A program made the position numbers and the translations under genes. A stretch of 64,000 nucleotides of DNA from Nostocales cyanobacterium HT-58-2 (GTDB lineage: Bacteria > Cyanobacteriota > Cyanobacteriia > Cyanobacteriales > Nostocaceae). The notes beneath the pieces were generated by a model. The model searched no databases, was not told the origin of the DNA, and worked only from the letters and a program-made list of their open reading frames with translations. The DNA lies in assembly GCA_002163975.1 (NCBI GenBank), contig CP019636.1, forward strand, positions 7,381,501 through 7,445,500, written 5' to 3'. This document shows, in pieces, positions 1 to 64,000 of this stretch (the stretch's first letter is position 1; each line of letters starts with the position of its first letter).

Positions 1-1298
1 TAAATCGGAGTCAGAATCACACCGACAGCTGAGAGCAGGACAACGACAATTTTGAAGCTCGAACTGTAGACATCGCTTGTCGCAATACCAAGGAAGACCA
101 TCAACTCACCGACAAAGCCACTCATCCCTGGTAATGCTAGAGAAGCCATTGCACCCGCTGTGAACAGAGCAAAGGTTTTAGGCATCACTTTCGCTATGCC
201 ACCCATTTTGTCCATCATCAAGGTGTGAGTGCGCTCGTAAGTGACTCCAGCGAGGAAGAACAAGCTAGCAGCAATCAAACCGTGGGAAACCATCTGCAGC
301 ATGGCACCGCTGATACCCAGATCTGTGTAGGAGGCAATACCAATCAGCACAAACCCCATGTGAGCGACAGAAGAGTACGCTAGGCGACGCTTGAGATTGG
401 TTTGAGCAAAGGCACAGCAAGCACCGTAGACAATATTGACCACACCCAAAATTGCCAGCACTGGGGCAAAGTAAACATGAGCGTTGGGCAACATCTCCAT
501 GTTGATGCGGATGAGCGCATAACCACCCATCTTCAACAACACACCAGCCAAAATCATTGAACCAGGTGCTGAAGCTTCACCGTGAGCATCAGGTAACCAA
601 GTATGTAGAGGGAAAATCGGCAGCTTGACACCAAAGGCAATTAAGAAGCATGTGTAAACTAACAGTTCAAAGGCTTTGGGATATTCCTTCATGCCCAGAC
701 TTGCCATGTCAAAGGTGACAGTGTCTCCAGAGAACGCCATTGCAAAGCCTGCGACCAAAATAAATATTGATGCAGCAGCAGTGTAGAGAATAAATTTAGT
801 AGCTGCGTAGCGACGCTTTTCTCCTCCCCAAATGGAAATGAGCAAGTACACCGGTACCAACTCGATTTCCCACATTAGGAAGAACAACAGCAAATCCTGG
901 GCAACAAACACGCCAATTTGGGCGCTGTACATCGCCAGCATCAAACCATAAAACAAACGCGGCTTTTTGGTTACTTTCCAAGCCGCGAAGACTGCCAGTG
1001 TATTAATCAAGCCTGTTAGCAGGATTAAGGGCATCGATAAACCATCAACTGCTACAGACCAATTCAAACCCAACTGCGGAACCCAAGAATATTTTTCTAC
1101 CAGTTGGAAGGCGGAACTTTGAAAGTCGTAGTTTTGCCAGAAGGTGTAAATCATCAAAGCAAAGTCCGCGATCGCAACTCCCAGACCATACCACCGGACA
1201 GTTTTGCCTTCCTTATCTGGGACTAAGGGAATGGCTAGAGCAGCCACTATCGGCAAGAGAATTATCGTCGTTAACCAAGGAAACTCAATCGTATTCAT
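1..1298 (-). CDS. ndhD: NAD(P)H-quinone oxidoreductase chain 4 (NdhD), C-terminus cut by window edge
   Basis: Membrane subunit of the cyanobacterial NDH-1 complex in the thylakoid, an antiporter-like proton channel serving respiration and cyclic electron flow. Translating the minus strand from the ATG at 1298 gives an unbroken 432-residue hydrophobic frame starting [20 protein letters not shown]. It contains the family segments [39 protein letters not shown] and [15 protein letters not shown]. The charged TWLPDAH and MWEIE stretches are typical of NdhD/NuoM. Family members run to about 525 residues, so roughly the last 90-100 are missing only because the window starts here. It resembles NdhD1 rather than the CO2-uptake forms, but that sub-assignment is tentative. 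thrB follows downstream on the window side, an arrangement I recall from other cyanobacteria. Confidence 0.95.
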
Positions 1299-1610
1299 CA
1301 CTGACAATCAGTTTATATTTTTATTTTTAATTACATTATATTAAGGAATTCATAGTTCTGTGAACGTTATTTCTCTAAGAAAACCAAATCTTTAACATTT
1401 ATAGGAATAAATACTTAACGCTTACTACCGAAATCCATTCTAATTGTAAAGTTTTCCAACGTCAACAAAAAACGGTGACTCCCGCCACCGTTACAAATAG
1501 TAATATTAAATCTTTCTAAAGAGAGATGTTTGGTCAGTAACTTCTTACTACTTAAACAGGAAGTTATATTAAGTTACACAAAATTTGAAAGGCAATACGG
1601 TTTACAAATG
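1299..1610. other. Gap between thrB 3' end and ndhD start
   Basis: This 312-bp AT-rich spacer precedes ndhD on the minus strand, so it should hold the ndhD promoter and leader. I see no open frame, RNA gene or strong hairpin in it. Confidence 0.5.
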
Positions 1611-2576
1611 TTAAAGCGTTCCTAACGTAGAAGATGTCGCTCCTTGGGTATCAACACAAAGCGATTGCACCTCTGCCTGTATTCCCTCTTCCTGCCAAGC
1701 CGCTGTCATCGATGCCGCTACACTTTGAGAGTGAGCCTTATCAGTCAAAGCCAATAGCGTTGGTCCGGCACCACTAATGACCATACCATAAGCGCCAGCA
1801 GCAACAGCCGCCGAATGTACCGCATCATAACCTCGAATCAATCCTTTGCGATAAGGCTGATGTAATCTATCTTGCAAAGCAGCCTTTAACCAATCACTCC
1901 TGCCAGTTTCCAAACCGCGCAACAATAACCCCAGATGTGCCGCATTAAATATGGCATCTGCACGGCTCACTTCAGTTGGCAGAACTCCTCGCGCCTCCTT
2001 CGTTGAAAGCTCAAAATCTGGAATTGCCACAACTGGCACAACCTCCTCACACCAAGGAATTTCACAAATCTCCCACTCTCTGTGCGGTTCAATTTCCAAC
2101 CCCGTCGCCGCCAAACGACATCCTCCCAACAAAGCCGGCACCACATTATCAGGATGTCCTTCTAGAGCGATCGCCAACTCCATCAACTGCGACTGGCTGA
2201 GTGGCTCCCCAGCCAGTAAATTAGCGCCAACCAAACCCCCAACTATTGCTGTCGCCGAACTCCCTAAACCCCTTGCCAGAGGCACACCAAGATGAATATC
2301 AAATTGCACAAGTGGCGGCGTCTGATCTATGTGTTGATAAAACTTCACAAACGCTTGATAGAGCAAATTACTTTCATCAGTGACAACTCGTTCAGCTTCT
2401 GCACCCGTGACAGTCATTATCACTTTGCCAGTCTCTTTGGAAGGGGAAGATGTATCAAGGAGAGTGAACTTGAACTGGTTGTACAGTGTTAAAGCCGCAC
2501 CAATACAATCAAAACCTGGTCCTAAATTGGCAGTGGTTGCTGGAACAGTGACAGATACACAAGAAATAACAGACAT
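1611..2576 (-). CDS. thrB: Homoserine kinase
   Basis: Phosphorylates homoserine to O-phosphohomoserine in cytoplasmic threonine synthesis. The 321-residue product is a GHMP kinase: the N-terminus VTVPATTANLGPGFDCIGAA is diagnostic for homoserine kinases, the phosphate-binding loop PLARGLGSSATAIVGG sits near residue 100, and the C-terminal GHMP motif reads VISGAGPTLLAL. The ATG at 2576 is preferred because homologues begin MSV; an in-frame ATG two codons upstream (2582) is possible. Neither has a strong Shine-Dalgarno sequence. An insertion sequence ends about 25-30 bp upstream, so the gene may have lost its original promoter and could depend on a promoter in or beyond the element. Confidence 0.95.
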   Translation of the reverse strand: MSVISCVSVTVPATTANLGPGFDCIGAALTLYNQFKFTLLDTSSPSKETGKVIMTVTGAEAERVVTDESNLLYQAFVKFYQHIDQTPPLVQFDIHLGVPLARGLGSSATAIVGGLVGANLLAGEPLSQSQLMELAIALEGHPDNVVPALLGGCRLAATGLEIEPHREWEICEIPWCEEVVPVVAIPDFELSTKEARGVLPTEVSRADAIFNAAHLGLLLRGLETGRSDWLKAALQDRLHQPYRKGLIRGYDAVHSAAVAAGAYGMVISGAGPTLLALTDKAHSQSVAASMTAAWQEEGIQAEVQSLCVDTQGATSSTLGTL

Positions 2577-2713
2577 CAGCATCTAAAAAGTATTGTAGTG
2601 ACTGTTGACACTTCCACGGCTAGAAGCACGTGGGATTCTTGGCTCAATGAATCAACTTGTCTAAATGAGTTTCCCCAATTAAACAGTGGTTGGTTTCTCC
2701 ACGCCACATGCTT

Positions 2714-2815
2714 CTCCTTACGGAGACGCTGCGCGAACAAGTCGGGGAACCCTTTCGGCAATCGCCTACGGAGGAAAACCCTCCTGCAGCGTTGCCTCAC
2801 CAACGCAGTGGCTCC
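2714..2815. repeat. GC-rich dispersed repeat inserted in tnpB, flanked by CTCC
   Basis: The segment is bounded by CTCC at 2714-2717 and 2812-2815. Removing 98 bp, one CTCC included, rejoins the upstream tnpB frame (...HNAWE) to the continuation KHVAWRNQPLFNWGNSF. It holds self-complementary GC-rich modules such as CCTACGGAGG and GCGCAGCGTCTCC that recur elsewhere in the window. Confidence 0.7.
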
Positions 2816-3713
2816 CAAGCGTTATGAGTTTCCGTGTGCCCCACGGTACTTAATTGATATCCGGCTTGTTTGAGTGCTTTGTCTAAAATATTGATGGCTG
2901 CATTGTGGTCACGATCTAGTACACACCCACATTTACAAATGTGAGTACGCATAGAAAGTGATTTTTTTACAACTTCCCCACACTCAGAGCAATTTTGTGA
3001 AGTGTATTGAGGAGGAACGGAAACAACTATCCGCCCATACACTTTGCCAAAATATTCTAACCACTGAGTGAATTGTGACCAACCAGCATCACTAATTGAC
3101 TTAGCAAGCCTACGGTTTTTAACCATGTTCCTTATTTGAAGTTTCTCAAAAGCCACGAAATCATTAGATTTCACTACGCACAACGCCTGTTTGACGGCGT
3201 GGTCTTTACGCTGGCGAGAAACTTTTAAATGCTTGCGTCCTAACTTCTTAACTGCGCGTTTACGATTGTTAGAACCTTTCTTCTTACGACTAACCCGCTT
3301 TTGTAGTCGTTTCAAAGCTTTTTCTGACTTTCTCAAATGACGAGGATTGTCAACTTTTAAACCGTTGGAATCAGTGTAGAAAGCTGATAGCCCCACATCT
3401 AACTCAATGGTTTTTCCAGCAGGTTGAATATCTACATTTCTGTCTGCTTGTATGCAGAATTGAACGTAGCACCCGTCACTACGACGAACAATCCTAACTC
3501 GTTTGATTTGGTCTATTTGATAATAATGCAAGTCGTATGTACCAACCAATTTCAGTTTTCAAATACCACACTTGTCAATAAAATTAATGTATTTACGGTC
3601 ATCAGATAACTTCCATCCTGTTTGCTTGTACTCTACAGAACGGTTGTTTTTCTGAAACTGTGGGAAGCCTTTCTTACCCGGTTTCCCCGACTTGCAATTA
3701 TCGTAGAATCTTT

Positions 3714-3729
3714 GAATTGAGGAATTGAG
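3714..3729. repeat. 8-bp tandem duplication causing the tnpB frameshift
   Basis: GAATTGAG occurs twice head to tail. With one copy deleted, the minus-strand frame is continuous from the TnpB N-terminus into the conserved FYDNCKSGKPGKKGFPQF stretch. Confidence 0.85.
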
Positions 3730-4091
3730 AAAGATGCTCTCTCTGTTGCAGCTTGTCTAGCCTGTGAATTTAGTTTATTGGCAAACTCAAATTCTTTAGC
3801 CAAAACAGCACTTAACTTACTCAGTTCAGATAACTTAACACCACGATTGTCCATCCAAAACCGTATAGATTTATTCCGTACAAACTGAAATGTACGGATA
3901 GCTTCATCAACTTTTTGATATTGCTCGACTCTCCCTTTGGCTTTGAATTCGTAAACAATCATGGTGCATTTCTCATTATCGACCTATTACTATCATAAAT
4001 GTGTTTACAACCACGATGTTTCCCTAAATACACATTTTCTAAAAAAACTTTAGATCTTTGGACGGCAACTAAAGTTGCTACGCATTCATGA

Positions 4092-4262
4092 GTCAGCACT
4101 GAAGGAGGGTTTCCAACGCCAGATGCTCCACTTGGGGAAACACGCCAGGTGCTACAACGCGGGGAACCCGCGCAACGCACTGGCTCCCCAAGACCGCACT
4201 GGCTCCTCCGTAGGTGTCTGGCGTCCCCACGGCTAAAAGCCGATGGGCTTTCTGCTCTCAAC
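4092..4262. repeat. GC-rich dispersed repeat cluster in the left end of the IS
   Basis: Shows the modules GGAGGGTTTCCAACGCCAG, CGCACTGGCTCC (two versions) and CTCCGTAGGTGTCTGGCGTC. Related modules occur at 2714-2815, 34660-34802 and 38757-38970. The inner side of this stretch carries the IS left-end hairpin. Confidence 0.6.
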
Positions 4263-4273
4263 ACTGTAAGTGC

Positions 4274-5251
4274 CTAACTACAAAAATTTAATTTATTATG
4301 CGAACAATCGAACAAATGTAAACCAAACTGCTGGGAAAGTTCCTCACAAACCTTCACCCCGCGAACACTATTACTGCGGAAATCTAGGAGTGGTGAAAAC
4401 ACGCCAATTCCCATTAAATTTGGAACAACGGCGATAATACCACCAGACACACCACTTTTTGCAGGAATACCAACCTTATATGCCCATTCTCCTGCAAAAT
4501 TGTACATTCCGCAGGTATACATAACACTAAGAATATCTTTGATGTAACGGCTATCCACTGCTGTTTTTTTTGTAAAGGGATTGATACCCTTGTTAGCTAG
4601 GGTCGCTGCCATGACTGCCAAATCGTAACAATTCACCATAACAGAACACTGCTGAAAATACAGGTCTAGCGATTCATCAAGATGTTGGTCAATCATGCCA
4701 AAGTTGAGCATCAAGTGTGCCATTGCTCGGTTGCGATGTCCTGTGATACGCTCTGAGGTAAATACGGAGATATCAACGAACATATTGTGACCAGTATATC
4801 GCTGAAACATATCCAGCATCCGGTTAAGTCGTTCAGTGGCACTTGAGCCTTTAATCAAGCTGGTCGTTGCTATAGCCCCCGCATTAACCATTGGATTGTA
4901 AGGTCGCTTTGATTTCTCATCAAGGATGATGGCGTTGAATGCATCCCCCGTTGGTTCTACGCCCACTTTTGTTAACAGGTAATCGCGTCCATGATCCTCA
5001 AGCGCCAACCCGTAGACAAAGACTTTAGAAATCGATTGAATCGTAAAGAGTTGGTTGTAATCACCAACTTTGTAAATGTCACCATTGACGGTAGCAATGC
5101 AAATACTGAAGAGGTCTGGATTAACTTTTGCAAGTTCTGGAATGTAGTTTGCTACAGATCCATCTCGCAGTGACTTGTACTTTGAATGTAAGTCCTCCAG
5201 AAAAGATTGAAATGATGATGCAGCTGTTTGTAAATCTTGCTGTTTTGTCAT
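4274..5251 (-). CDS. glsA: Glutaminase A
   Basis: Hydrolyses glutamine to glutamate and ammonia. The 325-residue product has the serine-dependent beta-lactamase-like fold of the glutaminase family. The SxxK motif is Ser73-Ile-Ser-Lys76, followed by the family blocks [31 protein letters not shown] and, near the C-terminus, [16 protein letters not shown] with [10 protein letters not shown]. Length is near the usual 305-330. It begins with an ATG ([10 protein letters not shown]). The gene stands alone: the IS lies just downstream and a long AT-rich gap upstream. Whether it has a NtcA-type nitrogen-control site was not resolved by eye. Confidence 0.95.
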
Positions 5252-6094
5252 GAAGCTGACAGTGGAGTTTGAAAAATCAAGACTTTTCTACCTTGGTTTA
5301 GGTTTTATGTATTCGATTTGCGTAAACGCATCTAGTTAATTCTCTCATTGGAAATTTTACTTTCGCGGTAAAAATTATTCATTCAACAGTATCTATGACG
5401 TTATCTTTTTTATTCAGGATTTATGTAATTTATTTTACTTACATTTGTAGAATATTTAAAAAATATGTGAATCATGAGTAGATTTCATATACAGTTGGTT
5501 AAAAACAGTAATACTTAAAAAGTAAAAATATATACTTAGTTAGTCCTCTAACTCAAACTGGCTTATTGCTTGTAAAGCAGAAAAAAGAAAGGCTCAAAAG
5601 TTAGTACTTAGTAGACAGTATTTGCGGTGAGTTATTAAAATTACCAAGTATTTTATTTGAGTCTTTAATTTGTTTTTTTCGTAAAATAAGCAGAAAATAA
5701 GTAAAAATATGGTAATATAAGCGTTTTTATAATTAAATTACCATTAATCATGTTTATACACAACTGGGAAAGACCTCCCAATCAATTTAATTACCAAATA
5801 TTGTTAGGTTTTACTAATAAAATTTCTAATTATACAAAAAAACTGTTACACAGCCAGAATGCTCTTTTGAGTAGGGTTTCGGGCATCAAATACGAATGTA
5901 AATTAGAGAAACTGACCAAGATTTACGCTAAATCCCTGATCCCCAACCCCAGAAGTTCATGTTACTCTGTTGCAGTTAAAAGCAAAGAGTGAAAGCGGAA
6001 CGAGTTTGAGTTTTAGGGAGGAATCACTCATTAGTAGTGCAACATCCCGCAAATAATTAAACCTCTGTTCTTCAGTCGCTTTAATATCGGACGC
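5252..6094. other. AT-rich gap between divergent glsA and the RlpA-like gene
   Basis: Contains the promoter regions of both flanking genes. The only open frame of note (5750-5992) lacks a ribosome-binding site and recognisable features, so it was not called. I see no RNA gene or strong hairpin. Confidence 0.45.
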
Positions 6095-7225
6095 ATGAAT
6101 CAAAAACATTTGTGGACTGTTGTCGCTCTGTTTACAACTGTGTTAGGGATACCGTCAGTGGGTCGCGCCCAGACGACCAAAAAAACGGCTCCTACACAAC
6201 CTATTACTTCTGGTGATGTGGTGAAAGTAGGAGAATACAAATCCCCAGCAGAGAACCCTGCTTCTGATGCTGCTGTGATAACAGAAATTCACACTCATGA
6301 AGTGGCAGGACGTCAGGCGGCAACGCTCTATATTCGCAATATCCCAGTTCTCACCTTTGTTGGTCAAAAGCCAGTTGCAAGCACAGAAATCAAAGTTGGT
6401 GCATTTGCTAATGAGAAGGGCGCACAGCTTATCAGTGCAAATGCAAGCAGTCCAACAAAGGTAGCATCAATTGGGGCAAGCGTAGATATCAACAACCGGG
6501 CTAATTCTACCCAGGATGACCCAGTTCTCAGGGCTTCAGTAGTCGCAGCCAAGATAAACCAGCTCATCTGGGATAAAGTGGACGCCAACAAGATTACAGT
6601 GAGTTGGAAAGCAGGAGGCGAATCCACAACTCGTAAAGCCAAGAATAACAACAAACCTGGTCAGGAGCAGTTAGATGGTAATGCAGAGCGCAGCGCCAAA
6701 GGCGATCGCTACATTATCAAAGCAAATGGCGAAGAAATCGTAGAAATCGATGACGATACACGGCTAGCAGATTCAACCAACAATCCATCAAAAGATGCAC
6801 TGCAAGCCACAAATCGCCTGCGCAGACTTATAGGCAACGCTTCTCCCATTAGCGAGATTGCTAATTTACCTGCGCAATCGCCACTGCAGTTACCAAAAAT
6901 CTCCATGCCAAAATTGCCAGTACAAATAGCCAGAGGATTAAGAGGAATGGCTTCTTACTATGGCTATGACGGTTCTGGCAATCAGACTGCCACAGGTGAG
7001 AGGTTTAATCCAGAAGGAATGACCGCTGCACATCGCTCTTTGCCCTTTGGTACACGAGTCCGTGTGACCAACACCCGCAATGGTCGTTCCGTTGTCGTGC
7101 GAATTAATGACCGAGGACCATACATTCGGGGTCGAGTCATAGACCTTTCTGTTGCTGCAGCACGGCTTTTAGGAATGATGGGCAGTGGTGTTGCACCAGT
7201 GCGGATAGAAATCATAGGAAGGTAA
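6095..7225 (+). CDS. RlpA-like secreted protein with C-terminal double-psi beta-barrel
   Basis: The 376-residue product starts with a signal peptide (hydrophobic stretch at residues 8-20, then SVGRAQ). A cyanobacterial N-terminal region of about 250 residues has no match that I recognise. The C-terminal 90 residues form the RlpA domain: [57 protein letters not shown], then AAARLLGMM. RlpA domains act on peptidoglycan glycan strands, as lytic transglycosylases in Pseudomonas, so a periplasmic cell-wall role is likely. Activity of this copy is inferred from motifs only. The ATG follows no strong Shine-Dalgarno sequence. Confidence 0.85.
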
Positions 7226-7242
7226 AAGTAAGAGAAGTAGAG

Positions 7243-7273
7243 GAAGTACGGGGAAAAAGACTTCCCCTACTTC
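7243..7273 (+). terminator. Hairpin after the RlpA-like gene
   Basis: GAAGTA(C)GGGGAA and TTCCCCTACTTC pair with one bulged base, about 20 bp after the stop codon. There is no U-run, so this is a transcript-end hairpin candidate rather than a classical intrinsic terminator. Confidence 0.4.
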
Positions 7274-7379
7274 TCCCACCCACAAAACTCGTTCATCTTC
7301 ATTCCCCTAGTTGTTGGTCTTCTCCTCAATTTCAGATATAAACTAACTGGGGAGAGCTAGAGAACCTAGGGGTATTTTT

Positions 7380-8984
7380 GTGCGCCTGTTAAGAACAGTC
7401 GCAGCTTTACGCTGCTATTTGGCTAAACACCGTTTTGAGAACCAGCTTGTGGATCAAGCGCACTCGTGGCCATTTGAAGTGACTGCTAGATCAAAGACAG
7501 CACTTGGTTTGGTTCCCACAATGGGAGCATTGCATGAAGGTCATTTAAGTTTAATTCAACAGGCGCGGCAAGAAAATGCCACGGTAATTGTCAGTATCTT
7601 CGTGAATCCGCTGCAGTTTAGTCCCAACGAAGATTATCAACGCTATCCTCGTACTTTAGAGCAAGACCGATTACTGTGCGAAAAAACAGGGGTCGATGCG
7701 ATTTTTGCTCCTTCTCCGGAAGAAATGGGAGTTTTGGAGAAGAATATACAAGAATCAAAAGTTACACAAGTTATACCACCATCTGCTATGATATCAGGCT
7801 TGTGTGGTCGTTCTCGACTGGGTCACTTTCAGGGTGTAGCTACGATTGTAACCAAGCTTTTCAACTTGGTACAGCCTGATCGAGCCTACTTTGGTCAAAA
7901 AGACGGTCAGCAACTTGCTCTTATTAAACGGCTAGTGGCTGATTTAAATTTTCCAATAGAGATTGTTGCTTGTCCTACGGTGCGAGAAGCATCAGGTCTT
8001 GCCTTGAGTTCTCGTAACCAATATTTGACCGCAACACAAAAGCAGCAAGCAGCAGCGTTGTATCAGGGTCTACAAAAGGCCGAAGCAGCGTTTCGTGCTG
8101 GAGAGCGCGATGCAAAAGCGCTTGTAGCAGTCGTGCAGCAAGAAGTCGCAATGTTTAGTTCTGTCTTAGTGGAATATATAGAATTGGTTGAAGCAAATAC
8201 GTTGATGCCTATAGAAGAAAAAATCGAGGAGGAAGCAATGCTCGCGATCGCTGCTCGCCTTGGTTCTACACGTTTGATTGATAATGTTATCCTGCGCGAT
8301 CGCCAACCCATCATCGCGATAGATGGACCTGCCGGAGCCGGAAAATCTACTGTTGCTCGTCAAGTCGCAGCCAAGCTAGGGCTAGTCTATTTAGATACAG
8401 GAGCAATGTATCGCTCTGTAACTTGGCTGGTGCTGCAAAAGGGAATTGCTTTAGACGATGAGTGCGCGATCGCAGAATTAGCGAACCACTGTGTGATTGA
8501 ACTAGCCCCTAGCAAAGATTTACAAACTCCGGTGCAGGTTTGGATCAACGATATTGATGTGACTCAGGCAATTCGCTCGCTTGAGGTGACATCTAAAGTG
8601 TCGGCGATCGCCGCCCAAAGCGCTGTACGTCAAGCACTCGTGAAACAACAGCAACGTTGGGGTAAAAAAGGAGGTTTAGTTGCTGAGGGAAGGGACATCG
8701 GTACCCAAGTGTTTCCAGATGCGGAAGTGAAAATCTTCCTGACTGCTTCCGTGAGCGAACGTGCTCGTAGACGCCAGCAAGACTTTCAAAAACAAGGTCA
8801 ATCAGAAGTGAGTCTAGAGCAGCTGGAAAAAGACATCGCTGAACGCGACTGGAAAGACAGCACCCGTAAAGTTTCCCCTTTACAAAAAGCAGCAGATGCT
8901 GTTGAAATTCAGACGGATGGTATGAGCATTTCTCAAGTGACAGAACAAATTGTTGACTATTACCAGCAGCGCTTATCTCAATAG
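7380..8984 (+). CDS. panC/cmk: Bifunctional pantothenate synthetase / CMP kinase
   Basis: A 534-residue fusion. The first 280 or so residues are pantothenate synthetase (pantoate + beta-alanine + ATP), with LVPTMGALHEGHLSLIQQAR, QFSPNEDYQRYPR and FGQKDGQQLALIKRL. The rest is cytidylate kinase, starting at the P-loop IDGPAGAGKSTVARQ near residue 315, followed by YLDTGAMYRSVTW and VAEGRDIGTQVFPDAEVK. The fusion is a known cyanobacterial arrangement linking coenzyme A and pyrimidine nucleotide metabolism. The start is a GTG at 7380. Short HIP1-containing stretches are embedded around 8240-8310, at the junction between the two domains. Both active-site regions look complete. Confidence 0.96.
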   Translation: MRLLRTVAALRCYLAKHRFENQLVDQAHSWPFEVTARSKTALGLVPTMGALHEGHLSLIQQARQENATVIVSIFVNPLQFSPNEDYQRYPRTLEQDRLLCEKTGVDAIFAPSPEEMGVLEKNIQESKVTQVIPPSAMISGLCGRSRLGHFQGVATIVTKLFNLVQPDRAYFGQKDGQQLALIKRLVADLNFPIEIVACPTVREASGLALSSRNQYLTATQKQQAAALYQGLQKAEAAFRAGERDAKALVAVVQQEVAMFSSVLVEYIELVEANTLMPIEEKIEEEAMLAIAARLGSTRLIDNVILRDRQPIIAIDGPAGAGKSTVARQVAAKLGLVYLDTGAMYRSVTWLVLQKGIALDDECAIAELANHCVIELAPSKDLQTPVQVWINDIDVTQAIRSLEVTSKVSAIAAQSAVRQALVKQQQRWGKKGGLVAEGRDIGTQVFPDAEVKIFLTASVSERARRRQQDFQKQGQSEVSLEQLEKDIAERDWKDSTRKVSPLQKAADAVEIQTDGMSISQVTEQIVDYYQQRLSQ

Positions 8985-9151
8985 TCACCACCATTTGCTG
9001 TTAATGTTCAGCCGAATGCCACAAACGTTTCGTCAGTGTTAATTTTGATGTATTGACAAATTTTGTCTAAAGCCACCAAGCGCATCAAAACCCCAAGCAT
9101 AGCCAAACCGTGTAAACTTGATCTGCAAAGCACTGACAAGCGCCGAAGAAG

Positions 9152-10021
9152 ATGAAACCATCTGCAAAATTCGACTTTGAGGACGAGAAGTACAACGCAC
9201 CAGCTTCTCAAGTCATCCCTTGGTGTCAGATGATTAATCCTCGCTATGGCACAAATGGCTTACAACCTCACGGGTTAGCGATTAAGCTGGATAACGCTCA
9301 CGCTGTGGACTTTCAGCCTGATGATAATTGGCATGAGGTAGAGCATGAATTTAGCTCTGGAGTAGAAACTGTGTATATCACCACTACTCCTCGCTTAGTT
9401 ATAGTGCGTCGGGGACCATTGTCTGTCAAAGACCGGGAAACTGGAGTGAAGTTAGGTACACTCAAAGACAATTACGATGCTTTTTTAGCAGACAAGCTTA
9501 AATTTAAAACATTTACTCGTTATTTAATTTATTTAATTGGAGAAAATAAAAAGTTTTTACATGAATCACCACTACAATTAACGCTGAATGGAGCAGCTGG
9601 AGCAAGCTTCAGTAAAGCTTATTGTGAATATCAACAAGGTAGGGTTAGCGGTGGGTTCCTTGCTGAACTCGAAAGAGCCTACTCCGGGTACCGTAAGCAA
9701 CCTATCGCCCCAAAAGGTTCCCTATTCCATGCTCATGGGATTTTCTCCCCGATTATTAACTGTGAAGAACGAGGAATTGAACCCAATACCGTTTTGGTGG
9801 CTTCCACTGTGGATTATAAACACCCCACAGTTGCTACATTAACACAGTACCTCATTGCTTCCGACTCACAAGAGTCTGAAATTATCTCCAAGACTTTTGA
9901 AGAGTACAAGGACTTCGGAAAGGAAACGATGAAAACCGAAACACCTCGGATGGAAATAGCAGGGGTTTCTGGTTCCTACATTTACCCTGATGAAGATGAT
10001 TATGCTTATCCGCCGTATTAA
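9152..10021 (+). CDS. Conserved cyanobacterial protein of unknown function (DUF5895-like)
   Basis: The 289-residue product begins MKPSAKFDFEDEKYNAPASQ. It has no signal peptide or membrane segment, is rich in aromatic and acidic residues, and ends with the acidic tail YPDEDDYAYPPY. I recall similar proteins named DUF5895 in Nostoc-type genomes, often several copies per genome; this name is from memory. There is no catalytic motif I can point to. Good codon use and an acidic compact N-terminus support a real gene. It stands alone after panC-cmk on the same strand, 167 bp apart, and is followed by dispersed palindromic repeats. Confidence 0.8.
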   Translation: MKPSAKFDFEDEKYNAPASQVIPWCQMINPRYGTNGLQPHGLAIKLDNAHAVDFQPDDNWHEVEHEFSSGVETVYITTTPRLVIVRRGPLSVKDRETGVKLGTLKDNYDAFLADKLKFKTFTRYLIYLIGENKKFLHESPLQLTLNGAAGASFSKAYCEYQQGRVSGGFLAELERAYSGYRKQPIAPKGSLFHAHGIFSPIINCEERGIEPNTVLVASTVDYKHPTVATLTQYLIASDSQESEIISKTFEEYKDFGKETMKTETPRMEIAGVSGSYIYPDEDDYAYPPY

Positions 10022-10041
10022 GTAGCTCGACGTGAATAAAT

Positions 10042-10229
10042 GTAGGATGGGTTAGCAAAGCGTAACCCATGCAGATTATACAATTGATGCGTTACGGCTA
10101 TGCCTAACACATCCTACGAAAAATTCTGTCCGGCTACTTAGTACAAACAGGGAATAAGTTCCTTAGACCTCTTGCGTGAATGCTATACAAAATTTGTAGG
10201 ATGTGTTAGGACGAAGTCCGTAACGCATC
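10042..10229. repeat. Three copies of a GTAGGATG(T/G)GTTAG ... GTAACGCATC dispersed repeat
   Basis: Copies lie at 10042-10071 (+), 10086-10117 (reverse) and 10196-10229 (+). Each runs GTAGGATGTGTTAG-spacer-CGTAACGCATC with small changes; the reverse copy makes a long imperfect palindrome with either neighbour. The remainder of the 10022-10426 gap is AT-rich with no gene. Confidence 0.8.
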
Positions 10230-10426
10230 TTCTGAGATTTGTTACGCTGCTTTACTCTCTCATTCCCCTACACAAAATATTCGTGCAAGAGTTCTCTTGT
10301 CTAATAGCAAAAGTCTACACAACAAGGTAGGGGCATAGCATATTGTGCTCCTACAAACCTCTTGATTGGAATCAATTAAAAATAGCTATATTCTTCTTAT
10401 ACAGCAGACATCTTGCTTATCCAATT

Positions 10427-11905
<1,479 letters not shown>

Positions 11906-12006
11906 TCAACTCCTCTTTCATTCACGTTGTTAACTTCCAACATAGGTGCTATTTTTTTGACTGTCCAACACATTTTGTATAGGCAATTAACACTTAAAAT
12001 GTTCTA

Positions 12007-12924
12007 ATGGAGCTTCGACATTTACGCTACTTTGTTGCTGTAGCAGAGGAATTGCACTTTGGTCGAGCAGCAGAACGTCTGCACATGACTCAGCAACCTT
12101 TAAGCCAACAAATTCGTCAACTTGAGGATGAATTAGGCGTACTCTTGTTTCACCGTACTAAGCGCCAAGTTCAGCTAACGGAAGCAGGAAAAGCATTCTT
12201 ACTAGAAGCACGCCAGATTTTACTCAAAGCAGCTCAGGCTGTAGAGATAGCAAGGCAAGTGGCTCGGGGAGAAAGTGGACGGCTTAAGATAGGATTCTCC
12301 GGTTTTGCTACATACAGCGTTTTACCTAAAGCTTTGAGGATATTCCGCGATCGCTTTCCAGGTATAGAACTGGATTTAGAGGAAATGACAACCAGTGCTC
12401 AAGTACAAGCTCTACAAGAGCAGCAAATCCACCTTGGTTTGATGATTCCCCCTGTCTCTGATACGACTTTAACCCTTGAACCAATTCTACGGGAGCCACT
12501 TGTTGTTATATTGCCAGAGACTCATCCACTTGCAACTCAGCTAGAATTGGCGTTGCCTACCTTAGCTAATGAGTCTTTCATTTTGGTATCACGTCACCTA
12601 GAACCTGGCTACTATGACCAGTGCATTAGTTTGTTTCAACAAGCAGGTTTCAGTCCTAAAGTCGTACAAAAAGCCAGCCAAAAGCAGACTATTCTCGGTC
12701 TTGTCTCTGCTGGACTGGGTGTCTCCCTCGCTCCTGCTTCTATCCGCAATATTCACAGAACAGGGGTTGTCTATATTACTCTGAATACATCAAATGCAGA
12801 GGTAGAGCTTGTCGCAGTCTGGCGACAAAATGAGCCATCACCAGTTTTGCAGACGTTCCTTAAGGTCGTCAAAGAGGCTGTGAATCACAATTTTAGTGAA
12901 AATGTAGCTCAAGACATAATATAA
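12007..12924 (+). CDS. LysR-family transcriptional regulator
   Basis: The 305-residue product has a typical LysR layout: the N-terminal winged helix-turn-helix MELRHLRYFVAVAEELHFGR with LHMTQQPLSQQIRQLEDELG, a linker helix, and a periplasmic-binding-protein-like effector domain from about residue 90 (RLKIGFSGFATYSVLPKALR). The sequence style is that of the AlsR/BenM/CatM-like group. It is divergently transcribed from the class II reductoisomerase across 110 bp, the same geometry as ilvY-ilvC of enteric bacteria, so it probably controls that gene in response to a pathway metabolite. This is inference from layout. A T-N11-A operator was not assigned with confidence. Confidence 0.9.
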   Translation: MELRHLRYFVAVAEELHFGRAAERLHMTQQPLSQQIRQLEDELGVLLFHRTKRQVQLTEAGKAFLLEARQILLKAAQAVEIARQVARGESGRLKIGFSGFATYSVLPKALRIFRDRFPGIELDLEEMTTSAQVQALQEQQIHLGLMIPPVSDTTLTLEPILREPLVVILPETHPLATQLELALPTLANESFILVSRHLEPGYYDQCISLFQQAGFSPKVVQKASQKQTILGLVSAGLGVSLAPASIRNIHRTGVVYITLNTSNAEVELVAVWRQNEPSPVLQTFLKVVKEAVNHNFSENVAQDII

Positions 12925-12965
12925 CAAGAGCCTTAATCTACAGCCTTGAGCTAGGCTAATCATTT

Positions 12966-13607
12966 ATGAGTCACTTACAAACAAAATTACTAACTGACAC
13001 ATGGGTAGTAGGACCTTGGGATGAATATCTTCAGGTTATTGAAAATCCAGCATATGAAAAAGCCAAGGGCTACTACTACAACGGTAAAATGAGGATTGAA
13101 ATGCCACCAGTTGGTAACGACCATTCACGAGACCACTCGATTGTGATCTATGCTGTTCATCTGTTTGCCAGCATCAAAGGTATTGATTTGAACGGAAACG
13201 ATAACTGTACCTACCGGAAAACAGGGTATAGCGAGGCTCAACCTGATGCGTCTTTTTATATTGGCAAAAACGCGGAAGTTATTCCTTAGGGTACGTCGAT
13301 CATTAATCTTGATACCTATCCAGCGCCAGATTTGGTTATTGAAGTTGCAAATACTTTTCTTGCAGATGATAAAGGTGACAAACGTCTGCTCTATGAAGAA
13401 TTAGGAGTAGGTGAATACTGGATTGTAGATGTACAAAACGTTCAAGTTATTGCTTGTGCTGTAGAAAATGGTGGTAGTCGAAAAGTGACTCACTCTCAGG
13501 TTCTACCAGGGTTAGCAATTTCTCTTCTAGAAGAGGCTTTTCGCCGTACTCGCGAAATGAATCATAGTAAGGTTGGCGCTTGGCTACTATCTCAATTTCA
13601 GCAATAA
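12966..13607 (+). pseudogene. Uma2-family (DUF820) putative endonuclease, broken by one amber codon
   Basis: The frame opens at 12966 and continues to 13607 with one interruption, a TAG at 13287-13289, inside ...AEVIP*GTSIINLDTYPAPD. Homologues I recall have Trp here, so TGG to TAG is the likely change. The restriction-like PD-(D/E)xK residues remain in the expected places: SEAQPDASFYI before the stop, LVIEVANTFLADDKGDKRLL after it, then GEYWIVDVQ. The combined length (213 codons) is normal for the family. Cyanobacteria carry many Uma2 copies, so loss of one should be tolerated. A tiny chance of readthrough or sequencing error remains. Confidence 0.85.
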
Positions 13608-13832
13608 TTTAGCTACACTCTATCTGTAACTTTGAACGTCTAAAATCCACAATTCAAGATTATCTCTCACGTATCTAATCTGTACATAACTATGAGCGAG
13701 ACGACTCGCTACCAATAGTTTTCTTCCTCAGTTGAACTTTGAATTATGTAGATGCCCTGAGGGTATTTTGAATTGATTAATAATCCCCTGGCTTGTTGAA
13801 CCAGGAGTATTACAAAATGATAGACCATCACT

Positions 13833-14519
13833 TTACAACCGCTGGAGCAGGTTTAAACCGTGGGTGTCAGTACCACAGGTGTTCAAAAGACCGCATTCAC
13901 TAGCTAACTTTTGCACCTGCATCGATTCTATGGCACTAGGTTTCCAAGGGTTGGGGTTATTGTAGGCGTAAAAAGTTTCAACGCCGTCGATCCCCGCTTT
14001 TGCAGCAGCGGGTATCAATTCAAAGTGCGATCGCCTATAACGTGCTGGGTGAGCAAGGACAGCCAGTCCTCCTGCTTTCTGAATGGCAGCAATGACGTTA
14101 GCTGCTTGATATTCTTCACCTGCAGTTATTTTTCTTTGAATATAAGGTTTCATGCTGGAATGTTCTGGATTGAAAGCATAACCCAGAATATGCACTTCAA
14201 TATCTAAAAGATGGGCATTAATTTCTACGCCACTCCAGAGGTGAGGAGTGGTTGCGCCAGGGTTGTTCCATCTCCAGTTTTCCAACCAGCTTTGAGCAGC
14301 TTGATAGCCACTTATACAATGATGATCGGTAATGGCAAGCCCTTTTAAACCGATGTTGATAGCTTGCTCCATCAATGCACTTGGCTGCAACCTGCCATCT
14401 GAGTAGACAGTATGCATATGAAAGTTGAAACACGTTGGGCAACTTTTTGCATCAATGCTTTGGAATACTTGCTTTAATAATTCGCTAGAGGTAGATACCT
14501 CAACAATTTTGACAGTCAT
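13833..14519 (-). CDS. PHP-domain metal-dependent phosphoesterase
   Basis: The 228-residue product has the PHP signature: CFNFHMHTVYSDGRLQPSAL (first metal-binding His pair near residue 50), GLAITDHHCISGYQAA, GVEINAHLLDIEVHILGY, LAVLAHPARYRRS and, near the end, CGTDTHG. All four PHP motifs appear intact. Cyanobacterial stand-alone PHP proteins of this size are usually annotated as phosphoesterases related to the DNA polymerase III PHP domain or nucleoside-3',5'-bisphosphate phosphatases. The exact substrate cannot be told from sequence. The ATG at 14519 follows GAGGGGGTT, a good Shine-Dalgarno region. A structured element lies just upstream. Confidence 0.88.
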   Translation of the reverse strand: MTVKIVEVSTSSELLKQVFQSIDAKSCPTCFNFHMHTVYSDGRLQPSALMEQAINIGLKGLAITDHHCISGYQAAQSWLENWRWNNPGATTPHLWSGVEINAHLLDIEVHILGYAFNPEHSSMKPYIQRKITAGEEYQAANVIAAIQKAGGLAVLAHPARYRRSHFELIPAAAKAGIDGVETFYAYNNPNPWKPSAIESMQVQKLASECGLLNTCGTDTHGLNLLQRL

Positions 14520-14575
14520 AACCCCCTCTTTTCCAAAATAGGTTATTTTTTACACTGGAATACGCGACATTAAGA

Positions 14576-14626
14576 GCCCAGAATGCACCAGCACTGAAAA
14601 CGAGTGTTGGTAGCTACTTTCTGGGC
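14576..14626. other. Nested hairpin of unknown role
   Basis: GCCCAGAA (14576-14583) pairs with TTCTGGGC (14619-14626). Inside it ACCAGCACT (14587-14595) pairs with AGTGTTGGT (14603-14611), allowing one G-U. It lies in the 14520-14857 gap upstream of the PHP gene and downstream of purM. It could be an RNA leader, a small RNA or a protein site. Confidence 0.35.
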
Positions 14627-14795
14627 ATGATTGGCAAAATTTTTCAATATGTTAAGACTACGTTAGCAAATTCAAAGGCTAGCGGTCATGGGTATTTTTA
14701 ATTTGTTTTATAAGCAGAAGTGAGAAATACTGCTATGAGCACTCGTGAAATCCACATTTCGTAGCAGTGGTAAATCTTTATTAAATATTAAAAAT

Positions 14796-14812
14796 AAGGC
14801 TATTAAGCCTTT
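14796..14812 (-). terminator. Intrinsic terminator of purM
   Basis: On the minus strand, AAGGCT-TAAT-AGCCTT is followed directly by ATTTTTAATATTTAA, about 46 bp after the purM stop. Stem plus U-rich tail fits an intrinsic terminator. Confidence 0.6.
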
Positions 14813-14857
14813 AAAACAGAGAAAAGAATGAATTATTTAATGTATAAATATTATCAC

Positions 14858-15886
14858 TTATATTGGTAATCCAATTAATTCACCTGAGCCAGTAATGACC
14901 TCACCAATTGTAAAGGCTGTCATGTTTTGTGATTCAAAGTAAGTCATTGCTTGCTGTACTTGATGAGGCGGTACCAGCAGCACAAATCCGATCCCCATAT
15001 TGAAAGTGTTATACATTGCTTGCAGACTCACAGAACCAGCTTCTGCCAGCCATTGAAATAAGGGCGGGATAGACCAACTTTCGCGCTCAATCTTAATAGC
15101 TTGACCTTTACCCAGACAGCGCGGTAAATTTTCTGGCAACCCTCCACCCGTGATGTGAGCCATACCATGAATTTCCAACCCCGCTTGATATGCACCAAGT
15201 ACGGGTTTAACATAAATACGCGTGGGTGAGAGAAAAACTTCTCCTAATGTTTGACCACTGAATAGTTCTAAGCGATCGCTCCACGAAAATCCTTTTTCGC
15301 TGATAATTTTCCTGACTAAACTAAAGCCATTGCTATGTACCCCAGAGCTAGCGAGTGCGATCGCTACATCCCCTACTTGTACTTGGGAACCATCCAGCAT
15401 CTGGCTTTTTTCCACAATTCCCACAGAAAACCCAGCCAAGTCATACTCTCCCACTTGGTAAAAACCAGGCATTTCTGCGGTTTCTCCACCTAATAGCGCG
15501 CAACCCGCCTGCTTACACCCGGATGCAATACCTGCAACCACCTGCGCTAGTTGCTCTTTGTTTAGTTGACCTGTTGCTAAATAATCTAAAAAAAACAATG
15601 GTTCTGCGCCAGATGTCAGCACATCGTTAACGCACATTGCCACCAAATCAATACCAACAGTGTCATGACGATTGAGAGCATGAGCAATTTTCAGCTTTGT
15701 TCCCACACCATCAGTCCCAGAAACCAAAACAGGTTCCTTATAACCACTAGGTAGTTGAAAGCAGCCACCAAAGCCACCCAAGCCACCAATGACTTCCGGT
15801 CTAAAGGTGCTGTGAACCAAATTCCGAATTTGATTTACAAACTCTCGACCAGCCTCAACATCAACTCCTGCATCTTTGTAATCCAT
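14858..15886 (-). CDS. purM: Phosphoribosylformylglycinamidine cyclo-ligase
   Basis: AIR synthetase, the fifth step of purine synthesis, closing the imidazole ring with ATP. The 342-residue product is full length. It starts [20 protein letters not shown] and shows the family blocks [16 protein letters not shown] (ATP/Mg site), [48 protein letters not shown] and [15 protein letters not shown]. It appears to be a single-gene unit: a small unknown gene lies upstream on the same strand with a short tandem-repeat tract between them, and an intrinsic terminator follows. Confidence 0.97.
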
Positions 15887-15927
15887 TCTTCAGAACACCG
15901 TCATCAATTCAACTTCAGACACAAAAT

Positions 15928-15964
15928 TTAACTCTTGACTTTTGACTCTTGACTCTTGACTCTT
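15928..15964. repeat. Heptamer tandem repeat (TTGACTC)n
   Basis: About five head-to-tail units of CTTGACT/TTTGACT. Such short tandemly repeated repetitive sequences are typical of heterocyst-forming cyanobacteria. Confidence 0.8.
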
Positions 15965-15966
15965 CT

Positions 15967-16173
15967 TTAAAATACCTCATCTTCAATACCGTGCCACCAC
16001 TCCCCCAAATTCATCAAGTCTTGGTGAATGTCTTCTAACTGTTGAACATACTCATTTTCTGAAAGTGTCGCTCGAGACTCTTGCAGCTTTTTCAGTCGCA
16101 GTTGCACTAGCAGCCAAGGTTTGGCAATACTGTTAGTTGCTTCTATGTATTGTGATAGGTCTGTGCTATCCAT
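15967..16173 (-). CDS. Small conserved protein of unknown function
   Basis: A 68-residue hydrophilic, mostly helical protein (MDSTDLSQYIEATNSIAKPW ... GEWWHGIEDEVF). It has no signal peptide, metal site or membrane segment. The tail tryptophans and acidic end, together with cyanobacteria-like codon use, suggest a real gene; I recall similar short proteins in related genomes but no function. It sits directly upstream of purM, separated by the heptamer repeat tract. Confidence 0.6.
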   Translation of the reverse strand: MDSTDLSQYIEATNSIAKPWLLVQLRLKKLQESRATLSENEYVQQLEDIHQDLMNLGEWWHGIEDEVF

Positions 16174-16325
16174 ATACGTTTTTGATGTAGATATTTGATG
16201 GGCTTTGTTGAAAAGTTATTTCATTCAGATAAGCTGCTCGCTGTGATTATCACACATGAAAGATATTCTGATGCAGGTTAGCTGTCTCTGAGCGTTAGAT
16301 TTTGCTTATTACGATAAAGAGGTTA

Positions 16326-16598
16326 TCAAAGCATGGGAGTTATGATCTCCATTGTCTCCTTTGACAAGACTACAGGTACAATTTCAAATTCACCTAGGTC
16401 TTGCCACTGCAACACCCACTGTTGAAGCAAGCGCAAGTCATTGCATTCCATCAGTTGGAAGCAGCGATCAAAGTTTGCTTCAACCCAGCTTCCAACATAA
16501 TTCAAGCCCTCTGGCATCATCCGCCCTTGCTCCCGGAACCGCTTGTAGATGGGCACCGCATCACGGTTCTTAAAGTGCTCGATGACCATGAATAGCAT
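16326..16598 (-). CDS. DUF3303-family protein
   Basis: A 90-residue protein beginning MLFMVIEHFKNRDAVPIYKR and continuing GRMMPEGLNYVGSWVEANFD and LQQWVLQWQDLGEFEIVPVV. This matches the small DUF3303 family as I recall it, a ferredoxin-like barrel of unknown role. The frame stays open upstream to 16682, but the ATG at 16598 is preferred: GGAGG lies six bases before it, homologues start at MLF, and the upstream extension overlaps the intrinsic terminator that follows sodB. Confidence 0.82.
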   Translation of the reverse strand: MLFMVIEHFKNRDAVPIYKRFREQGRMMPEGLNYVGSWVEANFDRCFQLMECNDLRLLQQWVLQWQDLGEFEIVPVVLSKETMEIITPML

Positions 16599-16634
16599 CC
16601 CGCCTCCTGAGTCCTTGGTTGTTTTGAAAAAACA

Positions 16635-16656
16635 GCCAGGAACACCTGTTCCTGGC
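16635..16656 (-). terminator. Intrinsic terminator downstream of sodB
   Basis: GCCAGGAAC-AGGT-GTTCCTGGC, a perfect 9-bp stem, is followed on the minus strand by TGTTTTTTC. It lies about 106 bp after the sodB stop and before the DUF3303 start. Confidence 0.75.
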
Positions 16657-16762
16657 TCATAGCTTGAGTGAGTTAGGACCAACTAAAATTCCTATTTTTG
16701 AGCCTGTTTTAACAGAATTCAGCTATGGAATAGAAATTTACTTGCAGACGAGTTTTGCCTGC

Positions 16763-17365
16763 TTATTTGGCTGCTTTGGCGTACTGTTCAGCCACAAAGT
16801 CCCAGTTAATCAGATTGTCTAGGACACTTTGCAGGTAATCTGGACGACGATTTTGGTAATCCAGATAGTAAGCGTGTTCCCACACATCAGATGTTAACAA
16901 AGGAGTTTGACCGTTGGTGATAGGGTTGGCAGCATTGAGTGTTTTTACAACCTTCAGTTCACCTTTATCTACCACCAACCAAGCGTAACCACTACCAAAC
17001 TGGGTGGCTCCGGCTTCTTTGAATTGTTTTTTGAATTCATCCAAGCTACCAAAGGAGGCATTGATTTTTTCAGCTAACTCCCCAGTAGGACTACCACCGT
17101 CTTTCTTCAAGCAGTGCCAGTAGAAGGTGTGGTTCCATACCTGAGCTGCGTTATTGAAGATACCAGCTTTAGCCGGGTCATTGGCGGTCGCTAATATGAC
17201 TTCTTCCAATGACTTGTTAGCCAGTTCTGTATCTTTAACAAGGTTGTTGAGGTTGTTAACGTAACCGGCGTGGTGCTTATCGTGATGAAACTCCAAGGTG
17301 CGAGCCGAAATATACGGCTCTAGAGCGTTGTAGTCGTATGGTAATGGGGGAAGTTCAAATGCCAT
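16763..17365 (-). CDS. sodB: Superoxide dismutase, iron type
   Basis: Converts superoxide to peroxide and oxygen in the cytoplasm. The 200-residue product starts MAFELPPLPYDYNALEPYIS. It has the metal ligands in TLEFHHDKHHAGYVNNLN (His27), WNHTFYWHC, and DVWEHAYYLDYQNRRPDYL. The stretch ATQFGSGYAWLVV and the lack of an N-terminal export sequence point to the Fe form. An upstream in-frame extension to 17458 is not part of the protein: the ATG at 17365 has GAGAGGA about eight bases ahead and matches the family N-terminus. An intrinsic terminator follows. Confidence 0.95.
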   Translation of the reverse strand: MAFELPPLPYDYNALEPYISARTLEFHHDKHHAGYVNNLNNLVKDTELANKSLEEVILATANDPAKAGIFNNAAQVWNHTFYWHCLKKDGGSPTGELAEKINASFGSLDEFKKQFKEAGATQFGSGYAWLVVDKGELKVVKTLNAANPITNGQTPLLTSDVWEHAYYLDYQNRRPDYLQSVLDNLINWDFVAEQYAKAAK

Positions 17366-17678
17366 TGTGTAAATCCTCTCTTTACCGTTTTCCAGTTTAG
17401 AGCTTATACGGTAGCTCTGATGACATATTCGTGCTGAGCAACTCTTGCTGCTTGGCACTACGAGATAAAACTTAACACTCCAATCTTACTAGTAAATGTT
17501 GCTTTAATTGCCTCGTAAAGAAGTGGGGTATATTTATAAGGACTGTATACTAGGTAAAAATCCTCATAAAAACTTTTTAACACTCATTGCTTAGGAGACA
17601 GGAGTGTTTCGCAGAAGTAATGATAGGAGATTGAACTTGAGACTCATGGAGTCTTAGCCCTTGTGGATTGTCAAGAGT
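17366..17678. other. Gap upstream of sodB
   Basis: Should hold the sodB promoter. There is a small inverted repeat GACTC-ATG-GAGTC near 17640-17653 just after the neighbouring lipoprotein gene. Nothing else was seen. Confidence 0.4.
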
Positions 17679-18131
17679 CTACTTTAACTGTTGACGACTT
17701 TTGCTGGAAGTCCATTGATTGACATTTGATACTGGAGTGTCTGTTTCCAAAGGAGATGATACTTGGTTCAGTTCAAGACGTGTTTTCTCTGCAATTTTGT
17801 CTGCTTGCCCACACTCCCGCACGACCGATGCTAACTCCAGGAACGCCCTAGAACGATCGCCATCTCCCATATTCGACAACGCCCTCCCCACTCCTTCTAG
17901 ACAAATACTCATAATTGCAATCTCTAAATTTTTTTTGTTGAGCCGCTGGTGGAGGTTCTGGATCTCTTGCTTACTATCTTTAAGCTGGCTCTGTACCTCT
18001 TGAAGATGTTGTTGGGTTTTCTTTAGCTCAATATTTGCGTTATCTAAATTTTTCTGTAAGGTGCATCCCTGTAATGTCAAGAGAGTGACAATACCAATTG
18101 TACAAAAAATTAGCCGAAAAGAGTTATGCAT
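17679..18131 (-). CDS. Putative lipoprotein with coiled coil
   Basis: The likely start is the ATG at 18131, giving 150 residues: MHNSFRLIFCTIGIVTLLTL, then the lipobox LQGC with the lipidated Cys near residue 23. A heptad-rich coiled coil follows (ELKKTQQHLQEVQSQLKDSK), then a short globular part containing two further Cys (MSICLEGVG, VVRECGQ) and a Ser/Thr-rich tail. An in-frame extension to 18182 would only add a polar N-terminus before the signal peptide. I do not recognise the family. It is probably anchored in the outer or plasma membrane. Confidence 0.65.
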   Translation of the reverse strand: MHNSFRLIFCTIGIVTLLTLQGCTLQKNLDNANIELKKTQQHLQEVQSQLKDSKQEIQNLHQRLNKKNLEIAIMSICLEGVGRALSNMGDGDRSRAFLELASVVRECGQADKIAEKTRLELNQVSSPLETDTPVSNVNQWTSSKSRQQLK

Positions 18132-18678
18132 GATAGAGATACTCTCACTCAGACACAAACTATTTTCTAACTCGCTTTGCATATATCACAAGATAAGTTA
18201 TTGACAAATTTGTAAAAATAAATATTGATAGTATACTAATTTGATTTATGAAATAAAATAAATCTTTTTTATGCTTTCTAATTATTTTTAGCACTTATTA
18301 ATTCAAATAAAATTACATATATACTACGCAAAATTTGAGATTGTAAAATCTGCTTTAATTGCTACTTTTTAAGTAGATATGAGCACACCTGATGCATTGA
18401 ATTTAACTTGCTATAATTGTAACTAAATAAGGAGGTAATTGTCGCCGTGTATGCAAGTTTATGAAGCTTTATAAATAGTGCCAAACTGGCAACATTAGTC
18501 GATTAAATTTGTTATTCATTGATGTACCAGGCTCATTTTATTTATCCCTACCTAAGGGTCTACAGATAGTCTTTTTCTGGGTGTCTACATTCTTTATACT
18601 TCAATTCTTATTGTTATCTTTTCTTTAGGTAGTATGGATGGGTAAGCATTGCAGTTTTTTTTTAATTACCGTCACAAC
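18132..18678. other. AT-rich gap upstream of the FHA kinase gene
   Basis: Between divergent genes, so it should carry both promoters. No gene, hairpin or repeat of note was seen. Confidence 0.4.
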
Positions 18679-20406
18679 ATGATTGGTCAGTTACTAGCAG
18701 GGCATTATAAAGTCCTTGAAGTATTGGGTGAGGGGGGCTTTGGGCAAACTTACATTGCTGAGGACATTCACCTCCCTGGAAACCCGAAATGTGTCCTCAA
18801 ACATCTCAAAACTTCTAGTACCGACCCTGATATTTTAGAAGCTGCCAGAAGGCTTTTTCAAAAAGAAGCTGAAACTTTACAACAATTGGGCAATCATGAC
18901 CAGATACCCAGGCTTTTAGCTTATTTTGAAGAGAACCAAGAATTTTACTTGGTACAAGAATTTATCAGTGGACATCCGCTGAGTATGGAGCTTCCTCCAG
19001 GAAAAAGATGGACGGAATCCCATATTTTTGAAATGCTGATTGAAGTATTGGGTATTTTAGAATTTGTCCACAGCCATGGGGTCATTCATCGCGATATCAA
19101 ACCTGACAATATTATTAGACGTTCTTCTGATAATAAATTAGTCTTAATAGACTTCGGAGCTATTAAGCAACTGCGAAGCCAAACAGCCGGTGGGACAGGA
19201 CGCAACAATATCACTCTCATCACTGGAACTCGGGGATATATGCCCTCCGAACAAATCAGACGTTTACCACGTCCTAGCAGTGATATTTATGCACTCGGCA
19301 TAATGGCTATCCAGTCACTGACGGGAGTGTATCCGCATGAATTTCAAGATGACCCGAATACAGGAGAAATACTGTGGCAACATCTGGCTACAATTAGTCC
19401 GGGTTTAGCTACTGTGCTCACTAAGATGACGCGCTATCACTTCAAAGACCGTTATCAGACAGTGACTGAAGTATTATTAGCGCTACAAGAATTGAAGACT
19501 AACTCAAACGAGTTACTGATTGCTGAAACTTCTGAATCCACAAATATCCTTCATGAACTCTCTTTGGAGTGGGAGCAAAACGGACAGGTCAAAAATCGGA
19601 AAATTCTTGAGAAGCAACAAAGTAAAAACCCCAGTAGAGGAGTCCGCATCGGTCGTGACCCGCAATTATGCGATATTGTTGTCCCAGATCCAACGGTATC
19701 TGGGTTACATATAGAGATTTTCTTTCATCAGCACAAGCAGAGATTTTATTTGCGAAATCTGCGCCAGAGGAACCCTCCTATTGTTGACGGACAGTTGCTT
19801 CTCGCAGGAGAAATGCCACTTTCTGTAGGTAGCAGTGTACGCTTGGGGCAACAAAATTTTAAGGTAACTGCCATTGTATGCAAGGAATATCCTGGCGGAT
19901 ACGTACCTGTAGAATACTCAATTGTCCCGGTCTCACTACAACAACAACCTATTTCTAGGACGGTACGGATACCAAAAGTCAGGAAGTCTGAGGAAAATTC
20001 ACTAGAAGTTTTCTTGCCGAGCTCGTCGTTACTATCACCTTCACCTATCAAAGTCCCAAAATTACTTGGGGTCAGTGTGGCGGCTTGTGTCAGTGCTGTT
20101 AGTGCCTTTACCTTTTTGAATCCGAATAATACAGGTGGAAGTCAAGCACAACAGAATTTCATCTCACAGCAACCACAATTGTGCCGTGTCATTTCTCCCC
20201 CTGGGGGCAGATTCATGGCTAATTTACGACCTCAACCACAAACAGAAGTTGGTGCTGTAAAACAACTGAATCTGGGTGATAAGGTTCTATTTGTTCAACG
20301 GCGCGGTGACTTTGCAGAAGTAAAACTGCCTGATGGAACTCAAGGTTGGCTTTTTAGGGATGAACTACAGCCTTGTACTGCATCAAATGTGACCACAAAA
20401 GGATGA
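18679..20406 (+). CDS. Hanks-type Ser/Thr protein kinase with FHA and SH3-like domains
   Basis: A 575-residue membrane-anchored signalling kinase. The kinase domain covers about residues 10-270: G-loop LGEGGFGQTYIAED, catalytic Lys in CVLKHLK, HRDIKPDNI (Asp139) and DFGAIKQL (Asp158). An FHA phosphopeptide-binding domain follows at about 315-395 (GVRIGRDPQLCDIVV, VSGLHIEIFF). A transmembrane helix lies at about 461-480 and an SH3b-like domain at 501-566 (VLFVQRRGDFAEVKLPDGTQ, GWLFRDELQPC), presumably outside the membrane. The ATG at 18679 is preferred to an upstream TTG because MIGQLLAGHY is the family start. A paralogue with another C-terminus lies at 50799-52814. Confidence 0.93.
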   Translation: MIGQLLAGHYKVLEVLGEGGFGQTYIAEDIHLPGNPKCVLKHLKTSSTDPDILEAARRLFQKEAETLQQLGNHDQIPRLLAYFEENQEFYLVQEFISGHPLSMELPPGKRWTESHIFEMLIEVLGILEFVHSHGVIHRDIKPDNIIRRSSDNKLVLIDFGAIKQLRSQTAGGTGRNNITLITGTRGYMPSEQIRRLPRPSSDIYALGIMAIQSLTGVYPHEFQDDPNTGEILWQHLATISPGLATVLTKMTRYHFKDRYQTVTEVLLALQELKTNSNELLIAETSESTNILHELSLEWEQNGQVKNRKILEKQQSKNPSRGVRIGRDPQLCDIVVPDPTVSGLHIEIFFHQHKQRFYLRNLRQRNPPIVDGQLLLAGEMPLSVGSSVRLGQQNFKVTAIVCKEYPGGYVPVEYSIVPVSLQQQPISRTVRIPKVRKSEENSLEVFLPSSSLLSPSPIKVPKLLGVSVAACVSAVSAFTFLNPNNTGGSQAQQNFISQQPQLCRVISPPGGRFMANLRPQPQTEVGAVKQLNLGDKVLFVQRRGDFAEVKLPDGTQGWLFRDELQPCTASNVTTKG

Positions 20407-20868
20407 AAGATGAAGAAGAAAATGTGAGGAGTGAATAATTTTATACTTCATATTTCAGACTTCAAAATCACCATTGGTGAGACAGCGCTCTTTGGAGGGT
20501 TTCCCTCTCCTAACGAAGACGCTTCTCCTAATACCATTTCACGAAATTCTTAATACAAATCACTTTTCTTGCTTCCCCTGCTCCCGAAGCTTGCCATCTG
20601 TATCAATCTTAAGGTGAAACGGTATAACACAGAGGCTTCGCCAACGCGAACCGTAGGCGACTGCGATCTCAGGAGCGTCACCCGAAGGGGATAGATGGTA
20701 AGTATTGCAATGTAAAGAAAAAATAGGTTTTTCTCAACGTTTTCAAATTTTGTCCTTGTGACGACCAAAAACTGTTGAATATAAAGATTATTCAAACCGG
20801 AATCGTTTTGTTAGTTCATGTAACTTTTACTCTACGTAAGAAGACACAATAATTGCAAAGGGGAGTCT
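20407..20868. other. Gap with GC-rich repeat fragments
   Basis: Holds dispersed repeat modules at about 20475-20535 (GGTGAGACAGCGCT, GGAGGGTTTCCCTCTCC) and 20630-20695 (GCGAACCGTAGGCGACTGCG). The rest is AT-rich leader of the Nif11-like gene. Confidence 0.5.
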
Positions 20869-21162
20869 ATGTCATTAGAGCAAGTAAATGCTTTTTATGA
20901 GGTTTTGATTTCGGAGCAAGTCATTTATGAGCAGTACTATAACAAGTGCTGCGTTAGAGGCTTATTTGGTATTTGGGACTGGGACAAAACTAAGATTGTT
21001 GATTTTGCTTCTACTCTTGGCTATAGATTTACTGAAAGTGACTTAGATGAAGTCTGGTTTGGCGGCGAGGTAAGCATTTCTGAAAGTCCACTAGATTTAC
21101 CTAAGTACCAAACTTTTTCTAGTATTAATTATCATATGGCAAAGTCAAAATATGCCGTTTGA
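20869..21162 (+). CDS. Nif11-like leader-peptide family protein
   Basis: A 97-residue protein. The first 65 or so residues match the Nif11 domain: MSLEQVNAFYEVLISEQVIY, then CCVRGLFGIWDWDKTKIVDF and LGYRFTESDLDEVWF. Nif11-like domains serve as leader peptides of ribosomal natural products in some cyanobacteria, and as proteins of unknown role near nitrogen-fixation genes. Here the domain is followed by GG and a 31-residue Cys-free, Ser/Tyr/Lys-containing tail. No modifying enzyme or exporter lies nearby. GGGGAG five bases ahead of the ATG is a strong ribosome-binding site. Confidence 0.8.
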   Translation: MSLEQVNAFYEVLISEQVIYEQYYNKCCVRGLFGIWDWDKTKIVDFASTLGYRFTESDLDEVWFGGEVSISESPLDLPKYQTFSSINYHMAKSKYAV

Positions 21163-21625
21163 GGGAGTTCCCCTGTAGGCTTTTAGAAATTCGTTAGCTT
21201 ACTGTCTCTTGTCTAGTGAAATCTGTCAGAAAAAATTTTGCTCCAAACTCTCCACACTAGTCCTGAGTGCCAAGTGCTGAGGAGTCACTCGCTTCGCTCA
21301 AATTCAAAATTCAAAATGCAAAATTCAAAAAAAAGAATTTTAATGCGTGAATTTTGAACTTTGAATGTTTGAGCAGCGAGTAGTGATTGATCAGACCAGT
21401 ACCGCAGTTTCTTACAGAGGGAAAACACCACTTGCTATTTTTACCTGAAGGGCGAACGCCGTTCGCGCAGCGTTCCGCAGGAAAGGCGGGCACTCCGTAC
21501 CATCGCGCACCGTATCCTAGGATTTACCCTTAAGGGCTTTAATGAGCAGGATAAAGGAAATTTGAAAAAAGTAACTTAGGACTTATCTATCAGAATTCTC
21601 AACTCAAGACTCAGCACTCATAAAC
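21163..21625. other. Gap with short tandem and GC-rich repeats
   Basis: A tract of AAATTCA-type units runs from about 21299 to 21330 and reappears inverted (TGAATTTTGAAC) to 21365. A GC-rich palindromic module (GGCGAACGCCGTTCGCGCAGCG) overlaps 21448-21500. No gene was seen. Confidence 0.5.
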
Positions 21626-22201
21626 CTAAAATGATGACCCTGCTTGCTTCAAAAACTCCTTTTCTTCTGGAGTTGAGACTCTTCCCAAAATTTCATTGCG
21701 ATGAGGAAAGCGCCCAAAACGCTGAATCACTTGCATATGACGAATTGCGTAATCAATGCAACTAGCGCTATCGGGGTCATCGCTTAATTGCTGAAATAGC
21801 CGCACTGCTTGACGTTGATGTTCCAGGTTTTCACTGTGTTCAAAAGGAAGGTAAATAAACCAGCGTTGTACGGGTAGTAACTTCTGATCATATTTTTGAC
21901 TAACAGCGTGTTGGGCTGTTGAGAGTGCTTCCCAGTCAGTAGCAAAGGCTTCGGGAGTATCGCGAAACATATTGCGAGGAAACTGATCTAATAGCAGAAT
22001 CAACGCCAGACAACTTTCAGGAGAATTCATCCAGTCGTCTAAATATCCTGCTGCCGCCTTTTGGTAATCTGTTAGAAACCGGATTTGCAGTTCTTCGTCA
22101 AACTCCGGTTTTTTATGAAACCAGAAAGACTTTGGTTTGCCGTAGTCTGGATCATTGGGACTGCCAAACCAAAAGTCCAAAATTGCTTGTGCCTGTGACA
22201 T
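21626..22201 (-). CDS. DUF924-family protein
   Basis: A 191-residue soluble protein: AQAILDFWFGSPNDPDYGKP at the N-terminus, then LILLLDQFPRNMFRDTPEAF, RWFIYLPFEHSENLEHQRQA and a C-terminal FGRFPHRNEILGR. These are the conserved blocks of the DUF924 family, an all-alpha TPR-like fold found from bacteria to plants, without known function. Length is normal. It lies 5 bp after the SRPBCC gene on the same strand, so the two are probably co-transcribed. Confidence 0.88.
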   Translation of the reverse strand: MSQAQAILDFWFGSPNDPDYGKPKSFWFHKKPEFDEELQIRFLTDYQKAAAGYLDDWMNSPESCLALILLLDQFPRNMFRDTPEAFATDWEALSTAQHAVSQKYDQKLLPVQRWFIYLPFEHSENLEHQRQAVRLFQQLSDDPDSASCIDYAIRHMQVIQRFGRFPHRNEILGRVSTPEEKEFLKQAGSSF

Positions 22202-22206
22202 GACTT

Positions 22207-22764
22207 TTACTGACCCTTACAGAGAACTTGTCGCATTTTACGCATATTCGCAGGCAATTCAAAGTTCATGGCTTGTTGAATGAAAATTGATGGAATTGGA
22301 ATAGTAGGGGTTGCTTGCACAGCATAACTTAGTAACGTCCCATTGGCACAATCTTTTAGTTCTAAGCTGGCTGTAAAATCGTGAAAGCTCCCTTTTTCCA
22401 ACCTAAACTGTATGTGCTGCCCAAGCTCTTCTGCAACATGAAGGTAAATTTCTACTTGAGCGGTGAAAAAGAAAAAGGCTTTTTGTGCTGCTTGATAAAG
22501 ACGTTTGACTTCCCCACGCTGCACAACTTCGCTTTTAGTCACATCAGGAAAAAATTGCACCCAACGCGGGTAATCTGTTATCTGCTGCCAAACCTGCGAT
22601 CGCACCAAGGGCAAATACATCCAGGCGGTAACAGCACCACCCCAAGCTGTATGCGATCGCGTTTGCACCAGAATTTCACCCTGCATTAGCAATCTTTGTT
22701 GGTCCTGACTCCAAGGCATATCTGAACCTGTGGGAACCGAGTCTGAGATAAAGGACGCAGACAT
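22207..22764 (-). CDS. SRPBCC (START/cyclase-like) protein
   Basis: A 185-residue product with the hydrophobic-pocket START-like fold: LPLVRSQVWQQITDYPRWVQ, FFPDVTKSEVVQRGEVKRLY and a C-terminal amphipathic helix near PSIFIQQAMNFELPANMRK. Such cyanobacterial proteins are usually annotated as polyketide cyclase/dehydrase or coenzyme Q-binding (COQ10-like). The ligand is unknown. The ATG at 22764 (MSASFISDSV) lies 14 bases after GAGGAG; a GTG at 22779 that overlaps this site would add five residues. Followed at 5 bp by the DUF924 gene. Confidence 0.82.
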   Translation of the reverse strand: MSASFISDSVPTGSDMPWSQDQQRLLMQGEILVQTRSHTAWGGAVTAWMYLPLVRSQVWQQITDYPRWVQFFPDVTKSEVVQRGEVKRLYQAAQKAFFFFTAQVEIYLHVAEELGQHIQFRLEKGSFHDFTASLELKDCANGTLLSYAVQATPTIPIPSIFIQQAMNFELPANMRKMRQVLCKGQ

Positions 22765-23188
22765 AATATTTTTAGTCACTCCTCAACACATTCACAAAAG
22801 GGGGTTTAAGCTAGTGAATATCTAATTTGATTGAGTCTAACTCACTAATTCTAGTTCCACTACTATAGGTGCATTTTCCGGAAATACTATTTCTCTAGTG
22901 CTTATCACCGAAACTTCACCAATAATATGTCATATTTATCTCTAATTTTAAAGTATTAAAGTCTTCAATAGCTTATAATATAGAGTCTCATCCTTGCTGT
23001 GTGTTTATGTCCTCACGATAGACCCAATTATGGACATTTACCTGACAAGGGTTTAAGCTTGTTAAGTATAAACACTTATAAACAAACAATCACCTAAAAA
23101 TAGAAACCAATTTTTTACTATCAGATATTATGAATATGTTTCTTGCTACATATAGAATGCAATGACTATTGAGTTTGAGGGAAATTAA
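22765..23188. other. AT-rich gap between divergent genes
   Basis: Promoter space for the SRPBCC-DUF924 pair and the small membrane protein. A partial repeat GTTTAAGC...GTATAAACACTTATAAAC occurs near 23050-23085. No gene was seen. Confidence 0.4.
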
Positions 23189-23383
23189 GTGACTTCCTCC
23201 AAATTAAACCGCATATTAAACCAAGCTTTTGGGGTTTTTCTCGGTATTGCGATCGCATTATGGGTACTCAGAGGTTTTGCTATTCTCACTTTCATTCCAG
23301 GAGGAGTAATTTGGCTATTGCTCCTTGGCGCGATCGCTATACTTATTCTCAATTACGTGCAAAAGACTTGGTGGCGTTTCTAG
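23189..23383 (+). CDS. Small two-helix membrane protein
   Basis: A 64-residue protein with a GTG start placed five bases after GAGGGAA. It has two membrane helices: residues about 13-33 (AFGVFLGIAIALWVLRGFAI) and about 36-57 (PGGVIWLLLLGAIAILILNY), then a basic-aromatic tail KTWWRF. Short proteins of this kind are widely conserved in filamentous cyanobacteria as far as I recall. Function unknown. The two HIP1-type GCGATCGCA/GCGATCGCT sites inside the gene are typical of the genome. Confidence 0.7.
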   Translation: MTSSKLNRILNQAFGVFLGIAIALWVLRGFAILTFIPGGVIWLLLLGAIAILILNYVQKTWWRF

Positions 23384-23709
23384 AAGAAAAATCCAGACTT
23401 CGTAATTGAATTCTTAAATTAAATTTTCATAAAAAATACGAATATCAATTACGATTTCTTGTCAAAATATTGCAACTTCATTGATTCTTAGTTAATAAAA
23501 TAGAAGCTCTGTCTATAACTTTAGTAAGAGAACTATATAATGCATTTTCACGCATTAATGAGGGAAGAGTTAATTGAGGATAAACTTAAAAATTGAGAGC
23601 CTTGTCTATAGAGTTTCTAATCTTTAAATTAAAATAAAAAATTTACTTTTATCTTATCGCTCGATTAATTCAAACTTCTATCAATTCCTAAAAAAGAAAT
23701 GAAGTTGAT
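23384..23709. other. AT-rich leader region of the hybrid kinase gene
   Basis: No gene, RNA or strong hairpin was recognised. It presumably carries the promoter of the downstream kinase. Confidence 0.4.
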
Positions 23710-26700
23710 ATGGAAACAGATGTTCATGATATCAAAATTTTATTAGTTGACGAGAAATTAGAAAATCTAAATTTTTTATCTAACCTCTTTATTCGTCAAG
23801 GGTATAGAGTTAAAACGGTAACTTCCGGACAACAGGCGGTGAATGCAGCGCTTGCAGAACTTCCTGATTTAATTCTACTTGACATTCTCATGCCAGAGAT
23901 AAGTGATGATATAAATGGCTATGAAGTTTGTCAACAACTAAAAGCTGACTCAAAAAGTCGAGATATCCCGATAATTTTTATCAGTGTCAGAGACAAAATT
24001 TCTGAAAAAGTCAAAGCCTTGAAATTAGGGGCTGTTGACTATATTACTAAACCAGTGCAAGCAGAAGAAATTTTAGTCCGTGTCGAAAATCAAATCACAA
24101 TACAAAGGCTGCAAAAACAACTCAAACAGCAAAATGCAAGATTACAAAATGAAATTCAAGAACGCCAACAAGCAGAAGCAGCCTTAAAAGCATCTGAAAC
24201 AAATCACAAGAAAAGTGAAGAACGTTTGAACTTAGCAATAAAAGCTAGTAATTTGGGGTTATGGGACTGGAATCTCAAAACTGGTAAAATCTATCGCAAT
24301 TGTCTATGGACAAAAATACTGGGATACAAAGAACACGAAATTGCGGATACTCGATTAGCCTTCGAGCAGCTTGTTCATCCAGAAGATTTACCTATTGTCA
24401 ATCGGTCTTTGAATGACCATCTGCAAGGTGCTAACCCTGTTTATGAAATAGAATTTCGGATGCGTTCTAAATCTGGTGAGTGGAAGTGGATTCTATCTCA
24501 CGGTCAAGTTGTTGAACGCGATAATCAGGGCAAACCGTTGCGAATCACCGGAATACACAAAGACATTACCGAACGCAAACGCGCAGAAAAAGAACTGCGA
24601 TTAGCAAACGAACGTTTGCAACATCTGCTGTCTGATGGTCCTGCGATTATTTTTAGCGCTAAACCAACAGGTGAATATGAGACGACTTTTATAAGTGAGA
24701 ATGTCACGGCAATTCTTGGCTACACAGTGCGAGAATTTCAGGAAAACCCCAATTTTTGGGTAAGTCATATTCACCCAGAAGATAGGCAGCTTGTCTTTGC
24801 TGGAATACAGCAAGTCTTTAAGCAGGGATGTTACGCCCACGAATACCGCTTTTTGCATGCTGACGGTACCTACCACTGGCTTTACGATCAGCTCAGGTTG
24901 GTATGCGACGATGCTAATAACCCCATTGAATGTGTTGGTCATTCAACAGACATTACTGAACGCAAGCAGGCAGAACTTGCTTTGCGTGAAAGTGCAGAAC
25001 GGGAACGCGCCATAGCGCAAGTAATTCAAAGGATGCGCCAAACGCTAGACCTCGAGTCTATATTTGCTGCTACAACTCAAGAATTGCGGCAAGTCCTGAA
25101 TTGCGATCGCGTCGTTGTCTATCGTTTTCATCCTGACTGGAGTGGGGAATTTGTTGCCGAGTCCGTCGGTAGAGGATGGATTTCTGTCATAGAAGAACTT
25201 CAAAATGACTCTGATGTGACAAAGAACGCTGTAGGGAATGACCGTTGTGTTGTCCAAACCGTCAATAGTCAAGATAACCAGGTTTTGGACACTTATATGC
25301 AAGAAACACAAGGCGGCGTATACAGCCGTGGCACAAGTTTCTTGTGTGTTTCGGACATCCATAAAGCTGGATTTGACTCCTGTTACGTTAACCTATTAGA
25401 ACGTCTTCAAGCTAAAGCGTATATCACTGTCCCCATCTTCTGTGGGAATCAACTTTGGGGATTACTGGCAAGTTATCAAAACTCTGGTCCCCGCCAATGG
25501 AAAATAGGAGAAATCAATATCGCAGTGCAAATCGGTAATCAACTAGGTGTTGCATTACAGCAGGCAGAATTATTAGCACAGACGCAACAGCAATCAAAAG
25601 CACTGCAACAAGCTGTAACAGCGGCTGATGCTGCTAACCGCGCCAAAAGTGAATTTCTTGCCAATATGAGCCATGAATTGCGAACTCCACTCAACGCCAT
25701 CCTTGGCTTTACCCAACTGATGAGTCATGACCAGAAACTATTAGCTGAACATCAGGAAAATTTAGGAATTATCAATCGTGCGGGAGAGCATTTGCTCAAT
25801 TTAATCAACGACATCTTGGAAATGTCCAAAATCGAAGCAGGTAGGACAACATTAGATGTCAGCAGTGTTGACCTCATTCGCTTACTCAATAACCTCAAAG
25901 AAATGTTGCGTTTCCGCGCCACATCTAAAGGTTTACAACTCGTGTTTGAATATGCATCTGACCTTCCCCAGTACATACAAACTGACGCGAGTAAACTACG
26001 TCAAGTCTTGCTCAACTTATTAGGAAATGCGATCAAGTTTACCGAGCGTGGTGTCGTGACTCTCCGTGTTGCAGTCACAAATGGAGAAGTTCTTTCTCCT
26101 CCTACGCCCTACACTCTTCAGTTTGAGGTACAAGACACAGGTCCGGGAATTAGTCAAGAAGAAATTGAAAATTTGTTTGAGGCGTTCAAGCAAACTGAAA
26201 CTGGGAGAAATTCGCAACAAGGAACAGGACTGGGTTTGGCTATTTGCCGCAAGTATGTGCAACTGATGGGTGGTGAGATTAGTGTTCGCAGCACTGTGGG
26301 CGTAGGTAGTACATTTACATTTGATATTGAGATTGCAGCTGCTGACAAAGACGAACTTCCTTCCAACTCAGTTTCACATCAAATCATTGGTTTAGCACCA
26401 AATCAACTGGAGTATCGCATCCTAGTTGTTGATGATTCCAGAGAAAGCCGTTTACTGCTGGTGAAATTACTAACAGCGATCGGTTTTTCTGTACAGGAAG
26501 CAGCAAATGGGACTCAAGCCATTTCACTGTGGGAGTCTTGGTGTCCACATCTGATTTTAATGGATATGCGGATGCCGATGATGGACGGCTATGAGGCGAC
26601 TAGACAGATTAAGGCAAGGGAGAGAGAAAGGATTGAAAAAGTGGGAGAAGTTGGGGGAGTCATTGCTTCCTTATCCTCACCTCTCCACACCATCATCATC

Positions 26701-27102
26701 GCCCTGACAGCTAGTGCTTTTGAGGAACAAAGAATGTTGATGATTGAAGCGGGTTGTGATGATTTTATTAATAAGCCATTTCGTGAGGAATTACTACTAG
26801 AAAAACTTAGCCAATATTTGGGCTTAAAGTATTTTTATAAAGAAAGCAATTATCGAGAAGGCGAAAGAAAAAAAACTTTAAATCAAAATTTAACATCAAA
26901 CGTTTTACTGCTTCAGTTATCTCAAATGTCACCAGAATGGTTAACACAATTAAACCACGCTGCTGCTCAAGGTAGTGATGATTTGATTTTCAATTTAATC
27001 CAGCAAATACCCTCACAATATACTCAACTAGAATCTGCTTTAACAGATTTAGCTCAAAATTTTCAGTTTGAAAAAATTATGGAGTTGGTCAGTCTTATTT
27101 GA
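23710..27102 (+). CDS. Hybrid sensor histidine kinase (REC-PAS-PAS-GAF-HisKA-HATPase-REC)
   Basis: A 1130-residue soluble sensor. Domains in order: receiver 8-128 (LILLDILMP, Asp58; KPVQ Lys114); coiled coil 130-175; PAS/PAC 172-290 and 300-420; GAF 440-620; HisKA 645-712 with SHELRTPLNAILGF (His655); HATPase 755-875 with NLLGNAIKF, DTGPGISQEE and GTGLGLAI; receiver 903-1037 with LMDMRMPMMDGYEA (Asp952); and a tail of about 90 residues. The GAF domain has DIHKAGFDSCYVNLLERLQA, with Cys558 at the place where cyanobacteriochromes attach bilin. The second receiver holds an extra segment of about 25 residues (969-993) encoded by purine-rich repeat DNA. No transmembrane helices. Target unknown. 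Confidence 0.93.
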   Translation: METDVHDIKILLVDEKLENLNFLSNLFIRQGYRVKTVTSGQQAVNAALAELPDLILLDILMPEISDDINGYEVCQQLKADSKSRDIPIIFISVRDKISEKVKALKLGAVDYITKPVQAEEILVRVENQITIQRLQKQLKQQNARLQNEIQERQQAEAALKASETNHKKSEERLNLAIKASNLGLWDWNLKTGKIYRNCLWTKILGYKEHEIADTRLAFEQLVHPEDLPIVNRSLNDHLQGANPVYEIEFRMRSKSGEWKWILSHGQVVERDNQGKPLRITGIHKDITERKRAEKELRLANERLQHLLSDGPAIIFSAKPTGEYETTFISENVTAILGYTVREFQENPNFWVSHIHPEDRQLVFAGIQQVFKQGCYAHEYRFLHADGTYHWLYDQLRLVCDDANNPIECVGHSTDITERKQAELALRESAERERAIAQVIQRMRQTLDLESIFAATTQELRQVLNCDRVVVYRFHPDWSGEFVAESVGRGWISVIEELQNDSDVTKNAVGNDRCVVQTVNSQDNQVLDTYMQETQGGVYSRGTSFLCVSDIHKAGFDSCYVNLLERLQAKAYITVPIFCGNQLWGLLASYQNSGPRQWKIGEINIAVQIGNQLGVALQQAELLAQTQQQSKALQQAVTAADAANRAKSEFLANMSHELRTPLNAILGFTQLMSHDQKLLAEHQENLGIINRAGEHLLNLINDILEMSKIEAGRTTLDVSSVDLIRLLNNLKEMLRFRATSKGLQLVFEYASDLPQYIQTDASKLRQVLLNLLGNAIKFTERGVVTLRVAVTNGEVLSPPTPYTLQFEVQDTGPGISQEEIENLFEAFKQTETGRNSQQGTGLGLAICRKYVQLMGGEISVRSTVGVGSTFTFDIEIAAADKDELPSNSVSHQIIGLAPNQLEYRILVVDDSRESRLLLVKLLTAIGFSVQEAANGTQAISLWESWCPHLILMDMRMPMMDGYEATRQIKARERERIEKVGEVGGVIASLSSPLHTIIIALTASAFEEQRMLMIEAGCDDFINKPFREELLLEKLSQYLGLKYFYKESNYREGERKKTLNQNLTSNVLLLQLSQMSPEWLTQLNHAAAQGSDDLIFNLIQQIPSQYTQLESALTDLAQNFQFEKIMELVSLI

Positions 27103-28966
27103 ATAGAATAAACCTTCCTAATAAAGTCATTGGTGCAGATGGGGCAATATTGGGGTCAAAGCCTCCTACTTGATTTGTTCGCAGCACCCACAAAGCCGCT
27201 CCATGGTGAAGAAAAATCTTTGCAATTTTATCTTGTGCTCTTCTTGGGAAGATGCTTCGCCAGGACGTCAACGCTCTTATGATAGTAGTGAGCATACTAA
27301 AATCTTCTCCTGTTCCTGACAAATTCTGCACATTTTTCTCCCAATCAGGTCGCACAATTCCTAAAGGAGTCAATTCCTTTTCTAAAGCATTACCTAAAGA
27401 AACTAATGCATTGAAATCCCTAACTTGTCGTGTTTCAGAATTACGCTGTATGTGAGCCAAACTTGTGGTATTTGAATTGACAAGTTTTTCTATCCGTTTA
27501 ATGGTGACGTAAAGCGCTTGGTTGGAATCTTGAACGCAAGAACTTGCAGGAGTTATGATTGAAGCCCCTGTTCCATCACCAACACGATAGCGCGCCATCA
27601 TCTCTGTTATTTCGCGGCTGAAAATCTTTAAGGGAGAGAACTTGACTCCGTCAAAATTATAGTCGGTGGTTATCGGTGGAAATTTTGTTAAGATATCGCA
27701 AACGGGGCGAGTTCCAAGTACTCCTTGCCATAAAGACCCCATGAAAGTTGCCCAGGTTTGTGCTCCTGCAATTACCCCATCTACATTATGAGTATAAACT
27801 TGATAGTAAATAATCTCAAAGCGTAATTCATGAGTAAAAAAGTCACGCACGACTTCTGCAACACCATAAGAAAAGTGACCAGGAGCAAAAAACTTGATGA
27901 ATGGGCTTTCGGCTTTTTTGCCACCGATCGCGCCATGTAAGTGAAGAACTAACGCTTTATCTCCTAAGCACCATTGAGATATTGCTTCTGCAGCTTCTGT
28001 ATCAGGTGCTAGCAATACGCGAGAAATTTTCCCTTTTTGGGCTTTAGTGCGTGCCCACATTTCCTTTTTAAGGTATTTCAAAACCTTTTTTGGTCGCGAA
28101 ATGACCTGTTGGGGTTGCAGTTGTAACAAAGCACGAGGTTCTAAAGCTTGTACAACAAAAGTTCCGGTAGCATCAGGAGCACCGTAGATGTACCAACCGT
28201 GAGAATTGAATGGGGATTTTTCAATATCGTGATTCGTGGAGCGAGAAATCCCTTGTCTGTCTTCTGGAACTTGAGGAATGCGAACAACTTCTTGAACGCC
28301 ATCAGAAAAAGATTGAGTGGCTTTATTGTAGTGACGGACTAGAAAAAAATCGCTCTTTGCTTCTGTTCTGGCTTCAATCGTCACTAAGCCAACAAAACGA
28401 CCTGTAACTTGTATGGGTTCGGTATTGATAATAAGTTCTGTTTCTAACTCAGAATGAGTCAAAACTATAGGGCGAAGAAGTTTAACGCAAACATCATCTA
28501 CTGGTCTTGCCCCTGCCAACGATTCTAAAGGGTCAACTTTGGGACATAAATTTAACCTAGTGGGATGAACATACCCTGTTTGTTGATTTTTCCTTGCTTT
28601 GTCTGTAAATTTTACATCATATGTGACCTGTTTCACATATTTTTGGACTTTTGGATCATGACTCCACTTGAGGTTGACTACCTTGCCAATAAGATTATGA
28701 TGTGCTGCTGAAGCATTTTGCACTTCAAATTGGACAAAAGGCTCTCTGTGCAGTTCCTTGACAGGCAATATTAAGCGACCACTCCATTCTGCAACAGGTC
28801 GATAAAGTTGGGGGTTAACCGTTTGATTGAGGGGATAATATTCAGAATGGAATAAAAGAGAACGGCTAAAAATTTCGTAGTTAGATGGTTGAGTAGCAGT
28901 AGCGCGAGAGAAAAATTGACGGGAAATGATATTGGCTGCTGTTGCTATTACAGTCAATAGGTTCAT
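27095..28966 (-). CDS. Large conserved protein of unknown function
   Basis: A 623-residue protein from the ATG at 28966; an in-frame TTG at 29023 would give 642. The N-terminus has a short hydrophobic stretch (NLLTVIATAANIISRQFF). The middle contains a beta-rich part (FVQFEVQNASAAHHNLIGKV, ITGRFVGLVTIEARTEAK-like strands) and the C-terminus reads FPRRAQDKIAKIFLHHGAAL, ending PMTLLGRFILFK. I recall cyanobacterial homologues labelled predicted Abi/CAAX proteases, but I cannot see the paired Glu/Arg and His motifs on membrane helices that this name would need, so I leave it as unknown. It overlaps the hybrid kinase 3' end by 8 bp, tail to tail. Confidence 0.6.
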   Translation of the reverse strand: MNLLTVIATAANIISRQFFSRATATQPSNYEIFSRSLLFHSEYYPLNQTVNPQLYRPVAEWSGRLILPVKELHREPFVQFEVQNASAAHHNLIGKVVNLKWSHDPKVQKYVKQVTYDVKFTDKARKNQQTGYVHPTRLNLCPKVDPLESLAGARPVDDVCVKLLRPIVLTHSELETELIINTEPIQVTGRFVGLVTIEARTEAKSDFFLVRHYNKATQSFSDGVQEVVRIPQVPEDRQGISRSTNHDIEKSPFNSHGWYIYGAPDATGTFVVQALEPRALLQLQPQQVISRPKKVLKYLKKEMWARTKAQKGKISRVLLAPDTEAAEAISQWCLGDKALVLHLHGAIGGKKAESPFIKFFAPGHFSYGVAEVVRDFFTHELRFEIIYYQVYTHNVDGVIAGAQTWATFMGSLWQGVLGTRPVCDILTKFPPITTDYNFDGVKFSPLKIFSREITEMMARYRVGDGTGASIITPASSCVQDSNQALYVTIKRIEKLVNSNTTSLAHIQRNSETRQVRDFNALVSLGNALEKELTPLGIVRPDWEKNVQNLSGTGEDFSMLTTIIRALTSWRSIFPRRAQDKIAKIFLHHGAALWVLRTNQVGGFDPNIAPSAPMTLLGRFILFK

Positions 28967-29055
28967 AACAAGTGGGTTAGTCAAGTAAGTAGCTTCATAT
29001 GATTTAAGTTCAATACCAACCAACTTGGTTTCGTGAACGCCCCCAGTCTCGTATC

Positions 29056-29217
29056 CTAGACTTGCACCTCGATAGCACCTTGCGCAGTTCCCTCCCAGAG
29101 CATTGTCTTTGTAGAGCGCGATCGCACTTCAACCTTTTGTCGCTGGCGAATCGCTTTTAAAACTTGCAATAACTGAATTATTTTGATTTTAGCTCCAACA
29201 GACCATACAAAACCCAA
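29056..29217 (-). pseudogene. Short coding-like remnant
   Basis: A 53-codon minus-strand frame ending at 29056. Its last part, LKAIRQRQKVEVRSRSTKTM then LWEGTAQGAIEVQV, looks protein-like in composition and codon use and contains a HIP1 site, but there is only a TTG to start it and no ribosome-binding site. It may be the tail of a lost gene. The remainder of the 28967-29473 gap is AT-rich and probably carries the acs promoter. Confidence 0.25.
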
Positions 29218-29473
29218 CTACCTCGCAAAAGCTTCTCTCCCATTTGCACTGATGTATTTCTTAATGATTCTCAGTAATCCCTTTGTGAGGTTGTTGTAAG
29301 CTGGTCATGGATTTATTTAGTGGATGGTCAAATAGATTTTTTAACCCCATTTTTTATAAAAGTATCATGAGTGACTTTGCAATTTGCGTATATTTTCACG
29401 AAAATCAAAATATTTTCTCGTAAATCTACGTACACAATAGTTTTCAGTTACATCGCCAATTACAACAATCATC

Positions 29474-31444
29474 ATGTCCCAAACAACCATAGAATCAATC
29501 CTTCAAGAAAGGCGTCTATTCCACCCCAACCAAAACTTCTCTCAAAAAGCTCAGATCAAAAGTTTAGAGGACTACCAGCGTCTCTATGACCAAGCCAAAA
29601 CAGATCCTCAAAAATTCTGGGCAGAATTGGCTGAACAAGAGTTGCACTGGTTCCAAAAGTGGGACACGATTCTAGATTGGCAGCCACCCTTTGCTAAGTG
29701 GTTTGTCAATGGCAAGATTAATATTTCTTACAATTGTCTTGACAGACACCTGACAACTTGGCGCAAGAATAAAGCAGCCATCATTTGGGAAGGAGAACCA
29801 GGCGACTCACGCACCCTCACCTACGCCCAACTCCATCGGGAGGTTTGTCAATTTGCTAATGTGCTCAAGCAACTGGGCGTGAAAAAAGGTGATCGCGTGG
29901 GCATTTATATGCCAATGATACCTGAAGCCGCAATTGCTATGTTAGCTTGTGCCAGAATAGGCGCACCCCACAGCGTTGTTTTTGGTGGTTTTAGTGCGGA
30001 AGCTTTGCGGGATAGGCTTATCGATGCTCAAGCTAAACTCGTAGTCACTGCTGATGGTGGTTGGCGCAAGGATGCGATCGTTCCTCTTAAAGAGCAGGTA
30101 GACAAAGCTTTAGCTAACGGCGCTGTTCCAAGTGTAGAAAACGTCTTGGTGGTGCAGCGCACAAATCAAGAAATTCACATGGAGCCAGGACGCGACCATT
30201 GGTGGCATGATTTGCAAAAGGGCGTCTCTGCAGATTGTCCTGCCGAACCTATGGACAGCGAAGATATGCTGTTCGTTCTCTACACTTCCGGTAGTACTGG
30301 CAAACCCAAAGGCGTTGTCCATACAACTGGCGGGTATAATTTGTATGCCCACATGACCACCAAATGGATTTTCGACCTGCAAGACACAGATGTATACTGG
30401 TGTACTGCTGATGTCGGTTGGATTACAGGACATACCTACATTGTTTACGGTCCTCTTTCCAATGGTGCAACAACGGTAATGTACGAAGGCGCTCCTCGCG
30501 CCTCTAACCCTGGCTGTACGTGGGACATCATTGAGAAACACGGCGTAAATATATTTTATACAGCACCGACTGCCATTCGTGCCTTTATCAAGATGGGCGA
30601 ACACCTGCCCAAAGCCCGAAATCTTTCTTCTCTGCGTTTGCTAGGAACAGTGGGCGAACCAATTAACCCAGAAGCTTGGATGTGGTATTACAGAGTGATT
30701 GGGGGTGAACGCTGTCCAATTGTCGATACATGGTGGCAAACGGAAACTGGCGGTATCATGATTACACCGTTACCTGGTGCAATTCCGACCAAACCCGGTT
30801 CGGCGACTCGTCCTTTTCCAGGAATCTTGGCTGATGTCGTCGATTTAGAAGGGAACCCTGTAGGCGACAATGAAGGTGGTTATTTGGTCGTCCGGCATCC
30901 TTGGCCTGGTATGATGCGAACGGTGTATGGCGATCCTGAACGCTTCCGCCGTACCTACTGGGAACACATTCCACCACAAAATGGGCAGTATGTCTATTTT
31001 GCTGGAGATGGGGCAAGACGCGATGAAGACGGATATTTTTGGGTGATGGGACGTGTGGATGATGTCATTAATGTGTCAGGTCATCGTCTCGGTACAATGG
31101 AAGTTGAATCGGCTTTAGTTTCCCATCCTGCTGTTGCTGAAGCTGCCGTGGTCGGCAAACCTGATGAACTCAAAGGGGAAGATATCGTTGCTTTTGTGAC
31201 ATTAGAAGGTGGTCAGCAACCAAGCGAAGAACTCAGTAAAGAACTAAAGCAACACGTTGTCAAAGAAATTGGGGCGATCGCCCGTCCGGGGGAAATTCGC
31301 TTTACCGATGCTTTGCCCAAAACTCGTTCTGGTAAGATTATGCGGCGATTGCTGCGTAATCTCGCTGCGGGGCAAGAAGTATCGGGCGATACTTCTACTT
31401 TGGAAGATAGAGGCGTTTTGGATAAGCTGCGCCAAGGCGCTTAA
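29474..31444 (+). CDS. acs: Acetyl-CoA synthetase (AMP-forming)
   Basis: Activates acetate to acetyl-CoA through acetyl-AMP. The 656-residue product is full length. Core motifs are [20 protein letters not shown] (P-loop), [40 protein letters not shown] (acetate pocket), [20 protein letters not shown] (A8 hinge Asp) and [16 protein letters not shown], the last carrying the catalytic Lys that is acetylated in regulated homologues. The ATG at 29474 is consistent with homologues ([10 protein letters not shown]). It is monocistronic, ending at a bidirectional terminator shared with the convergent cinA. Confidence 0.97.
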
Positions 31445-31457
31445 TTGAAATTGAAAA

Positions 31458-31512
31458 AACCACAGATGCACACAGATGCACACAGATAATTTATCGGTGT
31501 ACATCTGTGGTT
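31458..31512. terminator. Bidirectional terminator between acs and cinA
   Basis: AACCACAGATG pairs with CATCTGTGGTT (11 bp). It is followed by CCATTTTTATTCTT on the plus strand and by TTTTTTCAATTTC on the minus strand. The loop contains tandem CACAGATGCA units. Confidence 0.75.
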
Positions 31513-31545
31513 CCATTTTTATTCTTCTTGACTTAGGCAAGAGGC

Positions 31546-32796
31546 TTATTGACTTAACAACTTCCTTCGCAGATTGTCCAACGCCGTACACGCACTCACA
31601 TGACGAATTAAAGATCGACCCCGCGCTGCACCAAAACGATACTCAAAACTTTCCACTTTCCCATTTGGTCCAGCTAACCCGATATAAACTAAACCCACAG
31701 GTTTAGTTTCCGTCCCACCTGTTGGTCCAGCGATACCAGTGATACTTAGTCCCCAAGTCGTTGAAAGGCGCGATTGCACTCCTTGAGCCATTTGTTCTGC
31801 AACAATAGAACTGACTGCCCCATGCTTTGCCAAGTCTTGTGAGTTCACCCCCAAAAGCTTTTCTTTTACGAAGTTGTCATAAGAAATGACCCCACCCCAG
31901 AAGTAATCAGAACTCCCAGAAATCTCCGTCAGCATTTGCCCTAAACCTCCACCCGTGCAAGATTCTGCCACGGAAAGAGTTTCCCCTCTAGCACGCAACA
32001 ACTCACCTACAACTGAGGCAAGAGTTTCATCATCTGCGCCGTAATAATCTAATCCAGCAATTTCTCTAATTTGTTTCTCAATGGGTGCAATGAAATCTTG
32101 TGCTTGTGCAACAGATGCAGCTTTCGCTGAAACTCGTAACTTAACTTCCCCTCTACTGGAATAAGGTGCAACTGTTGGGTTGGGTAAGTTGAGATAAGCA
32201 GCAACCTGTTCCGCCAAAGCAGATTCCGCAATCCCCCAAAACTTTAACATCCGACTGTAAATAATTTCTTTGCCCCAACCTTGACTTTTGAGATAGGGGA
32301 CAGCAGTTTCCTCCCACATCCGGTGCATTTCACTTGGCACACCAGGAAATGTGAAAATTGTTAATCCCGGACGAGGTTCCCAAATAATACCAGGTGCTGT
32401 TCCTGTAGGGTTTGGTAAAATTTTGGCACCTTGGGGTATTAACGCTTGTTTGCGGTTGCTGGGGGTCATCACCCGACCGCGTTGGAAATATTTTTTGGTA
32501 ATATCTTCAATAATATCTGGCTGTTCTACCAAAGGAACGCCAAAAAAATCAGCAATGGTTTCGCAAGTCAGGTCATCGGGTGTGGGACCAAGACCTCCAG
32601 TAAAAATGAGAATTTCTACTCTTTGGCTAGCAATTTCTATAATCTGTTTTAATCTTTCTGGGTTATCTCCAACCACAGTTTGATAGTAGTGAGGAATACC
32701 CAGCTTGGCTAGCTGCTGCGCCAAATATTGAGCATTACTGTTAAGGATATCTCCTAACAGAAGTTCAGTTCCAACACAAATAATTTCTGCACTCAT
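31546..32796 (-). CDS. cinA: CinA-family protein (competence/damage-inducible; NMN deamidase type)
   Basis: A 416-residue protein with the two usual halves. The N-terminal MoaB/MogA-like domain starts MSAEIICVGTELLLGDILNS and includes FTGGLGPTPDDLTCETIADF and TFPGVPSEMHRMW. The C-terminal PncC-type domain includes LSVAESCTGGGLGQMLTEIS, WGGVISYDNFVKEKLLGV and GIAGPTGGTETKPVGLVYIG. In bacteria, the C-terminal domain deamidates nicotinamide mononucleotide and the N-terminal domain can hydrolyse ADP-ribose; competence links are species-specific. Both halves look complete. It is convergent with acs. Confidence 0.94.
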   Translation of the reverse strand: MSAEIICVGTELLLGDILNSNAQYLAQQLAKLGIPHYYQTVVGDNPERLKQIIEIASQRVEILIFTGGLGPTPDDLTCETIADFFGVPLVEQPDIIEDITKKYFQRGRVMTPSNRKQALIPQGAKILPNPTGTAPGIIWEPRPGLTIFTFPGVPSEMHRMWEETAVPYLKSQGWGKEIIYSRMLKFWGIAESALAEQVAAYLNLPNPTVAPYSSRGEVKLRVSAKAASVAQAQDFIAPIEKQIREIAGLDYYGADDETLASVVGELLRARGETLSVAESCTGGGLGQMLTEISGSSDYFWGGVISYDNFVKEKLLGVNSQDLAKHGAVSSIVAEQMAQGVQSRLSTTWGLSITGIAGPTGGTETKPVGLVYIGLAGPNGKVESFEYRFGAARGRSLIRHVSACTALDNLRRKLLSQ

Positions 32797-33038
32797 AAAA
32801 TATTAAGATTGTTAGTGGTTAATTGTTGGTCGTCAAAATATACCATTAACAATAACGACTAACCAATTTATTGAGAACACTGTTGGCGAACCTTCTGAGG
32901 CGATCACCTTGCCATTTTTAACGTCGTAAGGGCTGTCTCTTCTGGATGCATAACATAGCAGGTTGTCGAGAGGATTTTTGGCGCTTAATTGCGTAGAGTA
33001 TTCGTTTTTATCACTCATTAAGCGGACATGATATTAAG

Positions 33039-33395
33039 ATGCAAGAACTAGTTAAACTCGAAGAGCAAGGTTGGCAGGCTCTCTCATCGAAAGGAGATGC
33101 GGCAAAGAAGTTCTATGGTTCTTTGCTCACCGAGGATGCAATCATGATATTTCCAAGTGGCATGCTCGTAGAAGGGAGAGAGAAGATTCTAGAATCCATA
33201 GGTGCTCAACCCTGGAAATCCTTCCAAATGAAAGAGCCGCATTGGATCTTATTGTCGGAGAAGGCGGCAGTCATCGTGTATAGAGTCACAGCGCAACGTG
33301 AAGGTAGTAATATATACGTAGCACTTATTAGTAGCACCTATGCCCTTCGTGAAGGAAAGTGGAAGCTAGTTGTTCACCAACAGACACCGATATAA
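33039..33395 (+). CDS. NTF2-like (DUF4440-type) protein
   Basis: A 118-residue protein with a cone-shaped NTF2-like fold signature: ELVKLEEQGWQALSSKGDAA, FYGSLLTEDAIMIFPSGMLV and the C-terminal strands STYALREGKWKLVVHQQTPI. The Gly-Lys-Trp-Lys-Leu-Val-Val-His-Gln-Gln-Thr-Pro ending is typical of DUF4440. Members bind small ligands or act as polyketide-like isomerases; no substrate can be assigned. It starts with an ATG without an obvious Shine-Dalgarno sequence. Its base composition is a little unlike its neighbours, so recent acquisition is possible. Confidence 0.78.
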   Translation: MQELVKLEEQGWQALSSKGDAAKKFYGSLLTEDAIMIFPSGMLVEGREKILESIGAQPWKSFQMKEPHWILLSEKAAVIVYRVTAQREGSNIYVALISSTYALREGKWKLVVHQQTPI

Positions 33396-33489
33396 CTTTC
33401 GCCCAGCAAGGCGCTGTGCCCTTCTGGGAAGACTAATTTTTAGCCATAGAATCAATGTACAACTCCTAACCACTAACTAGTCCCTAGCT

Positions 33490-34536
33490 CTATGATTGCC
33501 GGGAACGTTTCCACACTTTCCAACCAGTGTAGCTGAGCAAAGACGTGGCACCACAAGCATAAATAATACCGCTTGGTATACCAGCGATCGCTAATGCCAA
33601 ACTTCCAACCCACAAGGTTAGAGAGTAAATAAACAAAACAGTTAATCGGTGAGACAAACCAGCTTGCAGCAATCTATGGTGCAGATGGCTCTTATCCGCA
33701 ACAAAAGGCGATTTGCCACGGCGAAGTCGTGCCAAAATCACTGCTGACATATCTACAATCGGTACTGCTAGTATTAGGAAAGGCAATAACACTGCACTAA
33801 CAGCAGCAGTTTTGACAAGACCGACGACACCAACGGCTGCTAAGGTGAATCCCATAAAATAAGCCCCACCATCTCCCATAAAGATTTGCGCGGGGTTGAA
33901 GTTATAACGGAGAAATCCCAGTGAAGCACCAGCGATCGCTGCGGCTATGAGGGCTGCTGCGCTTTGCTGCATAAATAACGCCACAACCAACATCACCACG
34001 GATGCAATTCCGGAAACCCCAGCAGCTAAGCCGTCTAAACCATCTATCCAGTTAATCGCATTCACCATTCCCACGAGCCATACAACAGTGATAGGCAAAC
34101 TCCACCAACCAAGTTGAACCGTCCCGCCTGTGGGAATGCTCAAAAAATCTATACTGACACCTACTTTCCAAGCAAACGCTGCAACAACAATTTGCATCAA
34201 TAAACGTGCGATTGGAGATAGGTTTAACAAATCGTCTGCTAAGCCAATGAGAAAAAAGCCAATACCACCCAGGGCGACTCCCCAAATTTGCCATTCTTTT
34301 TCTGTCGGTAGAATTCCAAATCCACCTAACCACCAAACAATCAGCAAAGATATTATGGTACCTGCGAAGATAGACACTCCTCCCAGGCGCACCATCGGGC
34401 GATGATGAACTTTTCGGTCACTGGGTTTATCTAGACGTCCACTTTTGATGCCAATGTTTTTAACATCAGGTGTAGACCAGAGAACAACTACGGCAGCACA
34501 GAGGAAAGCAATCAGATGATAAATCTGAGGAGGCAT
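33490..34536 (-). CDS. UDP-sugar:undecaprenyl-phosphate sugar-1-phosphate transferase (WecA/MraY superfamily)
   Basis: A 348-residue multi-pass membrane enzyme that would start lipid-linked glycan synthesis at the cytoplasmic face of the plasma membrane. Signature segments: DRKVHHRPMVRLGGVSIFAG, FFLIGLADDLLNLSP (Asp-Asp), VNAINWIDGLDGLAAGVSGI, IFMGDGGAYFMGFTLA and the cytoplasmic loop KSHLHHRLLQAGLSHR. About ten or eleven hydrophobic helices are visible. The pattern is the WecA/TagO side of the superfamily rather than MraY. glyA lies upstream on the same strand across a 370-bp repeat-bearing gap. Confidence 0.92.
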   Translation of the reverse strand: MPPQIYHLIAFLCAAVVVLWSTPDVKNIGIKSGRLDKPSDRKVHHRPMVRLGGVSIFAGTIISLLIVWWLGGFGILPTEKEWQIWGVALGGIGFFLIGLADDLLNLSPIARLLMQIVVAAFAWKVGVSIDFLSIPTGGTVQLGWWSLPITVVWLVGMVNAINWIDGLDGLAAGVSGIASVVMLVVALFMQQSAAALIAAAIAGASLGFLRYNFNPAQIFMGDGGAYFMGFTLAAVGVVGLVKTAAVSAVLLPFLILAVPIVDMSAVILARLRRGKSPFVADKSHLHHRLLQAGLSHRLTVLFIYSLTLWVGSLALAIAGIPSGIIYACGATSLLSYTGWKVWKRSRQS

Positions 34537-34659
34537 CTGTATATTTAATCAGTGAGGTTTAAGGACAAAAATCTGTAGAGAAATTGTCTACCTAATATCT
34601 ACTACAGTTCAACTTTTTAATCAGCAGAAGATTTTGACAATTTGAGAGAAGTCTGAGCG

Positions 34660-34802
34660 GAGGTGAGACAGCGCTGCAGGAAGGTTTCCAACGCCAGATA
34701 CCTACGGAGGGAAACTCTCCTTCAGTACTGGCTCCTCCGTAGGCGACTGCGAACCCGAAGGGCTTCCTCCGTTCCCTGCAGGGGTTGCCGGAGGCATCAG
34801 AA
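34660..34802. repeat. GC-rich dispersed repeat cluster
   Basis: Modules GGTGAGACAGCGCTGCAGGA, GGTTTCCAACGCCAGATACC, ACTGGCTCCTCCGTAGGCGA and CTCCGTTCCCTGCAGGGG form overlapping palindromes. Closely similar modules occur at 4092-4262 and 38757-38970. The rest of the 34537-34906 gap is AT-rich. Confidence 0.7.
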
Positions 34803-34906
34803 CTTCGGTGATTTTAAATTGAAGATTGCTGAATGGAAATATTCAAAAGCAATGAGTTAGGAATTATTAATTCATAACTCCTAACTCATAACTGTTAACT
34901 ATAGCT

Positions 34907-36190
34907 TTATGCTAGGGCTGGGACGGGAATGACTATGTGAGAGTACAAGGGGAAGCGATCGCACAACGCTTTGACTCGTCGCCGACAATCTTCAGCAACT
35001 GTTTGCGAATCTTGATTTAATAGGCGATCAGCGATAATATTGCCAATCTCTGTAAATTCTTCAACTCCCAAACCTCGTGTTGTCATTGCTGGGGAACCCA
35101 ACCTTAGTCCACTGGTGACAAACGGTGACTGTGGGTCGAACGGAACCGTGTTCTTATTGGCGGTAATATTCACCTCACTCACCAACTGATCCGCTTGTTT
35201 ACCCGTCATCCCAATAGACCGCAAATCAACTAGCATCAAATGGTTATCAGTCCCATTAGACACCAGCTTCAAGCCCCGTTTTTGGAGTTGATTCGCCAAA
35301 GCGCGCGCATTATCAATGACTTGGGCAGAGTATGTTTTGAACTCTGGCTTTAGGGCTTCTCCAAATGCGACTGCTTTGGCTGCAATGACGTGTTCCAAAG
35401 GTCCGCCTTGATTACCAGGGAAAACTGATTTGTCTAGCTTCTTACCCAGTTCTGGATCACGGGTTAAAATTAAGCCACCCCGAGGACCACGTAGAGTTTT
35501 ATGTGTCGTTGTAGTCACAACATCACAATAGGGAATGGGACTGGGATGAAGACCACTCGCAACCAAACCGGCAAAGTGGGCAATATCTGCTAGTAAGTAA
35601 GCACCGACTTCATCGGCGATGCTGCGGAATTTTTCAAAGTCAATAATGCGGGGATATGCTGAATAACCACAAATAAGAAGCTTTGGACGCTCCCTAAGCG
35701 CCTGCTCCCGAATTTGGTCATAGTCTAGTTGTTCTGTTTCCTGATTGACACCGTAGTGGCAAGCCTGGAACCACTTACCAGATACATTTACGGGTGAGCC
35801 GTGACTCAAATGTCCCCCATGAGACAAATCCATTCCCATGAATTTGTCTCCTGGTTCTAGGAGCGTCAAAAACACTGCAAAATTTGCCTGAGCGCCAGAA
35901 TGGGGTTGCACGTTGGCATGAGCAGCACCAAACAATTGTTTGGCACGGTCAATTGCCAGTTGCTCAATTTTGTCTACGAATTCACAGCCGCCATAGTAAC
36001 GTTTACCAGGCAATCCTTCTGCATATTTATTTGTCAGTACGGAACCCTGAGCTGCTAGTACAGCAGCTGAGGCAAAATTTTCACTCGCAATCAACTCCAA
36101 GTGGTCACGTTGGCGCTGTAGTTCTTGGTTGATGAACCCCGCCACAGCTGGGTCGGAGGAACTAAGAAAGTCTGAGTTAGTCAAAGTCAC
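34907..36190 (-). CDS. glyA: Serine hydroxymethyltransferase
   Basis: PLP enzyme interconverting serine and glycine with tetrahydrofolate; the main source of one-carbon units. The start is the GTG at 36190, giving the usual 427 residues, because AAGGA lies eight bases ahead; the frame is open to an ATG at 36217 but nine extra residues would be atypical. Family blocks: [57 protein letters not shown], and the PLP-lysine segment [13 protein letters not shown]. All substrate residues that I can check are present. Confidence 0.97.
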
Positions 36191-36691
36191 TTGAGCTATC
36201 CTTATGGAAATTTGCACACATATCGGTACTTGTTCATAGTCAAGAGCCCATCATCTCAGAATGAACGACTCATGACTCATGACATTTATTTACCGCAACT
36301 TACTTAATTATTAGACACTAGTTCAATAAATGCGTTAACAATCATAACGCTGTTTCTTCATCAGTTGTATTGAACTCTGGCTGTTGACTACTATGGCTTA
36401 CAAATAAGTTTATGTATTTATGTATTACTTTTTACTACAAAGCCAAAGAGTCAACGTACAATAAACGAAACTCGACATAAAAATTTTGATTGGATTATCA
36501 TTGGCTGCATTTTTCCCAACAGGGTATGGAGCCTCAAGCAACAGATGTCATAACGGATGTAACAGAATATAACAGAAGATTATTTTTGTGATTAGCAGAG
36601 AAACCATCCGCTACAACATCCACCGCTATCCTTGATAAGTGTTCTCCCTAAAGGACAAATGTGGATAATGAGGATTAACAGGAGGGATTGG
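36191..36691. other. Gap upstream of glyA and the small CxxC protein
   Basis: AT-rich spacer between divergent genes, with short repeats GACTCATGACTCATGACA near 36265-36285. No RNA gene or riboswitch was recognised. Confidence 0.4.
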
Positions 36692-36889
36692 ATGCTAGTA
36701 ATTCTCATGAACGACCAAATTTTTGCTCCTCAACAGGTCTGCCAATCTTGCTTACTTGCTGACGGCAGCGGTCAACCCCGCTGGCGTCAAGGTAAACTAC
36801 ACTGTGGTCACGCTATTCGCAAACTGACAGAACAGCAGCCAGATCAGTATGAGTGCATAATGGGTTTTCGCGTTGCCAATATTGAGTGA
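36692..36889 (+). CDS. Small CxxC zinc-ribbon-like protein
   Basis: A 65-residue protein with VCQSCLLADGSGQPRWRQGK, then LHCGHAI and a further Cys in QYECIMGFRVANIE. The CxxC...CxH arrangement suggests a metal-binding ribbon. The ATG at 36692 is chosen because AGGAGG lies six bases ahead; upstream in-frame codons are less likely. I recall similar small proteins in cyanobacteria without a known role. Tic20-like gene follows on the same strand after 174 bp. Confidence 0.68.
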   Translation: MLVILMNDQIFAPQQVCQSCLLADGSGQPRWRQGKLHCGHAIRKLTEQQPDQYECIMGFRVANIE

Positions 36890-37063
36890 CTGAAGGGCAT
36901 TCTTTATAAGAATGAGCAATTTGTGTTCTGTTTCAAGAAAAAACAGACAATGAAAAGCTGAGCAATTAAGGTTTAATATCACTATTTTATATTTTTCCGT
37001 GCCTGCTCAGGTGCGTTATCCTTGGCATAGTAACATCAACATTTAACAACAGGAGAAACTAAA

Positions 37064-37570
37064 ATGGCTTGGCGCGGAAGCACCACAATTCAACATCGTC
37101 TCTTGTCTTGCTTGCCTTACGTTTTGCCTTTAATCGAAGTTCGTCAATTTGGTGACTTGTTATTTTCACAGTTTCCCTTTTTGGAATTTCTGTACCTGCC
37201 TTTTAGCCCTGTTATTCTACTCTACGCATACTTAAATCAATTTATACCATTCTTTGATTTTATTGTTTTCTTTGCTTTGTATCTTCTGGTGGTGAGAAAC
37301 GAAAAAATCCAACATTTTATCCGTTTCCATACTTTGCAGGCTCTTTTACTGTCTATATTTATTTACTTGTGCACGGCTGTTTTACAACTTATAGGTATTG
37401 TGCAACAGGGTGCATCACTATCAGTACCGCTGTTTGGTAATGTGATATTCACCTTGATTTTCCTAGCAGTTGTAGCTGCATCGATATATAGCATTGTCCA
37501 AGCCGTGAGAGGACTCTACGCTGAAATTCCTCTCATTTCCCAAGCTGCTTACACAGGAACTCGTGATTAG
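37064..37570 (+). CDS. Tic20-family protein
   Basis: A 168-residue protein with four predicted membrane helices. N-terminal RLLSCLPYVLPLIEVRQFGD precedes helices around residues 40-55, 65-75, 88-112 and 125-150; the loop VRNEKIQHFIRFHTLQALLL is highly typical of the family. Tic20 is the plastid inner-envelope translocon component, and cyanobacterial homologues are of unknown function in the plasma or thylakoid membrane. AGGAGA nine bases before the ATG is a good ribosome-binding site. Confidence 0.88.
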   Translation: MAWRGSTTIQHRLLSCLPYVLPLIEVRQFGDLLFSQFPFLEFLYLPFSPVILLYAYLNQFIPFFDFIVFFALYLLVVRNEKIQHFIRFHTLQALLLSIFIYLCTAVLQLIGIVQQGASLSVPLFGNVIFTLIFLAVVAASIYSIVQAVRGLYAEIPLISQAAYTGTRD

Positions 37571-37805
37571 AACTCTACAGTGTTACCGCTTTGAAATCAA
37601 AGTTGACGCTGCAACATTTGATTTGTATCGTAAGGACAACAATTTTTACAAGTAAATACGACAGTGGTCACTGTAAGACTAAATTCTTATAAGAACTTTT
37701 CAGCACTGGGTAGTTTGACTGAAAACAAACACAGGTATCACAAAAATTTTCAGTGTTTAAGGCTAAGTAAAACACTGATGCTGTGGAGGTTAAGGTTGGT
37801 AGAGC

Positions 37806-38609
37806 TTACTTCAACGGTGTTAAGTTTTGTACTGGCTGCCTAACTATTACGGTGTTTTCTAAGCGACCAATACCTTCAATTTCCACACGAACGCGATCGC
37901 CTGGATGCAATGGGCCAACACCCATGGGTGTCCCCGTCAGTATGACATCGCCAGGTAGCAGTGTCATGACCTGACTAATATAGGAAACAAGAAAATCTGG
38001 AGGAAACACCATCTGGTCAATACAAGCGCATTGTACAGGATTTGCCTCCTCATTTAAAAAGGTCTGTAATTTGGCGGCTGGGCTAACTTCTCGGACAATC
38101 CACGGTCCCAATGGACAGAATGTATCAAAACCTTTGGCTCGCGTCCATTGACTATCTCGCTTTTGTAAGTCACGCGCTGTGACATCATTGGCAATAGTGT
38201 AACCCCAAATCTTTGTTTGAGCCTCCTCTGGCGTACATTCAAAAGTGCGATCGCCAATCACCAGCACCAATTCTCCTTCATAGTCCACCCGCTGCGACTG
38301 TGACGGATACTGAATCTCCTCTAGCGAAGCGATAATAGATGTGGGCGGCTTAAAAAAGAGCAAAGGTTCACTGGGCACATCTGTTCCCATCTCTGCCGCA
38401 TGCTCAGCATAGTTCTTGCCCACCGCCACAATTTTTGAAGGAGCACAGGGAGCCAAGAGTTGATAATTTTCTGGCTCCAAAATTAAATCGGTAGGTTGCC
38501 CTTGTAACCAAGGTGGAGCATCCAGCACGTGCACCTTGAGAGATAGTTGTAGCAAGCCATAGTAGATTTGTCCTTCTGGATTTTGAACTCGTACATATCG
38601 CTGCGCCAT
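37806..38609 (-). CDS. Fumarylacetoacetate hydrolase-family protein
   Basis: A 267-residue enzyme. Motifs: KIVAVGKNYAEHAAEMG, LLFFKPPTSIIASLEEIQYP, VDYEGELVLVIGDRTFEC, IANDVTARDLQKRDSQWTRA, KGFDTFCPLGPWIV, and PGDVILTGTPMGVGPLHPGD. The Glu in VDYEGEL and the Asp in IANDVTARD are metal ligands of the family. Members split C-C bonds of acylpyruvates or fumarylpyruvate, or decarboxylate oxaloacetate; substrate cannot be assigned. The ATG at 38609 (MAQRYVRVQN) is preferred to an extension to 38648, since family members begin near there. Confidence 0.9.
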   Translation of the reverse strand: MAQRYVRVQNPEGQIYYGLLQLSLKVHVLDAPPWLQGQPTDLILEPENYQLLAPCAPSKIVAVGKNYAEHAAEMGTDVPSEPLLFFKPPTSIIASLEEIQYPSQSQRVDYEGELVLVIGDRTFECTPEEAQTKIWGYTIANDVTARDLQKRDSQWTRAKGFDTFCPLGPWIVREVSPAAKLQTFLNEEANPVQCACIDQMVFPPDFLVSYISQVMTLLPGDVILTGTPMGVGPLHPGDRVRVEIEGIGRLENTVIVRQPVQNLTPLK

Positions 38610-38756
38610 AACCTTAATTTGTATCCTCGTCTGCAATGAAACCGCCACTGTGTACCAGTGGATGGGCGATTTAGCTAAGCATGAAAAGTGAAGTCCCCAC
38701 AGACTTCGCTGCGCTATGTCTAGGGCTTCCTATCTCACCAAACCTCTTTAGGGTAG

Positions 38757-38970
38757 GGAACAGGGAACGGACAACAGGTGAATCCAGCGCTGCAGGAGGT
38801 GAGACCAGTGCTGCAGGAGGGTAACCCTGCCGTAGGCAACGGGCGCTCGCGGAGCGTATCCGTAGGATTCACCCGAACGCGAGTGCGTCTGGTGACAGGA
38901 GAAGGGTTTTCCCGCTCTCACGGCAAGACTGGTCACCCGAACGCGAGTGCGTCTGGTGGTAGGAGAAGGG
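38757..38970. repeat. Dense GC-rich dispersed repeat cluster with a direct duplication
   Basis: GCTGCAGGAGGTGAGACCAG-type units and TCACCCGAACGCGAGTGCGT-type units occur twice each (second pair at about 38871-38908 and 38934-38970, both followed by CTGGTG and AGGAGAAGGG). They create an open frame (38778-39278) that I regard as spurious. Confidence 0.7.
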
Positions 38971-39081
38971 CAACAGTGGAGTTCAACAGTGGAGTTGATG
39001 ATTCAAAAAAGAGGTTGGTTGCTTGTTCCCTCCTACCCAAAAAACTGGTAGATCCGAAGCCCCGCTTTTTGAGGGCGATCG

Positions 39082-39112
39082 TTTTGGACGGGGTTGAAAT
39101 CCCCGTCCAAAA
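39082..39112. repeat. Perfect 12-bp inverted repeat
   Basis: TTTTGGACGGGG pairs with CCCCGTCCAAAA around an 8-nt loop TTGAAATC-like core. It lies in the 38610-39553 gap upstream of rpsF. No neighbouring copies, so it is not a CRISPR array. Confidence 0.7.
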
Positions 39113-39249
39113 CCTGTCTGTTACCTGTTGCCTTTTAACAGCCAGCCGGGCGGGTCAGCGACCATTTGTATTTTCCCGTGTATCGGTTTTGCGTTCAAGT
39201 CCCTGTCCTTGCTTTCATCATCTAGCAGACGGAAACGGAACTGGGGGAC

Positions 39250-39270
39250 TTTTCACAAGGATTGTGAAAA
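39250..39270. repeat. Perfect 9-bp inverted repeat with 3-nt loop
   Basis: TTTTCACAA-GGA-TTGTGAAAA. It has the shape of a protein-binding site or transcript hairpin in the long region upstream of rpsF. A function is not evident. Confidence 0.55.
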
Positions 39271-39553
39271 ACTGGTAAGATTATAGAGCCTGTAACAGGA
39301 ATAACCTGACATAGGCAAGTTCAGGCAAAGAATCTCACGGTTATGAACGGGAATGAGCGCAAGCGATATTCACAAGCTCTGTGGGAGTGTCAACACAAAA
39401 AGTGGGTTTAGCCCGAGAATTTCCTGATTGATCATTCAAAGAACTGAGAAAGTTCCTTGTTGCTTTAGATGTTAATTGACGTTGGTATAGCCAAAGGTCA
39501 TGACCACCTAAATTGACATCAGCAGCCATATAGCCCATGAGGAAACAAAAACC

Positions 39554-39880
39554 ATGCAAATTATTTACGAAACAATGTACATCCTTCGCCCTGACCTAAC
39601 AGACGAACAGGTCGAGCAAGCGATCGCAAAATATGAGAACTTGCTGCGGGAACAAGGAGCCGACAATATCCAAATTCAAAATCGCGGTAAGCGTCGTCTG
39701 GCTTATGAAATTAACAGACAAAGAGATGGCATCTATATCCAGATGAATTACACTGGGGCTGGCAATATCATTGCTCCCTTGGAACGCGCCATGCGTTTGA
39801 GCGAGGAAGTGATTCGCTACCTGACAATTAAGCAGGAAGTCAAAGAGCCAGAAGCTGAGGCAACTGCCACCGCTGCCTAA
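39554..39880 (+). CDS. rpsF: 30S ribosomal protein S6
   Basis: A 108-residue small-subunit protein starting [20 protein letters not shown]. It includes [20 protein letters not shown] and [20 protein letters not shown], all typical of bS6. The Glu/Ala-rich tail [12 protein letters not shown] is common in cyanobacterial S6. GAGGAAAC ahead of the ATG at 39554 serves as a ribosome-binding site. It is monocistronic in this window (next gene 166 bp later), unlike the rpsF-ssb-rpsR operon of many bacteria. A long leader with several hairpins lies upstream. Confidence 0.96.
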
Positions 39881-40046
39881 AGGGTATTGGTCAATTGATT
39901 CATTGATGATTTAGGCGGCTCTATAACTCTGAACTTTTATTAAGTTTTGGAGATGAGCCGCAAAAGTGTATATAAAGCGCATATCATATTTTCTAAATCA
40001 TGTAGATGGGAAAGGAAAAGATTCTGAATGGGAGCTGTAAGCCACT

Positions 40047-40604
40047 GTGAGCCAAACTGATACTTCCACTATTCAAGCTCTTTCCACAGAAGTCTCCAAG
40101 CTACGCCAAGAATTGCAGCTTCGGGATCAACTAGTGCAACAGCTGTCTCAAGAACTCTTCCGACTGGTTAAGGGCAATGCTAACTTTATGTCCCAACCAG
40201 ATCTGTCTGAGCGTTATTTGACTCAAGTGCAAGAATTAAGAGAACAGCTACAAGCTGTGGAGCAGCAGGTCACTTTTTACCAAGAGCAAATATCGGCACG
40301 TGACACTGAGATCTACCAATTGCGGCAGTCAGTGCAAGAACTTACTGATCGCAGTCGTATGTTAGAGCAAGTCGTGCAAGAGTTGCCTCAAATCTATCGG
40401 CGTAAGTTCGAGGAGCGGATGGCTCCAGTGAGAGAAAAAGTAGCAATGCTACAACGCGAAAATCGCCAACTTCAGGCAGAAGTCCAAAGTGTAAGTTACC
40501 GTTTGGCGCTCAAAACCCGTACTTCTTCTCACAGTGGCATAGACTTACCTAATTTTCCGCGCACAGCATCTTCTCAGAGTAATATTTCTACGCAAAATGC
40601 GTAA
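40047..40604 (+). CDS. Coiled-coil protein of unknown function
   Basis: A 185-residue, nearly all-helical protein with a GTG start (GGGAG about 11 bases ahead). Heptad-rich regions occupy about residues 10-45 and 60-150 (EQQVTFYQEQISARDTEIYQ, LQRENRQLQAEVQSVSYRLA), followed by a disordered Ser-rich tail. The final 8 bp overlap the next gene, so the two are translationally coupled. I know similar gene pairs from other cyanobacteria but no function. Confidence 0.7.
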   Translation: MSQTDTSTIQALSTEVSKLRQELQLRDQLVQQLSQELFRLVKGNANFMSQPDLSERYLTQVQELREQLQAVEQQVTFYQEQISARDTEIYQLRQSVQELTDRSRMLEQVVQELPQIYRRKFEERMAPVREKVAMLQRENRQLQAEVQSVSYRLALKTRTSSHSGIDLPNFPRTASSQSNISTQNA

Positions 40605-41340
40605 AGTTTTCATTTTAATTGAGTCTGATGGGAGAGAAATAACAGAATTTCCCACTGTAAGGAGGATGTTGTCAGCAATAAAAATGGCAGTTGCTGAGCA
40701 GACTTCACAGCCAACCTCCGTGGAAGTGGTTGCAGCAAATTATTTTTTATCCGAAGACGGCATTTTATCTCACTCTCAAGGGCAAACTTTTTCCCAATTG
40801 CAGGAGATTATTTGTTGTCCTCTAACCCTCTCGCTACCTGATAACTTGTCACTGCCATTTGAAAGAATCATCAAAGCTTGCCGAGATGTTACAGGATTAC
40901 GTCAACAATTGGCACAGCAGATGCAAGTCGCAATTGGGGATGGCTGCTTTTGGTTACCGATAGTCCTCACTGCTAAGGGACCTCTTTATGGTGAGGTCAT
41001 TACTATAGCTGAAGAATACAACGGGAAAAAGTTACCAGAAAACTTATTGATTTGTGACTTCAGCTACTATCAGCCTTACCATCTGTCGGATGCTTTGCGT
41101 CAGCCTTTATATCAAATGGCGTATAATCTCCTGCAATCGTTATCAGCACCACCAGCAACTTATCTGGTGCAGTTTGGGGTGCAAACAAGTGACATCTGCT
41201 TTGACCGTCTTTGGCCATTTCCCACTGCACCAGCTTTGGCTAGTGTTGGTGTCCAACAGCCAGATTTATTTACTTGCCATTGGTACTGCCTCACAGCACA
41301 GCCAATACTCGACTTAACTATCATGCCCATTGTTAAATAG
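40597..41340 (+). CDS. Conserved cyanobacterial protein of unknown function, coupled to the coiled-coil gene
   Basis: A 247-residue soluble protein starting MRKVFILIESDGREITEFPT. It has no signal peptide or membrane segment. Visible conserved-looking blocks are GDGCFWLPIVLTAKGPLYGE, ICDFSYYQPYHLSDALRQPL and ATYLVQFGVQTSDICFDRLW. It overlaps the upstream coiled-coil gene by 8 bp. I do not recognise a fold. Convergent with the STAS gene, only 4 bp apart. Confidence 0.72.
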   Translation: MRKVFILIESDGREITEFPTVRRMLSAIKMAVAEQTSQPTSVEVVAANYFLSEDGILSHSQGQTFSQLQEIICCPLTLSLPDNLSLPFERIIKACRDVTGLRQQLAQQMQVAIGDGCFWLPIVLTAKGPLYGEVITIAEEYNGKKLPENLLICDFSYYQPYHLSDALRQPLYQMAYNLLQSLSAPPATYLVQFGVQTSDICFDRLWPFPTAPALASVGVQQPDLFTCHWYCLTAQPILDLTIMPIVK

Positions 41341-41344
41341 AATT

Positions 41345-41698
41345 TTAGTCAACTGTGACTAGGCTTCTTTCTTGAACAACAGTAAGAATGTCATCATAAG
41401 TGTTGAAGATTTCAAACACTGAATCGAGTTGGGTAAGTTCTAAAATCAAGCGTACAGGAGCTTGTACATTGCAAAGAACCAAGCGACAACCACTTTGATG
41501 GGCAGATTTCAATCCTTTCACCAGAGAAACTAATCCAGAACTATCCATAAAATCAACTTTTGCTAGGTCAATCACCCAGAGTTGATGACGTTGAGGAACG
41601 ACAGCAGCCATCTTTTCGCTGAGAGTCATACCACCCTCTAAATCTATGCGTCCTTCGGGTTTGAACAAAACTACTTGACATTCTGATGTGATAGTCAT
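41345..41698 (-). CDS. STAS-domain anti-sigma-factor antagonist-like protein
   Basis: A 117-residue SpoIIAA-type protein: EGRIDLEGGMTLSEKMAAVV, WVIDLAKVDFMDSSGLVSLV (the phosphorylatable Ser is in DSSG, residues 53-54) and LVLCNVQAPVRLILELTQLD. In partner-switching systems the unphosphorylated form binds an anti-sigma kinase. No kinase or phosphatase partner is adjacent. The frame is open to 41773, but the ATG at 41698 (MTITSECQVV) gives the normal family length; the extension has no domain similarity. Confidence 0.88.
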   Translation of the reverse strand: MTITSECQVVLFKPEGRIDLEGGMTLSEKMAAVVPQRHQLWVIDLAKVDFMDSSGLVSLVKGLKSAHQSGCRLVLCNVQAPVRLILELTQLDSVFEIFNTYDDILTVVQERSLVTVD

Positions 41699-42152
41699 GA
41701 ATCTCACTGGGTAGTTGAAACACTTTACAAAAAAGCACAAAATGGACATAGATACTGATTCACTTTCAACCATAAAAAATGCTGCTTTACCCAGTCATCT
41801 GGGAACTGGCAGCAATTCGGTTAAGACAGATGGTTTCAGTATCCATGCCGTATAATTTGTCCTAACTTTCACCAATATAGGCATAACCATATGGGAATTT
41901 CGGTAACAACCGTATCTTTTACTAAATTTTTACAATTTCAGAAGATCTTTATAAATTTTTTATAAAAAAAATTATTTTGTCTGTGTATGCGTAGAAGATG
42001 TGGTAAGTAAAAACTCCATAGTAAAAAGCTAATAGTTCTCATTGATTTTTTACTATGGATTTTGGACTTTGCATAGCGATTCAATTGACACTTTGTCCAA
42101 AAAAGAGTCAACATAAAAGAAAAGTAAAAATTTGTAAAGATGATGGTGCTGG
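41699..42152. other. AT-rich gap between divergent STAS and DedA genes
   Basis: Holds two promoters presumably. A/T runs near 41930-41970; no gene or clear hairpin was seen. Confidence 0.4.
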
Positions 42153-42785
42153 ATGTCTCTTGAGTTTATATCGCTAGAAAACATCCAGAAAGTTGCTCAT
42201 GAATACGGGTACTGGGCAATTTTTTTGGGAATATTGTTAGAAAATTTAGGGATTCCTCTTCCAGGCGAAACCGTTACTTTAGTTGGCGGGTTTCTAGCTG
42301 GTAGTAAGGAGCTCAATTACTGGCTGGTTCTTACTGATGCTGTTGCTGGTGCTGTTATTGGAGGTACTTGCGGTTATTGGATTGGTAGAATTGGCGGTTG
42401 GTCTTTGCTTGTGCGTCTAGGTAGCCTGTTTAGAATTTCGGAAGCAAGAATTCTGACTATAAAAGAACAATTTAGTGAAAATGCCTCTAAAGCTGTCTTT
42501 TTTGGACGCTTTTTTGCATTACTGCGAATTTTTGCAGCACCACTTGCTGGCATAGTTGAGATGTCCTTTGGAAAATTCTTTATCTACAACCTAGCAGGAG
42601 CATTCGCCTGGGCGAGTACGATGGTGACGCTTGCTTTCTTTGCAGGAAGACTTGTTTCCTTAGAACAATTGGTTGCTTGGGTGAGCCAGTTTGCGATTGC
42701 AGCGTTGTTGATTCTAGTCGCTGTGATTGCTATCCCTGTCTGGTTGGAGTCCCGGCAAAAGGGTGGTGAGGAGATAGGAAGATGA
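42153..42785 (+). CDS. DedA-family (SNARE-associated/VTT) membrane protein
   Basis: A 210-residue integral membrane protein: YGYWAIFLGILLENLGIPLP followed by GETVTLVGGFLAG (the characteristic ExxxPxPGE region), a re-entrant loop, FFGRFFALLRIFAAPLAGIV (the FxxR...G motif) and a terminal helix near residues 180-200. DedA/VTT proteins move or scramble lipids and affect membrane potential and drug tolerance in bacteria; the substrate here is unknown. It starts with an ATG at 42153. Confidence 0.92.
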   Translation: MSLEFISLENIQKVAHEYGYWAIFLGILLENLGIPLPGETVTLVGGFLAGSKELNYWLVLTDAVAGAVIGGTCGYWIGRIGGWSLLVRLGSLFRISEARILTIKEQFSENASKAVFFGRFFALLRIFAAPLAGIVEMSFGKFFIYNLAGAFAWASTMVTLAFFAGRLVSLEQLVAWVSQFAIAALLILVAVIAIPVWLESRQKGGEEIGR

Positions 42786-42900
42786 GGAAGCAGTGAGTTG
42801 CAAAGCCAGTGCTCTCCAGAAGGGAGCCAGTGCTTTGGTACAGAAACTAGAAGTTTTTTCTGATTCTGTCTCTGTAACAAGGCTATCTTAAGCCTCCTAG

Positions 42901-43350
42901 CTAATATTGTTGAATCTCTGGTTTTTCATTAAGTAAAATCCAGTATAAGTTTAGAGTTTCCACCACCTGTACCAGAGCGGAAAGACCCATAGGTTTCACA
43001 AGATAAGAATTAGCTCCTAACTCGTAGGCTTGATTGATATCAGAACTTTGTTTGGAGGAAGTCAAGACAACAACTGGTAGCCGCTTAAGTTCTGGTTGCT
43101 GCCGCAGCCATGCTAGAATTTCATGACCGGAACGGCAGGGGAGTTTCAAATCTAACAAGACAACCGCAGGCAATGGATAATGATCGCGATCACTGTATTC
43201 CCCTTCTCCATTCAGGTAGGCAACGGCAGTATCTCCATCAGTCACAACTTGTAATGCAGCATTTGTCAGAGCCGCTTTGCGAAAAGCACGTTGTAGAAGG
43301 AGGATATCGTTGGGATCATCTTCTACTAGCAATATATTATGTGCTGCCAT
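42901..43350 (-). CDS. Single-domain response regulator (Rcp1-like)
   Basis: A 149-residue receiver with no output domain: ILLVEDDPNDILLLQRAFRK, VVLLDLKLPCRSGHEILAWL (phosphoacceptor Asp67), VVVLTSSKQSSDINQAYELG and SYLVKPMGLSALVQVVETLN (Lys near 118). The length and the acidic insertion GEGEYSDRDHYPLP are typical of the Rcp1 group that partners phytochrome- and CHASE3-type kinases. Its start overlaps the end of the kinase gene by 14 bp, so it is the cognate partner. Confidence 0.94.
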   Translation of the reverse strand: MAAHNILLVEDDPNDILLLQRAFRKAALTNAALQVVTDGDTAVAYLNGEGEYSDRDHYPLPAVVLLDLKLPCRSGHEILAWLRQQPELKRLPVVVLTSSKQSSDINQAYELGANSYLVKPMGLSALVQVVETLNLYWILLNEKPEIQQY

Positions 43351-44719
43351 CCGGGCTCCTTAGTTCAATCCAAAACCTGCTTCCCTGTCCCAACTGCGAT
43401 TCTACCCCTACTCGTCCCTCCATGCGCTCAACACCTTTACGTACAATTGCTAACCCTATTCCAGTGCCTGGGTAAGTTTCTTGTCCGTGTAAACGCTCAA
43501 AAACTTGAAAAATGCGTTTTTGGTGCTCGCTAGCGATGCCAATGCCATTATCAGCAACCCATAAGCGTACCCAATTGTTATATTTCTCTGCCCACACCCG
43601 CACTTGTGGTTGCACACCAACTTTTACAAATTTAATCGCATTTTCTACTAAATTGGTAGCTACTTGAACTAATGTTGGATGATGAGCAAGAACCTGCGGT
43701 AGCGGTGAGTCAATTTTGATTTCTGCCTGCTTTTGCTCTATTTCAGGCTGTATCTCGCGTATGACTTCTGATATCACTAATGTCAGGTCTATCGATTTTA
43801 GTGGTAACTCTGTGCGGCTGAGGCGGCTGTAAGCAAGTAAGTCTTGTATCAAATTTTCTAATCTCAGCGCAGAAGCGATAATACGTCGGGCATACTCTTT
43901 ACCAAGTTCGTCTAGTAAGTCCCCATAGTCTTCTAGCAAAGCTTCCGCAAACCCATGCATTGCTCGCAAAGGAGCTTGCAAATCGTGAGAAACTGAATAC
44001 CCAAAAGCTTCAAGTTCGTTGTTGGCTTCTTGCAATTGCTGGGTACGCTCAGTAACTCCCCGTTCCAAGATTTCGTTTTCCTGCTGGCTTTGAAGCTGGT
44101 TACGCCTAAATAAGTAGTAGACTAAAGCTAACAGTGCCAAATTCACAACAGTAGCGATAGAAAGTGTGACAATGGTTCGCTGAGTGCTAGCTTGTGACTC
44201 TCTTGAGCGCTGCTGCAACAGGCGATGCTCGAAATCTTCCATGTCAGCAATTTGCTGACGAATATTATCCATTATCTCTTTACCACGATTGGTGTTTACT
44301 ATTTGTTGAGCGGCACCAAACCCTTGTTCACGACGTATGTTGATAGTTTGTTGGAGTTCAGCGAGCTTATTAGTAACTGCTTGTTCTAAAGTGAGAATTT
44401 GCTGTTGCTGCTTTGGATTATCTGCTGTTAGTTTTTTCAAAGAACCAATGAGACGGGTAATTTGGGCGATCGCACGTTCATAAGGTTGCAGATAATTTTC
44501 CTTCCCGGTAATCAAATAACCTCGCTGTCCGGTTTCTGCATCCTTTAATGTTGAGAGTGTTTCTTTGAGTTCAGCTATCACCTGGTGGCTTTGACTAACC
44601 TGACGCTCATTGTCACTCAGCTTTTGAATATTGCGATAAGACACTAGTGCATTGACGAGTAATAACACCAGTGTTGTCACCAGCCCGAGTTGAATTTGTT
44701 GTGCAAGCGGTCTTCTCAT
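43337..44719 (-). CDS. CHASE3-domain sensor histidine kinase
   Basis: A 460-residue membrane kinase. TM1 at about 10-28; CHASE3 sensor at about 35-175 (LKDAETGQRGYLITGKENYL); TM2 at about 183-205; short coiled coil; HisKA with EAFGYSVSHDLQAPLRAMHG (His245); HATPase from about 350 with NLVENAIKFV, VADNGIGIASEHQ and GTGIGLAIVRKGVERM. This phytochrome-like kinase core (SVSHDLQ) is typical of cyanobacteria. It is co-transcribed with the overlapping response regulator. The signal is unknown. Confidence 0.94.
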   Translation of the reverse strand: MRRPLAQQIQLGLVTTLVLLLVNALVSYRNIQKLSDNERQVSQSHQVIAELKETLSTLKDAETGQRGYLITGKENYLQPYERAIAQITRLIGSLKKLTADNPKQQQQILTLEQAVTNKLAELQQTINIRREQGFGAAQQIVNTNRGKEIMDNIRQQIADMEDFEHRLLQQRSRESQASTQRTIVTLSIATVVNLALLALVYYLFRRNQLQSQQENEILERGVTERTQQLQEANNELEAFGYSVSHDLQAPLRAMHGFAEALLEDYGDLLDELGKEYARRIIASALRLENLIQDLLAYSRLSRTELPLKSIDLTLVISEVIREIQPEIEQKQAEIKIDSPLPQVLAHHPTLVQVATNLVENAIKFVKVGVQPQVRVWAEKYNNWVRLWVADNGIGIASEHQKRIFQVFERLHGQETYPGTGIGLAIVRKGVERMEGRVGVESQLGQGSRFWIELRSPDGST

Positions 44720-45024
44720 TTCCTATCGGCAGGGCAAACTTCTTCTACCGATAAGCTTATACAAAGCACTTGCGTTTTAGCCGTAGAATTTATCCCGACA
44801 CTGCAATTGTGATTGATGTTTGAAAATTTTTGAGAGTGTTAGAGGAAGTGCTTAATCTTTAACAAAGACCTCTCTAAAATCAGTATAGGGTCAACAAGGT
44901 ATACACATAAGAAGTGACGTCTTGTTGAAATTCTCTGATGACCAAAAACAGAGTTTCGTTCACGGATAAGTTTGAGCTAGGTCAACTCAAACTTATAGGA
45001 AACAAAATATAGGTAAAATTTAAC
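44720..45024. other. Gap between divergent kinase and cysK genes
   Basis: AT-rich spacer. Two short copies of CAAACTTAT/TCAAACTTATAGG occur before cysK. No RNA gene was recognised. Confidence 0.35.
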
Positions 45025-46002
45025 ATGGATATCAAAAACGGCTTTGTAGATAGCATAGGTCATACACCACTTATTCGTTTAAACAGCTTTAGTGAAGAAA
45101 CTGGATGCGAAATCCTTGGTAAAGCAGAATTTCTCAATCCTGGTGGTTCTGTTAAAGATAGGGCTGCACTTTACATTATTCAAGATGCTGAAGAAAAAGG
45201 TTTACTCAAACCCGGTGGCACAGTCGTGGAAGGAACAGCTGGTAATACTGGCATTGGGTTGGCACATATATGCAACGCCAAAGGCTATAAATGCTTGATC
45301 ATAATTCCCAACACACAGTCGCAAGAAAAGATGGATGCCTTGAGGGCATTAGGTGCAGAAGTTCGCCCCGTCCCTGCTGTGCCTTATAAAGACCCCAACA
45401 ACTACGTCAAACTCTCTGGCAGAGTAGCCAGCGAGATGGAAAATGCTATTTGGGCAAATCAATTTGATAACTTAGCAAACCGTCGCGCCCATTACGAAAC
45501 GACAGGACCAGAAATTTGGGCACAAACAGATGGTAAAGTTGACGCTTGGGTGGCTGCAACAGGAACTGGTGGAACCTTTGCAGGTGTAGCAATGTATATC
45601 AAAGAAAAAAATCCAGGAGTCAAATGCGTTGTTGCTGATCCAAAAGGGAGCGGGCTTTACAGCTACATTAAAACAGGCGAAATAAAGATTGAAGGAAATT
45701 CAATTACCGAAGGTATTGGCAACAGTCGCATTACCGCCAATATGGAAGGCGCACCGACTGATGACGCTATCCAGATTGATGACCAGGAAGCCATACGGGT
45801 CGTTTATCAGTTACTGCGGAAAGATGGCTTATTCATGGGTGGTTCTACAGGTATAAATGTTGCTGCAGCCGTTGCTTTAGCAAAACAAATGGGGCCAGGA
45901 CATACCATTGTTACTATTTTGTGTGACAGTGGTTCCCGTTACCAGTCACGTATATTTAACTACGAATGGCTACAATCAAAAGGTCTTTTACCAGATCAAT
46001 AG
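45025..46002 (+). CDS. cysK: Cysteine synthase A
   Basis: O-acetylserine sulfhydrylase, PLP enzyme. The 325-residue product starts MDIKNGFVDSIGHTPLIRLN. The PLP lysine is in NPGGSVKDRAALYII; the substrate loop reads VEGTAGNTGIGLA (Ala in place of the common Ser of TSGNTG); the phosphate-binding region is AATGTGGTFAGVAMYIK. Later blocks such as NQFDNLANRRAHYETTGPEI look more like the fungal/mitochondrial-type cysteine synthases than the short bacterial CysK, which is usual for one of several cyanobacterial paralogues. A hairpin follows the stop. Confidence 0.93.
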   Translation: MDIKNGFVDSIGHTPLIRLNSFSEETGCEILGKAEFLNPGGSVKDRAALYIIQDAEEKGLLKPGGTVVEGTAGNTGIGLAHICNAKGYKCLIIIPNTQSQEKMDALRALGAEVRPVPAVPYKDPNNYVKLSGRVASEMENAIWANQFDNLANRRAHYETTGPEIWAQTDGKVDAWVAATGTGGTFAGVAMYIKEKNPGVKCVVADPKGSGLYSYIKTGEIKIEGNSITEGIGNSRITANMEGAPTDDAIQIDDQEAIRVVYQLLRKDGLFMGGSTGINVAAAVALAKQMGPGHTIVTILCDSGSRYQSRIFNYEWLQSKGLLPDQ

Positions 46003-46017
46003 ACTTCTTACATAAAT

Positions 46018-46043
46018 CTTTGCCTCTTCTTTGAAGAGCAAAG
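46018..46043 (+). terminator. Hairpin downstream of cysK
   Basis: CTTTG(C)CTCTTC-TTT-GAAGAGCAAAG, 11 pairs with one bulge, 15 bp after the stop. No U-run follows, so an intrinsic terminator is only possible. Confidence 0.4.
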
Positions 46044-46100
46044 CTCTACACCCTAAATCCCTCTCCCAAGCTTGGGAGACGGGGTTGGGCGACGGCAGTT

Positions 46101-46250
46101 TGCACACTCAGAGGCTTTGGGGTCCCCACGAAGGAGCCAGCCGCGTGGGCGGGTTTCCCGACTTGAGCGGACTGGCGTTGGGGTTGGGGGAAACCCTCCT
46201 CGCAACTTCTCTGTGCAACGCACTGCCTCATGAGGGCAGGTTTTGCATTT
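46101..46250. repeat. GC-rich dispersed repeat cluster
   Basis: Modules GGGTCCCCACGAAGGAGCC, GGGCGGGTTTCCCGACTTGA, GGGGGAAACCCTCCTCGCAA and GTGCAACGCACTGCCTC. Open frames on both strands here are repeat-derived. It occupies most of the 46003-46322 gap. Confidence 0.6.
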
Positions 46251-46322
46251 GTGCAAAGATCTTCGGTCACATTCTTTTCTATAATTAGTATAAAAAATAA
46301 CTAATAATAAATAGCATAACAA

Positions 46323-46655
46323 ATGGATAGTCTATCTCAATCAGAAAATTCCTCAGCAACGCCACCACCTGTTTCTCCTAAGTGCGTCCGTGTATGCCAA
46401 AATCGAACTTGTCGCAAGCAAGGCGCAGCAAAGGTATTAGCAGCTTTTAAGGCGTTGCCAGTTCCTGAAGTCACCGTCAGTGGTTGTGGCTGTTTAGGAC
46501 AATGTGGCAATGGACCAATAGTACTAGTGCTACCAGATAGAGTCTGGTATAGTCACGTACATCCTAGTGAAATACCTCTAGTGGTAGAACAGCATTTACG
46601 TGGTGGTCAAAGAGTGACACAGATGCTCTATTATCGGTTTCATGTACAGGGATAA
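46323..46655 (+). CDS. Thioredoxin-like [2Fe-2S] ferredoxin-domain protein
   Basis: A 110-residue soluble protein. Six cysteines lie in CVRVCQNRTCRKQGA (21, 25, 30) and SGCGCLGQCGNGP (55, 57, 61); four of them would hold a [2Fe-2S] cluster as in the thioredoxin-like ferredoxins (NuoE/HoxE C-terminal type). The N-terminal 20 residues are Ser/Pro-rich. No NADH dehydrogenase or hydrogenase gene is adjacent, so the partner is unknown. The start is an ATG at 46323. Confidence 0.86.
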   Translation: MDSLSQSENSSATPPPVSPKCVRVCQNRTCRKQGAAKVLAAFKALPVPEVTVSGCGCLGQCGNGPIVLVLPDRVWYSHVHPSEIPLVVEQHLRGGQRVTQMLYYRFHVQG

Positions 46656-46717
46656 TGTTCATTATGAACAGTTTATAGAGGTCTGCACTCTTTTTAACTG
46701 AAGCGGGACATCTCATC

Positions 46718-47818
46718 ATGAATATTCAGCAGCTACGTCAGTCTTTGAAACTTAAGTGGGTGAGTTACTACTACAACAATCATTCGTGGCTAGAAAAAAT
46801 GCGAGTATGGGGAACTTACGATGGTCAGCGTCGCCCTTCCTCTAGTTTTATCCTGGCTACTTTGTCTGTTTTGGAGCCGCAGCTTGAAGAAATTTTTCCT
46901 TTTATCTTGGAACTAAACAACGATCCTGATCAGATTGTTGCAGCACTGGGTCTTAATTTTAACCCTGAAGAACAGTTACATTTAGTAGAGTCGGCTGAAT
47001 CTGTAGCTGATACTAAGTTGCATTCAAAAACCTCACCCCGCCCTCCGGGCACCCCTCTCCTTGCTAAGGAGAGGGGCGGGGGTGAGGTGACACCTATGAA
47101 TGCAACTCGGTATGAAAACGAAGTTGAGAGTGAATCTATTCACCAGATATTGCCCAAGCAAGAAGCTTTGACTGCCAGTGTAGTTAACGCAGAAGAGGAA
47201 AATAACAGCGAACCCTGGTTATCTGTGGCACTTAATACTAAAGTTGCTTGCGAAGTTCCTTTTCAAACACTAACTGAGTGCAAACCTTTGACATTCAGTG
47301 CAAGTGCCAGTGAGGCGGAAAGTCAAAGTCAAGCTGTACAATCAGTTGCAGTTGCATCTACCGAAGCAGCACGCAAAAGTAATTCTGTGGCTTTAATGAC
47401 AGTTGCTTCGACTCAGATGCAAAGCAAAAGCCGATCACTACCTTTGGTTGCATTTTTTCGTACTAATAGGGAAAAGAAAAGTCAATCGATGCCATCTGTT
47501 GACTTTGTCCCACAAGTGGAACGCAAAAGCAAGCCAAGGTCATTGGTTGGAGTTGCGACTTCTGATGAGGAATGCAAAAGTAAATCTATTTCATTGGGTG
47601 CGGTCATTTCTGACAGAGTGGAAAGCAAACCTGTCTCATCTATTGTCACGGCTCCTAAGATGGAATGCAAAGGTAGACTTATGACAAAACCGCAACAACA
47701 TATTCATCACCAAGTGAAGAAATCATCTGCCAGTCCAAAGAGTCACTTAGCTAATTGGATAGATGACTTTTGTCAAGGTGTAGGATGGGATAAAGAAGAC
47801 ACACGTTTTATTCCATGA
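46718..47818 (+). CDS. DUF5331-like protein with internal repeats and an inserted dispersed repeat
   Basis: A 366-residue protein. The first 90 residues (MNIQQLRQSLKLKWVSYYYN, MRVWGTYDGQRRPSSSFILA) match what I recall as DUF5331, a cyanobacterial domain. Residues 105-124 are encoded by a GC-rich dispersed repeat inserted in frame. From about 165 to 335 come roughly eight degenerate repeats of 15-18 residues with the shape S-(L/V/M)-x-x-V-x-(S/T)-x-x-E-x-K-S-(K/R/Q). The C-terminal SHLANWIDDFCQGVGWDKED looks like a separate short conserved motif. Probably disordered in the middle; function unknown. It is convergent with the YgfZ gene, 12 bp apart. Confidence 0.72.
   Translation: MNIQQLRQSLKLKWVSYYYNNHSWLEKMRVWGTYDGQRRPSSSFILATLSVLEPQLEEIFPFILELNNDPDQIVAALGLNFNPEEQLHLVESAESVADTKLHSKTSPRPPGTPLLAKERGGGEVTPMNATRYENEVESESIHQILPKQEALTASVVNAEEENNSEPWLSVALNTKVACEVPFQTLTECKPLTFSASASEAESQSQAVQSVAVASTEAARKSNSVALMTVASTQMQSKSRSLPLVAFFRTNREKKSQSMPSVDFVPQVERKSKPRSLVGVATSDEECKSKSISLGAVISDRVESKPVSSIVTAPKMECKGRLMTKPQQHIHHQVKKSSASPKSHLANWIDDFCQGVGWDKEDTRFIP
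47031..47088. repeat. Palindromic dispersed repeat inside the DUF5331-like gene
   Basis: CCTCACCCCGCCC at one end and GGGCGGGGGTGAGG at the other, with CCCCTCTCC-TTGCTAA-GGAGAGGGG inside. This CTCACCCC...GGTGAGG element is common between genes of filamentous cyanobacteria; here it is read through in frame. Confidence 0.8.
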
Positions 47819-47830
47819 AACGACTGCTGA

Positions 47831-48823
47831 TTACTGCGGGTAGTCGTGAGAAACAAACGGGACTTCCACGACTTCGCCCTCAACTTCTCCTACATGGACT
47901 TTCAAACCTGCACCACCTGCTTTGGTACGAATGTATCCAAGCCCGAAATGACCATCAAAGGTTGACGTGTAACTAGTCAGCTTACCAACTTTTTCGTCAC
48001 CGATAGTAATCACACTTTCCGGTTCAGCAGGAGCACTTAGGTGAACTCCCCAAAGGTGCTGCTTGACACCTTTATAGGTGTTTAAACGAGCGATAGTTTC
48101 TTGTCCGATGTAACAACCCTTATTAAAAGAAATGGTCTGCCACAAACCCGCTTCCAAAGGATTATATTCCTCCGTAAGTTCATGGTCTGGGGCTGGTCGT
48201 CCTTGTAATATTCGTAACTTTTCCCAAGCGCGATCGCTCATAGGGACTGCCCCAGCTTCCAGAATTTGACTCCAAACTTTTTCTTTGTCAGAGGCTGGCA
48301 AAATAAGAGTATACCCAAGGGTCGCTAAACCACTCCCAACAGCGATAAGACTCGCACTCACAGAAGGGATGGAAATGTGAGTACCATAGGCTTGACCAAT
48401 AATTGCCGCAGCTCCTAGCTTTTCTATAACAGCATCACTTTTTGGTCCGATGATGCTAAAGGTAGCAGTTTCATCTGTGATATCGGTTAATTGTACCTTG
48501 TCGGCAAAGAAAATATAGCGGTCCAGCCATCCCATGAGAAACTCGCGGCGATTCGGCGAAACCAGCAACAAAACTGCATCTTCCTGGATGTATGCTGTCA
48601 CCAAATCAATGGAGCGAGCAGTAGAACTCACCATCACAGTATCACAGCCCTGTCCTGGTTTGAGGCTTTGGATATCGTTGGTACTCTGGTTGTGTAAAAA
48701 GCGTAGGCGGTCATCATCAGAAACTTTGATGCGTCCCCAAAAAGAGCGATCGCACACTGCAACAGAGTCTTGCACTGCTTGGATAGCCGCTGCGTCGTTG
48801 GCGTCAATGCCAGATGTAGACAT
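47831..48823 (-). CDS. YgfZ/GcvT-domain folate-binding protein
   Basis: A 330-residue soluble protein of the glycine-cleavage T-protein/YgfZ family. The signature KGCYIGQETIARLNTYKG carries the conserved Cys; N-terminal GRIKVSDDDRLRFLHNQSTN and RILQGRPAPDHELTEEYNPL are also typical. YgfZ-type proteins bind folate and support assembly of some iron-sulfur clusters; the [2Fe-2S] protein gene is only 1.2 kb away but in opposite orientation, so a link is only suggestive. The start is an ATG at 48823. Confidence 0.9.
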   Translation of the reverse strand: MSTSGIDANDAAAIQAVQDSVAVCDRSFWGRIKVSDDDRLRFLHNQSTNDIQSLKPGQGCDTVMVSSTARSIDLVTAYIQEDAVLLLVSPNRREFLMGWLDRYIFFADKVQLTDITDETATFSIIGPKSDAVIEKLGAAAIIGQAYGTHISIPSVSASLIAVGSGLATLGYTLILPASDKEKVWSQILEAGAVPMSDRAWEKLRILQGRPAPDHELTEEYNPLEAGLWQTISFNKGCYIGQETIARLNTYKGVKQHLWGVHLSAPAEPESVITIGDEKVGKLTSYTSTFDGHFGLGYIRTKAGGAGLKVHVGEVEGEVVEVPFVSHDYPQ

Positions 48824-49183
48824 AGTTATATCTTTACACTTTGCCGCTAGAATATGGGCACTGAAAATCTTAGCAAATATGAGTTTGCGGGTTCAATGTA
48901 TTTCTGGCTTGGGGTGGAAAAGTTACTGGAACTTAATTTAACGAGTTGTTTGTGCATGAATTGCTTAAATAATTCTTAAAACCTCTTCTTCCGATTGCAT
49001 ATTATTAATGTAGTTCCAGTTCTTCTTCAGGCTTGTTCATATAACTTTCTTTAGGTACGAGTCGCTGGACGAGGAGAAATTAAGACACAGTATTAAATTT
49101 TTATGATTTCGCAAATCCAAACTAAAATATGTGCAATAAAATAACAAAGATTATGGCGAAATTTTATTAATGATAAATAACTT
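48824..49183. other. AT-rich gap upstream of hicB
   Basis: Between divergent genes. No gene, hairpin or operator was confidently recognised; the hicB promoter should be here. Confidence 0.35.
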
Positions 49184-49390
49184 ATGAAACGAACTTTTAA
49201 TGCAAGTGTATGGAAAGAAGGTAACTGGTTCGTAGCGCAGTGTTTAGAGGTTGATATTGCTAGCCAGGGAGAGACTGAAACTGAGGCATTAGCTAATTTG
49301 GGTGAGGCTTTGTCACTGCATTTTGAACCGCCAGTAGCCACTGTGACTCCTCAAATTAAGACACTTGAGGTAGAAGTCGGTGCCGCCTAA
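49184..49390 (+). CDS. hicB: HicB-family antitoxin
   Basis: A 68-residue protein: MKRTFNASVWKEGNWFVAQC, LEVDIASQGETETEALANLG, EALSLHFEPP. This is the partial RNase H-like fold of HicB antitoxins, which bind and block HicA mRNA-interferases. It lacks a C-terminal DNA-binding helix-turn-helix, as in short HicB forms. The gene overlaps the following hicA by 11 bp in the antitoxin-first order common in cyanobacteria. Because the toxin is broken, this antitoxin may now be an orphan. Confidence 0.88.
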   Translation: MKRTFNASVWKEGNWFVAQCLEVDIASQGETETEALANLGEALSLHFEPPVATVTPQIKTLEVEVGAA

Positions 49391-49601
49391 ACCACTGCCT
49401 TATCGTGATGTTAAACGTAAATTAGAGGCAGTTGGCTTTGAGGAAGTTAGCTAAAAAGGTAGTCACGTAAAATTTGCCAAATCTACAGATGAAGGAACCC
49501 GTACTGCGATCGTGCCTCGTCACCGGGAAATAACTATTGGTACGCTCGGAAGTATTTTACGACAAGGTGGGATAAGTGTTGAAGAGTTTGAGGCATTGTA
49601 A
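49380..49601 (+). pseudogene. hicA: HicA-family mRNA interferase toxin, broken by one ochre codon
   Basis: From the GTG at 49380 the frame reads VPPKPLPYRDVKRKLEAVGF, then EEVS, a TAA at 49452-49454, then KGSHVKFAKSTDEGTRTAIV, PRHREITIGTLGSILRQGGI and SVEEFEAL, ending at 49601. Homologues have Gln before KGSHVKF, so CAA to TAA is the likely mutation. The catalytic His (GSHVKF) is downstream of the stop, so the truncated 24-residue product should be inactive. The remaining frame is perfect, which implies a recent change. Confidence 0.9.
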
Positions 49602-49625
49602 TTGTCATAGCGTAATTGTCATAGC
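49598..49625. repeat. 14-bp tandem duplication at the end of hicA
   Basis: GTAATTGTCATAGC occurs twice head to tail. The first copy contains the normal hicA stop codon. Confidence 0.85.
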
Positions 49626-49651
49626 ATAGAATGGCGCCTCTTTTTAGATAT

Positions 49652-49790
49652 TTAGCTAATTCTGCTTGCCAACGGGTAAATACATTTTGTCTGCGGGTTG
49701 CTTTTGTACAGGATCAACTCGGAAACCTCAAGATACTTTTTACCGTCTTTTCTCTTCACAGGCAACGAAATTCGTGAGTGCTGAATCTTA
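49652..49790 (-). pseudogene. Short coding-like remnant
   Basis: A minus-strand frame of about 46 codons ending at 49652 reads ISLPVKRKDGKKYLEVSELI, then LYKSNPQTKCIYPLASRIS. It looks protein-like, but no start codon or ribosome-binding site was found; upstream it runs into a GGCAGAGGGCAG repeat tract. It may be the tail of a deleted gene. Confidence 0.25.
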
Positions 49791-49832
49791 ATTGAAGAAG
49801 GCAGAGGGCAGGAGGCAGCTATGCTGAAGGTT

Positions 49833-49865
49833 CAATTACAGGGGGATTCTAACCCCCTGTAATTG
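49833..49865. repeat. Perfect 13-bp inverted repeat
   Basis: CAATTACAGGGGG pairs with CCCCCTGTAATTG around a 7-nt loop. A second hairpin follows five bases later. Confidence 0.85.
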
Positions 49866-49869
49866 TAGA

Positions 49870-49892
49870 CCACTAAATCTTCGATTTAGTGG
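49870..49892. repeat. Perfect 10-bp inverted repeat with triloop
   Basis: CCACTAAATC-TTC-GATTTAGTGG. Together with the 49833-49865 hairpin it makes a double stem-loop. Confidence 0.8.
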
Positions 49893-49931
49893 GGGTCTTA
49901 AACCCATTTTGGGCGTCGCATTTGGGACAAA

Positions 49932-50008
49932 AAAATGAGCCAGGCTTAATAACCCCACCGACTAACGACCACGATGAACAAATCAACAAACAAAGCCTGG
50001 CTCATTTT
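49932..50008. repeat. Short element with 16-bp terminal inverted repeats (MITE-like)
   Basis: AAAATGAGCCAGGCTT at 49932-49947 is perfectly inverted at 49993-50008, enclosing 45 bp with no coding potential. Size and ends suit a miniature inverted-repeat element or a structured RNA. No flanking target duplication was identified with certainty. Confidence 0.6.
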
Positions 50009-50149
50009 CCCAGAAGGAACCCCGTAACGGCAAAAAGGCTTACTTTAAAACTTTTCTTTCCTTCTGCCCTCTGCCATCTGCCTTCTGCCTTGCCCGAAGG
50101 GCTGATAATTTTTGCTCAGCACTCGCTACTCGGCACTGTTTTGCTGAAG

Positions 50150-50635
50150 TTACTCAGGTAAATTTGCAAACACCTGTTCAACTAACTCCTTCGCCTTAGC
50201 ATCCAAGCGCTGCCATTCCACATCACCATTTTCATCAATTAGACTAGTGTCAATTTCAACTGTCTCATCTCCTGATATGTAGCTACGAAAACACACTTGA
50301 TAACACAGTTCCCACAAATCAATACTGACTGTTTGCTCTTGACGCTGTAGACACAAATGATATCCTGGATGGGGTATTGGCAGAGGGGAGAGTGTTTCTC
50401 TGATTTCCAAAGCTTGCTCTGGCGTTGCAGCTTCCAGGTCTTGCAAGAGCTTCGTCACTATTGCTTTCGTCTCATCAGTAGTGCCAGTAGGCCAAATCAG
50501 AACATCTTGATAAGTTCCCGTCCAGGACGATACATCAAGCAGCTTGCGAATATTGTCAACAACGCGAATGAAAGCAGGTTGCATGAGGAGTTCTGCTTGC
50601 TGCCATGCTACTGAGTTCCTAATTTTAGGTGGCAT
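50150..50635 (-). CDS. Conserved cyanobacterial protein of unknown function
   Basis: A 161-residue soluble protein from the ATG at 50635 (MPPKIRNSVAWQQAELLMQP); an upstream start at 50647 adds four residues. It contains FIRVVDNIRKLLDVSSWTGT, HPGYHLCLQRQEQTVSIDLW, and an acidic strand-rich part LIDENGDVEWQRLDAKAKEL. I recall similar proteins in Nostoc-like genomes with no named role. It is divergent from the second Ser/Thr kinase. Confidence 0.72.
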   Translation of the reverse strand: MPPKIRNSVAWQQAELLMQPAFIRVVDNIRKLLDVSSWTGTYQDVLIWPTGTTDETKAIVTKLLQDLEAATPEQALEIRETLSPLPIPHPGYHLCLQRQEQTVSIDLWELCYQVCFRSYISGDETVEIDTSLIDENGDVEWQRLDAKAKELVEQVFANLPE

Positions 50636-50798
50636 CGGAATTAACAAGGGCTATTGAAAGAAAAATTAACAATGTGTATTTATTAAAAAACCGTGTTTTA
50701 CATCCAAATCTTTTCTCAAGATAGCGGATTTCCTTGAGAAATATTTGGAGATATTTATTACCCTCTTTAAAATAGGGTGTTATCACTGGGGAGTGAAT

Positions 50799-52814
50799 AT
50801 GATAGGCAAGCTACTGGATCATCGTTATCAAGTTATTAGAGTCCTGGCTACAGGAGGGTTTGGTGAAACATACATCGCCCAAGATACCAAACGACCAGGC
50901 AACCCCATTTGCGTTGTCAAGCACCTCAAACCTGCCAATTCCGAAGTGAAACTCTTTGATACTGCTAAGCGCTTGTTCCACAGCGAAGCCGAAACTCTAG
51001 AAAAATTGGGCAATCATGACCAGATTCCTCGGCTTCTGGCTTACTTTGACGAAAAACAAGAATTTTATCTAGTACAAGAATTTATTGAAGGGCATCCCCT
51101 GAGTGACGAACTGCATCCCAGTCAGCGCTGGAGTGAAAGCCAGGTGATTAAATTGCTGCTGGAAGTCCTGGACATCCTGAAATTTGTTCATGGTCAGGGT
51201 GTCATTCACCGCGACATTAAACCAGATAATATCATCCGTCGCGCCTCAGATAATAAACTAGTTCTCGTGGACTTTGGGGCAGTCAAACAATTGCGAGTGA
51301 CTGCTGGATACCCTTCACGAACACAATTGTTTACAGCAGCGGGTCATCCATCTGCGACTGTGGCTATTGGTACTCCTGGCTATATGCCCACGGAACAAGG
51401 TCAAGGCAAACCCCGCCCCAACAGTGATATGTATGCTCTAGGTATCATCGCAATCCAAGCGCTGACAGGAGTCGCGCCCATGGATTTGCAAGAAGACCCT
51501 CATACTGGGGAAATCCTCTGGCAGCATCTGGTACCCGTGAGCAACACCTTGGAAGCCGTGTTAAGCAAGATGGTACGTTATCACTTCAAAGACCGTTTCC
51601 AAAGTGCATCGGAAGCACTACAAGCTTTACAGCCGATTTCTCCAAGCTATACACCTCGGGAATACACAAATACTCCCAGCTACCAACCCATTCAGCCTTC
51701 ATCTGCCCTATCTCCACAGTCTCGACAAAAAACGATCGCAGTTGCTCCAGCAAATCCTGTTGCTCCACCAGTAGTAGCAACTCCCAAATCAACTCCCAGC
51801 AGTTCTGGTGGATTGGATCTGTTACAAATATTAATTCTGGGAATTTTGGTTGGTGGCGCTGCTGCTGTAACCCCAACTGTGGTCAAGAACGTTCAAAGTG
51901 TTGCTTCCAATTTTGCTATTAACAATGACACGACATTAGCACAAAACTGTTTAGCTATTGTCGAAGGAAATTCCAATATCCGTTCAGAGCCAAGTTCTAT
52001 AAACGATGACTCTATTGTAAAAACCGTTACGAAAGATACAAAATTTGAGGTAACAGGTAAGCGGACAAAACGTGGTTGGGTGCAGATTAAACTTGACCCG
52101 ACACAAAAAGCTTGGGCAAACTCGGAAGTTATTAAAAACAACGAACAATGGGTGTCTTGCCTGCGTGACAAGGGCATTGCAATGAAAACAGTAGATGATA
52201 ATGACTTGATTGGTAATCGTCCCACACCCAAGCCAAAAGTCAAACCTGTCACTGATACGACAACTTCACCATCACCGGAGTCAGAACAATCGGGAGCCAC
52301 AAAAACTTTATCAGCAGGAAAACCAAAGCCTTCAACTTTAGATAACAACGGTTCTAAAGTCGTGGAACAAGCACAGAAGAAGTACGAATCCGGGGATTTA
52401 CAAGGTGCGATCGCCCTATTAAAAACAATCACTGCAAATCCTGCTGCTGCCAAAGAAACAGCAGAAATCATATCCCATTGGCAACAAGATTGGTCTAAAG
52501 CAGAAACTTTATTCAAAAACCTCAACACAGCCTTTGCTGAGGGGCAGTGGGATACGGTTTTGTCTTATAAAGACCATCCGGAACAACTACCCAATATTCA
52601 GTACTGGCGAAGCAAATTAGAGCCACTGTTTCAACAAGCGGCAGACAATTTAGCAAAACAACAGCTTCCGCAACTGGGTCATCCTAGCAACCATAATAAA
52701 CCTAAACTACAAGATCCAAATTCCAACGAAGATAATGAACCAGGCATAATAACAAATGACCAAAAGACTACCGAATTCCCAGAACCACGGGAAGCTCCAG
52801 AAAATAATCTCTAA
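50799..52814 (+). CDS. Hanks-type Ser/Thr protein kinase with extracytoplasmic SH3-like region
   Basis: A 671-residue kinase starting MIGKLLDHRYQVIRVLATGG; GGGGAG lies seven bases ahead of the ATG. Kinase domain about 10-275: FGETYIAQD, CVVKHLK, HRDIKPDNI (Asp139), DFGAVKQL (Asp158), GTPGYMPTEQ. A Pro/Ser-rich linker (280-335) precedes a transmembrane helix at about 340-358. An SH3b-like domain follows at about 383-445 (NCLAIVEGNSNIRSEPS), then a Thr/Pro-rich linker and a helical tail (about 530-630) with KYESGDLQGAIALLKTI, TPR-like. The catalytic half is closely related to the kinase at 18679-20406, but the outer half differs. Confidence 0.93.
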   Translation: MIGKLLDHRYQVIRVLATGGFGETYIAQDTKRPGNPICVVKHLKPANSEVKLFDTAKRLFHSEAETLEKLGNHDQIPRLLAYFDEKQEFYLVQEFIEGHPLSDELHPSQRWSESQVIKLLLEVLDILKFVHGQGVIHRDIKPDNIIRRASDNKLVLVDFGAVKQLRVTAGYPSRTQLFTAAGHPSATVAIGTPGYMPTEQGQGKPRPNSDMYALGIIAIQALTGVAPMDLQEDPHTGEILWQHLVPVSNTLEAVLSKMVRYHFKDRFQSASEALQALQPISPSYTPREYTNTPSYQPIQPSSALSPQSRQKTIAVAPANPVAPPVVATPKSTPSSSGGLDLLQILILGILVGGAAAVTPTVVKNVQSVASNFAINNDTTLAQNCLAIVEGNSNIRSEPSSINDDSIVKTVTKDTKFEVTGKRTKRGWVQIKLDPTQKAWANSEVIKNNEQWVSCLRDKGIAMKTVDDNDLIGNRPTPKPKVKPVTDTTTSPSPESEQSGATKTLSAGKPKPSTLDNNGSKVVEQAQKKYESGDLQGAIALLKTITANPAAAKETAEIISHWQQDWSKAETLFKNLNTAFAEGQWDTVLSYKDHPEQLPNIQYWRSKLEPLFQQAADNLAKQQLPQLGHPSNHNKPKLQDPNSNEDNEPGIITNDQKTTEFPEPREAPENNL

Positions 52815-52962
52815 CACAAGCCATCAATAAACCTTGATATGTTACTAATAGTTATTAGTTAGTTGCTAGACAATTAATAAAAAATTAATAGCCAACAACT
52901 AACAACTAACAATAAGCAATAAGTACTCAATCTATCTGTACATTCATATCATGATTATCGAG

Positions 52963-53511
52963 CTATTTTTTCGTTTGCGAAGAGACACTCTGCCGTTCTA
53001 GAGCAGCGTTGAAGAAGTAAACTCGGTCACAATACTGGGTTGGACTAGCACAAACAGCCTCTATAGCAACATTGCTGACATTACTTACGTCAAGTGTCAA
53101 CGAAGCTTGTTGTGCAGGAGCAACAGTACGAGTTTCAGCCTGATTGCCGTCTAAGTAAACCTTAACCTCAACACCTGGGCTTTTTGTATCATTATCACGC
53201 ATTCCAAAACCCAAATTGAGGGTTTGAAACCCGGGTTTAGAACTTGTTTCTGGTTTGATGTTACAAGTGATGGAGGCAGAACGGTACCCAGGTCCCATGA
53301 AAAACCTGCTAGTATAAACTGCTTTACCTATGGAAACATCAAGGTTTTGCTGACGAATATTGCCAAGTCCACTGTTAACACATTTGGCGTTCAGCAGAGA
53401 GACAGCACGCTGTGAACGTTGTGCTTGAGCGATTTCACCTCCAGCAGAGAATAAGGAGGATAATAGTACCGCACTAGTGAGCACTGAACTGATAAACTGA
53501 GTCTTTTGCAT
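52963..53511 (-). CDS. Secreted protein of unknown function
   Basis: A 182-residue protein with a clear signal peptide (FISSVLTSAVLLSSLFSAGG, cut probably after AQA near residue 31). The mature part is beta-rich with four Cys (KCVNSGL, ITCNIKP, VCASPTQYCDR), which could form two disulfides in the periplasm. No family is recognised. It lies 190 bp downstream of the SdrD-like gene on the same strand and may belong to the surface-protein cluster. Confidence 0.7.
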   Translation of the reverse strand: MQKTQFISSVLTSAVLLSSLFSAGGEIAQAQRSQRAVSLLNAKCVNSGLGNIRQQNLDVSIGKAVYTSRFFMGPGYRSASITCNIKPETSSKPGFQTLNLGFGMRDNDTKSPGVEVKVYLDGNQAETRTVAPAQQASLTLDVSNVSNVAIEAVCASPTQYCDRVYFFNAALERQSVSSQTKK

Positions 53512-53701
53512 TACGGTTCAATAAAGTAGTTTTCAAGCAACAGGCAAAAAAATAATACTTAATCGACTTTTATTTTTTTATACACTGTTGTCAACTCCCC
53601 GTTAAAGGTAACATATTTATCAGCCCATCTGACCTTCGCTTCTCAAACATTCAAAATCACCAGCGAGTAGCTCCCCACCTTATAACTGCATACCCTAATT
53701 T

Positions 53702-56122
53702 TCAATCGACTCTAACGCGGAAACGAATGAAGCCGGAGTTAGTGCCTGGGAAGTTAGTGGGACCTAAAATCACCGCACCATTAGAATTGTTGTTAGAGCA
53801 GATGTTTGTAAAATCTTCCAACGGTGCTAGGGGTGATAAGACTCTTGGTTGGTTTGTCACTCCATTAACGGAGACACTGTTAGCGCTGTAGCTTGTCCCA
53901 GCTGGAATTAAGTCACAGAACCGAACATTATTTACTCCTTGACCAAGGAAATAGATGGTGTACTCTACCTCATCACTACTTTGCAGAGGCGTTTGAAGTT
54001 CGCGCACTCCACGAACTGGCTGTGACTGGTTCACTAAATTGTCTTCATCACCAGGACCATCATCAAAATTGGAGAAATTAACACCTGTGATAGGCTGACC
54101 ATTTCTCAACACGTTTGTAATTCGTTTCACTAACTGCAAATTCGTCTCGCCTGCACCTAAGCCAGGAACATTGAAACCAAAGTTAGCCGTGTTAATATTT
54201 TGACCTGCTGCTAGGGTAATAGTACTAGCCGGAGTCAGAGTAGGTGTAGAGCCAGCCGGAGGATTAGAAACGGAGACTCTGTAGTTACCTGGGGGCAAAC
54301 CAGTGAAGCTGTAGTTACCGTTACTATCAGTAGTTGTTGTACGGGTAATATCGTCGGGCGTGCCAAATTGACCATCTGGTCCTGCACCCGTCAAACTAAC
54401 GCTAATACCACTGAGACCTCTTTCCCCTGGATCTTGAACGTTGTTGTTATTTCTGTCGTTGAAAACTGTATTGCCAATTGTGCCTACGGGCTGCTGAGTG
54501 AAGCCAAAATCAACAGTATCTAAATTTTGACCTGCTGCTAAGGAGACGGTTGTAGGTGGAATTTGGCTGAGAGAAAAACCATCTGGTGGGTTGGTGACGC
54601 TGACTCTGTAGCTTCCAGCCGGCAAATTGGGAATGCTGTATCTCCCGTTGTTATCGGTAGTAGCAGTGCGGGTAATGTCGTCACTTGTGCCAAAGTTACC
54701 ATCGGGTCCTGCACCAGTCAAGGAAATGTTACGACCACTGATTCCAGGTTCTCCTGCATCTTGGACACCATTGCCGTTGGTATCATTGTAGACAGTATCA
54801 CCAATCGAGCCAACTTGCTGCTGACTGAAACCAAAATCAACGGTGTCTAAATTTTGACCTGCTGCTAAGGTGATGGTCGTGGGTGGAATCTGGGTGGCAG
54901 ATAAGCCATTTGGTGGATTGGTAACGCTGACTCTGTAGCTTCCAGCAGGTAGATTGGGAATGCTGTATCTCCCGTTGTTATCAGTGGTAGCGGTGCGGGT
55001 TATGTCATCGACAGTACCAAATTGCCCGTCCGGTCCTGCACCAGTCAAGGAAATATTACGACCACTGATTCCGGGTTCTCCCGCATCTTGGACGCCGTTA
55101 CCGTTGGTATCGTTGTAAACAGTATCGCCAATCGAGCCTGTAGCTGTTGTTGGCGCACAAATTTGTATCTGAGCAAGACCAATCGTTTCATCTTGCCGAG
55201 GCGCACCGAACTCTGTTCCTGGTTCGTATCTAATCTGGATTTGAGTCACTGGACCCGATACAGAAGCCGTGACGTTACCAAAACTTTCTGTAGGGAAAGC
55301 ATTTTCGATGATGCCTTCTGCAACGTTGCCAGTCACCCTAACATAGGTAGGCTGCGTGACCGGAGTTAATGTTACCCCAACAGGGGTATTGCCATTAACA
55401 GCTGTCACGGTCACTCTATCTTGATATATGTATTGAGTATTGTTGAGAATATCGCGTGCGCCAAATCGGTCAACATCCAACAAGGTGAGTGGAGATGCTA
55501 AGGTTACAGGTTGTGAAAAGTTAATCGTGAGTGTCGCACTACTACCTACTGGTGCCGGACCATCAAAAGGCACGTTTGGATCATTACTAACAAAACCTAT
55601 GTTGAATCTTAGATTTGGTCCAGGAATGCCACCGTAAACTTCTGGGGAAATTAATGTTTCCTCTGAATCGATCACTTGACCTGGGTTGCTTTCAGTGAAG
55701 CGGAGGGTGGTGTTGATTCCGTTAATGCTCAGGTTTTGACTTTCAATTCCTGCACGATTATTAGCGGTATTCCACGCTAGGGTGCTGGGTGTAGTACCAG
55801 CTGGACAACTCGTTTGTGCTATTGCTTTGCCACCAGAACTCATCCCCACTATAACCAACTGCGGCACGGCAAAAAGCAGCGAGACGAGCGTTATCCTAAA
55901 AGGCTGAAGTCTTTGAGAAACAATAATTTTTTGTGTCCCTTTTGGGTAGGTATTTTCGCGAGAAACCTGTTGGAGTGTTAGCAATTTTTTGCTGATCCTG
56001 GCGACAGGAGTCACAGCAAATTTTCTATGTCCTGGCGACAGGCTCTCTGTTTCAAAGATTTTGCGCGACAGCCAACGGGAAGATGGTGCGATCGCTTTTA
56101 AATGTTGAAATAAAGCTTTCAT
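53702..56122 (-). CDS. SdrD-like repeat surface protein
   Basis: An 806-residue protein. The first 70 residues are basic and polar, then a hydrophobic export segment at about 76-95 ends GGKAIAQTSC. Residues 110-325 form a beta-rich N-terminal domain. Three SdrD-B/Cna-B-like repeats of about 110 residues follow (329-437, 439-547, 549-657), each with SIGDTVYNDTNGNGVQDAGE-type Ca-binding loops and LPAGSYRVSVTNPP. The C-terminal 140 residues (LVKRITNVLRNGQPITGVNF, EVEYTIYFLGQGVNNVRFCD) are DUF11-like. It would be a rod-shaped secreted protein. Last of four same-strand genes, 61 bp after the OmpA gene. The long pre-signal region makes the exact start uncertain. Confidence 0.85.
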   Translation of the reverse strand: MKALFQHLKAIAPSSRWLSRKIFETESLSPGHRKFAVTPVARISKKLLTLQQVSRENTYPKGTQKIIVSQRLQPFRITLVSLLFAVPQLVIVGMSSGGKAIAQTSCPAGTTPSTLAWNTANNRAGIESQNLSINGINTTLRFTESNPGQVIDSEETLISPEVYGGIPGPNLRFNIGFVSNDPNVPFDGPAPVGSSATLTINFSQPVTLASPLTLLDVDRFGARDILNNTQYIYQDRVTVTAVNGNTPVGVTLTPVTQPTYVRVTGNVAEGIIENAFPTESFGNVTASVSGPVTQIQIRYEPGTEFGAPRQDETIGLAQIQICAPTTATGSIGDTVYNDTNGNGVQDAGEPGISGRNISLTGAGPDGQFGTVDDITRTATTDNNGRYSIPNLPAGSYRVSVTNPPNGLSATQIPPTTITLAAGQNLDTVDFGFSQQQVGSIGDTVYNDTNGNGVQDAGEPGISGRNISLTGAGPDGNFGTSDDITRTATTDNNGRYSIPNLPAGSYRVSVTNPPDGFSLSQIPPTTVSLAAGQNLDTVDFGFTQQPVGTIGNTVFNDRNNNNVQDPGERGLSGISVSLTGAGPDGQFGTPDDITRTTTTDSNGNYSFTGLPPGNYRVSVSNPPAGSTPTLTPASTITLAAGQNINTANFGFNVPGLGAGETNLQLVKRITNVLRNGQPITGVNFSNFDDGPGDEDNLVNQSQPVRGVRELQTPLQSSDEVEYTIYFLGQGVNNVRFCDLIPAGTSYSANSVSVNGVTNQPRVLSPLAPLEDFTNICSNNNSNGAVILGPTNFPGTNSGFIRFRVRVD
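54152..55138 (-). repeat. Three tandem SdrD-B-type coding repeats
   Basis: About 330 bp per unit. The first two units are nearly identical (shared SIGDTVYNDTNGNGVQDAGE, GISGRNISLTGAGPDG, ITRTATTDNNGRYSIPNLPA); the third is more diverged (NTVFNDRNNNNVQDPGERGL). Confidence 0.9.
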
Positions 56123-56183
56123 GAGCTCTACACTTTAGACGCGTGGACTATGAACTACGGAGTTTGGACTATAGAGTTTTGGA

Positions 56184-58544
56184 TTATCTTTTGCCTCGTC
56201 GCCTTTCGATCTGCAAATCATCTTCTTGTTCTTCAATAATCAGGTCGATACCTCTGACATCTCTAAAGATGATTTCCACACGGCGATCGCGAGCGTAATC
56301 AACAATATCCGTACTACCCGGAACCTTCCTCCGGCTTTCACCAAAGGAGCGGATGGTCATCCGTTCTGGTGTAATCCCCTTGCGTAGTAAATAATTTCTG
56401 ACAGACAATGCTCGTCGTCTGGCTAATGCTTGGTTGTATGCGTCGCTTGCACGAGGATCTGCATGACCTTGTAATTCGATCACAATATAAGGATATTGCT
56501 GTAAAACTTCCGCCACTTTATCAAGAACTGCCGCGCTCTGTTGACTAATGAAGGACTTGTCTAAAGCAAAGTGAACGTTGCGCGGTACCCGTAGTCGGAT
56601 GGGTTCGGTTGGGACCTCTGGTGGTGGCGGTGGGGGTGCTGGTGGTTCAGGAGGTACAGGGCGTGAAGTACACTGCGGAGGCAAGATTGGCGGTTTGCCT
56701 GCTGGGGCTGGGTTGGGTGGAGTGCCTGTTGTCCCAATAAATGCGGCGACGGCGGGTTCAGATGTGCCATATCTGGGGTCAGTGGCGATCGCACTGACGA
56801 TATCCCCAACCTGCACATTTTCTACAGCCACGCTAAAATTACCCTTCTCATCCACCTTTGCTGTGGTGAGTGGAGTTGCTAGCGCCCCGTAACCTGGTTG
56901 ATAAAGTGCCTGCTTACCTGTTTGATAATCACCAAGGCGATAAATTGTCACCTCAGAACCTGGGTCAGCTTTTCCCTGTAAGGTCACGCTGTTACCAGCA
57001 GGAACAAACGTTCTTGTGGCAAATTCCGGAGCGTTAATAGCAGCGTTACCCGTGTCTTGGCGGCGATTCGGGGAATTTCGCTTCGGATTGGGACCATCAC
57101 CCCGTTGAAAGTCGTTGACATCTTCTGGATCTCGTTCGGTGTTGAGGTCAATACTCAATCCTTCCAGTGCTGCAAACCTGTTGTTTTGGATGATATTGCT
57201 CTTTGTATTTGGAAAAGCCGACACGACAACCCCAGGTCCAGTTTGATTGTCAATTTGGTTCCCTATAACCTGATGGTTACTGCCCATCAGGTAAACTGCT
57301 GCCCGTCGCAAACGTCTGCCATTGTAGGTGATGCGGTTACTCTGGATTTGTATATCTCCTTCTGGTTTAAAAAGATACACACCAGCGCCATCATTAGCAC
57401 AAATCAAGTTACCTGTAATTTGGGATTTGTTCACCACACCTTCAATTCGCAAGGCATCTGGCATTCCAGCTAGCCCATTTCCAACAATAATGTTTTCGTT
57501 AACTACCGTATTTTCTCCACGAACAGAAGTAATAATAGCGCTACCTTCATGGTAGTAAATACGGTTTCTACGAATTGTTGCCCCTTGGGAATTAAAAACG
57601 TAAATCCCGAAAGCTGATGTGTTCTCGGGCACTTTTTCCTCAACAGTCAGCCCCAACCAATTGTTTTCAATCACAACATTTTTCGGGGGAACATCCTTGT
57701 CATAAAAAGGAAAGTCATCATTGGGAGGTTGCTGTTTCTTGGTATTCGGAGGCGGAAAACGATGGGAAATCACAATATCCCCAGGCGGTGTCGTCAGTGT
57801 CACTGGCTTCGGAACACCATCATAAATCAACAGGTTTCCGAGTTGCTGCTTGATAGGACTCGCATTGAACCCATAAAGATTTAAGCCGCGAATGGTCACG
57901 CCATCTGCGACGACAGTCAAACCGCGAAAGATTTCTGTATTTGGTGCAGGAGCGATCGCCACCACCGGAATCGGAATAGCAATTTCAGCAGTTGCGGAAG
58001 TTGAAGCATCGTATCCAGGCTGAGTTGTACCATCTACGACTAATCCTGGAGATGCCAAATCTGGCAATATTTTCTGTAACTGAATCGTCGTCGCACCTGC
58101 AGGGAGATTAAACTCAATGCGAGCACCTCCAGTCGTTGGTTGAACTTGCGCTTTTTCTGCACTGCTCAATTTCTCAACCGGGAGTTCACCATTGACAATC
58201 GCGATCGCTTCTCGCAAAGTCAGTTGCTCATCGGCTTTGACATCACCATCTTGATTACTGTTCACCACCACTCGCAAAGATGAGGGAGATTGGGAGATGA
58301 GATAGGGAGAACTTCCCCGCGTCCCCGCGTCTTCACGTCCCCGCGTCTGTTTTATCTCCACCTGACTCTTCACTGCTGAAGGCGACTGAATGGGCGTTTG
58401 ACTAAGAGCGAGACCTGAAGGTAGAAGGTAAAAACTCACAGGGAGTAAGTAAAAAACTCTCCCCTTAATTTTTCCTTTGCTCTTCCTAACTTTGCTTAAA
58501 GCACCCTTGAAATTGGGTAGCCAGTGAACTTTCAACTTGGACAT
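56184..58544 (-). CDS. Beta-helix protein with C-terminal OmpA peptidoglycan-binding domain
   Basis: A 786-residue exported protein. The signal region reads RVFYLLPVSFYLLPSGLALS. A CSLREA-like opening (NSNQDGDVKADEQLTLREAI) leads into a right-handed parallel beta-helix at about 200-480 (GVTIRGLNLYGFN, VVNENIIVGNGLAG, IQSNRITYNGRRLRRAAVYL). A Big/FN3-like part follows (ATRTFVPAGNSVTLQGKADP), then a Pro-rich linker PPEPPAPPPPPPEVPTEP. The OmpA domain spans about 655-770: FALDKSFISQQSAAVLDKVA, ELQGHADPRASDAYNQALAR, DYARDRRVEIIFRDV. It therefore tethers to the cell wall. The ATG at 58544 directly follows the barrel gene, with GGAGAGGAG ahead. Confidence 0.88.
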   Translation of the reverse strand: MSKLKVHWLPNFKGALSKVRKSKGKIKGRVFYLLPVSFYLLPSGLALSQTPIQSPSAVKSQVEIKQTRGREDAGTRGSSPYLISQSPSSLRVVVNSNQDGDVKADEQLTLREAIAIVNGELPVEKLSSAEKAQVQPTTGGARIEFNLPAGATTIQLQKILPDLASPGLVVDGTTQPGYDASTSATAEIAIPIPVVAIAPAPNTEIFRGLTVVADGVTIRGLNLYGFNASPIKQQLGNLLIYDGVPKPVTLTTPPGDIVISHRFPPPNTKKQQPPNDDFPFYDKDVPPKNVVIENNWLGLTVEEKVPENTSAFGIYVFNSQGATIRRNRIYYHEGSAIITSVRGENTVVNENIIVGNGLAGMPDALRIEGVVNKSQITGNLICANDGAGVYLFKPEGDIQIQSNRITYNGRRLRRAAVYLMGSNHQVIGNQIDNQTGPGVVVSAFPNTKSNIIQNNRFAALEGLSIDLNTERDPEDVNDFQRGDGPNPKRNSPNRRQDTGNAAINAPEFATRTFVPAGNSVTLQGKADPGSEVTIYRLGDYQTGKQALYQPGYGALATPLTTAKVDEKGNFSVAVENVQVGDIVSAIATDPRYGTSEPAVAAFIGTTGTPPNPAPAGKPPILPPQCTSRPVPPEPPAPPPPPPEVPTEPIRLRVPRNVHFALDKSFISQQSAAVLDKVAEVLQQYPYIVIELQGHADPRASDAYNQALARRRALSVRNYLLRKGITPERMTIRSFGESRRKVPGSTDIVDYARDRRVEIIFRDVRGIDLIIEEQEDDLQIERRRGKR

Positions 58545-58547
58545 CAC

Positions 58548-61500
58548 TCACTCCTCTCCACCTCGGAAACTGCCAAAAGCCTGTTGTTTTCTGAGGCTGT
58601 CAATTATCTGTAGAATTCTGGACTGTTGTAACTTGGCTTGTGGAACTTGTGTCTGCTTGAGTCGCTCAATAAGTTTGCTTTGAGGTGTCTGTGATTGAGT
58701 TGCAGATACCATTTGTGGTGTCTTCAGACGCTCAATAAGTTTGCTTTGAGGTCTTTTTAATTGGGTTTCAGGTTGCACCTGAGATATTGGTGCTGCTTCA
58801 GATTCTTGTTGCTGCTTAGGGACAGGTTTTTGCAATCCAAAACCACCCAAAAGTTCATTTAACTTGAGGCTGATATTTAGGTAAACACCACCTTCAGAGC
58901 GATAGCCAGTAAAGTCGCGGTCATCCACACTACCAAAGCTATAGCCCAAACCAATACGTAAATCTGGTGTTAAATAATACCCTGTTTCTACAGCCACCCC
59001 AAATTCGTTGTAGTCAGTACCGCTATTGGAGTTTTGCCCAATCCAACGTCCTTCAACTGCTAGGTCGGTGCGATAACCCAGTCTGTAAGCTGCCCGTAAC
59101 TGTGCTAAGTTCGCAGTTCCGTCGTATCTATCTCCATCCAAGAATGTGACACCATTACGCAGAGCATATTTACCATAGAACTCCCACCGCCAGTTAGGAG
59201 CGTAAATACCTTCTGCGGAGAAAATGTGACCTGTTGCAGTAGAGCCTGTGAGCTGAGTTTCTGGAATAGAGTCATAATTTTGACGCCATTCGTATTTCAG
59301 CAAACCATTGAACTTATCATTATTGGGATCGCGGTAGGCTAAACCGATTTTCAAGTTTGCTGTGTCTCCGAGTTCTTGGAACCTAACTCCTGTGACGTTG
59401 ATCCCGGCAGAAGTCGGAAGAAAGACGTTTGCCTCACCCGCTTGTTGAAAGCGGACTAGTGCGGTTAAAGCGGGGGTGAGTTTACCAGCAGCAGCTGCTG
59501 AAAGGACGAGGTTATTCCCTTCATCTCCATCTCGATATTCAAAGCGGGTACTTGCTTGAAAATTGGGATTATCAGTGTATTCCAAGCCCAAGCTATAAAC
59601 CGAACCAGCAAATAGTCCTAGCGTGGAAGCTGATTGACCGATCGCATAATATTGCTCGTACTGAGGACCTGCGGCGGTGGCGTTGAAAATGTTCTTGAAG
59701 ATGTATTCGTAACCGACGTTGGCGCGTAACCCAGGGGCGATCGCCCATTTATGACTCAGCCCGACTGCACCTTGACCTTGTAAGCCGTTGTATGCATTGA
59801 GCACAGAGTAACGACCTGTCAGAGTGGTATCTTCAGAAAACTTATGGTCAACAATCGTATCTAAGGTGGTAATGGAGTTGCCGCGAATTAAGCTGGTGTC
59901 ATCAAAAAATTGATGAGCTAGCCGTAATGTCACTCCTGGAAAGGCTTTCCAGTCTAGCCCCAAAGTCGTACGGTTGGGATACAGTGGGTCGCTATCACCC
60001 AAATTCTGTTCATTGAGAGCCTGGAAGGTCAAAGTTTGAGTTAATGGCAGCTTCAGACGTGAGACCAACTGATCAGCATCTCCATCAAAAGTATCGTTAA
60101 CGCGGTCTTCACGAGAACGGTTGACATACTCCAAACTCAAATCAGCAACACCCAGCTTTTGCAAAATTCCCGCGCGGAAGGTTCTGAGTTCGTTATTCAC
60201 ACTCTCGCCAGGACGCGCTTGTGGTTGAGGATTGAATAAGTCAAAAAAGTCTACAATCCGACTGGGAGCAGTTCCATAGTTTTCTTCATAGTCGTAAGCT
60301 GCTGTCAAACTTGTGGTGTCAGTGACCTTAGCAAGCAGCGATGCTCCGTAGCGCGTTTGTCCAGGGACAAAACTAAAGGTGGCGTTGTTGGCAAAGTTTG
60401 GCTCAACTGCCCGGTAGTAGGCTGATGCTTGGAAACCACCAAAGTTACCAAGAGCCTCTAGGCGGTAGGCATTTCCATCAACTTCCTGACCCGTCAAAAG
60501 GTCACTATTAGAACGAGCAAACTCCCCAACAATCCTTCCCGTATTGCCAAAAGAGAGTAGAAAATCTGCTCCATAAAGTTGAAAATCTTGGGCGCCTTGG
60601 TCTTCTAGCAGGTAACTTGCGCCCAGAAACGATTTGGTTTCCAGTTCTTGGGAGAAGTTGTACTGCAATCTTCCCGCATAGAGATTGGAATCTTCACCAC
60701 CTTCGTTTTGGTAGGTGACAACAATTCGCCTGACTAAAGTGGTGCCAAATGGGTTGAGTTCCGTTGCCAGAATAGAACGGCGAAATAGAAGAGTCCCGCG
60801 ATCGTAGTCAATTTCGTAATCAGGACCGCGAAACAGTTGTTTACGTTCAATCACTGTGCCAGGGCGATTGATTTCTTCTGCTTCCATATAAACGGTTTCA
60901 CTACCCGGAACCAGAAGACGTTTTGATAAGAAATAGTTACCACTCGTACCATTAGGGACAAAGGTATCTCGTTGGAAGCCCTCGATATTGTTGGCAAACA
61001 TCCCAGTTATCTGGAAGTTGCCCAAGTTGTAGTTGGCTTTAAAGCCGTGTAGCTGGCGAGAAGTCGCGGTATACAGCTGGGAGGATCTGGCGAATTCTGC
61101 AGTGCTATAGTCCCCCCACATAAAGTAGTCTGGTTCTGCCCCCACGATGGAAGGTGTACGCTCAAATCGAGCGTAAAAGCTGTCTGTAGAGGGGGTCGTG
61201 GGAGTAAAGGTGGAACTATCGCCATAGACAGGATAGGGTTGTTCACAGAATTGAATGCCACCAAATAAGCGATTTCTGCCTTCACAGTCTTGGTTAATTG
61301 GGCGATAGCTGTTAAAGGCTCCTGTAAACAACCAATCTCCTACTTTACCCGTGGCAAAGACGGCAGCTTTGAAATCAAACGTTGTACCATCATCTATTTT
61401 CTCTGGATTGAGAAAATCCCGAAAACTACCCCAATAATCGGTGCCACCTGGACCAATGCGCAAATTCACGACCCCTGTAACCAGTGAAGGACGCAGATAA

Positions 61501-62339
61501 GTCGTAAATTCAACTTGGGTGTAAGCCTCAATTGGGGTGTCTTTGAACTTGCTGAAGGCAGAGGTCTCGGTTTGTTGCGGGAATGGTGAATCTCCCACTA
61601 TACCTGGTTGTCTTAAGAGCGCTGGAGATTGTCTTGATTGCCTGTCTATTGCCGCCCGAATGCGGACTTGTTGGGGTTTAATATCTGATTGCAATGTGGC
61701 GGTGAACTCACCACCTCGTGCCATTACCTGAAAACCGCCTTGGTCTTTATCTTGGTCTGCTCCGACAAATTTCCCGGCACTTGTGGTCAACGTCACCATC
61801 ACGTCCTCACGGATGATTTGACCTTTGTCATCGGTAATTTGTCCAGACAGTTGAATAGTAGAGCGTCCGTCTGCTTGGACTCGCGGGTCAGCGATAGGTG
61901 CGATTTCAATCTTGACTTTGTTCTGAGTAACCGTCTGTGGAGGTGTAGTTGGCGTTGTATTGCCTATTGGAGGAGCAGGGGATGAAGAAGATGAGGGAGT
62001 TTGAACAATGAATTTGTCTGTAGCTACTTCCTCTATTCCTCCCACTCCCGCGACTTCCCCTACTCTAGAGGCTTCTGGTAGTTGAGAGGATGTTAGTTGA
62101 GATGATGTCGCTGTCTGCCACTGAGCGTCTTTTGGCGCACTCGCGAAGGCAGCATTAGAATATATTGCCTCTGCACCCATAAAGGAGGGTAAAGCAACTG
62201 CTACAAATGCAGGCAAAATGCCTGTACTGCCCTTAGTGACTAGGGAAAGGCACAATAAAGAGGATTCGAGCTTTTGGCGGTTATATGGACTAACGCCAAA
62301 TTTTTTGGTCAATCGTTTCACTAGCTTTCTTGTTTTCAT
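58548..62339 (-). CDS. Large outer-membrane beta-barrel with N-terminal Big-1-like domain
   Basis: A 1263-residue protein. An N-terminal signal-like region ends near residue 65; low-complexity linker 75-140; an invasin/Big-1-like beta domain about 142-232 (VQADGRSTIQLSGQITDDKG, VMVTLTTSAGKFVG); then a barrel from about 280 to 1180 made of many alternating aromatic strands (TDSFYARFERTPSIVGAEPD, TTSLTAAYDYEENYG, YKLGYRTDLAVEG-like). The last strand GGVYLNISLKLNELLGGF is followed by an 85-residue tail containing PQSKLIERLK twice. No TonB box or plug is seen. It overlaps the upstream gene by ATGA and abuts the next. Confidence 0.85.
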   Translation of the reverse strand: MKTRKLVKRLTKKFGVSPYNRQKLESSLLCLSLVTKGSTGILPAFVAVALPSFMGAEAIYSNAAFASAPKDAQWQTATSSQLTSSQLPEASRVGEVAGVGGIEEVATDKFIVQTPSSSSSPAPPIGNTTPTTPPQTVTQNKVKIEIAPIADPRVQADGRSTIQLSGQITDDKGQIIREDVMVTLTTSAGKFVGADQDKDQGGFQVMARGGEFTATLQSDIKPQQVRIRAAIDRQSRQSPALLRQPGIVGDSPFPQQTETSAFSKFKDTPIEAYTQVEFTTYLRPSLVTGVVNLRIGPGGTDYWGSFRDFLNPEKIDDGTTFDFKAAVFATGKVGDWLFTGAFNSYRPINQDCEGRNRLFGGIQFCEQPYPVYGDSSTFTPTTPSTDSFYARFERTPSIVGAEPDYFMWGDYSTAEFARSSQLYTATSRQLHGFKANYNLGNFQITGMFANNIEGFQRDTFVPNGTSGNYFLSKRLLVPGSETVYMEAEEINRPGTVIERKQLFRGPDYEIDYDRGTLLFRRSILATELNPFGTTLVRRIVVTYQNEGGEDSNLYAGRLQYNFSQELETKSFLGASYLLEDQGAQDFQLYGADFLLSFGNTGRIVGEFARSNSDLLTGQEVDGNAYRLEALGNFGGFQASAYYRAVEPNFANNATFSFVPGQTRYGASLLAKVTDTTSLTAAYDYEENYGTAPSRIVDFFDLFNPQPQARPGESVNNELRTFRAGILQKLGVADLSLEYVNRSREDRVNDTFDGDADQLVSRLKLPLTQTLTFQALNEQNLGDSDPLYPNRTTLGLDWKAFPGVTLRLAHQFFDDTSLIRGNSITTLDTIVDHKFSEDTTLTGRYSVLNAYNGLQGQGAVGLSHKWAIAPGLRANVGYEYIFKNIFNATAAGPQYEQYYAIGQSASTLGLFAGSVYSLGLEYTDNPNFQASTRFEYRDGDEGNNLVLSAAAAGKLTPALTALVRFQQAGEANVFLPTSAGINVTGVRFQELGDTANLKIGLAYRDPNNDKFNGLLKYEWRQNYDSIPETQLTGSTATGHIFSAEGIYAPNWRWEFYGKYALRNGVTFLDGDRYDGTANLAQLRAAYRLGYRTDLAVEGRWIGQNSNSGTDYNEFGVAVETGYYLTPDLRIGLGYSFGSVDDRDFTGYRSEGGVYLNISLKLNELLGGFGLQKPVPKQQQESEAAPISQVQPETQLKRPQSKLIERLKTPQMVSATQSQTPQSKLIERLKQTQVPQAKLQQSRILQIIDSLRKQQAFGSFRGGEE

Positions 62340-63268
62340 CGCTTACCCTCCGAAAACGCAGGCGTAACGGCAAAATTTACCCGTGCCATACTGCCGGGCG
62401 CTAATCTCACCAACCGTGACTGGCTATTTTTTTCAATAAAGTACAAGTTTGGTGCCAGTGCGTAACCTGGTAAGCTAGTCAAGTCCAGTGTTGCTGACCG
62501 ATAGCCAGAGACGACATTCGCCAAGGAAAACAAACCCTTAGCATCAGTAACGATGCGATTGCCATCATCCATGTAAATAACGGCATTTGGTACTCCTGGT
62601 TCGTTCGGCTGCTGTTCTCCGTCAAAGTTTTTATCGACAAAGACTCGACCAATCAAGGTGCCACAATCAGACACAATCCCCGGTCGAATACGCAACTGAT
62701 AGCTAGCTTGGTTACTTGTTAAGTTCCCAGATCTGGCTTGTGCCAGGTTTCTTCCTGTTCCTCGAACCGCATCTGGCGTAACCTCAGCGGCATAGACAAC
62801 ATTCAAAGTCTGGTTAGGTTGGAGTCCTTCTGCGGAGGTGATTGTTACCGTCCGATTTGAAGCGGTGTTAGCACTCAAGGCAACTGGTCTATCCCCTACA
62901 GAACCTTTAAGCGACTTAGAGACAAATCGCAGACCTAGAGGAAGCCTGTCTGTAATCGTTAGATTAGTTGTTGGCGAACTACCTGTGTTTCTAATGGCAA
63001 GGCGATAAACTACCGTGTCGCCTGGTTCGGCGGCAGATCTATCACCTGTTTTGATAATCTGCAAACCAGCTTGACCCGCTCTAAAAGTTGCCGGGTTAGA
63101 GTTTACTCTTTGTGGGAGATTGTCTGAACCCGCATTTGCAGTGTTAGAGATGACGCCTGTTTGAGCAACAGACGGTAAAATTTTACAAGTAAAAGTACCT
63201 AAGAAGGTAAATATTAAAAAGAGGCTCCTATGCCTCAGCCATGAGGATATGGATGTCATTGAAGGCAT
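62336..63268 (-). CDS. DUF11/Sdr-type secreted protein
   Basis: A 310-residue exported protein. Signal peptide in RSLFLIFTFLGTFTCKILPS, cut near VAQTG (about residue 38). A DUF11-type domain at about 60-190: ADPGDTVVYRLAIRN-like core (AEPGDTVVYRLAIRNTGSSP), LTITDRLPLGLRFVSKSLKG, LNVVYAAEVTPDAVRGTG. Then an SdrD/Cna-B-like domain about 203-300: GTLIGRVFVDKNFDGEQQPN and DDGNRIVTDAKGLFSLANVV. It starts the four-gene set and overlaps the barrel gene by 4 bp (ATGA). It probably works in or beyond the periplasm with the barrel. The start codon lacks a strong ribosome-binding site. Confidence 0.85.
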   Translation of the reverse strand: MPSMTSISSWLRHRSLFLIFTFLGTFTCKILPSVAQTGVISNTANAGSDNLPQRVNSNPATFRAGQAGLQIIKTGDRSAAEPGDTVVYRLAIRNTGSSPTTNLTITDRLPLGLRFVSKSLKGSVGDRPVALSANTASNRTVTITSAEGLQPNQTLNVVYAAEVTPDAVRGTGRNLAQARSGNLTSNQASYQLRIRPGIVSDCGTLIGRVFVDKNFDGEQQPNEPGVPNAVIYMDDGNRIVTDAKGLFSLANVVSGYRSATLDLTSLPGYALAPNLYFIEKNSQSRLVRLAPGSMARVNFAVTPAFSEGKR

Positions 63269-64000
63269 TAAGCAACAGCAGAAGTTTATTTAAATATTTG
63301 GGTTTTTAACCAAACAACCTGATTTTTCTTGTCATTTTCAAGTTTTTTTGCTCCCAAAGCATGGTATCAGTAAAAGCCACTAAGGTTATCTGTACTTGTC
63401 TACAATTGCGGTTTCTTCACGATTTTTTTCACAAAATCTTTAACTATTTTTTTTGTGAAGGGAGCATTTTTCAAAAAAATGTCAACGATGACCACAACAA
63501 GTTTTGCTATCACATTGCTCAAAAAAGCTTGCTAATCTCTTGAAATATTTATCTTTTATCTTTTGCTTTTGTAAGACAGGACACTGGCTATTGACCTGCT
63601 CTTGATACCATTGCAGTTTTTCTATCATTATGCTTTGCAAAATGTTGATTTCTTTACGACTAGAGCATAAGTATGCAACATTTACCTATGTCAATACATA
63701 GGCTTCTAGCTTTACAGCACTTAGCAGATGAACACCATTGATAATCCCAGCGGGCTATGTTCACGCAGATATATAATACAGAAGCACCCGTGCAGGAGTT
63801 ACGTTAAAAACACGAAAACAACCTGCACAATTTACTTTTTTCTGCTGTACTATCCAGCTATTAACAATCTACCCAATATATCTTCAAAATACTGAATTAT
63901 AAAAAAATGGGCAGTTAATAGAGTGCCAGTTAGGTAACTGGTAAATCCCAGAGTTGACCTAATTCATGCACAAGACAATTCTCAGTTTTTTCACTGAATA
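63269..64000. other. AT-rich region upstream of the surface-protein cluster
   Basis: Expected promoter region of the cluster. One hairpin, TTCACAAAA (63428-63436) with TTTTGTGAA (63451-63459), lies about 160 bp before the first start. No credible gene or RNA gene was found up to the window edge. Confidence 0.4.

What the first reader, a model, noticed from the sequence alone, without database searches (positions are those of the whole stretch)
2714..2815. GC-rich dispersed repeat behaves like a mobile unit: inserted in tnpB with a 4-bp flanking repeat
The segment is flanked by CTCC on both sides, and removing 98 bp rejoins two tnpB frames. This gives a pre-insertion state, length and probable target duplication for a repeat class that is otherwise only seen between genes.
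Basis: partly seen in the sequence, partly recalled or inferred. Interest (0 to 1): 0.7.

Follow-up and report, generated by a model that had tools for sequence, protein, structure and literature searches.

The report
Mobile hairpin repeat interrupting tnpB

Summary
Three sister IS copies in the same genome (92-97% identical) read GGTTTCTCC|CCAAGCG; the window carries a net 114 bp there (2701-2814), not 98 bp.

The insert belongs to a GC-rich hairpin family: GA + covarying stem + GT, usually 44-45 bp, here enlarged by a nested second unit. Units go in flush, or within about one base: all ten units that scored as lying in tandem arrays (of 143 examined) restore the array best when exactly GAG...GGCGT is removed. 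An exact 4-bp flanking repeat occurs in 0 of 87 and 0 of 30 units. AGRG is over-represented just upstream. The same IS holds two more stacked insertions; another tnpB holds one that keeps its frame open.

A strict pattern hits 106 of 145 genomes of the taxonomic family; its reversed control hits none. The units work like REP/IS200-type single-strand elements, but fail the GTAG tag (0 of 93), the SDR5 target (0 of 130) and linkage to the Y1 genes tested. Mobility is well supported; the mobilising enzyme is unknown.

The parts
2644..3962 (-). IS605-type tnpB (no tnpA beside it), a pseudogene: frame broken between about 3549 and 3633, and C-terminus replaced by the insert
   Evidence: ORFs 3633-3962 and 2797-3549; Pfam OrfB_IS605 and Cas12f1-like_TNB in the second piece, no match for the first; 401-codon stop-free frames in L032-L034; the end 2644 was read by eye
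2701..2814 (-). 114-bp insert, a GA-hairpin-GT unit (GAGCCACTGC...GCATGTGGCGT); net insertion against three empty paralogs
2756..2798 (-). inner unit (GAGGCAACGC...GCGATTGCCG) nested in the outer unit; the outer unit occurs without it as 69-bp copies in L216 and L219 (compared by eye)
4090..4224 (+). hairpin unit in the left-end region of the same IS, itself interrupted; IS copy L032 lacks it (GCATTCAT then CCCAC)
4115..4205 (-). 91-bp net insertion into the core of that left-end unit; uninterrupted in L118 (the same IS copy as L033), L104 (the same IS copy as L034) and L175; related fillings at the same site in L132 (same letters) and L186 (72 bp)
4143..4186 (-). 44-bp unit GAGCCAGTGCGTTGCGCGGGTTCCCCGCGTTGTAGCACCTGGCG inside the 91-bp insert
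34692..34734 (-). a further 43-bp strict-ended unit in the window, lying next to other repeat modules (by eye)

Best explanation
The segment is one copy of a non-autonomous mobile hairpin repeat of filamentous cyanobacteria. A unit is GA + an imperfect hairpin with a fixed foot and a variable head + GT, about 44-45 bp; units nest inside each other, and this one (114 bp) is an outer unit holding an inner one. Shown: it is absent from sister IS copies and its net insertion is 114 bp; the window unit and the array units insert without a 4-bp duplication; the stem is kept by two-sided base changes; AGRG is over-represented just upstream. Inferred: an enzyme that recognises the hairpin on single-stranded DNA cuts it out or copies it and joins it flush behind a short target word, as Y1/HUH transposases of the IS200/IS605 and REP type do, acting in trans. 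Which enzyme does this is not known. I put 0.9 on mobile and (nearly) flush, and about 0.45 on the HUH-type step.
For: Empty sites for this insertion: three own-genome paralogs read exactly as the flush prediction. Other unit insertions with an empty paralog and a 1-bp BLAST overlap: 4115-4205 of this IS, and L182 against L136. The left-end unit is absent from L032. Tandem-array test: all 8 units, of 113 with non-redundant flanks, that reach the array threshold, and both such units of 30 in G081, restore the period best when GAG...GGCGT exactly is removed; none best fits a 4-bp duplication. 4-bp flank repeats: 0 of 87 and 0 of 30. Hairpin covariation on 28 distinct units chosen by me: foot helix 99.6% of cells paired, two-sided changes in 10 of 14 pairs of the whole structure, 64 two-sided against 5 one-sided cells, 0 of 500 shuffles as high for the covariation score and for cells paired. 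DNA folding of five strands or units: z -2.8 to -4.4. AGRG directly upstream in 22 of 93 unique units, against 0.016 per position elsewhere in the same flanks. Pattern in 106 of 145 genomes, reversed control 0 in all.
Against: No mobilising gene was found. No strict unit lies in the 20-kb stretches around 5 of the 8 Y1 genes of this genome (L103, L109, L110, L111, L161; the other 3 were not held), though a looser core match lies in L161. Unit counts do not track RAYT counts (Spearman 0.12, p 0.14), 8 of 44 genomes with 10 or more units have no RAYT at E<=1e-20, and 9 genomes with 3 or more RAYTs have no unit. Those 8 all have some Y1 match, in G060 (22 units) only a weak 44-position fragment. 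The window's own insertion site is TTGG, not AGRG, and 71 of 93 units lack AGRG. Many copies sit in repeated host sequences, so the target count is not fully independent. Strict flushness does not hold everywhere: in CCGCCAAGAC|CGCC contexts (for example L238, L270, L272) removal of GAG...GGCGT leaves one base too many by eye, and 6 of 93 units continue with neither T nor AACC. For the class with an AACCC..GGGT tail the overlap with the target is up to 3 bp by eye (5 by BLAST, L184 against L221), so a very short duplication is not excluded there. One covariation measure, further pair types, was reached by 56 of 500 shuffles, and the shuffles ignore relatedness. In G081 the same host repeat carries units with different heads, which speaks for exchange by recombination as well as for new insertion.
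Confidence: 0.6

Rival explanations
1. A classical MITE: moved by a DDE transposase with terminal inverted repeats and a 4-bp target duplication.
For: Hairpin ends can be read as short inverted repeats; CTCC lies at both true edges (2697-2700 and 2812-2815).
Against: The empty allele allows at most 1 bp of overlap; 0 of 87 and 0 of 30 units have an exact 4-bp flank repeat; none of the 10 units scored in arrays best fits a 4-bp duplication.
Confidence: 0.04
2. A GTAG-type REP/REPIN mobilised by the genome's own RAYT genes.
For: Single imperfect hairpin, flush insertion, high copy number, and RAYTs present in the genome (L100 and L102 over the NCBIfam cut-off, L099 below it). Presence of units and of RAYTs is associated across 145 genomes (odds ratio 3.1, p 0.006, not corrected for descent).
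Against: GTAG or GTGG directly at the foot in 0 of 93 units; the RAYT in L102 is flanked by a different REP, GTAGGATGCGTTAGCG (read by eye); no strict unit in the 20-kb stretches around the RAYT genes held; copy numbers unrelated, and 8 of 44 unit-rich genomes lack a RAYT at E<=1e-20.
Confidence: 0.2
3. No transposition: units spread by template switching or gene conversion between hairpins during replication, which would also restore stems and exchange heads.
For: Nested and mosaic copies, junctions inside shared cores (L105 against window, BLAST overlap 6), identical host contexts with different heads in G081, few one-sided stem changes (5 against 64 cells).
Against: Flush arrival at sites without obvious homology to the unit: tnpB in the window and heptamer arrays (by eye); constant outer ends.
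Confidence: 0.25
4. The insert is ancestral and the empty paralogs lost it by deletion.
For: Two filled copies exist (window, and L105 at 1.626 Mb).
Against: 11 of 11 other loci aligned to the same base, five in this genome and six in other genomes, have the same short spacing; the three close empty copies have an unbroken TnpB end.
Confidence: 0.02

Closest known systems
Small dispersed repeats (SDR) of Nostoc punctiforme and relatives (Elhai et al. 2008, Genome Res 18:1484; paper not held, known here only through citations in other papers)
   Same: By its title, very small mobile repeated elements of cyanobacterial genomes; SDR5 is described as inserting precisely (passage in PMC4390886)
   Different: SDR5 goes between the 3rd and 4th base of HIP1, GCG|ATCGC; here 0 of 130 units lie there. 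Whether another SDR class of that paper is this family could not be checked
GTAG-tagged REPs / REPINs with RAYT (PMC3733652, PMC3116915, PMC8266576, PMC6006769; passages seen)
   Same: Single imperfect hairpin, many copies, dimers; a short word 5' of the hairpin foot matters
   Different: No GT[AG]G directly at the foot (0 of 93), over-represented word AGRG instead, no RAYT gene nearby in the stretches held
IS200/IS605 elements and their derivatives
   Same: Insertion without duplication behind a short target word, with hairpin recognition (partly from passages of PMC6006769, partly recalled)
   Different: One hairpin only instead of left and right end hairpins; no linked tnpA found
MITEs of DDE transposons
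   Same: Short, non-autonomous, inserted in genes and IS elements
   Different: No 4-bp target duplication; covarying foot instead of conserved inverted repeats

Membership tests
GTAG REP / REPIN | imperfect hairpin kept by selection | tested here: met
GTAG REP / REPIN | GT[AG]G tetranucleotide at the 5' foot | tested here: not met
   GTAG or GTGG at -4..-1: 0 of 93 unique units; at -5..-2: GTAG 0, GTGG 1; at -6..-3: GTAG 4, GTGG 2
GTAG REP / REPIN | RAYT gene flanked by the repeat | tested here: not met
   no strict unit in the 20-kb stretches around 5 of 8 Y1 genes of this genome, 4 of them RAYT-like; flanks of L102 carry another REP
GTAG REP / REPIN | RAYT in every genome that has the repeat | tested here: inconclusive
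   83 of 106 unit-bearing genomes have one at E<=1e-20; 23 do not
SDR (SDR5) | insertion at GCG|ATCGC of HIP1 | tested here: not met
   0 of 130
SDR (other classes) | sequence identity with a published SDR | not tested
   paper not held
DDE-type MITE | constant-length target duplication | tested here: not met
   tested for 4 bp; at most 1 bp at the window site
IS200/IS605-type (Y1) mobile DNA | flush insertion 3' of a fixed short word | tested here: inconclusive
   flush at the window site and in arrays, off by one base elsewhere; word AGRG in 22 of 93 only, G at -1 in 51 of 77 class-T units
IS200/IS605-type (Y1) mobile DNA | cleavage of the single strand by a Y1 transposase | not testable with these tools
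   needs biochemistry

The most novel reading that the evidence does not exclude
A class of one-hairpin mobile units, spread through a whole cyanobacterial family, whose foot is recognised by structure (sequence free to covary), whose head can be swapped, and which land flush behind AGRG. They are moved by an enzyme, or by a replication process, other than the known GTAG/RAYT pairing.
Probability: 0.35. Interest if true: 0.6.

Novelty: new variant of a known kind. Interest (0 to 1): 0.42.

Why it matters
It gives a well-defined unit, its ends, empty sites and a candidate target word for GC-rich repeats found in 106 of 145 genomes searched of one cyanobacterial family. Stacked insertions in one IS (left-end unit, unit inside it, unit in tnpB) show repeated arrivals. 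A tnpB (L184) that keeps its frame across a 57-bp unit shows that the units can add a peptide segment to a protein. With the ends defined, a mobilising enzyme can be sought.

Tried and rejected
4-bp duplication: rejected. RAYT as the obvious mobiliser: not supported but not excluded. First census with loose ends (509 raw, 460 innermost, against 228, 266, 228 in shuffles) was too permissive and was replaced by the strict one; one unit (2756-2798) is still taken from it. Generic structural scan GA-stem-GT (22 copies against 3, 5, 4, 2 in shuffles) added the covarying foot GGCAG; its three other stems (4 copies) look like chance or coding sequence. Rfam: two matches in 2400-4500, both far below their gathering scores. 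Plasmid search with the IS: no match. Literature searches. A search for the end sequences as text gave 247 papers; none of the 15 listed titles is about cyanobacteria, and the other 232 were not seen. Papers seen as passages only: PMC3116915, PMC3733652, PMC8266576, PMC6006769, PMC4390886, PMC2884548; all others as listings.

Rows dropped: of the events (59 raw pairs) those in other repeats or gene families were not used. Unit-like events L143/L168, L105/window, L116, L118, L120, L202, L214 and L219 have BLAST overlaps or gaps from -15 to +6 that cannot be placed, because the ends lie in shared repeats. L218/L185 and L122/L212 have 1-bp overlaps, but with longer mixed inserts or another module; they were not counted as units. 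L122 against L130 and L203, next to a GTAG-REP, has a 0-1 bp gap and is only suggestive. Of the 33 other tnpB loci, L073 and L080 start inside tnpB, so they say nothing about the site.

Full report
What was claimed.

What is there. The window lies in an unnamed 7.9-Mb genome, a filamentous cyanobacterium by its relatives' repeats (inference). tnpB is on the minus strand, in two open pieces (3633-3962 and 2797-3549), with OrfB_IS605 and Cas12f1-like_TNB domains in the second. The same genome has three close paralogs (97, 97 and 92% identical over 401 bases), each with a 401-codon stop-free frame. All three read GGTTTCTCC|CCAAGCG at the place of interest. In the window GGTTTCTCC is followed by 114 extra bases (2701-2814). 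BLAST edges overlap by a single base. The spacing from the IS-end motif to the tnpB match is 73 in 11 of 11 other loci aligned to the same base, and 187 in the window. The unit motif was seen there in none of 33 other tnpB loci, from this and 20 other genomes; in two of them (L073, L080) the locus starts inside tnpB, so they say nothing. A second, remnant copy of the IS end at 1.626 Mb (L105) carries the same insert at the same site, with a further repeat unit inside it.

The family. The 114-bp insert has the ends GAGCCAC... and ...GTGGCGT. Strict ends occur 86 times in the 2.46 Mb that I held (120 stretches plus the window; not a random sample, many stretches were picked because or 17 had hits there), against 15, 8, 12, 11 and 12 in shuffles. 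A pattern with exact ends is found in 106 of 145 genomes of the taxonomic family, 0 to 66 copies each, 20 in this one; the reversed pattern is found in none. Named carriers of one 44-bp form are Brasilonema, Tolypothrix campylonemoides, Scytonema, Iningainema, Rhizonema and a Chroococcidiopsidaceae MAG (26 stretches).

Structure. Units fold as GA-hairpin-GT (z -3.8, -3.0, -2.8, -4.4, -3.9 for five foldings, the second and third being the two strands of the window insert). On 29 units (28 distinct, chosen by me to include foot variants) the foot helix is paired in 99.6% of cells and the apical helix in 88.1%. 64 cells have changes on both sides and 5 on one side. 0 of 500 shuffles reach the covariation score or the percentage paired; 56 of 500 reach the number of further pair types. 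Sliding the partners by 1-3 columns breaks it. The variants GCCAG/CTGGC, GGCAG/CTGCC, GGCAA/TTGCC and GGACAC/GTGTCC show that the fold rather than the letters is kept. The scarcity of one-sided steps suggests selection or correction on DNA rather than RNA; this is inference.

Insertion rule. If the unit is taken as GAG...GGCGT, the window site is flush. So is the restoration of tandem arrays: all 8 units that reach the array threshold among 113, and both among 30 in G081. Exact 4-bp flank repeats: 0 of 87 and 0 of 30. The 3' join varies by about one base (GGCGT or GGCGTN): the 4115-4205 insertion ends GGCGTT, and sites such as CCGCCAAGAC|CGCC have one base too many if only GGCGT is removed (by eye). 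Units with an AACCC... tail (10 of 93 unique) have GT upstream in 9 of 10; 6 of 93 fit neither class. For the 77 units followed by T the upstream word has A 42, G 56, R 67 and G 51 of 77 at -4, -3, -2 and -1. AGRG stands directly upstream in 22 of 93 units, against 0.016 per position elsewhere in those flanks. This count is weakened by shared host repeats: in G081, 8 of 30 units sit in one host repeat (..AAGGG|GTGGGG..) with different heads, so either that site is hit repeatedly or heads are exchanged.

Stacking. The IS in the window carries three layers: a unit in the left-end region (4090-4224) that IS copy L032 lacks; a 91-bp insertion into that unit (4115-4205), absent from the IS copies L033 and L034; and the tnpB insert. 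Inside the tnpB insert an inner 43-bp unit (2756-2798) sits in an outer unit that is known alone as 69-bp copies in L216 and L219 (compared by eye). Another tnpB (L184) carries a 57-bp unit that adds 19 residues (SQRVGRVPRLEATGEPVRV) between OrfB_IS605 and TNB and keeps 433 codons open.

Mechanism. Flush joining, a short upstream word and recognition of a hairpin are what Y1/HUH transposases of the IS200/IS605 and TnpA-REP type do (passages in PMC6006769 and PMC8266576; flush joining is recalled). But the GT[AG]G tag is absent (0 of 93), no strict unit lies in the 20-kb stretches around 5 of 8 Y1 genes, and copy number does not follow RAYT number at E<=1e-20, although presence is associated (odds ratio 3.1, p 0.006). 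The eight unit-rich genomes without RAYT all have some Y1 match, in one only a fragment. Template switching between hairpins could explain nesting, head exchange and stem correction, but less well the arrival in tnpB and in heptamer arrays.

Verdict. A real and well-resolved case of a mobile hairpin repeat. It is close to the SDR and REP classes, without meeting the tested defining features of SDR5 or of GTAG REPs. Whether it equals another published SDR class could not be checked.

Noticed in passing
L184:3664-4962: A tnpB whose frame stays open across a 57-bp hairpin unit, adding 19 residues between its two domains; the paralog L221 lacks it.
   Followed up: partly
L268-L297 (genome G081): The same host repeat context carries hairpin units with the same ends but different heads, as if heads were exchanged like cassettes.
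   Followed up: no
L147:8556-8657 against L146; L108:12760-12847 against L130: A second short repeat family (about 100 bp, CTAAGTTGCATTCAAAAACCTCACCCC..) that interrupts other sequence; edges overlap by 3 bp (TCA) in the first pair, so it may be a true MITE with duplication.
   Followed up: no
L111 (RAYT of L102): A RAYT gene flanked by GTAGGATGCGTTAGCG repeats, looking like a GTAG REP; in L122 and L130 a hairpin unit sits inside what looks like a related repeat.
   Followed up: partly
own-genome sample L103-L222: Repeats that look like CRISPR repeats dominate the 20-mer counts (for example 77 and 37 copies of two types).
   Followed up: no
window 3549-3633: tnpB is broken a second time here, independent of the insert; the three close paralogs are unbroken.
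   Followed up: partly
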